Assembly (NCBI GenBank): GCA_014859345.1 | Contig: JACUUL010000019.1 | Coordinates: 1-35,809 of the forward strand | Origin: Thermoleophilia bacterium | Lineage (GTDB): Bacteria; Actinomycetota; Thermoleophilia; BMS3ABIN01 | Direction of reading: 5' to 3' | DNA length: 35,809 bases | Shown here: positions 1 to 35,809 of the stretch, in pieces | Position numbering within the stretch: position 1 is the stretch's first letter | Layout: the number at the start of each line of letters is the position of its first letter | Notes under the pieces: generated by a model | The model's database searches: none | What the model saw: only the letters and a program-made list of their open reading frames with translations | Told to the model about the DNA's origin: nothing | Translations under genes and position numbers: made by a program

Positions 1-53
1 GTATGCCCGGTGGTGTGAGAGGGGGGTAGCCGCGAGGCACCCCCCTACTCGAT
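1..53 (+). mobile_element. 3' end of a group II intron (end of domain V and domain VI), cut by the window edge
   Basis: The first bases read as the closing strand of a domain V-like element, followed by GGTGGTGTGAGAGG and then a domain VI hairpin: GGGGGGT (21-27) pairs with ACCCCCC (39-45), with an inner GCC/GGC pair and a GCGA loop. The 3' strand CTACTCGAT fits the usual 3' splice-site end, with the unpaired A expected for the branch point. The intron would end near base 53. The reverse transcriptase/maturase, if present, lies to the left of the window. The match is from recognition of the conserved 3' terminal pattern, not from an alignment. Confidence 0.75.
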
Positions 54-194
54 TGTGCGCCAAACAAGATGGTCGACTGCGTAAAACAAGATGCGGCGGT
101 CCATTTTTTAACCGCCTGATCAAGGTGGCCTGGCAGACCGGATAGCGGCTGTTTGTTATTATTCCATTTTAGGATGTTGCCCGGAGGAGACACG

Positions 195-1316
195 TTGGAG
201 CACATGTATCTAGACTACAACGCCACAACTCCGGCCGCCCCGGAGGTGGTCGAGGAAATGGCGCCCTATCAGCGGGATCGCTTCGGGAATCCGTCCAGCG
301 GCCATTGGTATGGGCGGCAAACGAAGGCGGCAGTCGCCAGGGGCAGGGATCAGGTTGCCAGCCTGCTCGGCTGCAGTCCGGCGGAGATCGTCTTTACCGG
401 TGGCGGCAGCGAGGCCAACAACCATGCTGTCAAGGGTCCGGCATGGGCCGATCGCGGCCGGGGCGACCACATCATCACCTCCAGCGTCGAGCACCCGGCG
501 ATTGTAAATCCCTGCCGCTGGCTGGAAGGGCAGGGGTTCCGGGTCACCTGGCTGCCGGTGGACGGATACGGCATGGTCGATCCCGGCGGCGTCGAGGACG
601 CCATCACGGACAAAACCATCCTGGTCACGATCATGCACGCGAACAACGAGGTGGGCACGATCCAGCCGGTGGCGGCGATCGGGGAGATAGCCCGGGAGCG
701 GGGCGTTCCCTTCCATACCGACGCGGCCCAGTCCGTGGGCAAGATACCGGTCCGGGTCGATGAACTGAAAGTGGATCTGCTGACAGTCGCCGCCCACAAG
801 CTTTACGGACCCAAGGGGGTGGGCGCCCTCTACGTGCGTGAAGGCACTGTGCTCGAGAGTCTCATTCACGGCGCCGGGCATGAAAACGGCCGCCGGGCAG
901 GCACGGAGAATGTGGCCGGCATAGCCGGGCTGGGGAGGGCCTGCGAGCTGGCCGCAGTCTCACCGGAAGAGCGGATGCGGGATCTGGCCCGACTGCGGGA
1001 TGAATTCCAGCAGATGCTGGAGGACCAAGTGGGGGAGGTTTTGTTAAACGGCCATCCTGAAGAGCGTCTGCCGAACACGCTCAATGTCAGCTTCCCCGGT
1101 ATCAACGCGGCCGGGTTGCTTGACCGGATTCCCGAGATTTGCGCTTCCACCGGCTCGGCCTGCCATCATGGCTCGCAGACGCTTTCACCGGTGCTGGAGG
1201 CCATGGGAATCGGCGCGGAACGGGGTTTTGGCGCGGTGCGTTTCAGCATTGGCCGGTGGACGAGCAGAGAGGAACTCGAGCGGGCCGCGCAGCTTATCGG
1301 GGAGCGCCTGCGCTAA
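195..1316 (+). CDS. Cysteine desulfurase (NifS/IscS-like, class V aminotransferase)
   Basis: A PLP enzyme that takes sulfur from L-cysteine as an enzyme-bound persulfide, for Fe-S cluster, thiolation or selenium metabolism. The TTG start at 195 lies six bases after GGAGGA (183-188); ATG 204 (MYLDYNATTP, the usual N-terminus) is the alternative. From the TTG start the protein is 373 aa, a normal length. Visible motifs are SVEHPA with the PLP-stacking His, HTDAAQS with the PLP Asp, the Schiff-base Lys in AAHKLYGPKG (about residue 202), and the catalytic Cys in STGSACHHG (about residue 323). It stands just after a group II intron and upstream of the sulfur operon. With a selenoprotein and many Fe-S enzymes nearby, a role in sulfur or selenium supply is plausible, but it has no gene-specific partner such as IscU beside it. 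Confidence 0.93.
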   Translation: MEHMYLDYNATTPAAPEVVEEMAPYQRDRFGNPSSGHWYGRQTKAAVARGRDQVASLLGCSPAEIVFTGGGSEANNHAVKGPAWADRGRGDHIITSSVEHPAIVNPCRWLEGQGFRVTWLPVDGYGMVDPGGVEDAITDKTILVTIMHANNEVGTIQPVAAIGEIARERGVPFHTDAAQSVGKIPVRVDELKVDLLTVAAHKLYGPKGVGALYVREGTVLESLIHGAGHENGRRAGTENVAGIAGLGRACELAAVSPEERMRDLARLRDEFQQMLEDQVGEVLLNGHPEERLPNTLNVSFPGINAAGLLDRIPEICASTGSACHHGSQTLSPVLEAMGIGAERGFGAVRFSIGRWTSREELERAAQLIGERLR

Positions 1317-1340
1317 AGCCACGTCCGAAACACGGCCGCT

Positions 1341-1722
1341 CTAAAGGAAGAAATTCTCGTAGAAGCGTTTCACCTGGAAGTCGTAACAGCTTTCCACATA
1401 ACCTCCTGCTTCCTGCCTGAACGATATGGGATATTCCTCGCAATAGCTCAAAATAAGCGCGTAGGCCTCATTGAGTCGTTTCATGACCGCATCAGTGCCG
1501 CCAGCGTCCGGATGCTGCTTTCTGGCCAGGTTTTTGTAGGCCGACTTTAACTCCGAACAATGCGGTCCTCTTTTCCGCCACCTTCTCGGTGATGATCTTA
1601 GCGGCCCTGACACCGTACATAACCGTGGGTGTCTTCATCATATCGATCATGATGCTCAGCGCGGTGCTGACGATGGTCTTTCTGCCGGCAATCATCCGAG
1701 TCCTGGCGATGAGATAGAACAC
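1341..1722 (-). pseudogene. J-domain (DnaJ-like) protein, apparently frameshifted
   Basis: Two overlapping minus-strand reading frames look like one gene. The 3' frame (1341-1613) contains a J-domain core: ELKSAYKNLARKQHPDAGG, with the HPD motif that stimulates Hsp70 ATPase, then MKRLNEAYALIL. It has no sensible start and no helix I in that frame. The 5' frame (1492-1722) gives a basic, partly hydrophobic N-terminus (MFYLIARTR..., ...VRAAKIITEKVAEKRTA) that stops making sense at about 1560-1575, just where the J-domain begins in the other frame. A single-base indel there would join them into a protein of roughly 125 aa. It could be a sequencing error, a real frameshift mutation, or an independent short J-domain ORF. 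It converges with the cysteine desulfurase gene. Confidence 0.6.
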
Positions 1723-1772
1723 GCGGCAGAGTAGGAGTAAAGCAGTCGGGGCGCCACGAACGGGCGCGGCTC

Positions 1773-1801
1773 TTGACAGGATCAGAATTTGGGCATATCG
1801 T
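1773..1801 (+). promoter_or_regulatory. Promoter of the arsR-led sulfur operon
   Basis: A perfect -35 TTGACA (1773-1778) is followed after 17 bp by TATCGT (1796-1801), 4 of 6 matches to the -10 consensus. Transcription would start near 1808, inside the inverted repeat described next, about 30 bp before the ArsR start codon. Confidence 0.55.
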
Positions 1802-1805
1802 TCAC

Positions 1806-1825
1806 ATATGCAAATATACGCATAT
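1806..1825. promoter_or_regulatory. ArsR-type operator: inverted repeat ATATGC-N8-GCATAT
   Basis: ATATGC (1806-1811) and GCATAT (1820-1825) form a perfect inverted repeat around eight AT-rich bases, the usual form of ArsR/SmtB operators. The octamer GCATATCG occurs at 1793-1800 (over the -10) and again at 1820-1827, a direct repeat 27 bp apart. The repeat covers the expected transcription start, so binding by the ArsR protein encoded next to it would block the promoter (autoregulation, inferred). Confidence 0.6.
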
Positions 1826-1839
1826 CGAAATTACTCTTT

Positions 1840-2205
1840 ATGAGTGACGAAATCAACAGAAAGCTATACGAGATGCATGCCGAGATCTGCAAAGTGCTCA
1901 CCAATCCCAAGCGCATCGAGATTCTCAACCTGCTCCGGGATGGAGAGAGGTCAGTCAGCGAGCTGGCGGCCCTGGCGGAGTTGCCGCAGACGAATGTTTC
2001 GCGGCACCTGGCTTTCCTGCGCCAGAAAGGAATGGTCGCCTCCAGGCGCGAAGGTTCGAATATTTTCTATTCTGTGTCCAATACCAAGATCTTCAGGGCC
2101 ATGGACACCATGAAGGAAGTCCTGGTGGAAAGGCTGCGGGAGGACCAGGAATTCGTGGCCGGCCTGACCGCCGCCGGGGCAGAAGGATCCGGAAGGAAAT
2201 TGTAA
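1840..2205 (+). CDS. ArsR/SmtB-family transcriptional repressor
   Basis: A 121-aa winged-helix protein. The core runs from LTNPKRIEILNLLRDGERSVSELAALAELPQTNVSRHLAFL (helix-turn-helix with the recognition helix QTNVSRHLAFLRQ) to the wing GMVASRREGSNIFYSV. ATG 1840 was chosen because the family normally starts about 15 residues before the first helix and the upstream part of the frame overlaps the operator. There is only one Cys (about residue 17, AEICKVL). It therefore lacks the two-Cys persulfide switch of SqrR/BigR and the CxC metal site of ArsR/SmtB; the signal it reads is unclear. It heads the selenoprotein/DsrE/SQR genes, so it probably represses them in response to a sulfur or redox cue. 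Confidence 0.9.
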   Translation: MSDEINRKLYEMHAEICKVLTNPKRIEILNLLRDGERSVSELAALAELPQTNVSRHLAFLRQKGMVASRREGSNIFYSVSNTKIFRAMDTMKEVLVERLREDQEFVAGLTAAGAEGSGRKL

Positions 2206-2234
2206 CCGCAAATTCGCGAACCCAGGGAGGGAAG

Positions 2235-2498
2235 ATGAGCGAACCGGTAATCATCTACACAAGCTCAACCTGACACGACTGTGAGAAGGCGAAAGAGTTC
2301 TTTACGCTAAATGAAGTGGAGTTTATCGAGCGCCGCCTGGAGGAGCCGGGAGTGCCGGAAGAGTGTTTTGAGAGGACCGGCCTGAAGACAAAGACTACGA
2401 TGATCGTAGGCGGCGAAGTGGTGAGCGGGTTCGCCAGAAATGCCGAACGCGTTCAGGAGCTGGTCAAGGAGCTCAAGCAAAGCACGGTCGACGGATAG
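2235..2498 (+). CDS. Glutaredoxin-like selenoprotein with an in-frame TGA (Sec) in a UxxC motif
   Basis: Reading from ATG 2235, which has AGGGAGGG just upstream, gives MSEPVIIYTSST, then TGA (2271-2273), then HDCEKAKEFF, and stays open to the TAG at 2496-2498. With TGA read as selenocysteine this is an 87-aa thioredoxin-fold protein of normal glutaredoxin length. Strand PVIIYTSS leads into U13-x-x-C16, exactly where glutaredoxins carry CxxC. Helix KAKEFF, strand EFIERR and the C-terminal MIVGGEVVSGFA follow. The usual cis-Pro before MIVGG is replaced by Thr. A bSECIS-like hairpin follows the TGA (separate entry). Conventional calling would miss it or start it falsely at GTG 2316. It sits between the ArsR and DsrE genes on the same strand, suggesting thiol, persulfide or selenide redox work with the SQR-like enzyme. 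The alternative is a Cys-to-stop mutation. Confidence 0.75.
2288..2308 (+). promoter_or_regulatory. Candidate bacterial SECIS element of the glutaredoxin-like selenoprotein
   Basis: Downstream of the TGA (2271-2273) the RNA can fold as GCG (2289-2291) with CGC (2305-2307), a bulged A (2304), AAAG (2292-2295) with CUUU (2300-2303), and the loop AGUU (2296-2299). A G-U pair, 2288 with 2308, can extend the base. The apical loop begins 22 nt after the TGA and has G as its second base. Both fit the published bSECIS rules (loop 16-37 nt after UGA, G among the first loop bases). A bulged base in the upper stem also occurs in E. coli fdhF. Folded by eye. Confidence 0.6.
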
Positions 2499-2545
2499 GG
2501 TAACAAGGGGCTCACCAGGCGCCCCGCAAATTGGGAGGTGGGTCG

Positions 2546-2896
2546 ATGTCAAAAGTCACGATAGTTATAAACGAGCGTCCCTATGAGGGCCGGGACCTGG
2601 CCTGGAACGGGCTCCGGCTGGCGGAGGCGTGCCTGGTCGATATGGACGTGAACGTCTTTCTCATGGAAGGAGGCGTGGACGCCGGCCGCCAGAACCAGAA
2701 GCCCCCGGGGGATTATCCCAATCTGGAGGAAATCATCCTCCGACTTCTGGAAGCAGGGGCCCAGGTCAAGGCCTGCGGGATCTGCCTGGAAGCCTGCAGC
2801 ATGACAAGCGAGGACCTCATCGAAGGGATATCGGAGGGCACCATGATGCAGCTGGCCGGCTGGGTGAGAGAGAGCGACAAGGTAATTTCTTTCTGA
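2546..2896 (+). CDS. DsrE/DsrF-like sulfur-relay protein
   Basis: A 116-aa cytoplasmic protein with the DsrE-like fold: MSKVTIVINERPYEGRDLAWNGLRLAEACL, then NVFLMEGGVDAGR, and the conserved segment VKACGICLEACSM carrying the sulfur-binding cysteines (CGICLEAC, about residues 77-84). It ends with the family's MMQLAGWVRESDKVISF. ATG 2546 follows GGGAGGTGGG, which sets the start. DsrE-family proteins bind and pass persulfide sulfur to partners such as TusA or DsrC-like proteins. Its position between the selenoprotein and the SQR-type flavoprotein implies transfer of sulfane sulfur made or consumed by that enzyme. Confidence 0.88.
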   Translation: MSKVTIVINERPYEGRDLAWNGLRLAEACLVDMDVNVFLMEGGVDAGRQNQKPPGDYPNLEEIILRLLEAGAQVKACGICLEACSMTSEDLIEGISEGTMMQLAGWVRESDKVISF

Positions 2897-2972
2897 GCCG
2901 CCTATTGAATGTGCCCTCGGCTGCGGCGGAGAAATTACGACGGGACTTGAACCGCTAGGGAGGGAAAACCCA

Positions 2973-4124
2973 ATGCCAGGCAAGACAATCATGGTGCTCG
3001 GTGGCGGCATCGGCGGCGTGGTGGCGGCAAACAAGCTGCATCATCTGCTAAAAAACGAGCGTGTCACCCTTATTGATAGGAAGCCGGCGCACAGCTTCAC
3101 CGGTTCATATGTCTGGATCCTCAATGGCAAGCGCACCGCCTCCCAGGTTGAAAAGAGCCTTTCCGCCCTTCAGAAAAAGGGAATAGGCTTCACCCGGGGG
3201 GAGGTTACCGCCATCAATCCCAAGGCCGGCAAGGTGGATGTGGACGGCAAGGAAATGGGATATGACTACCTGGTTGTCTCCCTGGGCGCCGATCTCGACC
3301 CGGGGGCGGTTCCCGGCCTCAGCCGGGGGGGCGTCAACCTCTTTACCACCGATGGATTGACCGAGGCGCACCGGAAACTGCGCGAGTTCAGCGGAGGCCG
3401 TGTTGTCATCGCGGTCACGAGGATGCCTTACAAATGCCCCGCCGCGCCCTATGAGATGGCAATGATCATTGACAAAATGCTCCGCAAAAGCGGCGTCCGG
3501 GAGCGGTCCGAGATCGAGATAGTCACCTGGGAGCCGCAGCCGATGCCGGTGGCCGGTCCCATGATGGGCCGGGCGGTGCTCTCCATGATCGAGCCGATGG
3601 GGATAAAATTCAGGTCCGGTTCAACCATTACAGCCATAGATCCGGAGGAAAAATCGGTATTGCTGGAAAATGACGAGCCGGTGCCGTTCGACCTCCTGCT
3701 GTACGTGCCGCCGCACAAGTGCGCCCAGGTGGTCAGGGAAGCCGGCCTCACCGGCGAGGGCGGATGGGTGCCGGTGGAGCCGGGCACCCTGGCGACCAGC
3801 CATGAGAATCTCTATGTCATCGGCGACGCCGCCGCAATCAAGCTTCCCAATGCCAAGATGCTCCCCAAGGCGGGTGTTTTCGCGCATAAGCACGCCGAGA
3901 CGGTCGCTCACGAGATCGCAGCCGCCATCAAGGGCAAACCCGCGCCCAAACCCTACGGCGGCGAGGGATCCTGCTTTCTGGAGGTAGGCGACGGTACGGC
4001 CGGATACGCCAGGGGAAACTTTTATGCCGACCCGGAACCTGTAGTGAAGGCAAAAAAGCCCGGCAGGCTGCTTCATCTGGAAAAAGTCGCTTTTGAGAAA
4101 TACTGGTTCTGGAAATATCTCTGA
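2973..4124 (+). CDS. SQR-type FAD-dependent sulfide/persulfide oxidoreductase
   Basis: A 383-aa flavoprotein of the sulfide:quinone oxidoreductase family. The N-terminal FAD motif is GGGIGGVVAANKL (10-22). YDYLVVSLGA and LYVIGDAAAIKLPNAKMLPKAG are the second FAD contacts. The redox cysteines appear as C155 in RMPYKCPAAPYE and C334 in GSCFLEVGDG, the positions of the Cys pair in characterised SQRs; C250 (PPHKC) is additional. The tail FEKYWFWKYL is amphipathic, as in SQRs that sit on the membrane. The start has GGGAGGG upstream. It would oxidise sulfide and pass electrons to a quinone or other acceptor; a soluble partner cannot be excluded. It is the last gene of the ArsR-selenoprotein-DsrE-SQR set. 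Confidence 0.88.
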   Translation: MPGKTIMVLGGGIGGVVAANKLHHLLKNERVTLIDRKPAHSFTGSYVWILNGKRTASQVEKSLSALQKKGIGFTRGEVTAINPKAGKVDVDGKEMGYDYLVVSLGADLDPGAVPGLSRGGVNLFTTDGLTEAHRKLREFSGGRVVIAVTRMPYKCPAAPYEMAMIIDKMLRKSGVRERSEIEIVTWEPQPMPVAGPMMGRAVLSMIEPMGIKFRSGSTITAIDPEEKSVLLENDEPVPFDLLLYVPPHKCAQVVREAGLTGEGGWVPVEPGTLATSHENLYVIGDAAAIKLPNAKMLPKAGVFAHKHAETVAHEIAAAIKGKPAPKPYGGEGSCFLEVGDGTAGYARGNFYADPEPVVKAKKPGRLLHLEKVAFEKYWFWKYL

Positions 4125-4238
4125 TTTTTGGGATTACCGATATCTGAGAATGGCGCGGCATTATCCTCCGACGGCCTGACGTCGCTGAACCTGTTTTTCC
4201 AGCCGAAGTCCTTCTTTGTCAACTATTGATTCTAAATG

Positions 4239-4269
4239 TTGCATCTTCCCGAGTCTTAAAGTGTATAAT
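4239..4269 (+). promoter_or_regulatory. Promoter giving a very short 5' UTR for the sigma-54-activator-like gene
   Basis: A perfect -10 TATAAT (4264-4269) follows TTGCAT (4239-4244) at a long 19-bp spacing. The start codon at 4281 is only 11 bases beyond the -10, so the transcript would have a leader of about five bases or none, and no Shine-Dalgarno is present. Confidence 0.5.
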
Positions 4270-4280
4270 AATGGCTGATT

Positions 4281-5618
4281 ATGTTTCAGGATGTAGATTT
4301 ATCAGTCTTTCTGGACGGCATTCCCCATGCTGTTCTCCTGGTTGACCCGGCTCTCTCCGTCAGAGCCATGAACCGGCAGGGCGAAGCCATGACCGGGCGC
4401 AGCCTGAAGGAGGTTGCGGGCATCGGCGCGGATTTCGTCATCAGGAGCAATCTGCGCCCCTTCAGCCGCTTCTTCAAGGCTGTCCTCGAGGATAGACAAA
4501 CCGTTTCCCAGGAAGGGAATGTCCTGGACCGCAACCGCAAGATCGCGCCGGCACGTTTTACTATCTCACCTGTCGAAGGGCGGGATGGCGATCTTCTGGG
4601 AGCCATGGTGGTCGTTGAGGACCTTTCCCATACCGCTTATCTCGAGGAGGAGCGGGCCCACATGGGGGAATTCGACGCCGAGCTCAGCCTTAATCCCAAA
4701 ATGCGCGAGATTGCCGAGAAGATGCCGGTGTTCGCCGCTACGGACGCGTCTTTGCTGATCGAGGGGGAGACCGGTACCGGAAAAGGCTCTCTCGCGGAGA
4801 CAGTGCACAAGGCTTCCAAGCGGGCCGGATATCCATACATAAAAGTCAATTGCGCGGCGTTGCCGGAATCATTGCTTGAATCAGAGCTGTTTGGCCACGC
4901 CCCGGGAGCGTTCGCCGGCGCCGAGCGAGTGCGGCAGGGGATGCTGCGCCTGGCAGACCACGGCACGATCTTTTTCAACGAAATCGGTGACATGCCCCTG
5001 TCGATGCAGGCCAAGCTGCTTTCCGTGCTGGACGATGGCGAATTCTCGCCTCTGGGCAGCACCAGGAAGGTGGCAGTCGACGTCCGGATAATTGCTGCGA
5101 CCAGCCGGGACCTCAAGGCGCTGGTGGAGGAAGGCCTGTTTCGGGAAGACCTTTATTACCGTCTGAATGTTCTGAGACTTCGCCTGCCTTCGCTCAGGGA
5201 GCGACAAGAAGACATTCCCCTCCTCATTGATCATTTCATCAGGCATTTCTCCAAAGGCGCCGCAACGCCCCAGCTGGACAGCGAGGCGCTGGGAGAGCTA
5301 AAAGCATATTCCTTTCCGGGAAATGTCCGCGAGCTCAGGAACATGCTCGAGCATACTCTCATTCTCAGCCAGGGAGAGTCCATAACGAAGGAACATCTCC
5401 CGGAATATCTGCGCAGCCCGGAAAGCCTGCGCCCCCATGCAGGAGTTGCCCCCGGACCCGGCAATGCCGGCGGCAAGGCACTCAGGTGGGACGACGTCGA
5501 GAAGGAGATGATCATCGATGCGCTCCGGGAGGCGCGCGGCAAAAAAAACGAAGCCGCTAAGAAGCTCGGCTGGGCCCGCAGCACGCTTTACCGGAAACTG
5601 AGGCAGCATGGAATCTAG
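4281..5618 (+). CDS. Sigma-54 activator-like regulator (PAS, AAA+, Fis-type HTH) with altered GAFTGA and Walker B motifs
   Basis: A 445-aa protein: PAS-like sensor (about 8-115), AAA+ domain (about 135-370) and C-terminal Fis-type helix-turn-helix (about 405-445, KKNEAAKKLGWARSTLYRKL). Walker A is GETGTGKG (162-169). The sigma-54 contact loop reads GAFAGA (209-214) instead of GAFTGA. Walker B reads FFNEIG, with Asn233 in place of the usual Asp. The arginine-finger segment LFREDLYYRLN and FPGNVREL are intact. The Thr of GAFTGA and the Walker B Asp are known to matter for sigma-54 remodelling and Mg-ATP hydrolysis, so this protein may not work as a standard activator. It has no receiver domain. 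It opens the large signalling cluster and is the only DNA-binding regulator within it. Confidence 0.92.
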   Translation: MFQDVDLSVFLDGIPHAVLLVDPALSVRAMNRQGEAMTGRSLKEVAGIGADFVIRSNLRPFSRFFKAVLEDRQTVSQEGNVLDRNRKIAPARFTISPVEGRDGDLLGAMVVVEDLSHTAYLEEERAHMGEFDAELSLNPKMREIAEKMPVFAATDASLLIEGETGTGKGSLAETVHKASKRAGYPYIKVNCAALPESLLESELFGHAPGAFAGAERVRQGMLRLADHGTIFFNEIGDMPLSMQAKLLSVLDDGEFSPLGSTRKVAVDVRIIAATSRDLKALVEEGLFREDLYYRLNVLRLRLPSLRERQEDIPLLIDHFIRHFSKGAATPQLDSEALGELKAYSFPGNVRELRNMLEHTLILSQGESITKEHLPEYLRSPESLRPHAGVAPGPGNAGGKALRWDDVEKEMIIDALREARGKKNEAAKKLGWARSTLYRKLRQHGI

Positions 5619-5675
5619 AACAGCGCCGCGGAGGCGCAGGGCAAAAAATGGATATAGCGGGGACAGGATAGAGTC

Positions 5676-6029
5676 ATGAAGGTACTCATTGCCATAACCC
5701 GTGACGAAATCGCTCCGCGGTTCGACCTGGCGGTGGAGGCGATCATCGCCGAGGTGACAGACGGCTCCGTTCCGGATGAGCCCCGGCATCTGCTCCTTTC
5801 CGAACCCTCTGGTGACGAGTTCTGCACCCTGGCGGTTCGAGAATCAGTCGATGTGGTTTTATGCGGCGGCATCGACGAGATGCATTACGACTACCTGAGC
5901 TGGAAGAAGATATCCGTTGTCGACGGCGTCATCGGCCCGTATGCCGAGGCGCTGGAACTGCTGGCAAACGCGAAGCTGAAGCCGGACGCCATCCTGCCGG
6001 GAGCGGCCAATGAGGAGGACGGCTCGTGA
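5676..6029 (+). CDS. NifX/NifB-C-terminal-like (dinitrogenase FeMo-cofactor biosynthesis fold) protein
   Basis: A 117-aa single-domain protein. It starts MKVLIAITRDEIAPRFDLAVEAIIAEV, the beginning of the NifX/NafY/NifB-C ribonuclease-H-like fold, and continues to VDVVLCGGIDEMHYDYLSWKKISVVDGVIGPYAEAL. Members of this family bind metal-sulfur clusters or cofactor precursors; no nitrogenase genes are present here. The stop overlaps the GTG start of the following histidine kinase, so the two are translationally coupled. A role as a small sensory or cofactor-binding accessory to the kinase is an inference from that coupling only. Confidence 0.85.
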   Translation: MKVLIAITRDEIAPRFDLAVEAIIAEVTDGSVPDEPRHLLLSEPSGDEFCTLAVRESVDVVLCGGIDEMHYDYLSWKKISVVDGVIGPYAEALELLANAKLKPDAILPGAANEEDGS

Positions 6030-7747
6030 GACTCGTCACCCGCATTTTCAGGTCGTGGTTTGGCGCGCCGGGAGCGGAGCTCACCCGGAGGCAGCGCTAT
6101 GCCTACATGTGGAAGCTGTTCATCACGGTCATGTCGACAGCGGTGATTGTTCCGCTGGCGGTGGCGACTACGATCAGCTTCTACCAGTATCGCAGTCTTT
6201 CCAACCAGGAGACACGGGACAAGCTGACGCTGGACACCCAAAGCGCCAAGCAGGCGTTTGAATACCATATCAATGAGACTTTATCAACGATGCTGGTGGT
6301 GGCCCAGGGTTATGAATACGGGGAGTTGTTCGAGCAGGACAACCTGGAGACCCTGTTTGCGCGACTGCGCAACGAGTACTGGTGGGTGGTGGACCTGGGC
6401 GCTCTGGACGTCAATGGCGTCCAGAAAGCTTATGTGGGCCCTTTCCCCTTCCAGGGGGTCGATTATTCGGGCCAGGACTGGTTCCAGAACGCTTACTCGC
6501 GCAAATCCAATGTCAGCGACATATTCACGGGTTACCGCGGCAGCCCTCATTTCGTGGTCAGCGTCACGAACGGCGTCCCGGGGTCGGATGGCTACTGGAT
6601 GCTGAGGGCCAGCATTGACGCGGAGCATCTGAAGGGATTCATCACCACCATCAATACCGACGCCGCCACCGACATGTTCCTGGTGGGACAGGACGGCACC
6701 CTCAGAACCCGTTCAAACAATCACGGCTCGGTCGGCGACCCCTACGGCGGGCCTCTGGCCGCTCTCAATCATGTAACGGTTCAGGAGACCAAAGAAAGCG
6801 GCTCACCTGAGCTGATGGCCCAAACCCAGATAGAGGGGCTGCCGTGGATTCTCGTGCTGGAGAGGCAGGGCCTCGTGCACGGAAATAGCTGGAATCAGTT
6901 CAGAATGCAGCTGTTCGGCATAGTTTTCCTGTGCGCGGCGGCGGCGCTTTATATCATATTCCGGGTAACCCGGGTCATGATAAACATGATTGTCAAGGCC
7001 GATACCCGCAGGGACGAGATACTGGCCGAGGCCCAGCACACCGCCAAGCTGGCTTCCGTCGGGCAGCTCGCGGCTGGCGTGGCTCACGAGATCAACAATC
7101 CGCTGGCAATCATCACCGAGAAGATCGGGCTGATCCAGGACCTGACCAAGCAATCCAGCACTTTCAGCGAGAAGGAACGTTTTCTTGACCTGACCAAGGG
7201 AGCGGCCGATGCAGTCGAACGCTGCCGGGACATCACCCACCGCCTGCTGGGCTTCGCCCGCCGCATGGATGTGAAGACCGAGCCAGTGAGGCTAAACGAC
7301 GTGATCCGCGACGTCATCAGCTTCGTCGAGCGTGAAGCAGGTTACAGGAATATCAGGATCGAGATGTCTCTGGATGACGAGATACCCGCAATCATCAGCG
7401 ACCGGGGCCAGCTGCAGCAGATCTTTCTCAATATCATCAACAACGCCATCGATGCCGTAGACAAGGACGGGTTCATCAGGATCGGCACAACCGTCGAGAA
7501 GTCGGGAATGGTCAGCACCACCATCACCGACAGCGGCCCCGGGATTCCGTCGAACATAATCGGCCACATCTTCGAGCCTTTCTTTACGACAAAGTTCAGG
7601 AATGACACCAGCGGCACCGGCCTGGGCCTTTCCATCACCTACGGACTGGTCAAGAAACTGTGCGGCCAGATCAATGCAAAAAGTCCTCCCGGCGAAGGCG
7701 CCTCCTTCATCGTGGAATTTCCTGTTAATTGCGACGCGGTCGATTAG
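6026..7747 (+). CDS. Membrane histidine kinase with extracytoplasmic Cache-type sensor
   Basis: 573 aa. TM1 is about residues 30-53 and TM2 about 296-313, flanking a 240-residue extracytoplasmic dCache-like domain (DLGALDVNGVQKAYVGPF, DWFQNAYSRKSNVSDIFTGYRGSPHFVVSV). The cytoplasmic part has no HAMP or PAS. It goes directly to HisKA with phospho-acceptor H354 in GQLAAGVAHEINNPLA, then HATPase_c with the N-box (NIINNAID), G1 (DSGPGIP), F-box (FEPFFTTK) and G2 (GTGLGLS). Start GTG 6026 has GAGGAGG seven bases upstream and overlaps the previous stop. It closely resembles the kinase at 10181 and is followed by a stand-alone receiver, its likely partner. The ligand is unknown. Confidence 0.95.
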   Translation: MRLVTRIFRSWFGAPGAELTRRQRYAYMWKLFITVMSTAVIVPLAVATTISFYQYRSLSNQETRDKLTLDTQSAKQAFEYHINETLSTMLVVAQGYEYGELFEQDNLETLFARLRNEYWWVVDLGALDVNGVQKAYVGPFPFQGVDYSGQDWFQNAYSRKSNVSDIFTGYRGSPHFVVSVTNGVPGSDGYWMLRASIDAEHLKGFITTINTDAATDMFLVGQDGTLRTRSNNHGSVGDPYGGPLAALNHVTVQETKESGSPELMAQTQIEGLPWILVLERQGLVHGNSWNQFRMQLFGIVFLCAAAALYIIFRVTRVMINMIVKADTRRDEILAEAQHTAKLASVGQLAAGVAHEINNPLAIITEKIGLIQDLTKQSSTFSEKERFLDLTKGAADAVERCRDITHRLLGFARRMDVKTEPVRLNDVIRDVISFVEREAGYRNIRIEMSLDDEIPAIISDRGQLQQIFLNIINNAIDAVDKDGFIRIGTTVEKSGMVSTTITDSGPGIPSNIIGHIFEPFFTTKFRNDTSGTGLGLSITYGLVKKLCGQINAKSPPGEGASFIVEFPVNCDAVD

Positions 7748-7797
7748 ATGGAAAAAAGCGGCAGGAGATATTGGGAACAAAATAAAAGAAAAAGGAT

Positions 7798-8202
7798 GTG
7801 AGCGAATTGCGAGAAGCAAAAGAGATCAATGTGCTGCTCGTTGACGACGAGACGGAATTCGCCGAGACGCTGGCGGAAAGGCTCAGGCTCAGGGCCTTCA
7901 ATGTGACCGTTGCCAGCCGCGCCGAAGAGGCGCTGGCGGTCCTGGATTCGGGAACCAGGCCGGACGTGATTCTCCTGGACCTGAAAATGCCGGGGCTGGA
8001 CGGATTGGACGCGCTTGGTGAGATCAGGAGCAGGTACCCGGAGGTAGCGACCATCATGCTTACCGGACACGGCGCCACCGAAACCAGCATGGAGGGCATG
8101 CGCAAGGGAGCTTTCGACTATCTCTTGAAACCGGTCGACATCGGTGACCTGACCGCCAAGATTGAACAGGCGGCCGGGAAGAAAACCGGCGGCCGGCAAT
8201 GA
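7798..8202 (+). CDS. Stand-alone receiver domain protein (first of five)
   Basis: 134 aa, essentially only a CheY-like receiver: acidic pair in VLLVDDETEF, phospho-acceptor Asp in VILLDLKMPG, Thr in IMLTGHG, and Lys in DYLLKPVD. No output domain follows. The GTG start has AAAGGA just upstream. The stop overlaps the ATG of the kinase-like protein at 8199, so the two are translationally coupled. It probably takes phosphate from the kinase at 6026 and may exchange it with the product of 8199. Confidence 0.93.
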   Translation: MSELREAKEINVLLVDDETEFAETLAERLRLRAFNVTVASRAEEALAVLDSGTRPDVILLDLKMPGLDGLDALGEIRSRYPEVATIMLTGHGATETSMEGMRKGAFDYLLKPVDIGDLTAKIEQAAGKKTGGRQ

Positions 8203-8894
8203 AGACGGGCGGCATGGATGAGAGTCTGCGCCGCGCCATGATAGCCTTTCATGGCAGGATCGTAGCGTCCGCCACGCATGAGATTCAGAATCACCTGGCT
8301 GTCATAAAGGAGTACAGTGGCCTGGCGGGAGATCTGCTTGCTTCCGGCAAGGTCGATGCCGGACAGGCCCGCGCCCGGGGAACCGAGATAAACTGGAACA
8401 TCAGCGAGAGGGCTTTCGAAGCCGCGGAGCTGGTAGACATGCTCAACCGCTTCACGCATCGCGCCGATGCCGAAATTTGCTCTTTCGATCCGAATGAGGC
8501 GCTCGAGGAGCTGGTGGCGCTGCTGAAAAGGCATGCCGGCGCCAGGCGGATTTCTCTGTTCGCGCAGTCCGGCGACGATACGGCTCCGTTTAGGGGAAAC
8601 CCTTCCCTGCTCCAGTACCTGGTCTGTTCTTTGCTGGAGCCCTTCCTCTGCCGGTTGCCGGAAAACAGTTCCGTTGCCATATCCGCCGTCCGCGACGAAC
8701 AAGAACGTCTCGTTATCAGCATCTCAGCCGATGCGGCTATGGATGATTCCCTGGAGGCATCCGGTCAGGGCGTTCCGGAGCCCGGCCTGCTCGAATATTG
8801 CCTGGACCGCCTGGATTGTTCCGTCCAGCAGAGCAGCACGACCTCAGGCCTCCCTGGCATGAGAGTGATACTCAGGCCGCTGACAGCCGGTTAA
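8199..8894 (+). CDS. Degenerate histidine-kinase-like protein, possible histidine phosphotransferase
   Basis: 231 aa, soluble. It begins with a HisKA-like helix carrying H27 in SATHEIQNHLAVIKEYSGL, resembling an H-box but with QN in place of the usual NNP. The C-terminal half lines up in position with an ATPase domain (SLLQYLVCSLLEPFL where the N-box should be), yet shows no N-box Asn pair, no DxGxG and no GxGLG. A dimerising His helix plus a dead ATPase fold is the design of Spo0B and ChpT phosphotransferases, so a relay role between the neighbouring receivers is the favoured inference. A pseudokinase that only binds is the alternative. ATG 8199 overlaps the receiver stop; ATG 8214 is a possible later start. 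Confidence 0.7.
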   Translation: MKTGGMDESLRRAMIAFHGRIVASATHEIQNHLAVIKEYSGLAGDLLASGKVDAGQARARGTEINWNISERAFEAAELVDMLNRFTHRADAEICSFDPNEALEELVALLKRHAGARRISLFAQSGDDTAPFRGNPSLLQYLVCSLLEPFLCRLPENSSVAISAVRDEQERLVISISADAAMDDSLEASGQGVPEPGLLEYCLDRLDCSVQQSSTTSGLPGMRVILRPLTAG

Positions 8895-9233
8895 CGGCTT
8901 TTCAGCAGGCGATTTTCGGGAAACCCACCTCCTTTTTGTGTTCATTGCCGTGGACCCGTGCTTGGCTATAGTGTCCTATAATGTCTCATTATGAAACTCA
9001 TCTTTTTAAAGTAAATACATGAAATTTTTTTTAAAAATTTCCAGAAAATTTCAATTTTTGCTTGATTTTATAATGTTTATCATATAGATTTACCGCACTT
9101 GAGAGTTTCATAATGTCTTATTATGTTCTACGAAGGCGCAACGGCGGCACTGCGAAAAGAGTTCTTCCAAACAGCGGACCCGGTAAGAAAGGCCGGTTAA
9201 GTGTCCAGCTCCAGAAAGAAATGAGAGGGCATC
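8895..9233. promoter_or_regulatory. AT-rich regulatory region with three TGTC-centred palindromes
   Basis: No gene. The middle is far more AT-rich than the flanks. Three palindromes share a TGTC core: TATAG-TGTC-CTATA (8967-8980), ATAATG-TCT-CATTAT (8978-8992, overlapping the first) and CATAAT-GTCTT-ATTATG (9109-9125). In addition CATTATGAAACTC (8987-8999) recurs inverted as GAGTTTCATAATG (9103-9115), so the two ends can be bridged by one dimeric or oligomeric protein. This looks like an operator array driving the receiver operon that starts at 9234. I could not identify convincing -35/-10 or -24/-12 elements. Confidence 0.6.
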
Positions 9234-9716
9234 ATGAAAAAAAGAAAAGGCAAGATAAAGGTACTGCTGGTTGACGATGAGGAAGAATTTGTAAAGACAC
9301 TTTCAGAGCGGCTGCAGATGAGGGATGTGGACAGCAGCCCCGTTTTCGACGGAGAGCAGGCCATGGAGGCGATGTCCGACGAGGAGCCTGATGTCATGGT
9401 CCTGGACCTGAAGATGCCCGGAATCCATGGCCTCGACGTGCTGCAATGGGTGAAGAAATTCCATCCGGAGGTCCAGGTCATCATTTTGACCGGCTACGGC
9501 ACCGAGCGTGACGAAGAGAGGGCCCGCAAGCTGGGCGCTTTCGATTATTTGAAAAAGCCGGTCGAGACCGACAGCCTTCTGGGCAAAATCCGTTCCGCCT
9601 ACAAGGCCCATTTTGAGGACGCCATGTCCGCGATTGCCTTTGCCGAGGGCGGCGATCTCGATACAGCCCAGGACATCATGACCGGGAAGCATGCGGAAGA
9701 AAGCCGCGAAGCCTGA
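9234..9716 (+). CDS. Stand-alone receiver domain protein with a short C-terminal extension (second of five)
   Basis: 160 aa. The receiver covers about residues 8-125: VLLVDDEEEF, phospho-acceptor in VMVLDLKMPG, IILTGYG, and Lys in DYLKKPVE. A further 30 residues (HFEDAMSAIAFAEGGDLDTAQDIMTG) look helical and match no output domain I know. It opens a new transcription unit after the palindrome-rich gap, with GAGAGGG before the ATG. The tail may be a docking helix. Its partner is probably the kinase at 10181. Confidence 0.92.
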   Translation: MKKRKGKIKVLLVDDEEEFVKTLSERLQMRDVDSSPVFDGEQAMEAMSDEEPDVMVLDLKMPGIHGLDVLQWVKKFHPEVQVIILTGYGTERDEERARKLGAFDYLKKPVETDSLLGKIRSAYKAHFEDAMSAIAFAEGGDLDTAQDIMTGKHAEESREA

Positions 9717-9726
9717 CGGTCTGAAC

Positions 9727-10128
9727 ATGGGCTGGATCAGGCTACTTCTTGTTGATGATGAGGAGGAATTCGTCAAGGCTCTGGCGGAGCGCCTCAAGCT
9801 CCGCGACCTGGCTGGGCAAACAGCGACCAGCGGCAGCCAGGCGCTTGAGTTCGTAAGGGCCGAGGAACCTGATGTGATGCTGCTCGATCTCCGCATGCCC
9901 GGAGTGGATGGCATGGAGGTCCTCAGGCGAGTCAGGAAAGACCACCCGTCCGTCAGGGTTATTGTTCATACGGGCCACGGCAATGATCTCGACGAGATCG
10001 AGGCCTGGCAGCTGGGTGTTTTCGACTACCTGAGAAAGCCGGTGGATATGGACCTGCTGGTTCAGCGCATCCTGGCCGCTTATCACGACAGAGACAAGGG
10101 GAGCAGTGGCGACCGCGGCGTTCTCTGA
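9727..10128 (+). CDS. Stand-alone receiver domain protein (third of five)
   Basis: About 133 aa, receiver only: IRLLLVDDEEEF, phospho-acceptor in VMLLDLRMPG, IVHTGHG, and Lys in DYLRKPVD. ATG 9727 starts directly before the first strand; ATG 9691 overlaps the previous gene by 26 bases and is the alternative. Neither has a strong ribosome binding site, so coupling to the upstream receiver is likely. It is similar to the receiver at 9234, suggesting a tandem duplication. Confidence 0.9.
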   Translation: MGWIRLLLVDDEEEFVKALAERLKLRDLAGQTATSGSQALEFVRAEEPDVMLLDLRMPGVDGMEVLRRVRKDHPSVRVIVHTGHGNDLDEIEAWQLGVFDYLRKPVDMDLLVQRILAAYHDRDKGSSGDRGVL

Positions 10129-10180
10129 GGCCGCGCCCTGCGACACGGCGCGTGGCGAGGGTGGCCGCGAGATAAACGGG

Positions 10181-11887
10181 ATGAGGCTATATAGAGCGAC
10201 AATAAAAGACGATGCCCTGAAGCCAAAGTCGCGGCATGCCTACTACTCGCGGCAAAAGGCGCTTTTTATCATGGTGGTCACCCTGGTGTCGGTCATCCCT
10301 CTGATCGGCATCGGGTTTTTTTCATTCCGTTACTACAAGAACTCCTGGATTGAAGAGACGTCGCGAGAGCTCGCCAACCTCGCCGACAGCCGCAGGGAGA
10401 CGATCGACCTTTTTCTGAATAACCAGGATAACCTGATCAACAGCCTGATGAACCTGTATACGCCCGAATATTTGAGCCGTCAGGATAACCTCGAAACTGT
10501 ATTTAACGCTACCAACAGCAGCGGCGTCATCACGGACCTCGGCGCCATAGACGCCGCAGGCTCCCATCTGGCCTACGTGGGACCGTACAGCACCCAGTTG
10601 GCGGAAAGGAACTACTCGCAGGCCGACTGGTTTGCCGAGGTGATGAGCCAGGGCAGCTATATCAGCGACATCTTCAGCGGATTTCGCGGCGAGCCGCATT
10701 TCATCGTGGCGGTTGCCGACCCTTCGCGAAGTTTCATCCTCAGGGCTACGGTCAATTCCGACAGTTTCAACGCGCTGCTGGCCACCGCAGAAGTGGGTCC
10801 CGGAGGAGACGCCTTTATCCTCAACCGCGGAGGCGAGCTGCAGACCCCAAGCCGGCTGGAGTTCGCCGGGCTGCCCTTTCCGCTGAATGGTATTCCTGCC
10901 GGGGGCGACCCCACAGTGCGCCACGACGGCGATTTCATTTACGCTACCACCAGCCTGAAGAGCGGAGACTGGGTGCTGGTCCTCAAGGAAGACATCAACA
11001 GCTCCCTGGCTGAGTTCAACAGCGCCAGGAACCGGGCCGTTATCCTGATCGGCCTGGCTTTCATCGCGATCGTCACGGTCGCCGCGCTGATCACGTCATC
11101 CATGGTCAACCGCCTCAGGGAGGCTGATATCGAGCGGCTGGCCCTCGACAACCGGGTGCTTGAAGCCGAGAAGATGGCGCTTATCGGCAGGCTGGCTTCC
11201 AGCGTTTCCCACGAGATCAACAATCCCCTGCAGATAATCGAGAACCAGGCCGGCTGGATCGGCGAACTGCTTCAGGACGAAAACCCCCAAAACGTGGAGA
11301 ATCTCGAAGAATACCGGAAAGCGTTAAAAAAAATAAGCGCCCACGTGAACAGGGCGAAAACCATCACGCATCGCTTGCTGGGATTCTCAAGGGCCGCGGA
11401 AGCTCCCCTGGCCAGGACGAGCCTGAACGATCTGATCGAGGAGACGATCACCTTCCTGGAAAACGAGGCGAACAGGAACCAAATCGTCGTCGAAAGGGAG
11501 TTTCAGCATGACCTTCCCGCGATCACCACGGATCCGACCCAGCTGCAGCAGGTTCTGCTGAATATCCTTAACAACGCCATCGACGCCATCGGGCGGGACG
11601 GCACCATAACCATCAGGACTCACACCGCAAACAGCATGGTAGCGGCTGAATTTTCCGACTCCGGTCCGGGCCTTTCGGATGAAATACTGGAGAGGATCTA
11701 CGAGCCCTTTTTTACTACAAAGGCAGGAAAGAGGACCGGACTGGGGCTGTCGATCTCCTACCATATCATCCACAAGCTCGGTGGTGAGATAGAGGCAAGA
11801 AATCGGAAAGAGGGCGGCAGCATCTTTACGGTGAGGCTGCCCGCCGGCGGGCAAGATACAGAACAGAAAAGAGGTGAGGAAAAATGA
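10181..11887 (+). CDS. Membrane histidine kinase with extracytoplasmic Cache-type sensor, paralogue of the kinase at 6026
   Basis: 568 aa from ATG 10181. GTG 10106 is possible, but its Shine-Dalgarno would be only two bases away, and the paralogue also begins MRL at the same distance from TM1. TM1 is about 27-49 and TM2 about 286-306, flanking a Cache-like domain (DLGAIDAAGSHLAYVGPY, ADWFAEVMSQGSYISDIF). HisKA H344 lies in GRLASSVSHEINNPLQ. HATPase_c is complete: NILNNAID, DSGPGLS, YEPFFTTK, RTGLGLSIS. Its stop overlaps the ATG of the receiver at 11884, its likely partner. The shared sensor design suggests both kinases read related small molecules, perhaps the substrates of the TauE permeases. 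Confidence 0.94.
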   Translation: MRLYRATIKDDALKPKSRHAYYSRQKALFIMVVTLVSVIPLIGIGFFSFRYYKNSWIEETSRELANLADSRRETIDLFLNNQDNLINSLMNLYTPEYLSRQDNLETVFNATNSSGVITDLGAIDAAGSHLAYVGPYSTQLAERNYSQADWFAEVMSQGSYISDIFSGFRGEPHFIVAVADPSRSFILRATVNSDSFNALLATAEVGPGGDAFILNRGGELQTPSRLEFAGLPFPLNGIPAGGDPTVRHDGDFIYATTSLKSGDWVLVLKEDINSSLAEFNSARNRAVILIGLAFIAIVTVAALITSSMVNRLREADIERLALDNRVLEAEKMALIGRLASSVSHEINNPLQIIENQAGWIGELLQDENPQNVENLEEYRKALKKISAHVNRAKTITHRLLGFSRAAEAPLARTSLNDLIEETITFLENEANRNQIVVEREFQHDLPAITTDPTQLQQVLLNILNNAIDAIGRDGTITIRTHTANSMVAAEFSDSGPGLSDEILERIYEPFFTTKAGKRTGLGLSISYHIIHKLGGEIEARNRKEGGSIFTVRLPAGGQDTEQKRGEEK

Positions 11888-12282
11888 GTCAGTTCAGCGT
11901 TCTGGTCGTCGATGACGAGGTTGATTTCGTCGAAACGCTCCTCAAGCGGCTCAGAAGAAGGGGCGTGGAGTGCGACGGTGTGCACTGCGGCCGGGACGCC
12001 ATGGAAAAGATCACGCACCATGATTTCGACGTGGTTCTGCTTGACATGAAGCTGCCTGATGGCGACGGCAATGACCTGCTCAGGGAGATCAGGAAGCTCG
12101 GCTCCCGCGCGCGAGTCGTCATCCTGTCAGGCTTCGCTTCAGCCCAAGCGGGCCGCGAGGGGCTGGGATGCGGCGCTTTTGATTACCTGATAAAGCCCGT
12201 GGAGATGGAAACCCTGTATGAGAAGCTGAAGGAAGCTTCCAGCGAGCAAGCCGGGCTCTGCCAGGGTGAAGCAAGAACGTAG
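11884..12282 (+). CDS. Stand-alone receiver domain protein (fourth of five)
   Basis: 132 aa, receiver only: VLVVDDEVDF, phospho-acceptor in VVLLDMKLPDGDG, VILSGFA (Ser in place of the usual Thr), and Lys in DYLIKPVE. The ATG overlaps the stop of the kinase at 10181 and is preceded by GAGGAA, so the pair are co-translated. It directly precedes the first TauE permease gene. Confidence 0.93.
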   Translation: MSQFSVLVVDDEVDFVETLLKRLRRRGVECDGVHCGRDAMEKITHHDFDVVLLDMKLPDGDGNDLLREIRKLGSRARVVILSGFASAQAGREGLGCGAFDYLIKPVEMETLYEKLKEASSEQAGLCQGEART

Positions 12283-12317
12283 GGCAAGTGAAAACATCAA
12301 CAGAATAGAGGAGGGAA

Positions 12318-13664
12318 ATGAACATCTTTAGAGCGGTTGGGAGCATGATGATGATGAGCGCCCGCGCTTACGCGGCGTGGGATGTTCAGATGTGCAACAA
12401 CATCGTCAGAAGCCGCAGGCGCCTGTTTGTCCTGGGACTGATGTTCTTGCCAATCATCGTGGGCGGCATCGCCTACGCGCAGGAGATCACCACGGCCCTG
12501 CCTGAAATCCTCGGAGACAAGGAGCCATACAGCCCGGCTTTTTACTCGCTTAAGATATTCTTCATATCGATCGGCGTGGGCATGGCTGCCGGTCTGATTA
12601 CCGGCTGCATCGGAGCCGGCGGCGGCTTTGTCATCGCCCCGGCGCTGATGAGCGCCGGAGTCAGGGGCATCCTGGCGGTGGGAACCGACCTGTTCCATAT
12701 CTTCGCCAAGGCGATCATGGGCAGCGTGCTGCACCGCAAGCTGGGAAACATCTCATTCGTGCTGGCTATCGCCTTTCTGGTGGGCTCCATCGGCGGCGCC
12801 ACCGTGGGCGGGTATCTCAACCGGTCGCTCTACGACGCCAACCCGGTATTGAGCGACCTCTTCATCACGCTGGTTTACGTGCTGATGCTCGGCTTCCTCG
12901 GAACCTACGCGATGACGGACTTCCTTAAATCCAGGAAATCCATGAAAGAAGCGTCCCGTACCTTCGAGGACCATTCCGACGGCGTCAGGCCCAAGGATGA
13001 TGACATGACCGGTCTGGCCGACAAGCTCCAGAAGATCAAGATCCCGCCGATGATCAGGTTCGATCAGGGAGTCACCCCCGGCGGTCGCAGGATCTCGTCC
13101 GTGTTCCTGGTCATGAGCGGCGCCGTGGTGGGCCTGGCCGCCGCGATCATGGGCGTGGGCGGCGGCTTCCTGACCTTCCCCATATTCGTGTATGTCCTGG
13201 GCGTGTCCTCGGCCACCACGGTGGGGACTGACATATTCCAGATCATTTTCACCGCGGGCTATGCCAGCCTGGGCCAGTACGCCATCTATGGCTTTGTCTT
13301 CTACACTTTGGCCCTGGGCATGCTGCTGGGGTCCCTGGTCGGGGTTCAGATCGGTTCCATAGTCACCAAGGTCGTCGCCGGCTCGGTAATCAGGGGCTTT
13401 TACGCCATCACGATTCTCGCCGGCTTCACAAACCGTCTTTTCGCCCTGCCGGACAAGCTGGTAAAGATGGAGATGATAGGCATCTCGTCTGAAATGGCCA
13501 AGGTGATCAACACTGTCGGTGTTGTCATCTTTTTTTCTGTCATCGCCATGTTTGCCATATGGGTATTCAAGTCGTTCTTCAGCAACATCTCCACGCTGAA
13601 GGGCGAGGACGAGGACGAGGGCGGTCACATCTCTGGCCATCCCGCGGTCACGGAGGAGGGATAG
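12318..13664 (+). CDS. TauE/SafE-family membrane permease (first of two)
   Basis: 448 aa with an unusual 35-residue, Met- and Arg-containing N-terminal extension, then at least eight hydrophobic segments. The two halves each carry the family's Gly-rich repeat: TGCIGAGGGFVIAPALMSAGVRGILAVGTDL and AIMGVGGGFLTFPIFVYVLGVSSATTVGTDI. A cytoplasmic loop (about 205-255) separates the halves. TauE/SafE proteins move sulfite, sulfoacetate or other sulfonated or organic anions across the membrane. GAGGAGGG before the ATG sets the start. The next gene begins one base after its stop, so the two are coupled. The surrounding kinases and receivers suggest substrate-responsive control. Confidence 0.9.
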   Translation: MNIFRAVGSMMMMSARAYAAWDVQMCNNIVRSRRRLFVLGLMFLPIIVGGIAYAQEITTALPEILGDKEPYSPAFYSLKIFFISIGVGMAAGLITGCIGAGGGFVIAPALMSAGVRGILAVGTDLFHIFAKAIMGSVLHRKLGNISFVLAIAFLVGSIGGATVGGYLNRSLYDANPVLSDLFITLVYVLMLGFLGTYAMTDFLKSRKSMKEASRTFEDHSDGVRPKDDDMTGLADKLQKIKIPPMIRFDQGVTPGGRRISSVFLVMSGAVVGLAAAIMGVGGGFLTFPIFVYVLGVSSATTVGTDIFQIIFTAGYASLGQYAIYGFVFYTLALGMLLGSLVGVQIGSIVTKVVAGSVIRGFYAITILAGFTNRLFALPDKLVKMEMIGISSEMAKVINTVGVVIFFSVIAMFAIWVFKSFFSNISTLKGEDEDEGGHISGHPAVTEEG

Positions 13665-13665
13665 G

Positions 13666-14361
13666 ATGAGTCGCATCAGGAACAAGAAAGAGTTCACCCT
13701 GGGGCTGGTTCTGCAAGCAGCTTTCTGGATCAGCTTCGCCATCATGATGAGTCCGGTGTTCGGCGAGGGCAGGAACATCCTCAATGTCACTGACGACCTG
13801 TTCAATTCCGTTTCGATGGCCTCGGTGGCCAAGTACATTCCCGAAGCCCGGGAGACCGCGGAAACCGTGGTGGGCGAAGAGGTAAGCTTTACCACCGAGG
13901 GGAAGGACGAGGGGCAGACAGAGAGGATCAGGCAACTGCTCGAACAAAACGGCGCTGCCGTGACAGGCGAGCAGGAGCTCCAGGTGCAAACCGACCTCGG
14001 CATCCTGCTGGAGGGAGCTGCTGATGACTCACAGACGATGTTCGATGGTGAAGGCGCGGCGCTGGCGTCCAGATACGGGTACGACGAGAGGCACGTGATG
14101 AATGACTGGTGGACGGCGCTGGATGAGGGCGCCAGGGACCTGACCAGGCAGGGCGAGTTCGAGGCGTCGAACGTCGTCAATGAGCTCCTGGAGAAAGCAG
14201 TGGAGCCGTCTTATAACTATTTCGGCATCACCCCCAAGAGTGCCAGCAGCGAAGCTCCCCTGATAATCCTGTCTCTGGCAGGTTACATCCTGTACACTGT
14301 GTGGTATGGATACTCCCTGCTCTTCATGTTCGAGGGATGGGGCCTCAGGTTGGAGCACTAG
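13666..14361 (+). CDS. Small two-TM membrane protein, likely partner of the TauE permease
   Basis: 231 aa, not matched to a family I can name with confidence. A TM segment (about 13-32, LGLVLQAAFWISFAIMMSP) is followed by a roughly 160-residue polar, acidic extracytoplasmic region (EARETAETVVGEE, DDSQTMFDGEG, YGYDERHVMNDWWTALDEGARDL) and a second TM (about 203-222) ending YSLLFMFEGWGLRLEH. It starts one base after the permease stop behind GGAGGAGGG. The topology would suit an accessory subunit presenting a sensor or substrate-binding loop outside the cell; that role is inferred from position only. Confidence 0.75.
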   Translation: MSRIRNKKEFTLGLVLQAAFWISFAIMMSPVFGEGRNILNVTDDLFNSVSMASVAKYIPEARETAETVVGEEVSFTTEGKDEGQTERIRQLLEQNGAAVTGEQELQVQTDLGILLEGAADDSQTMFDGEGAALASRYGYDERHVMNDWWTALDEGARDLTRQGEFEASNVVNELLEKAVEPSYNYFGITPKSASSEAPLIILSLAGYILYTVWYGYSLLFMFEGWGLRLEH

Positions 14362-14395
14362 TACCGGTAAAAAAGCAGAAGGCCGTTTTCATGTG

Positions 14396-14425
14396 GCCCC
14401 CTCCGAAGATGAATGAAGGAGGGGG
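14396..14425 (+). promoter_or_regulatory. GC-rich hairpin before the PEP-synthase-like gene that can hide a strong Shine-Dalgarno
   Basis: An eight-base perfect stem, CCCCCTCC with GGAGGGGG (14418-14425), encloses a 13-base loop. There is no T-tract, so it is a poor intrinsic terminator. The 3' arm includes AAGGAGGGGG, a near-ideal ribosome binding site that would be sequestered, though no in-frame start codon lies at the right distance after it. It may be a partial terminator, an mRNA-stabilising hairpin or a translational control element. Confidence 0.45.
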
Positions 14426-14460
14426 TCGCTTGTTACCGTAAAACCGGCGATGGTCGCGGC

Positions 14461-17001
14461 ATGAAACAGAACGGCGCCTTAAGCAAACTCAAATCACTCA
14501 TCGGCATCTCCGATGCCAGAATCGACCCTGCCGCTGCCGAGGAGGCCTTCAGAAGCCACTATCGCAGCTTCCGGTCGCTGCTGACAGCAAACAATGCCGC
14601 TCTGGAGCTGATGGCCGGCATCGAGGAAGTGCTGCGGCAGGGACGGCCGTTCGGCATGTCGTTCGTCCGGGGACACTCCACTGCCCTGTCGGTAAACGTC
14701 TTCAAGATGGTCCATTCCCTGCAGGAATTATCTGGCGGCAGGTACGCCTCGCTCAATGATGCTTTCAGCCGCATTACCGCGGAGATAGACGAGATTATCG
14801 CCCGCGAGCCCCCATTCCCCAAGGGAGATTTTGTCCTCTTTTTGGACAGGATAGGCCGCGATGACACGGACCTGGTCGGGGACAAGATGTCAAACCTGGG
14901 AGAGGTTAGCAACCGTGTAGGCCTGAACGTGCCGCCCGGCTTTGTCATCACCGCCGCCGCCACCCATCGCTTCATGCGGGCCAGCGGCCTCAAGGACGAG
15001 ATCAATCGGCTGATTAAGACGCTTGATATAGAGGATCTCGAAGAGCTCTACACCACCAGCGCCCAGATTCAGAAATTGATAAGCAGCGCTCCTGTCCCCC
15101 CGGAGATTGCGGGCGCCATAAAGGAGGGCTACCGGGAACTTGTGAAACAGACCGGGCCGGGCGTTCTGGTTTCGATGCGCTCCAGCGCCGTGGGGGAAGA
15201 CAGCCAGAGCGTGTCCTTCGCCGGCCAATACCGGACCCAGCTCAACGTCAGTGAAGAATTCATCCTTGATACCTACAAGGAGATTGTGGCCAGCAAGTAC
15301 CAGAGCCAGGCGATCGTCTACCGTCACCAGAGGGGTTTTCGTCATCAGGACGTGATCATGAGCGTGGGCTGCCTGGCGATGGTGGACGCGGTCTGCAGTG
15401 GCGTCATGTTCTCCCGCTCTCCGCGGCAATGGCAAAGCCCGTGGATGGAGATCAACGCGGCGCCTGGCCTGGGCGGTCCGGTCGTTGCCGGGAGCGCCCG
15501 CACTGATTTTTACCGGGTAAGCCGCGACGATCCCAACCAGGTGCTCCTGAGTGAGACCGGCGACCGCGAGCCGGTGCTCGATCTGGAGCAGCTCCGGAAG
15601 CTGGCCCGGGCCGCTCTGAGGCTGGAGGACCATTTTGGCGCGCCGCAGGATATCGAATGGTCAATCGACCGGGAGGGAGAGCTGGTCATCCTCCAGAGCC
15701 GTCCCCTGGCTCCGACGGCCGGAGGATCCGCAGAGCCGGCGCCTGCAGCCTGCGGCGAGACGGCTCTCCTGTCCGGCGGCCTGCCCGTGCAAGGGGGCGC
15801 CGCTTGCGGAGATGTCTTCGTGGTCCGCACCAATGTCGACCTGCTGGAATTCCCGAAGGGGGCTGTTCTCGTCGTGGAACAGCCCCTGCCGGAATGGGCC
15901 ACGCTCATGAACCGCGCCGCTGCTGTCGTCAGCGAAACCGGACACGCCGCCACCCACCTGGCCATCGTCGCCAGGGAGTTTGGGGTGCCTGCGGTATTCG
16001 GGATGGCAGGAGCGGCGCGGACTCTGGGAAACGGCGACAGGGTGACCCTGGATGCCGACCGTGGCTGCCTTTACCCGGGACGCAACGAGAGGGTTCTCAA
16101 GAGACTATCCCAACCTGTCAACCTGATGGCGAACAGCCCCGTTTACAGGCTTCTGGAAGAGGTCGCGGAGAGGATAATTCCCCTCAACCTCACCGATCCC
16201 GGATCACCCTTCTTTGCTCCGGCTCATTGCCGGACGCTGCATGACATCACCCGCTTCTGCCACGAGAAAGCGGTGACGGAGATGTTCCTGTTTGGCGAGA
16301 AGACCGGTTTCGATCCAAAATCCGCCAAACAGCTGAGCGGCGATATGCCGCTCAGGTGGTGGGTTATCGATCTTGAGGACGGATTGCGGCCGGGGTTCGA
16401 CCCCCGGGAGAAATTTGTCTTTATTGAGGATATCGTCTCGGAGCCGATGCTCGCCATCTGGGAAGGCATGACCGCCAAGCGCTGGGCAGGCCCGCCGGCG
16501 GTAAGCCTGAAAGGGTTAGGCTCGATCCTGTTCCGTTCCACCATGGATCCCAGAATTGATCCCGCGGTGCGGGCTTCAATGGGAGCGAAGAACTATTTTT
16601 TGATTTCGAAGAACTTTTGCAACCTGAGCATGCGGCTGGGTTATCACTTTACTCTGGCGGAAGCATATACCGGTCCGATGCTGACCGAGAACTATGTGAG
16701 TTTCCAGTTTCGGGGCGGCGCCGCGGACAGGAGCCGCCGGTTCATCCGGGTAAACCTCCTCAAGGACATACTGGAGCGGTACGGTTTTCGCGTGGAAGTG
16801 ATACTGGACGCCCTCACGGCGCGGATAGAGAGGAAACCGAAGGGATATCTGCTGGAGCGGCTGAAAGTGCTGGGATACCTGCTTATCCACACGAGGCAGC
16901 TTGACATGGTGATGGGAGAGCAGGACATGGCATGGCATTACCGGCGGATGATAGAAAAGGACCTGGCCAGCATAATCAAGGAATCTGCCCGGGACAACTG
17001 A
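14461..17001 (+). CDS. PEP-synthase-like protein: PEP/pyruvate-binding ATP-grasp plus phosphohistidine domain, no PEP barrel
   Basis: About 846 aa. After a helical N-terminus (about 1-125) comes the ATP-binding PPDK/PEP-synthase domain: LVGDKMSNLGEVSNRVGLNVPPGFVITAAA, SMRSSAVGEDSQSVSFAGQY and QDIEWSIDREGELVILQSRPL. The phosphohistidine swivelling domain follows, with His (codon 15955-15957) in TGHAATHLAIVAREFGVPAVFGM. The remaining 300 residues do not resemble the PEP-utilising TIM barrel, so it cannot be a full PEP synthase. Such truncated relatives often phosphorylate unknown substrates. The start is uncertain (ATG 14413 lies in the upstream hairpin); neither start has a good ribosome binding site. 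It is followed at 17016 by a receiver. A link between PEP or ATP status and the phosphorelay is speculation. Confidence 0.85.
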   Translation: MKQNGALSKLKSLIGISDARIDPAAAEEAFRSHYRSFRSLLTANNAALELMAGIEEVLRQGRPFGMSFVRGHSTALSVNVFKMVHSLQELSGGRYASLNDAFSRITAEIDEIIAREPPFPKGDFVLFLDRIGRDDTDLVGDKMSNLGEVSNRVGLNVPPGFVITAAATHRFMRASGLKDEINRLIKTLDIEDLEELYTTSAQIQKLISSAPVPPEIAGAIKEGYRELVKQTGPGVLVSMRSSAVGEDSQSVSFAGQYRTQLNVSEEFILDTYKEIVASKYQSQAIVYRHQRGFRHQDVIMSVGCLAMVDAVCSGVMFSRSPRQWQSPWMEINAAPGLGGPVVAGSARTDFYRVSRDDPNQVLLSETGDREPVLDLEQLRKLARAALRLEDHFGAPQDIEWSIDREGELVILQSRPLAPTAGGSAEPAPAACGETALLSGGLPVQGGAACGDVFVVRTNVDLLEFPKGAVLVVEQPLPEWATLMNRAAAVVSETGHAATHLAIVAREFGVPAVFGMAGAARTLGNGDRVTLDADRGCLYPGRNERVLKRLSQPVNLMANSPVYRLLEEVAERIIPLNLTDPGSPFFAPAHCRTLHDITRFCHEKAVTEMFLFGEKTGFDPKSAKQLSGDMPLRWWVIDLEDGLRPGFDPREKFVFIEDIVSEPMLAIWEGMTAKRWAGPPAVSLKGLGSILFRSTMDPRIDPAVRASMGAKNYFLISKNFCNLSMRLGYHFTLAEAYTGPMLTENYVSFQFRGGAADRSRRFIRVNLLKDILERYGFRVEVILDALTARIERKPKGYLLERLKVLGYLLIHTRQLDMVMGEQDMAWHYRRMIEKDLASIIKESARDN

Positions 17002-17015
17002 CGGGAGTCGCGTCG

Positions 17016-17405
17016 ATGAAAATGAAAAAGAAGAAAACGGTCCTGCTGGTTGACGACGAGCACGATTTTCTGGATATCACAGCCAAACGGCTGACCCGCC
17101 GCGGCTATCACGTCCTCACTGCGGACAATTGCCTCCGCGCCACAGAGGAACTGGACAGGGAGCCGGTTGATGTCGTAGTCCTGGACGTGATGATGCCTGA
17201 GTGTGACGGCGTGGATTTCCTGAAGGAGATCAAGGAAAGCCATCCCCGGATCGGAGTGGTGCTGCTTACCGGGCATGCCTCGATAGAAGCGGGCCTCAGG
17301 AGCCTGGAATCGGGCGCCAGCGATTATCTGCTGAAGCCGGTTTCCCTGGAAGATCTGATCGAGAAGATAGAGATTCTCTACCGCGACCTGGCGGAGGGTG
17401 AATAA
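17016..17405 (+). CDS. Stand-alone receiver domain protein (fifth of five)
   Basis: 129 aa, receiver only: TVLLVDDEHDF, phospho-acceptor in VVVLDVMMPECDG, VVLLTGHA, and Lys in DYLLKPVS. ATG 17016 follows CGGGAG and lies 14 bases after the PEP-synthase-like gene, so the frame upstream of it is ignored. It is the last gene of the unit that begins at 9234. Confidence 0.93.
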   Translation: MKMKKKKTVLLVDDEHDFLDITAKRLTRRGYHVLTADNCLRATEELDREPVDVVVLDVMMPECDGVDFLKEIKESHPRIGVVLLTGHASIEAGLRSLESGASDYLLKPVSLEDLIEKIEILYRDLAEGE

Positions 17406-17829
17406 CGCGCCGCCCATCCGGCCCGGCGCTGAAGGGCCTGATCCGGCCTCCGAGGCGGCGCCGCACATTGCCCTTTTCCTTCTCCTGAGACAAAAAACAA
17501 CATACATTGCCGCCCTGTGGTGAGACAATGTGACACAATAAAATACATATAGCAACATTTTTCACAATGTGCTATCATCTCGGGGTTTAGTTTGTGTGTC
17601 AGGGGGCGTCTGCTTATTGACACATATTTTCAGGTTAATCAACTTCCAGACACGTGTCTCAATCATGGGCGGTGTCCGCAGCCTGCTTGCAGAAAAAGGA
17701 AGCTTACCATCGATCTTTTCGGCAACTCTCTTTTTCTGCAAGGAAGATTTCCCTGGCAGGCATGGCCGTCCGGTATAAATACTGATATTCGATATCAGCA
17801 ATAATTAGAATGCCAAAAAAGGGAGGACC
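17406..17829. promoter_or_regulatory. 424-bp regulatory gap with several palindromes before the second TauE gene
   Basis: No gene. It holds, in order: TGACACA (17531-17537); an inverted pair TGTGTCA (17595-17601) and TGACACA (17618-17624) with 16 bases between; a perfect 12-bp palindrome AGACACGTGTCT (17648-17659); a perfect 13-bp inverted repeat CTTGCAGAAAAAG (17686-17698) and CTTTTTCTGCAAG (17730-17742); TATAAA (17774-17779) as a possible -10; and a 17-bp palindrome CTGATAT-TCG-ATATCAG (17782-17798) just after it. The repeated TGTGTCA half-sites are of the kind bound by Fis-HTH activators, but a clear -24/-12 promoter is not visible. Confidence 0.6.
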
Positions 17830-18813
17830 ATGTCGAAACGAGCGGTTTTATTCCTGGCCTTCATCATGATTCTGATGGCGGTTTTTGCGGCTGGAGCGGT
17901 CAATGCTTCAACCGATTCGGGGGCTGCCGACCAGGTGGGCGAGGCCATGGGAGCCTCCGATTCCAGTATGCCCTGGTGGGTCTGGCCGCTCATCCTGCTG
18001 GCAGTCACTTTCGTCCTGGGAGTTCTGGCGGTGCTGGGCGGTGTCGGCGGCGGAGTGCTGTTTGTTCCTATCGTGGGCGGCTTTTTCCCTTTCAGCATGG
18101 ACTTTGTCAGGGGGGCTGGCCTGCTGGTGGCGCTGGCGGGTGCGCTGGCGGCGGGGCCGGGCCTGTTGAAAAAGGGTCTGGCCGACCTGAGGCTGGCCAT
18201 CCCGGTGGCGCTCGTTGCGTCCACAACGGCGGTGTTCGGCGCCATGGTCGGTCTCGCTCTGCCGGATAATATAGTGCAGGCTACCCTGGGGGCCGTGATC
18301 CTCGGTATCGTGCTGATCATGGCGCTGGCCAAGAAATCAGAGTATCCCGACGTCCAGAAGGCGGACGCGCTCTCCAACGCCATGCGGATCAGCGGCGTCT
18401 ATCACGAAGTATCCTCCGGAAAGGACGTGGACTGGAAGATACACCGAACCCTCCATGGCCTGATTCTCTTCATCTTCATCGGTTTCATGGCGGGCATGTT
18501 CGGCCTGGGCGCCGGGTGGGCGAACGTGCCCGTGCTCAACCTGCTGATGGGTGCGCCGCTGAAGGTTTCGGTTGCGTCGAGCAAGTTTCTCCTCTCTATC
18601 ACGGATACATCGGCGGCCTGGATGTATCTCAACGCGGGCGCTGTCATACCCATGATCGTGGTGCCGTCGATTATCGGCATCATGCTCGGTTCGATCGTGG
18701 GCGTGAAGATCCTGGCCAGGACAAAGCCTTCGGCGGTCCGTTACATCGTGCTGGTCATGCTCATCTTTGCCGGCGTCAGGGCGCTGCTCAAGGGAACGGG
18801 GGTCTGGGAATGA
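17830..18813 (+). CDS. TauE/SafE-family membrane permease (second of two)
   Basis: 327 aa. A cleavable-looking or anchor N-terminal hydrophobic stretch (about 6-26, ending AAGAVNAS) is followed by about eight TM segments. The Gly-rich family repeats are LAVLGGVGGGVLFVPIVGGFFPFSMDFVRGAGL and FMAGMFGLGAGWANVPVLNLLMGAPLKVSVASS. It is only distantly similar to the permease at 12318 and lacks its N-terminal extension. GGGAGGACC before the ATG sets the start. The TTG start of the small membrane protein follows 62 bp later. It probably exports or imports a sulfur-containing anion. Confidence 0.9.
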   Translation: MSKRAVLFLAFIMILMAVFAAGAVNASTDSGAADQVGEAMGASDSSMPWWVWPLILLAVTFVLGVLAVLGGVGGGVLFVPIVGGFFPFSMDFVRGAGLLVALAGALAAGPGLLKKGLADLRLAIPVALVASTTAVFGAMVGLALPDNIVQATLGAVILGIVLIMALAKKSEYPDVQKADALSNAMRISGVYHEVSSGKDVDWKIHRTLHGLILFIFIGFMAGMFGLGAGWANVPVLNLLMGAPLKVSVASSKFLLSITDTSAAWMYLNAGAVIPMIVVPSIIGIMLGSIVGVKILARTKPSAVRYIVLVMLIFAGVRALLKGTGVWE

Positions 18814-18874
18814 AGTTAAACTCATACGTCGCTTGGTCCGGCACCGTGGAACCCGATACTGAAGGAGGACCGTC

Positions 18875-19303
18875 TTGGCTGACAAACTGACAGGATCCGA
18901 GGAGCAACGCCGGTACGCGACCATACTCGATATCGGCATGAAGGTAGGATTGGCCGTCCTGATCGTCACTTTTATCCTGTATATTGCCGGTATCCCCCGG
19001 CCGGCTGTCGAGAAGACGGATGTCTCCAGCTACTGGCATCTGAAGGTTAACGATTATCTTGGGCAACTGAGGGAAACCGGGGCGGAAGGAGGGGGATGGT
19101 CCTGGCTCTCCCAGCTCAACAGGGGGGATTTTCTCAACTTCCTGCCCATAGCGTTTCTGGCGGCTGTAACCGTCATCTGCTATCTGACGATCATTCCCAT
19201 ACTGCTAAAACAAAAGGATTCGATATACGTCGTGCTAGTGATACTGGAGGTGCTGGTCCTTTCGCTGGCGGCATCCGGCGTATTACCTTCAGGAGGTCAC
19301 TAA
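18875..19303 (+). CDS. Small three-TM membrane protein (DUF1634-like), partner of the second TauE permease
   Basis: 142 aa from a TTG start that follows AAGGAGGACC. Three hydrophobic segments are seen: about 24-44 (VGLAVLIVTFILYIAGIP), about 88-110 (FLPIAFLAAVTVICYLTIIPILL) and about 117-137 (VVLVILEVLVLSLAASGVLP), with a polar loop between the first two. Small proteins of the DUF1634 type are commonly next to TauE/SafE permeases; size, topology and position fit, but I am not certain of the family. The universal stress protein gene starts two bases after its stop. Confidence 0.75.
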   Translation: MADKLTGSEEQRRYATILDIGMKVGLAVLIVTFILYIAGIPRPAVEKTDVSSYWHLKVNDYLGQLRETGAEGGGWSWLSQLNRGDFLNFLPIAFLAAVTVICYLTIIPILLKQKDSIYVVLVILEVLVLSLAASGVLPSGGH

Positions 19304-19304
19304 A

Positions 19305-20156
19305 ATGGTAGAGCGGGTAGAGATATGTCCGATTGAAAACCTGGAGACCATTCTGCTGTGCACCGATGGCTCCGAATACAGCCAGGGCGCCGTCCGGGAA
19401 GCGATCAGCCTGGCCGGCAAGTGTTCCAGCAGGCTTATGGTCATGACTGCGATCGAGGTCAACCCGGAGTACGCGGCCGCTGCGCCACAACTTGCGGAGA
19501 AGGAGGAGGTCCGTGCCCGGGAGATTGTGGACGCCGTAAAAGGGGCGGCTGCCAGCGCGGGCGTGGATTGTGAAACGGAAGTCCGAATGGGAGAAGCCCC
19601 CTGGCGCATAATCGTGGAAGAGGCAAAAAAGCACCGCGCCGAGCTCATCGTCATGGGACGCCGCGGCCGCACCGGCCTGGTGCGGGTGGCCATGGGAAGC
19701 GTCACCGCCCGTGTGATAGGCCATGCCGCCTGCGACGTGCTGGTAGTGCCAAAAGACGCCGGAGTGGATTACAGGATCATCATGGCCGCCACGGACGGAT
19801 CGTCATACGGTGAAACCGCGGTAGCGGAAGCGCTCAAGATGGCCGCCAAGTGCGGCGGCCGCCTGATCATCATCTCGGTTGCCGCGTCTGACTCCAATAT
19901 CGAGGACGCGGAAAAAAGCGTGGCCGGCGGAGCCAGCATGGCCGCGGCTGCCGGCATCGAGGCCGAGACCATGACAGCCTCCGGCAAGGCTCACCGGCGG
20001 ATTGTCGCGGCCGCTGAAGAGAAAAATGCGGATCTCATCGTGATCGGCTGCCATGGCCGAACCGGCCTGGCCAGCCTGCTGATGGGCAGCGTCACCGAGC
20101 AGGTCATCGGACACGCCAGGTGCGCGGTGCTGGTGGCATGCGCCGCCATCAGGTGA
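19305..20156 (+). CDS. Tandem-domain universal stress protein (UspA)
   Basis: 283 aa made of two Usp domains (about 12-148 and 152-283). Each has the ATP-binding signature: GRRGRTGLVRVAMGSVTARVI in the first and GCHGRTGLASLLMGSVTEQVI in the second, matching G-x2-G-x9-G-S/T. Both domains should therefore bind ATP and dimerise within one chain. AGGAGG precedes the ATG and it is tightly coupled to the DUF1634-like gene. Usp proteins linked to transporters often act as nucleotide-sensing regulators; here it probably modulates the TauE pair or reports energy stress. Confidence 0.93.
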   Translation: MVERVEICPIENLETILLCTDGSEYSQGAVREAISLAGKCSSRLMVMTAIEVNPEYAAAAPQLAEKEEVRAREIVDAVKGAAASAGVDCETEVRMGEAPWRIIVEEAKKHRAELIVMGRRGRTGLVRVAMGSVTARVIGHAACDVLVVPKDAGVDYRIIMAATDGSSYGETAVAEALKMAAKCGGRLIIISVAASDSNIEDAEKSVAGGASMAAAAGIEAETMTASGKAHRRIVAAAEEKNADLIVIGCHGRTGLASLLMGSVTEQVIGHARCAVLVACAAIR

Positions 20157-20208
20157 GCCCGGCGGTTGCCGGCGTTTCTGCCCGCCGCCGCCGTTGCCGC
20201 CAGCTCTC

Positions 20209-20227
20209 GGGGACACAACACTTTATT
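20209..20227 (+). repeat. Degenerate single copy of the GGGGACACAATACTTAAT repeat
   Basis: GGGGACACAACACTTTATT differs by a few bases from the repeat found three times at 31613-31748. It lies in the 249-bp gap after the stress protein gene, following a GC-rich segment (20158-20190) that can fold but has no T-tract. Confidence 0.6.
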
Positions 20228-20362
20228 CTCCGTTACTGTTATTATCTTCGATCGTTTGAACTGATCCCTCGATTGCCTCATTTCTCGGGATGATGACGCC
20301 CAAAGCGAGAAGGGATTCTGCTATGGCATGCGGCTTCTGCCCACTCCCGGAAAAATACAGTC

Positions 20363-20398
20363 TTGAACTTAAATCTCTCATGAATATCAATATATAAT
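20363..20398 (+). promoter_or_regulatory. Promoter just upstream of the RACo-like gene, giving a leaderless or near-leaderless mRNA
   Basis: A perfect TATAAT (20393-20398) ends seven bases before ATG 20406. TTGAAC (20363-20368) lies too far from it (24 bp) but pairs at 16 bp with TATCAA (20385-20390). Either choice puts the transcription start within about 10 bases of the ATG, and no Shine-Dalgarno is present. Confidence 0.5.
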
Positions 20399-20405
20399 TA
20401 CGCCG

Positions 20406-22352
20406 ATGGGCCGGGAAAACACACACACCGTCATCTTCCAGCCGGGGGACATCGTCTGCCAGGGGATTCCCCATGGCGCCAGCCTGCTCAGAGTGGCATT
20501 GCTGGAGGGGGTGCATATAAACGCCTCCTGCGGCGGCACCGGCACCTGCGGAAAGTGCAAGGTGGAGATTCCCGAAGGGCAGTACGAAGGCGGACGTTCG
20601 GCCAAACTCTCCGAGGAGGAGTTCAAAGCTGACCTGCGGCTGGCATGCCGGGTTAAGGTGATGGGCGACCTCACGGTCATCATCCCCGAGGAGTCGCGCA
20701 TGGGCGACTCGGTGGCGCTTACCCACGAGCGGCGGCCGGGCCCCGGCCGGGTGTTGAGCCCCCAGGACCTGGAACAGCTGGTAACAGGCTGGAGCGTGGA
20801 TCCGGTCGTGAAAAAATTCGCGGTGGCGCTAAAGCCTCCGGACGCGGCCAACAACATCAATGACCTGGACCGGCTTAAGCTGGGACTGAAAAGCCAGCAC
20901 GGGATCGAGGCGGCTTCGGTGGCTTTCCGGGTAATACGCGACCTGCCGGAGGCGCTCAGGGCACAGGACTGGTCGGCCACGGCCACTACCGTGGAAACCG
21001 CCCGCGGCTCCAAAGTGATCCAGGTAACCCCCGGTGACCGCACCGGCGAAGACTATTCCATAGTGCTGGATGTCGGCACAACCAGCATTTACGCACAACT
21101 GCTGGACTTGAACGAGGGCAAAACCCTGGCCCAGAGCTCCGAGTACAACGGCCAGATAAGTTATGGAGAAGACGTGATCACGCGCATCGTGCATTCCCAG
21201 AGGCCGGGAGGCCGGAAGCAGCTGCAGGAGGCGGTCGTGTCCACAATCAGCCAGGTGGTGGAGAAGGTGCTGGACAAGGGCGGGGTTGACCGGTGCCAGA
21301 TCTCCCATATGGTGGCGGCCGGCAACACTACCATGACACATCTGCTTACCGACGTGAATCCCAAATTCATCCGCATCGCCCCGTATACTCCGGCCGCTAC
21401 CTTCCTGCCGCCCGTGCGGGCGGATGAGCTGGGTATCGATGTCTGCGATCACGTGCATCTTTACACCTTTCCCTGCGTTTCCAGCTACGTGGGCGGCGAC
21501 ATAGTAAGTGGTATCATCGGCTCGGGCGTATTCCAGACGGACAAGATCACTCTTTACATAGACATCGGCACCAACGGGGAGGCGGTGGTGGGCAATTCCG
21601 AATGGCTGGTGGCCACCTCCTGTTCGGCCGGCCCCGCCTTCGAGGGAGGCGGAATCCGGCACGGGATGCGGGCCACCCGCGGCGCAATCGAAGCGGTGCA
21701 GGTTGATCCGGCCACCGGGGAGCCTCATATCCTCACGATCGCCGGCAAGAAGCCCATCGGCATCTGCGGCTCGGGCATCATCGACGCGGTGGCCGAGCTG
21801 CTGGAGGCGGGCATTCTCAGACAGAACGGCAAGTTCAATGAAGACGCAGCCGGCGAGTGGCTCAGGACCAACGAGGACGGCCAATGGGAATATGTGCTGG
21901 CCCGGCAGGAGTACACCGGCATCGGTAAGGATATCGTCATCACCGAGCCTGACATCGACAACCTGGCTCGTGCCAAGGGCGCCGTCTTCGCCGGAGTCAC
22001 CACCCTCCTGAACAGCGTCGGCATGGACCTGGACGCGGTTGAGCAGGTTTACGTGGCCGGGGGCTTCGGCAAGTACCTGCAGGTGGACCGCGCCGCTGCC
22101 ATCGGCCTCTTTCCGGAGATGGAGCCGGAAAAGTTCACCTTTGTGGGCAACGGCTCCCTGCTGGGAGCCCGGCTGGTCTCCTTCTCTAAAGATATGCTCA
22201 AGGCTGCGGAAAACGTGGCCCGCACCATGACCAACATCGAGCTGTCCGATAACCAGTTCTTCATGGACGAGTATATGGCAGCCATGTTCTTCCCGCACAC
22301 CAACATGAAGTGGTTTCCGCGGATGGACGGGATACTGCAGAATCTAAAGTAG
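20406..22352 (+). CDS. Corrinoid-protein reductive activator, RACo/AcsV-like (2Fe-2S ferredoxin plus ASKHA ATPase)
   Basis: 648 aa. The N-terminal [2Fe-2S] domain has C42-x5-C48-x2-C51 (NASCGGTGTCGKC) and C81 (RLACRV). A linker (about 95-215) and an ASKHA ATPase domain follow: IVLDVGTTSIYAQLLDL, SYGEDVITRI, VAAGNTTMTHL, YIDIGTNGEAVV and VYVAGGFGKYL. Proteins of this design use ATP to drive the uphill reduction of inactive Co(II) corrinoid, restoring the Co(I) state of CoFeSP or methyltransferase corrinoid proteins. With CooC and folD downstream and acsC/acsD in the window, the corrinoid iron-sulfur protein is the obvious client. The start lacks a ribosome binding site because the promoter is immediately upstream. 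Confidence 0.92.
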   Translation: MGRENTHTVIFQPGDIVCQGIPHGASLLRVALLEGVHINASCGGTGTCGKCKVEIPEGQYEGGRSAKLSEEEFKADLRLACRVKVMGDLTVIIPEESRMGDSVALTHERRPGPGRVLSPQDLEQLVTGWSVDPVVKKFAVALKPPDAANNINDLDRLKLGLKSQHGIEAASVAFRVIRDLPEALRAQDWSATATTVETARGSKVIQVTPGDRTGEDYSIVLDVGTTSIYAQLLDLNEGKTLAQSSEYNGQISYGEDVITRIVHSQRPGGRKQLQEAVVSTISQVVEKVLDKGGVDRCQISHMVAAGNTTMTHLLTDVNPKFIRIAPYTPAATFLPPVRADELGIDVCDHVHLYTFPCVSSYVGGDIVSGIIGSGVFQTDKITLYIDIGTNGEAVVGNSEWLVATSCSAGPAFEGGGIRHGMRATRGAIEAVQVDPATGEPHILTIAGKKPIGICGSGIIDAVAELLEAGILRQNGKFNEDAAGEWLRTNEDGQWEYVLARQEYTGIGKDIVITEPDIDNLARAKGAVFAGVTTLLNSVGMDLDAVEQVYVAGGFGKYLQVDRAAAIGLFPEMEPEKFTFVGNGSLLGARLVSFSKDMLKAAENVARTMTNIELSDNQFFMDEYMAAMFFPHTNMKWFPRMDGILQNLK

Positions 22353-22469
22353 CGTATATGAGGGGACCCGCCGTTCCCCGGATGCTCAGCGCGTGCTGAA
22401 GATGGCCTTTGTTGTGGATTCTCAATAGAATCTACGATTCTGGAAAAAGGGAAAAACGAAAGGAATTTA

Positions 22470-23228
22470 ATGGCAAACATCGCGGTCGCCGGCAAGGGCG
22501 GCACGGGCAAGACCACGATAGCGTCTCTGGCGGTGCGCTACCTCCTGGGGCGGGGCCAGACTCCGGTTCTGGCGGTGGACGCCGACCCCAACAGCAATCT
22601 GGGCCAGACGCTGGGCATGGAGGTGGGTATCACGGTGGGCTCGATGCGCGAGGAAGGCTTCGCCGGCAGCCGCGATATACCCGGCGGCATGACCAAGGAC
22701 CAGTATGTGGAGTACAAGATGCACGAAGCCCTGGTCGAGGGGGAAGGTGTCGACTTGTTGACCATGGGACGGCCAGAGGGCCAGGGTTGCTACTGTTTTG
22801 CCAACCATCTTATCAGGCGGTTCATGGACGAACTGGCCGAGGATTACCGTCATGTGGTGATGGACAACGAGGCCGGCCTCGAGCATCTCTCCCGCCGCAC
22901 CACCCGCAGGACGGACGTGCTGCTTGTCATTTCCGACGCCGGAGTGCGGGGCCTGCAGGCGGCCCGGCGGGTTCTGGATCTGGCGGATGAGATGGAGATC
23001 GAGGTGGGGAGAAAGATGTTCGTCCTGAACCGGGCCACCGACTCCGCGGCTGCGGCTTTGGCTCCGGAGATAGAGAGGCTGAAGCTGCCTCAGGTCGCCA
23101 CCTTGCCGGAGGATCCCGGCCTCTTCGCGGCCGAGATCGAGGGCCGCTCGCTGCTTTCGCTTTCCGATGACTCTCCGGCCGTTGGCGGCGCGGCCCCGCT
23201 TTTTGATATGATTTTTGCCTCTCGTTGA
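22470..23228 (+). CDS. cooC: CooC/AcsF-type nickel-inserting P-loop ATPase
   Basis: 252 aa of the MinD/SIMIBI class. The deviant Walker A is GKGGTGKTT (8-16), the second nucleotide motif is VDADPNSNLG (37-45), and the CooC-specific metal-binding C107-x-C109 lies in GQGCYCFANHL. The switch region is VMDNEAGLEHLSRRT. CooC-type dimers bind Ni(II) through the CxC pair and load it into CODH (C-cluster) or, as AcsF, into the ACS A-cluster; which one this serves cannot be told from sequence. AAAGGA precedes the ATG. It lies 117 bp after the RACo-like gene, a gap with a small inverted repeat GATTCT-N4-AGAATC (22417-22432). Confidence 0.92.
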   Translation: MANIAVAGKGGTGKTTIASLAVRYLLGRGQTPVLAVDADPNSNLGQTLGMEVGITVGSMREEGFAGSRDIPGGMTKDQYVEYKMHEALVEGEGVDLLTMGRPEGQGCYCFANHLIRRFMDELAEDYRHVVMDNEAGLEHLSRRTTRRTDVLLVISDAGVRGLQAARRVLDLADEMEIEVGRKMFVLNRATDSAAAALAPEIERLKLPQVATLPEDPGLFAAEIEGRSLLSLSDDSPAVGGAAPLFDMIFASR

Positions 23229-23334
23229 AAAGACAGGAATCAGAATTTTTCGCTTCGCTTCCCCGGCATGAAATAGTTTTTGATTACACTGAAGAAGCGG
23301 AGGATGTGCAATTTTCCGAAGAAAGGACGTTCCA

Positions 23335-24189
23335 ATGGCGGCAACCATTATCGACGGCAAGCAGGTTTCCTCCGATATCCGCGCCGAGGTGGCCCAGGAC
23401 ACCGCCAGGTTCAAGGAGCAGCACGGCGTCACCCCGGGTCTGGCCGTGGTCCTGGTGGGCGAGGACCCTGCCTCTCAGGTCTACGTCCGCAACAAGGAGA
23501 ACGCCTGCGCGGAGGTGGGCTTCAATTCCTTTAAGTTCGCGCTTCCCGGGGAAACTGGCGAGGAGGAGCTCCTGAAGCTGGTAGACGAGCTCAATGACCG
23601 CGCGGACGTGCACGGCATCCTTGTGCAGTTGCCGCTCCCGGAGCAGATCGACTCAAACAAGGTTTTATACGGGATCAACCCGGACAAGGACGTGGACGGC
23701 TTCCACCCGGTAAACGTGGGGCGCCTGGTCATTGGCGAGACCATCTTTCCTCCATGCACGCCGGCGGGCATCATGGAGCTTCTTAAAAGAAGCGGCACTG
23801 GTTTCACGGGAGCCAATGCCGTCATCGTGGGCAGGAGCAATATCGTCGGCAAGCCGGTGGCCCTCCTGTTGCTGGCGGAGAACTGCACGGTCACCATCTG
23901 CCACTCCCGGACCAAAGACCTGCCTTCCGTGACCCGGGACGCCGATATCCTGGTGGCCGCCGTGGGCGTGCCCAAAATGATAACCGGCGACATGGTGGGA
24001 GAGGGGGCCACAGTCATCGACGTTGGTGTGAACCGCACCGACGAAGGGCTCGTGGGTGATGTCGACTTTGCCGCTGCCAGTGAGAAAGCACGCGCGATCA
24101 CCCCCGTTCCTGGAGGAGTAGGCCCCATGACAATCGCCATGCTGATGAGGAATACGCTCAGGGCCGCGGAGCTTTCCTTGCCAGTCTAG
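23335..24189 (+). CDS. folD: Bifunctional methylene-THF dehydrogenase / methenyl-THF cyclohydrolase
   Basis: 284 aa, full length. Catalytic-site motifs are [17 protein letters not shown] (Tyr and Lys of the active site), [25 protein letters not shown] and [10 protein letters not shown]. The cofactor-binding motif is [18 protein letters not shown], and the C-terminal [14 protein letters not shown] is intact. It interconverts methylene-, methenyl- and formyl-tetrahydrofolate, steps of the methyl branch of the Wood-Ljungdahl pathway. It follows cooC by 106 bp. The other methyl-branch genes (fhs, metF, acsE) are not in the window. Confidence 0.96.
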
Positions 24190-24217
24190 GGCAGGCGCGG
24201 AATCCTGTCCTGCCTAC
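24187..24217. terminator. Probable bidirectional terminator between folD and the DsrC-like gene
   Basis: The two convergent genes are separated by a stem GCAGG/CCTGC extended by TAG/CTA around a 12-base loop. No clear T-tract is seen on either side, so the efficiency is uncertain. Confidence 0.4.
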
Positions 24218-24558
24218 GCTGTTTCCCTGGGCGGAGCCAGATAGGCCAGCACTTCTTCCACAGGCTTGGGCAGCCCTGCGATCCTCCAGGCGGCTACAGG
24301 GTCGATGAACTCCTCCCTGACGCAGTCCCCCGGCTGGTGGACGTTCCTGCAAACTGAAGACAGGATCGGGAAAGAGCGGTAGTTTTCGTAGTAGTCCCGC
24401 ATGAACCGGATGACATCCATCATCTGCGGCGTCAATTCCTCAATGCCCTCCTTCTCGGCCAGGGCCCTGGCCACGTTCTCGTTCCAGTCCTTATAGTTAA
24501 CAAGAAAACCATCCTCGTCCAGCTCGATCTGCTCTCCCTGATATTCTATTACCGGCAT
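24214..24558 (-). CDS. DsrC/TusE-like protein lacking both C-terminal redox cysteines
   Basis: 114 aa. The fold is clear: IEYQGEQIELDEDGFLVNYKDW at the start, LTPQMMDVIRFMRDYY in the middle and WRIAGLPKP at the end. In DsrC the C-terminal arm carries CysB before, and CysA after, the conserved AGLPKP. Here those positions are Trp91 and the EEVLAYL segment, so the trisulfide chemistry of DsrC and the single-Cys transfer of TusE are impossible at the usual sites. Two other cysteines (C70, C79: SSVCRNVHQPGDCV) lie in the inner helices. Cys-less DsrC relatives have been proposed to be regulatory sulfur-related proteins. AAGGAG precedes its ATG; it is co-directional with the small gene upstream. 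Confidence 0.85.
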   Translation of the reverse strand: MPVIEYQGEQIELDEDGFLVNYKDWNENVARALAEKEGIEELTPQMMDVIRFMRDYYENYRSFPILSSVCRNVHQPGDCVREEFIDPVAAWRIAGLPKPVEEVLAYLAPPRETA

Positions 24559-24625
24559 CGGTTACTCCTTATTAAAGAGAATTTATCGATGGAACATCAT
24601 AGCTTGCGCCGACTCGGCCTGTCGC

Positions 24626-24943
24626 TCAGACCGGATTCCTCTCCGCGCTGGAATCGGTGTCCATGGACCCATGACGGCCGGGAAGAATGCCGACCTCCCT
24701 TTCCAGATCCATGATGTACTGGTCGATCAGCGCTCCCAGGTAAAGGCACTGGCGTCCTTCCATGCAGTCATCGGCATCTTTTTTATCCAAAAACGCGTAA
24801 CGGCTATGGCCTCCCTTCTCTAAACAAACCACCCACGCATTCCTCATCTCGTCGAAATTGAGGCTGAGGTTCAGCTGGTTCTTCTGGATTTCGGGATAGA
24901 GCTGAAGAAGCTTATTCTCAAGAGAGACCTGCGTGTAGCCCAT
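24626..24943 (-). CDS. Conserved-looking small protein upstream of the DsrC-like gene, function unknown
   Basis: 105 aa from the ATG whose upstream sequence is AAGGAGGAGAAC, a near-perfect ribosome binding site; the longer frame upstream is not needed. It is soluble and mixed alpha/beta, with NLSLNFDEMRNAWVVCLEKGGHSRYAFLDKKDADDC and MEGRQCLYLGALIDQYI. Three cysteines (C40, C60, C66) include C60-x5-C66, which could bind metal or form a disulfide. The last 15 residues look disordered. It forms a two-gene minus-strand unit with the DsrC-like protein, so a sulfur-relay or regulatory partnership is likely. I do not recognise the family. Confidence 0.75.
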   Translation of the reverse strand: MGYTQVSLENKLLQLYPEIQKNQLNLSLNFDEMRNAWVVCLEKGGHSRYAFLDKKDADDCMEGRQCLYLGALIDQYIMDLEREVGILPGRHGSMDTDSSAERNPV

Positions 24944-25417
24944 GTTCTCCTCCTTGTTCCGGCGGCCTTCCCCATGATTGATAATGAAAATATCGTACAC
25001 GGCCGCTTTGCCTTATTTATGCCCCGTATTTCGCGAGATTAAGCAATGCCACGGATAAGCTGGTTGCCTGAATAACAAATGAGGCCGGGCAGATAAGCCA
25101 GAAAAGTATGCTTTTTGCCGCCTAAGACATTCAGGGTTTTCCACCAGATTCGCGGTTTTTGAAGTCGCTGTGGAACCATCAGGGATTGATCCGGAATGGC
25201 TTGTAATTTCTGTTTCAAAGTTTTTCCTCCGCTGATGGTTCGTCAGGGGTTTCCCCCAGAATTCCAGCTATTTTATGATACGACCGGTCAAGATACATTT
25301 GACGGCCCGATACCCGCCCGGGTATTATTGTCCTGTATGGCAAAGGGGTATTCAGATGGCTGTCGATCATCGCCTGTTCGCCATATCATCGAATGCGGGA
25401 TCCAAAGGAGAGTATGT
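24944..25417. promoter_or_regulatory. Divergent intergenic region with a promoter-overlapping palindrome for the surface-protein gene
   Basis: No gene. On the plus strand TTGACG (25299-25304), an 18-bp spacer and TATTAT (25323-25328) form a good promoter. A perfect palindrome ATACCCG-CC-CGGGTAT (25310-25325) occupies the spacer and the start of the -10, so a repressor there would block it. Further upstream GAACCATCAG (25173-25182) recurs inverted as CTGATGGTTC (25232-25241), a possible long hairpin or looping site. Transcription would begin near 25335, leaving an 80-base leader. Confidence 0.55.
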
Positions 25418-25813
25418 ATGAAATTCAGGTCTGTTTGCGTGCTTGCACTGTCTGTGATTATCGCTGCCGGGATGCCGGCTCTTGCCTCGGGAGCGCCGGC
25501 GGGTTCGGCGGCCTTGTCTGTCTATGACAATAGCTCAGAGCTGGAAAACTCCGCCAACGAGCAGTATGGTTCGGAGGCGCCTTCAAACGGGCAGCCCCCG
25601 GCTCCAAATCCGGCTGGACCCGATACGGACTTCGCGCCTGCGGCTGTGGTATCGCAATACGCGGGAACCGGTTCGAGCGCGGCCGGCTCCCAGTACATGG
25701 GCTCATCAGGGATGCCAAACACGGGCATAGCGGCGATTGCGCTTCCGGCGGCTGGCCTGATGACCGCCGGCCTGGGCGCCTGGCTCCTGAGGAAGAACCG
25801 GATCCAGGCGTAA
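25418..25813 (+). CDS. Small secreted protein with an LPXTG-like (MPNTG) cell-wall sorting signal
   Basis: 131 aa. A signal peptide (MKFRSVCVLALSVIIAAGMPALASGAPA) leads into a short, Ser/Pro/Gly/Asn-rich, low-complexity mature part with repeated short motifs such as SQYAGTG and SQYMGSS. Then GMPNTG, a hydrophobic stretch (IAAIALPAAGLMTAGLGAWLL) and the basic tail RKNR follow: the three parts of a sortase substrate, with Met instead of Leu. AAAGGAG sets ATG 25418. Such proteins are covalently anchored to peptidoglycan in monoderm bacteria. No sortase gene is in the window. The function is unknown; the mature part has no cysteine or recognisable domain. Confidence 0.8.
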   Translation: MKFRSVCVLALSVIIAAGMPALASGAPAGSAALSVYDNSSELENSANEQYGSEAPSNGQPPAPNPAGPDTDFAPAAVVSQYAGTGSSAAGSQYMGSSGMPNTGIAAIALPAAGLMTAGLGAWLLRKNRIQA

Positions 25814-25842
25814 CGGGCGGTAAGATGAATTCAGCAGGAACC

Positions 25843-25870
25843 GGCGCGGGCCTCTGGCCCGCGCCGTCAT
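25843..25870 (+). terminator. Intrinsic terminator of the surface-protein gene
   Basis: A perfect ten-base-pair stem GGCGCGGGCC/GGCCCGCGCC with a TCT loop, followed by the weak tract TCATTT. It lies 30 bp after the stop codon. Confidence 0.65.
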
Positions 25871-25955
25871 TTCAGCGGTAATCCCGTGATAAGCGATCCT
25901 GTTAACAAACCGGCGCTTAAGCAATTAATAGGATATGAATAATCGCCATTACTTA

Positions 25956-25985
25956 TTGACGGGCACCTTGTCGTGGTGCTATCAT
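25956..25985 (+). promoter_or_regulatory. Promoter of the acs operon leader, with a dyad in its spacer
   Basis: TTGACG (25956-25961), 18-bp spacer, TATCAT (25980-25985). The spacer contains the inverted repeat GCACC-N7-GGTGC (25963-25979), i.e. a dyad lying between the -35 and -10 boxes on the same face where MerR-type or other activators bind. The layout is the same as at the surface-protein promoter (TTGACG, 18 bp, TATTAT). Transcription would begin near 25992. Confidence 0.65.
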
Positions 25986-25991
25986 CTGCCA

Positions 25992-26142
25992 TTACCGTAC
26001 GCTTGTGAAATAAAGAACATATTTACTGGCGGACATTAAAACGGTAAACGCAGGAGCTTGACCGGGATGCCTTCCCTGGCCGGCCTGGTCTATTCTCAAA
26101 GGTTCCGAGGTGTTGCGATAAGCCTCGAGCCTTTGGTTTTTT
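25992..26142 (+). ncRNA. Structured leader or small RNA upstream of acsD, ending in an intrinsic terminator
   Basis: The predicted transcript begins exactly with TTACCGT (25992-25998), which pairs with ACGGTAA (26041-26047) to close a domain containing an inner hairpin AAATA/TATTT. A second stem-loop starts with GACC (26060-26063) pairing with GGTC (26087-26090). The end is a strong terminator: CAAAGG (26097-26102)/CCTTTG (26130-26135) and CGAGG/CCTCG, followed by TTTTTT (26137-26142). About 150 nt in all. The layout (closed aptamer-like domain, then terminator, then operon) suggests a riboswitch or attenuator for the acs operon, or a separate small RNA. It matches none of the common riboswitch consensuses I can recall. 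Confidence 0.5.
26097..26142 (+). terminator. Intrinsic terminator in the acs leader
   Basis: An 11-bp interrupted stem with a 12-base loop and six T residues, about 207 bp before acsD. TTTGG (26132-26136), part of its 3' arm, can instead pair with CCAAA (26150-26154), a weak candidate antiterminator. Beyond it, 26143-26349 holds small hairpins (GGCGA-AAG-TCGCC; ATCCCG-GCTC-CGGGAT) but no obvious second promoter. Confidence 0.7.
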
Positions 26143-26349
26143 AAGATTGCCAAAACTTGGGCTGGGCGGACCCGACTCCGGTTTTAATCGACGGCGAAAG
26201 TCGCCTTCCCTCGAATCGAAAATCAGCAGGGAAACAAAAATCCCGGCTCCGGGATCCCGTAAAACCCGCGGATATATGAGTAATTAATCAGGCACGATCC
26301 CGGCAGTACGGAACCGAGGGATGATTTATAAAGGAAGGAGAGGATTGAC

Positions 26350-27309
26350 TTGGCATTTGAACCGCCAGTGGAACATGTAAAAGGCAAGATCCGCGAAGTA
26401 AGTCTCGAAGGCGGGGTCAGGATCGGCGGCGAATCGACCTTCCCGTTTCATCTGTGGGAAGGCGAGATGCCGAACGCGCCGATCATCGCCATGGAGGTAT
26501 ATGACGAGTCTCAGCCGGAGTGGCCTGATGCCGTCCGCCAGGTTTATGAGGACGTGATGGACGATCCGGTGGCCTGGGCGCTCAAGTGCCAGGACGAATT
26601 TGGCGCCGACGCCGTCTGCATCCAGTTAAAAAGCACCGATCCAAACGGAGCCGACGCCTCCCCTGAGTCGGCCGCCGAGACCGTGAATAAAGTAGTCGGA
26701 GCGGTGAAGATTCCTGTGCTCGTCTACGGCAGCGGCAGCCCTGACAAGGACGCTGACGTGCTGAAGAAAGTGGCCGAGGCGCTGCCTGACAAGAGCATCC
26801 CCCTGGGTCCGGTCGACGACTCCAATTACCGTCTCATAGGCGCCGCCGCCATGGGCTACAAGAAGCCCGTCGTGGCCTTCACTTCCATGGATGTGAACCT
26901 GGCCAAACAGCTGAATGTCCTGCTCTCGCAGCTGGGTGTGCCCGAGGAGAAAATCATTATGGATCCCACCACCGGAGCACTGGGATACGGTCTTGAGTAT
27001 TGCTATTCTATTATGGAGAGAGACCGGCTGGCTGCGCTTGTCCAGAACGATGGAATGATGCAGATGCCAGTCATAAACAACCTGGCTCCGGAGACCTGGA
27101 AGGCGAAGGAGTCCAGGGTAAGTGAGGATGAAGAACCTACCTACGGCAACGTTGGAACCAGGGGCATCCTCTGGGAGGCCATTACCGCGACCACTCTGCT
27201 GCTGGCCGGCAGCGATATCCTGGTTATGCGCCACCCCGAGGCCGTGAAGCTGGTTCGGGCCGCCATGGAGGGTCTAAAGGCTCAATCCAAGGAGAAAGTT
27301 GCATCATGA
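26350..27309 (+). CDS. acsD: Corrinoid iron-sulfur protein small subunit (CODH/ACS delta)
   Basis: 319 aa. A TIM-barrel protein with the characteristic start (HVKGKIREVSLEGGVRIGGESTFPFHLWEGEMPNAPIIAMEVYD) and DPVAWALKCQDEFGADAVCIQLKSTDPNG, PVLVYGSGSPDKDADVLKKVAEAL and IIMDPTTGALGYGLEYCYSIMERDRLAAL. It pairs with AcsC to carry the methyl group from methyl-THF:CoFeSP methyltransferase to acetyl-CoA synthase. The TTG start follows AAGGAAGGAGAGG. Its stop overlaps the ATG of acsA, so the two are translationally coupled. Confidence 0.95.
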   Translation: MAFEPPVEHVKGKIREVSLEGGVRIGGESTFPFHLWEGEMPNAPIIAMEVYDESQPEWPDAVRQVYEDVMDDPVAWALKCQDEFGADAVCIQLKSTDPNGADASPESAAETVNKVVGAVKIPVLVYGSGSPDKDADVLKKVAEALPDKSIPLGPVDDSNYRLIGAAAMGYKKPVVAFTSMDVNLAKQLNVLLSQLGVPEEKIIMDPTTGALGYGLEYCYSIMERDRLAALVQNDGMMQMPVINNLAPETWKAKESRVSEDEEPTYGNVGTRGILWEAITATTLLLAGSDILVMRHPEAVKLVRAAMEGLKAQSKEKVAS

Positions 27310-29264
27310 GTGACGAAAAAACAAAGACCAAGAAGAAGGAAGAACCCCGGCCGAAAAGCATAGATCCGGCGGCTCTCGAGGTGCTGGAACGCGCCGATGC
27401 GGCCGGCATCAGCACCGTCTTCAGCCGTGTGGACGAAATGAAGCAGTGTCCCATCGGCGCCGCCGGCTCGTGCTGCGCCTACTGCGCCATGGGCCCCTGC
27501 CGCCTGGTGGGCAAAGGGGCCGAGGAAAAGACCGGCATCTGCGGCGCCACCCACGGCACCATCGGCGCCCGTACCTGGCTCAGAGCCTGCGCGACGGGAA
27601 CTGCGGCCCACGCCGACCACGGCCGTGACATAGTCAATACCCTTAAGGCCGTTTCCGAGGGAAAAGCCAACAGTTATACCATCCGAGATCCTGAGAAGCT
27701 GATGAGGGTCGCAGGCAATATGAATATTGATACGGAAGGCAAGGATATCCTGCAGATCGCCGGTGAGGTGGCGGATCTGGCCATGGATAACTTCACTGGC
27801 CGCGCGGGCGGGATGACTTACATGTCCCGGGCGCCGAAGAAGCGGCAGGAACTATGGGAGAAACTGAACCTGGTTCCCCGCGGCATAGACCGGGAGATCG
27901 TGGAGAGCATGCACCGCACCCACGTGGGGGTCGATCAGGACGCCGATCACCTGCTCGATCAGGCGCTCAGAGTATCGCTCGCAGACGGATGGGGCGGAGC
28001 CATGCTGGCGACCGACCTCTCGGACGTCCTGTTCGGCACTCCCAAACCTCTTACCGCCGAAGCCAATCTTGGCGTCCTCAAGCGGGATGAGGTCAACATC
28101 ATCGTGCACGGACACGAGCCGACCCTTTCGGACATGATCGTGACCGCGTCGCGCGATCCGGAGATCGTCGAGTACGCCAAAAGCAAGGGCGCCAAGGGCG
28201 TGAACCTGGCAGGCATCTGCTGTACGGCCAACGAGATCCTGATGCGCCACGGCATCTCCCCGGCAGGGAACTTCCTGCACCAGGAGCTCGCCGTCATCAC
28301 CGGCGCCGTGGAGGCCATGGTCGTCGATGTGCAGTGCGTCCTGCAGGCCCTGCAGCCGCTTTCCGAGAAGTTCCACACCAAGCTGATCACTACATCGCCG
28401 AAAGCGAAGATTCCCGGCGCGGAGCACGTCCAGTTCGATGAGGAGCATGCCCTGGACATCGCCAGGGACATAGTCCGCATGGCGATCGACAATTATGAGA
28501 ACCGCGGGGAGATCCAGATTCCCGAGCACAAGGGCAACATGGTCGCCGGGTTCTCCCATGAATATATCGAATACATGCTGGGCGGCCGCTACCGCGCTTC
28601 CTTCCGCCCGCTCAACGACAACATCATAAACGGACGGATCAAGGGAGCGGTGGCCATCGTCGGCTGCAACAATCCGCGGGTCACCCAGGATGAGGGAATA
28701 ATCAAGCTGGTCACGGAGCTGATCAAGCGGGACATCCTGGTAGTGGTCACCGGCTGCGCCGCCCACGCCAGCGGCAAGCACGGCATCCTGCAGCCGGAGA
28801 TGCTGGAAGAGGCCGGTCCGGGCCTGCGTGAAGTAGGCGAAGCCGTCGGTATTCCGCCGGTGCTGCACCTGGGAAGCTGCGTGGACAACTCGCGCATCCT
28901 GACCATCCTGAGCCACGTCGTGGAAGAGGGCGGCCTGGGAGATGATATTTCCGACCTGCCCGCGGCTGCCATCTGCCCCGAATACTACTGTGACAAGGCT
29001 CTGGCCATCGGCACCTACGCGGTGGGGTCCGGAGCCTACGTGGTGTTCGGCGTCCGCTCGCCGATCGAGGACTCTGAAGAGATGAAGCAGCTTACCACCG
29101 AAGGCTGGGAAAAGAAGGTCGGCGGGCAGCTGGTCTTCGAGCCCGACTACGAGAAGATCCTGGAAATGGTGATGAACCGTATTGAGCAGAAGCGCGACGC
29201 CCTTGGCATCAACGTGGAGAAGGAACGCGTCCTACTCGATATGGCCGCCCGGCGTGAACTGTAG
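27306..29264 (+). CDS. acsA: Carbon monoxide dehydrogenase catalytic subunit (CooS/AcsA)
   Basis: 652 aa, full length. The D- and B-cluster cysteines are C48, C56, C57, C60, C65 and C79 (QCPIGAAGSCCAYCAMGPCR, GICGATHG). C-cluster ligands are all visible: His in IVHGHEPTLSD, and Cys in GICCTANE, VDVQCVLQAL, VTGCAAHASG, LGSCVDNSR and AICPEYYCD. A Lys-rich N-terminal extension (about 20 residues) precedes the core. It reduces CO2 to CO at the Ni-Fe-S C-cluster and feeds CO through the internal tunnel to AcsB. It needs nickel insertion, presumably by the CooC in this window. Confidence 0.97.
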   Translation: MSDEKTKTKKKEEPRPKSIDPAALEVLERADAAGISTVFSRVDEMKQCPIGAAGSCCAYCAMGPCRLVGKGAEEKTGICGATHGTIGARTWLRACATGTAAHADHGRDIVNTLKAVSEGKANSYTIRDPEKLMRVAGNMNIDTEGKDILQIAGEVADLAMDNFTGRAGGMTYMSRAPKKRQELWEKLNLVPRGIDREIVESMHRTHVGVDQDADHLLDQALRVSLADGWGGAMLATDLSDVLFGTPKPLTAEANLGVLKRDEVNIIVHGHEPTLSDMIVTASRDPEIVEYAKSKGAKGVNLAGICCTANEILMRHGISPAGNFLHQELAVITGAVEAMVVDVQCVLQALQPLSEKFHTKLITTSPKAKIPGAEHVQFDEEHALDIARDIVRMAIDNYENRGEIQIPEHKGNMVAGFSHEYIEYMLGGRYRASFRPLNDNIINGRIKGAVAIVGCNNPRVTQDEGIIKLVTELIKRDILVVVTGCAAHASGKHGILQPEMLEEAGPGLREVGEAVGIPPVLHLGSCVDNSRILTILSHVVEEGGLGDDISDLPAAAICPEYYCDKALAIGTYAVGSGAYVVFGVRSPIEDSEEMKQLTTEGWEKKVGGQLVFEPDYEKILEMVMNRIEQKRDALGINVEKERVLLDMAARREL

Positions 29265-29276
29265 GAGGATATATAA

Positions 29277-31481
29277 ATGAGCAAAATCATAGCTACATCG
29301 GTCATCGCCGGAGCGCATCAGTGGGTCAACGAGGCCGAAGAGGCGTTAGAGCAGGCGATAGACCAGTTTGGCCCCGAACAGGTCATCGAGCTGCCGAATA
29401 CAGGCTATTATCTGCCGGTCATATACGGATTGACAGGAATCAAGGTCGAGAAAGTCAAGGACATGGAACAGGTGCTGGCCCATGCCCGCGAGCTGCTGCC
29501 GGATGAGCCGGCTGTAAGTCTGTGGACACCCTATCTGGGTACCGCGCTGGATGCCGGCATCGCCACCCTGTTCGCGGAGGAGATCATCGAGTCGCTCAGG
29601 TACATCCTGCAGCCGGGCTTCTACACGGCCACGGATTCCCCGACCGAGGATAATCTCTGGCTGGGCGCGGCTGATGACGTCATCATGCGCGAGCGTGGCG
29701 TGGAGTTCGTGGACGGCACCGCGCCCGGTTTCGCCGCCATCACCGGAGCGGCCCCGGACGTCGAGACCGCTGTAAAGATCGCCCAGGAGCTTAAAGAGAA
29801 GATGCTGTATGTCTTCATCGCCGGCAAGAACCAAAACACCGGCGTCAGTTTTGCCGACCAGCTGGTCGAGGGCGGCGTGGACCTGGGCTGGAACACCCGC
29901 CTGGTGCCGTTCAGCCCGTTTGTCTCCGGGCATATCTTCTCGCTTGGTTTTGCCACCCGGGCGGCACTGGCCTTCGGGGGCGTCCAGGCCGGCGATTTCC
30001 GCAATGTCCTCAAATACAACAAGGACCGCGTTTTCGCCTTCGTGCTGGCGCTGGACGAGGTATCGGACAAGAAATATGCGACCGCGGCGGGAGCGATATC
30101 TTACGGTTTTCCTACCATCGCGGACACGCCGATTCCGGAGATCCTGCCCACCGGCGTCTGCACTTACGAGCACGTGGTCAGCAGTGTGCCACATGATGAG
30201 ATGGTGGCCAGGGCCATCGAAGTGCGCGGCCTGAAGGTCGTCGTCACCGAAGTGCCGGTGCCGGTCGCCTACAGCCCCGCCTTTGAAGGCGAGCGCATCC
30301 GGAAAGGCGAGTACTGGGTGGAGCTGGGCGGTCCGAAATCGCTCGGGTGCGAGTTCACCGAGATCGCTGATGATGTCGAGGACGGCAAGGTGACGGTGGT
30401 TGGCCCCGAGATCGGCGAGGAGGAGCAGGGCGCGACGGTTCCCGTAGCCATCCATGTGGAAGTCTCCGGCCGCAAGATGCAAAAGGACTTCGAGCCGATC
30501 CTGGAGCGGCAGGGCCATTCATTCTTCAACGAGGCCGAAGGAATCCTGCACATGGGCCAGCGCGACACCGTGTGGATGCGAATCAGCAACAAGGCCAAGG
30601 ATGCAGGCTTTACTTTCGAGCATCTGGGCAAGATCATTCACGCCCGCTATCACGCGGACTTCGGCTCGGTTGTGGACAAAGTGCAGACGACTATTTATAC
30701 AGATCTGGATGAAGTGGAGAAGATCGTTGAACGGGCCAGGGTCGCCTACCATGAGCGCGATGAGCGCCTGGGCAGCCTCACCGACGAGAGCGTGGATATG
30801 TTCTATTCCTGCATTCTCTGCCAGAGCTTCGCGCCCACGCATGTGTGCGTGATCACGCCGGAGCGTCCGGGCCTGTGCGGCTCGTATAACTGGCTGGACG
30901 GCAAGGCCGCCTATGAGATGAACCCCACCGGCGGCAATCAGCCGGTTGCCAAGGGGGAGACTCTCGATGAGGCGCGGGGCCAGTGGAGCGGCGTCAATGA
31001 ATATGTCCTGGAACACTCGCAGGGCCAGGTGGAGGCATTCAACACATATTCCATGATGGAGAACCCGATGACCTCCTGCGGCTGTTTCGAGGTGATCAGC
31101 TGCGTGCTGCCCATGTGCAACGGGATCATGACCGTGAACCGCGAGTTCAAGGGAGACACGCCTTCCGGCATGAAGTTCTCGACGCTGGCGGGTTCGGTCG
31201 GCGGCGGCGTGCAGAGTCCCGGTTTTCTGGGCCATTCCAAATTCTATATGGGCTCGCCCAAATTCATCTCAGCCGACGGCGGCATCAAGCGCCTGGTCTG
31301 GATGCCCAAAGAGCTCAAGGAAGAAATGCACGACATGCTGAAGAAGGCAGGCGAGCGGGAAGGCATACCCGATCTGGTGGACAAGATCGCCACCGAGGAG
31401 GACGGTACCGAGGAAGAAGAGGTGTACGAGTACCTGGCCAAGGTCGGGCACCCGGCGCTTGAGATGGACCCGTTATTCTGA
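29277..31481 (+). CDS. acsB: Acetyl-CoA synthase subunit (bacterial type, with N-terminal CODH-binding domain)
   Basis: 734 aa, the length of the bacterial enzyme. The N-terminal domain (about 1-310) that docks on CODH and carries the CO tunnel is present, unlike in the archaeal form. A-cluster ligands lie in FYSCILCQSFAPTHVCVITPERPGLC (the [4Fe-4S] cysteines), and the distal-nickel Cys-Gly-Cys in TSCGCFEVISC (around 31075). It joins CO, the methyl group from CoFeSP and CoA into acetyl-CoA. AGGAGG precedes the ATG, 12 bp after acsA. Confidence 0.97.
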   Translation: MSKIIATSVIAGAHQWVNEAEEALEQAIDQFGPEQVIELPNTGYYLPVIYGLTGIKVEKVKDMEQVLAHARELLPDEPAVSLWTPYLGTALDAGIATLFAEEIIESLRYILQPGFYTATDSPTEDNLWLGAADDVIMRERGVEFVDGTAPGFAAITGAAPDVETAVKIAQELKEKMLYVFIAGKNQNTGVSFADQLVEGGVDLGWNTRLVPFSPFVSGHIFSLGFATRAALAFGGVQAGDFRNVLKYNKDRVFAFVLALDEVSDKKYATAAGAISYGFPTIADTPIPEILPTGVCTYEHVVSSVPHDEMVARAIEVRGLKVVVTEVPVPVAYSPAFEGERIRKGEYWVELGGPKSLGCEFTEIADDVEDGKVTVVGPEIGEEEQGATVPVAIHVEVSGRKMQKDFEPILERQGHSFFNEAEGILHMGQRDTVWMRISNKAKDAGFTFEHLGKIIHARYHADFGSVVDKVQTTIYTDLDEVEKIVERARVAYHERDERLGSLTDESVDMFYSCILCQSFAPTHVCVITPERPGLCGSYNWLDGKAAYEMNPTGGNQPVAKGETLDEARGQWSGVNEYVLEHSQGQVEAFNTYSMMENPMTSCGCFEVISCVLPMCNGIMTVNREFKGDTPSGMKFSTLAGSVGGGVQSPGFLGHSKFYMGSPKFISADGGIKRLVWMPKELKEEMHDMLKKAGEREGIPDLVDKIATEEDGTEEEEVYEYLAKVGHPALEMDPLF

Positions 31482-31612
31482 TTTGCTATAAGCGGCACGG
31501 GGATTCCCTTGGCGAACGGTTCGCGATGGGAACCAGTGCGGCAAAACAGCAACTTTTTGTAGCGCTGCGCATGTTCGCTTAGGGAATATCCCGGGCCGTT
31601 AAATCGGATTAA

Positions 31613-31748
31613 GGGGACACAATACTTAATTCCGTAGGGCAGATGTATTTCCGTCAGGCGGTTGAACTGACCGTAGTTTAATCCGGGGACACAATACTTA
31701 ATCCGTCAGGCGGCTGGTTTGATCGCGCTGGATTAAGTATTGTGTCCC
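31613..31748. repeat. REP/BIME-like element between acsB and acsC
   Basis: GGGGACACAATACTTAAT occurs at 31613-31630 and 31685-31702, and its inverse ATTAAGTATTGTGTCCC at 31732-31748. The second and third copies form a stem of about 17 bp with a 29-base loop; CCGTCAGGCGG also repeats within the unit. This is the layout of a REP-type palindromic element, of the kind mobilised by Y1 (REP-associated) transposases; no transposase is present here. The rest of the 385-bp gap (31482-31866) shows no gene. Confidence 0.75.
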
Positions 31749-31866
31749 TGAAATTTGTCAAGCTACGAATTAGCCCATGGAAATCGGGTGCGCCCTGATT
31801 TTCGCAAGAGGTCCCTGGTTTATTCCAGGACGCGATATCTAAAATCCAATATCCGGGAGGTTGAGC

Positions 31867-33213
31867 GTGGCTCTTAGCGGTCTGCAAATCTTTAAGCTGC
31901 TGGCCAAAACCAATTGCAAGGAATGCGGTTTTCCCACCTGCATGGCCTTCGCCATGCAGCTGGCGGCCGGCAAGGCGGAGCTGGACCAGTGTCCCTATGT
32001 TTCCGACGAGGCAAAAGCGGCCCTGGGCGAGGCGTCCGCCCCGCCGGTGCGCAAGGTCACCGTGGGCGCCGGCGACATGGCGGTGACCGTGGGCGAGGAG
32101 ACCGTCCTCTACCGGCACGAGAAACGTTTTGAGCATATGCCGGGCCTGGGAATCCTGATCACGGATGAGATGGATGAAAGCCAGGTCGGTTCCCTGCTGG
32201 CGCAGCTAAAGCAGACCGTGTTCAATTATGTTGGAGTAACTTTGAGGCCCAGAGTGGCCGCCATCAAGGCCGCCGACGGCGCCAGGCTGACGGCGCTGGC
32301 GGCCAGGGCGGACGCGGAAGCCGGCGCGGCCATCATCCTCATGAGCGACGACGCCGATGCCCTGAAGTCGGCCGCGGAACCCATCAAGGACAAGAAGCCG
32401 CTGCTTTACGCGGCAACTGAGTCGAACTTCGATGCGGTTTCGGCAGTGGCCAAGGAACTTGACGTCCCCTTCGCGATCAAGGCGGATTCCCTGGACAGGC
32501 TGGCCGAACTGGGTCAGAAGGCGCTGGACGGCGATTTCAAGGAGGTCGTTCTGGACCCATTGCCGGCCTCGCTGGGCGACGTGCTGCTTGACAACACCAT
32601 TATTCGCCGGGCCGCCATCAAGAAGACGTTCCGGGCACTGGGATTTCCTACTATCGGTTTCCCGTGTGACATGACCGGCGACAGGATGCTCGAGGCTGTC
32701 TACGCTTCGGTGTTTATAGCCAAGTATTCCGGTTTCGTGATTCTTTCCGACCTGGACCCGGCCAGGGTGATGCCGCTCCTGTATCTGAGCCAGAACATCT
32801 ATACCGACCCGCAGCGGCCCATGCAGATGGAGCAGGGCATTTATCCGGTCGGCGAGCCGGGTCCGGAATCCCCGGTGCTGGTCACTACCAACTTCTCTTT
32901 GACCTATTTCACGGTTTCCTCGGAAGTGGAGGCCAGCAAGGTGCCCACTTGGCTATGCATAATGGACGTGGAGGGCCAGTCGGTGCTTACTGCCTGGGCG
33001 GCCGGCAAATTCGTTGCCGACGCCATCGCTCCGTTTTTGAAAAAGAGCGGCATAGAGGAGAAGGCGCCCCACAAGAAGGTGATTATTCCCGGATACGTGG
33101 CCCAGATCTCGGGCGAGCTGGAGGAGGAACTGGGCGATGGCTGGGACGTGCAGGTGGGTGTGCGCGAAGCCGCGGACATCCCCAAGTTCCTGCGCCAGTG
33201 GAACCCGGGTTAA
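31867..33213 (+). CDS. acsC: Corrinoid iron-sulfur protein large subunit (CODH/ACS gamma)
   Basis: 448 aa from GTG 31867, six bases after GGGAGG; TTG 31861 would be too close to it. The N-terminal [4Fe-4S] motif is TNCKECGFPTCMAFAMQLAAGKAELDQC, which in this family reduces the corrinoid. The TIM-barrel and C-terminal cobamide-binding domains follow (DMTGDRMLEAVYASVFIAKYSGFVILSD, NIYTDPQRPMQMEQGIYPVGEP, VIIPGYVAQISGELEEELGDGW). It carries the methyl group on cobalt for delivery to AcsB. It is separated from acsB by a REP element rather than by the few bases usual in acs operons. Confidence 0.95.
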   Translation: MALSGLQIFKLLAKTNCKECGFPTCMAFAMQLAAGKAELDQCPYVSDEAKAALGEASAPPVRKVTVGAGDMAVTVGEETVLYRHEKRFEHMPGLGILITDEMDESQVGSLLAQLKQTVFNYVGVTLRPRVAAIKAADGARLTALAARADAEAGAAIILMSDDADALKSAAEPIKDKKPLLYAATESNFDAVSAVAKELDVPFAIKADSLDRLAELGQKALDGDFKEVVLDPLPASLGDVLLDNTIIRRAAIKKTFRALGFPTIGFPCDMTGDRMLEAVYASVFIAKYSGFVILSDLDPARVMPLLYLSQNIYTDPQRPMQMEQGIYPVGEPGPESPVLVTTNFSLTYFTVSSEVEASKVPTWLCIMDVEGQSVLTAWAAGKFVADAIAPFLKKSGIEEKAPHKKVIIPGYVAQISGELEEELGDGWDVQVGVREAADIPKFLRQWNPG

Positions 33214-33417
33214 GGACCGCTTTCCGTTCCAGTTTGCCGCTGTTTCGGGCGGGCGCAGGTTTCGGGCGGACTGTCATCCCTATGCGGAGCTTCTCTGGGA
33301 TCCGGGACATAGCGCTCACTGTAATCCCGGGGCGACGCGAATGTTGATCGTCCCCGGTAACTGGTGAAACGTCATCCGGGCGCAAAGAAGGTGAAAGCCC
33401 CGGGCAACGGATGAACC

Positions 33418-33500
33418 TGTCATCCTGAGCGGAGCGAAGGATCTGTTTTGATCTTAATGGAAGCAGATTTCGGCAGTCGCTCCGCCCCATCAGAATGACA
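33418..33500. repeat. Small MITE/REP-like element with near-perfect terminal inverted repeats
   Basis: TGTCATCCTG (33418-33427) and CAGAATGACA (33491-33500) are inverted copies with one mismatch, bounding 83 bp that includes GAGCGGAGCGAAGGATC, a motif common in dispersed bacterial repeats. A further relative (GTCATCCC ... GCGGAGC) lies near 33275. The element is within the 358-bp gap 33214-33571, which also holds a hairpin (CCGGG...GACG with CGTCCCCGG, about 33330-33359) and no gene. Confidence 0.55.
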
Positions 33501-33571
33501 ATGAACTGAGTAGGGAAATAAAATGCCGGTAGCCCGGCATACTTTCCGTGAAGGCAGCCTGAGGAAATCCC

Positions 33572-35575
33572 ATGAGCAATGACCAGACTGCAATAGCCAG
33601 AAATTTCTTCCGCGAGGGAGCAGGCCGGCCGCACCTCAGAGCGCCGTGCGAAGTGGCGTGCCCCATCCACCAGGAGGCGCAACTCTACATCCAGCTGGTG
33701 GCGGCGGGCAAACCGGTCGAGGCCCTCGATGTCATCCGGCGCGCCAACCCGATCCCCCAGGTGATCGGCCGCATCTGCGCCCGGCCCTGCGAGAGCGCCT
33801 GCCGCCGCGGCTCCGTAGACGAGCCCATTGCCATCTGCAACATCAAGCGGGTGGCCAGCGACGGCGCCAAAGCGGCCGGGATGGGCTTCGAGCCGCCGGC
33901 AACAGAATTTGCCACCGGGAAAAAAGTCGCCATCATAGGCTCGGGACCGTCGGGACTGGCGGCGGCGCATGATCTGGCGTCGATGGGAGTAAAGCCGGTC
34001 ATATATGAGAGGCAGGACAAGCCTGGAGGGTTCCTGCGCAGCGGTATCCTGAACTACCGCCTGCCCAAGGACATCCTTGACGAAGACATTGATTACATCG
34101 TCCGCATGGGAGTCGAGATCAAAACCGGCGTCTCCGTGGGCGATGACGTCACTTTCGATGAGATGGCCGCGGAATATGACGCTGTGCTGATTGCCGTGGG
34201 CATGTCCGAGAGCCGCGGCCTGCCGATTCCGGGCGCCGAGACGACCGGCGTGCTGCTGGCGGTGCCGTTTCTGGCGGATGTAAATGCCGGCAGGGAGATA
34301 CCGGACCTGGGCAGGGAGGTCATTGTAATAGGCGGCGGCAACGTGGCCATTGACGTGGCCCGCTCAGCCAGGCGCATCTCCGGCGGCAAGGTGACCATGG
34401 TCTGCCTCGAGGCGGGCCATGAGATGCCGGCCCATGACTGGGAGATCGAGGACGCCCGCGCCGAGGGGATTGGGATCATCTGCAGCCAGGGGCCCGAACG
34501 GGTTCTGGGCGAGGACAGGGTCGAGGGCCTTCAGGTCAAGAAATGCGAGGCTGTTTTCGATGAACAGGGCCGCTTCGCCCCACGTTTCTGTGAGACCGAG
34601 CTGACCACTATCCCGGGCGACACGGTCATTATCTGCATCGGGCAGATGTCGAATCTTTCCTTCCTGCCGGAGGCGGGGCCCGCAGTGGATGAGCGTGGCA
34701 TCCTGATTTTCGACCGGGAGAAGAGCACCACCACCCGCCACGGCGTCTTCGCCAGCGGCGAAGTGGTCACCGGACCGGGCGCCGCCGTGGATGCGCTGGC
34801 CAGCGGCAGGCGCGCCGCTGTCGCCATCGGCAGGTTCCTGGGCGTTGATATCGATTATCTGCCTGAACCGGTGGCTGTGGACCCGTTGCCCGGAGATGTG
34901 GCCGAAAAGATCAAGAAATCGCCACGGCGGCGGATGCCGGCTGTGGAGCCGGAAACCCGGCTCAAGGATTTCCGGGAAGTTGAACTGGGCCTGGGAGAGG
35001 TCGACTCCCGCTGCGAAGCTTCCCGCTGCCTGCTTTGCGCCGCCGGCGCCAGGTTCTCACAGCTCAAGTGCATCGCCTGCCTGACCTGCGTGCGGGTCTG
35101 TCCATACAACGCTCCCTGGGCCGATAAAGACGGGCTGGGCGCCATCGACCCGCTCAGGTGTCAGGCCTGCGGCATCTGCTTCACCCAGTGTCCATCCAAG
35201 GCGATTGACCTGACTTTGCTGTCCGAGACAGACATCGAGGGCCGGATCGACGCCGGCCTCTCCGGCGGCGCCACCATGATCGAATTCGGCTGCTGGTATC
35301 CGCAGACGCGGGTAGAGCCGGACGCCCCGGCGGTGATGTTGCCCTGCACCGGACGTCTGAGCGTGCGCCTGCTGCTGCACGCCTTCGAAGCGGGTGCGGA
35401 CAAGATCGTAGTAGCTGTCTGCAGTGAGGACGATGACGGCCACTTCGTTCACGGCCACCGGCAGACGCGGGCCGCGGTAACTGAGGCCCGGGCGGCCCTG
35501 GAAGAAATGGGGATGGACCCGGAAGCCATCGAGATCAGGCTGGTGCCGGAGAAGAAATGCATGTTGAAAGCATGA
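33572..35575 (+). CDS. GltD-like FAD/NAD(P) oxidoreductase fused to a 2x[4Fe-4S] ferredoxin and an MvhD-like domain
   Basis: 667 aa. An N-terminal GltD-type [4Fe-4S] region has C26, C30, C69, C73, C77 and C89 (CEVAC, CARPCESAC). FAD binding is at AIIGSGPSGLAAAHDL (about 120-135), NAD(P) binding at VIVIGGGNVAIDVARSA (about 250-266). Two ferredoxin clusters follow: CIACLTCVRVCPY and CQACGICFTQCPSKAID. The C-terminal 110 residues (MIEFGCWYPQ, VMLPCTGRLSVRLLLHAFEAGADKIVVAVC, AALEEMGM) resemble MvhD, which links hydrogenase to heterodisulfide reductase. It is probably an electron-transfer hub between NAD(P)H and ferredoxin or an Hdr-like partner, acting with the acs enzymes. GAGGAA precedes the ATG. 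Confidence 0.88.
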   Translation: MSNDQTAIARNFFREGAGRPHLRAPCEVACPIHQEAQLYIQLVAAGKPVEALDVIRRANPIPQVIGRICARPCESACRRGSVDEPIAICNIKRVASDGAKAAGMGFEPPATEFATGKKVAIIGSGPSGLAAAHDLASMGVKPVIYERQDKPGGFLRSGILNYRLPKDILDEDIDYIVRMGVEIKTGVSVGDDVTFDEMAAEYDAVLIAVGMSESRGLPIPGAETTGVLLAVPFLADVNAGREIPDLGREVIVIGGGNVAIDVARSARRISGGKVTMVCLEAGHEMPAHDWEIEDARAEGIGIICSQGPERVLGEDRVEGLQVKKCEAVFDEQGRFAPRFCETELTTIPGDTVIICIGQMSNLSFLPEAGPAVDERGILIFDREKSTTTRHGVFASGEVVTGPGAAVDALASGRRAAVAIGRFLGVDIDYLPEPVAVDPLPGDVAEKIKKSPRRRMPAVEPETRLKDFREVELGLGEVDSRCEASRCLLCAAGARFSQLKCIACLTCVRVCPYNAPWADKDGLGAIDPLRCQACGICFTQCPSKAIDLTLLSETDIEGRIDAGLSGGATMIEFGCWYPQTRVEPDAPAVMLPCTGRLSVRLLLHAFEAGADKIVVAVCSEDDDGHFVHGHRQTRAAVTEARAALEEMGMDPEAIEIRLVPEKKCMLKA

Positions 35576-35584
35576 CTCAATGCT

Positions 35585-35760
35585 GTCATACCGAAGGAGG
35601 CATGTGCTTAAGTAGCGTCATACCGAAGGAGGCATGTGCTTAAGTAACGTCATTCCGAAGGAGCTGAGCCATGACAGTTTGTCATTCCGAAGGAGCTGAG
35701 CCATGACAGTTTGTCATTCCGAAGGAGCTGAGCCATGACAGTTTGTCATTCCGAAGGAGA
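35585..35760 (+). repeat. Tandem array of six 32-bp repeats, two subtypes
   Basis: GTCAT(A/T)CCGAAGGAG begins at 35585, 35617, 35649, 35681, 35713 and 35745, exactly 32 bp apart each time. The first two units continue GGCATGTGCTTAAGTA; the next three continue CTGAGCCATGACAGTTT; the sixth diverges after GGAG. In the second subtype the unit ends GTCAT/ATGAC are inverted copies, so each can form a hairpin. There are no unique spacers, so this is not a CRISPR. The unit belongs to the GTCATTCCGAAGGAG type of dispersed repeat. The remaining bases to 35809 show no gene. Confidence 0.85.
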
Positions 35761-35809
35761 CTTGTATGTTGAATGTCAATGATGTCGAATCCTCGGGCTA
35801 GGTTAAATT

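Follow-up and report, generated by a model that had tools for sequence, protein, structure and literature searches.

The frame at positions 2235–2498 on the forward strand of the window, by which we mean the whole 35,809-nucleotide stretch of DNA analyzed, carries a TGA in the midst of what otherwise reads as a glutaredoxin, and the question it raises is whether this codon is read as selenocysteine (Sec) and, if so, whether the resulting selenol serves sulfide metabolism, as the original prediction had proposed. The frame opens with ATG at 2235, has its single in-frame TGA at 2271–2273, exactly where the first Cys of the CxxC motif is expected, and closes with the TAG stop at 2496–2498; coordinates and residues proved to be as first described. 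With the TGA taken as Sec (residue 13, motif TSST-U-HDC), the product is an 87-residue protein of sequence MSEPVIIYTSST-U-HDCEKAKEFF...MIVGGEVVSGFA. A probable Shine–Dalgarno element, the purine-rich AGGGAGGG at 2224–2231, lies directly upstream, with the ATG 3 nt further downstream, as had been claimed. The claim that the fold continues intact past the TGA also stands, the read-through frame matching the Pfam Glutaredoxin model with 29.1 bits (cut-off 22.9, E 1.2e-6). We put the probability that this frame encodes a selenocysteine-containing glutaredoxin at roughly 0.96 from sequence comparison, on the grounds that homologues carry either a conserved TGA or Cys, that the frame evolves under constraint (dN/dS 0.066) and that the Sec machinery is complete, which together take the reading beyond chance. 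Selenoprotein identity and the redox mechanism given below, taken together, are highly probable.

The machinery required for such a reading is present in the host genome, a draft of 2.08 Mb in 122 contigs that is listed as 100% complete. A tRNA-Sec with anticodon UCA (72 bits), selA (500 bits) and selB (366 bits, cut-off 242) are grouped on contig 38, and the host selD contains an in-frame TGA of its own (motif GAG-U-ACK) followed by its own hairpin. The proposed search for selA, selB, selC and selD thus returned all four genes, by which complement the host decodes UGA as Sec.

Among homologues, genome G017, of the same family, encodes a 70%-identical glutaredoxin with TGA at the same codon. 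A second clade, found in another family by a class-wide search of 399 genomes, has TGA in the same column in G082, G057, G091, G100 and G086 and Cys in G022 and G032 (SSPTCLDC). The codon is therefore TGA in six further genomes and Cys in two close homologues, and the check for homologues with random stops at this position found TGA or Cys only. Between the window and G017, 36 of the 61 differences after the TGA fall at codon position 3 and dN/dS over the frame is 0.066, which together exclude a dead gene. An inactivating mutation, or a miscalled TGC or TGT, would need a change of one base, and the assembly is a draft in 122 contigs; such an origin of the TGA is nevertheless extremely improbable given that independent assemblies of six related genomes hold TGA in the same column, that selection acts on the frame straight through the TGA and that the genome encodes Sec machinery. 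On the strength of the conserved TGA and the dN/dS value, both the sequencing-error and the pseudogene readings were rejected. SelA was found in all genomes of the homologue sets but one, which is 64% complete, and some genomes of lower completeness gave no tRNA-Sec hit. Extending the search to the phylum yielded two more UxxC glutaredoxins with TGA (UPYC, L117 and L127), each followed directly by a frame that, judged by eye, resembles thioredoxin reductase. A scan of genome contigs with short peptide patterns returned only two distant Cys homologues, in Syntrophaceae/Smithella metagenome-assembled genomes. Within the family of the host, L045 (G013) is another TGA-containing glutaredoxin (STPG-U-PHC), in which the hairpin of the other TGA genes was not found.

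That hairpin occupies positions 2288–2308 of the forward strand in the window, with the loop AGUU at 2296–2299 and a bulged A at 2304, and is of the bacterial SECIS type. The published bSECIS model asks for a loop of 3–9 nt with a G in its first two positions, an upper stem of 4–16 bp, a UGA-to-loop distance of 16–37 nt and a minimum free energy of −7.5 kcal/mol or lower (PMC13188914). With its four-base loop, G at loop position 2, a 4-bp upper stem, a lower stem across the bulged A and a spacing of 22 nt, the window hairpin conforms to the model in shape and placement. Its energy reaches the limit of −7.5 only with the flank counted, at −8.1 kcal/mol for the 45 nt that follow the TGA as against −6.8 kcal/mol for the isolated hairpin. 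Hairpins of bSECIS shape follow about 19% of the TGA triplets in the whole window, for which reason the structure is not significant by itself. The original SECIS claim therefore holds as to bulged A and spacing and is weak as stand-alone evidence. Comparison across homologues adds to it: the bSECIS shape recurs at a spacing of 21–23 nt in the minimum-free-energy fold of eight of the nine TGA genes, the window counted (seven of eight homologues), and in the ninth, that of G082, local folding brings out the same hairpin. No bSECIS-type hairpin is present in the two close Cys homologues, whose encoded peptide is nearly identical. Set against synonymous recodings of its own frame, the window hairpin gives p 0.013, and eight TGA genes compared with 46 Cys glutaredoxins give p 0.0014 (Mann–Whitney), values that serve as guides, the sequences being related and hence not independent. 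The homologue evidence consists of energies, model criteria and Cys controls rather than column-wise covariation, the stem register being shifted by one base between the clades.

UxxC glutaredoxins are an already verified selenoprotein family (PMC13188914; PMC1794560), with Clostridium oremlandii glutaredoxin-1 as an experimentally verified member and further ones in Geobacter sulfurreducens and Moorella (PMC1794560), and the window protein is a new member of this kind (PF00462, UxxC). Its best NCBIfam match, over residues 5–69, is GlrX_YruB (TIGR02196), membership of which was rejected at 36.2 bits against a cut-off of 88.55. The Uxx-star family (NF041212 and relatives) likewise consists of glutaredoxin-like selenoproteins and occurs in the same genomes, but there the Sec is the third-last residue (U-x-x-stop) and Cys is retained in the CxxC motif, whereas the window protein has Sec in the redox motif itself; with 26 bits against a cut-off of 66, and no C-terminal Sec, this assignment was rejected as well. 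One Uxx-star type gene lies in the host genome itself (G000), on the minus strand of contig 105 (20561–20770, L049), and ends in ...VTVGFGGSUGI-stop. At least eight relatives within the family share this C-terminal Sec motif, and some 3 kb from the host gene lies a GCS2-type gene. The label "overlooked" is apt for the gene in the sense that no NCBIfam model reaches its cut-off, the kind of protein being already known, and standard gene callers, which end at UGA, would miss or truncate it.

What sets this member apart is the Thr that stands in for cis-Pro and the sulfide-gene setting. In an AlphaFold2 model built from a three-row alignment (mean pLDDT 76.7), strands and helices follow one another as in a glutaredoxin. 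Among solved relatives, Clostridium oremlandii glutaredoxin-1 (cGrx1) ranks first by sequence and at or near the top by fold, aligning nearly end to end (7c10, E 4.4e-9). cGrx1 is itself a native selenoprotein, whose catalytic Sec, replaced by Cys13 in the solved Cys form, is accompanied by Cys16, and the window protein shares its fold and its UxxC at residues 13 and 16; it differs in having His-Asp in place of Pro-X between U and C, in Thr54, and in its ArsR, DsrE and SQR gene neighbors. The predicted substitution of cis-Pro was verified: residue 54 is Thr, as is its counterpart in G017, while the second clade and cGrx1 have Pro, so that the canonical redoxin feature of a cis-Pro before strand β3 is absent from the window protein. 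PMC2757866, citing Su et al. 2007, gives the proposal that cis-Pro keeps metals from binding at the active site. A protein lacking it, as in the window and G017, might accordingly bind an iron–sulfur cluster or soft metal ions through its Sec/Cys pair and act as a carrier or sensor alongside ArsR; we regard this as distinctly unlikely, with Pro retained in the second clade and the adjoining ArsR protein having one Cys only.

This ArsR/SmtB-family regulator (1840–2205, forward strand; Pfam HTH_5 6.3e-16; NF033788 85 bits, cut-off 55) is likely the first gene of the cluster. Its single Cys is Cys17, its counterpart next to the G017 glutaredoxin is 78% identical, and among the specific sensor models none scored above cut-off, leaving the general ArsR/SmtB model as its match. 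Between it and a NifS-like gene lies a small DnaJ-like frame (1341–1613, minus strand; below the Pfam cut-off), and small frames of this sort are also found near the ArsR genes of SQR clusters in L106 and L108. Downstream of the glutaredoxin, both on the forward strand, follow a DsrE/DsrF-like protein (2546–2896; Pfam DsrE 4.3e-16; CGICLEAC) and a type III SQR-like flavoprotein (2973–4124; Pfam Pyr_redox_2 and FCSD_central), the latter scoring 226 bits against NF049943, below the cut-off of 525, and being 73–74% identical to its equivalents in G017, G015 and G005. Sulfur-handling selenoproteins are known among homologues of the neighbors in the window and in the second clade, namely DsrE-like proteins with UxxC, a type III SQR selenoprotein subtype (NF049943) and rhodanese form 1 with UxxS (PMC13188914). 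Unlike those, the window DsrE and SQR proteins contain no internal TGA and use Cys, for which reason we rejected them as selenoproteins; the glutaredoxin alone has a TGA. Reading the SQR frame through its terminal TGA adds 34 codons in which no resemblance was noticed. Farther along the window are two TauE/SafE permeases, a DsrC/TusE-family protein (24214–24558, minus strand; above the NCBIfam cut-off) and, near the latter, a CODH/ACS (Wood–Ljungdahl) cluster at 22470–35575 comprising a MinD/CooC-like ATPase, FolD, CdhD, CODH, ACS, a corrinoid protein and an NAD(P)-binding/FlpD fusion. Permeases, DsrC-like protein and CODH/ACS genes point to an anaerobe with sulfur metabolism.

The order ArsR–glutaredoxin–SQR is the same in G017, with DsrE placed between glutaredoxin and SQR in the window only. 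The second clade has sulfur-transfer neighbors of its own. At all seven of its loci examined (L087, L088, L089, L090, L091, L092 and L093) a rhodanese-domain gene lies upstream of the glutaredoxin, and this gene keeps an in-frame TGA in 7/7 genomes within VYCND-Y/F-T-U-EAS/G (for example VVYCNDYT-U-EAS); a strong hairpin, ATCGCAGCTGATAAGCTGCGA, comes after it. The rhodanese TGA persists where the adjoining glutaredoxin has Cys. The protein is probably a Sec-rhodanese (UxxS, form 1).

How the window glutaredoxin would work can be outlined as follows. The hairpin at 2288–2308 would direct SelB and tRNA-Sec to insert Sec at UGA 2271–2273, giving a thioredoxin-fold protein with a U-H-D-C redox center, in which the selenol of Sec13 would attack and the thiol of Cys16 would carry out the resolving step. 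Presumably co-expressed with the ArsR, DsrE-like and SQR-like proteins, it would most probably resolve disulfides or persulfides on proteins of the cluster or on other sulfur carriers in sulfide handling, and would be recharged by a low-molecular-weight thiol or by an enzyme of the thioredoxin-reductase type. We favor resolution of per- or disulfides in view of the sulfur-transfer neighborhood that both glutaredoxin clades have in common. As to the thiol partner, mycothiol is unsupported, the MshC match falling below cut-off; a glutamate–cysteine-ligase-type gene was found, and a glutathione-like thiol is a possible partner.

The proposal of a selenium-based thiol or persulfide reductant for sulfide metabolism thus finds its support in the gene neighborhood (ArsR–glutaredoxin–SQR in two genomes, rhodanese in the second clade). 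A tight link to SQR is weakened by four relatives with a 67–74% identical SQR and no glutaredoxin in that cluster, and the glutaredoxin is therefore not an obligate part of the SQR system. Reading the neighborhood as function, we hold the sulfide/persulfide role tentatively, at slightly under even odds. The same four relatives would be expected if the protein were a general redox helper, for instance one that reduces peroxiredoxin or methionine sulfoxide reductase, and its place next to sulfide genes were incidental. cGrx1, the nearest solved relative, has been proposed to reduce MsrA, and the two UPYC glutaredoxins of the phylum precede thioredoxin-reductase-like frames, both of which suit a helper of this kind. 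The preserved cluster order with ArsR and SQR in G017 argues the other way, as does the fact that the neighbor in the second clade, rhodanese, is another sulfur-transfer protein, and we consider the general helper a credible possibility that falls somewhat short of an even chance. Taking the sulfide/persulfide role a step further, one may speculate that a Sec-glutaredoxin lineage has specialized for sulfane sulfur, the loss of cis-Pro opening the active site for the reduction of per- or polysulfide bound to SQR or DsrE, or for metal or cluster binding via Sec, and the parallel clade forming with its Sec-rhodanese a two-selenoprotein sulfur relay; this extended scheme we think doubtful.

For the organism, the glutaredoxin would mean that a bacterium with Wood–Ljungdahl genes possesses a selenol redoxin near its SQR and DsrE genes. 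For the family, the two clades would tie the use of Sec to sulfane-sulfur chemistry, and the occurrence of both Sec and Cys homologues in the second clade, together with the change from cis-Pro to Thr, makes the advantage of Sec directly testable.
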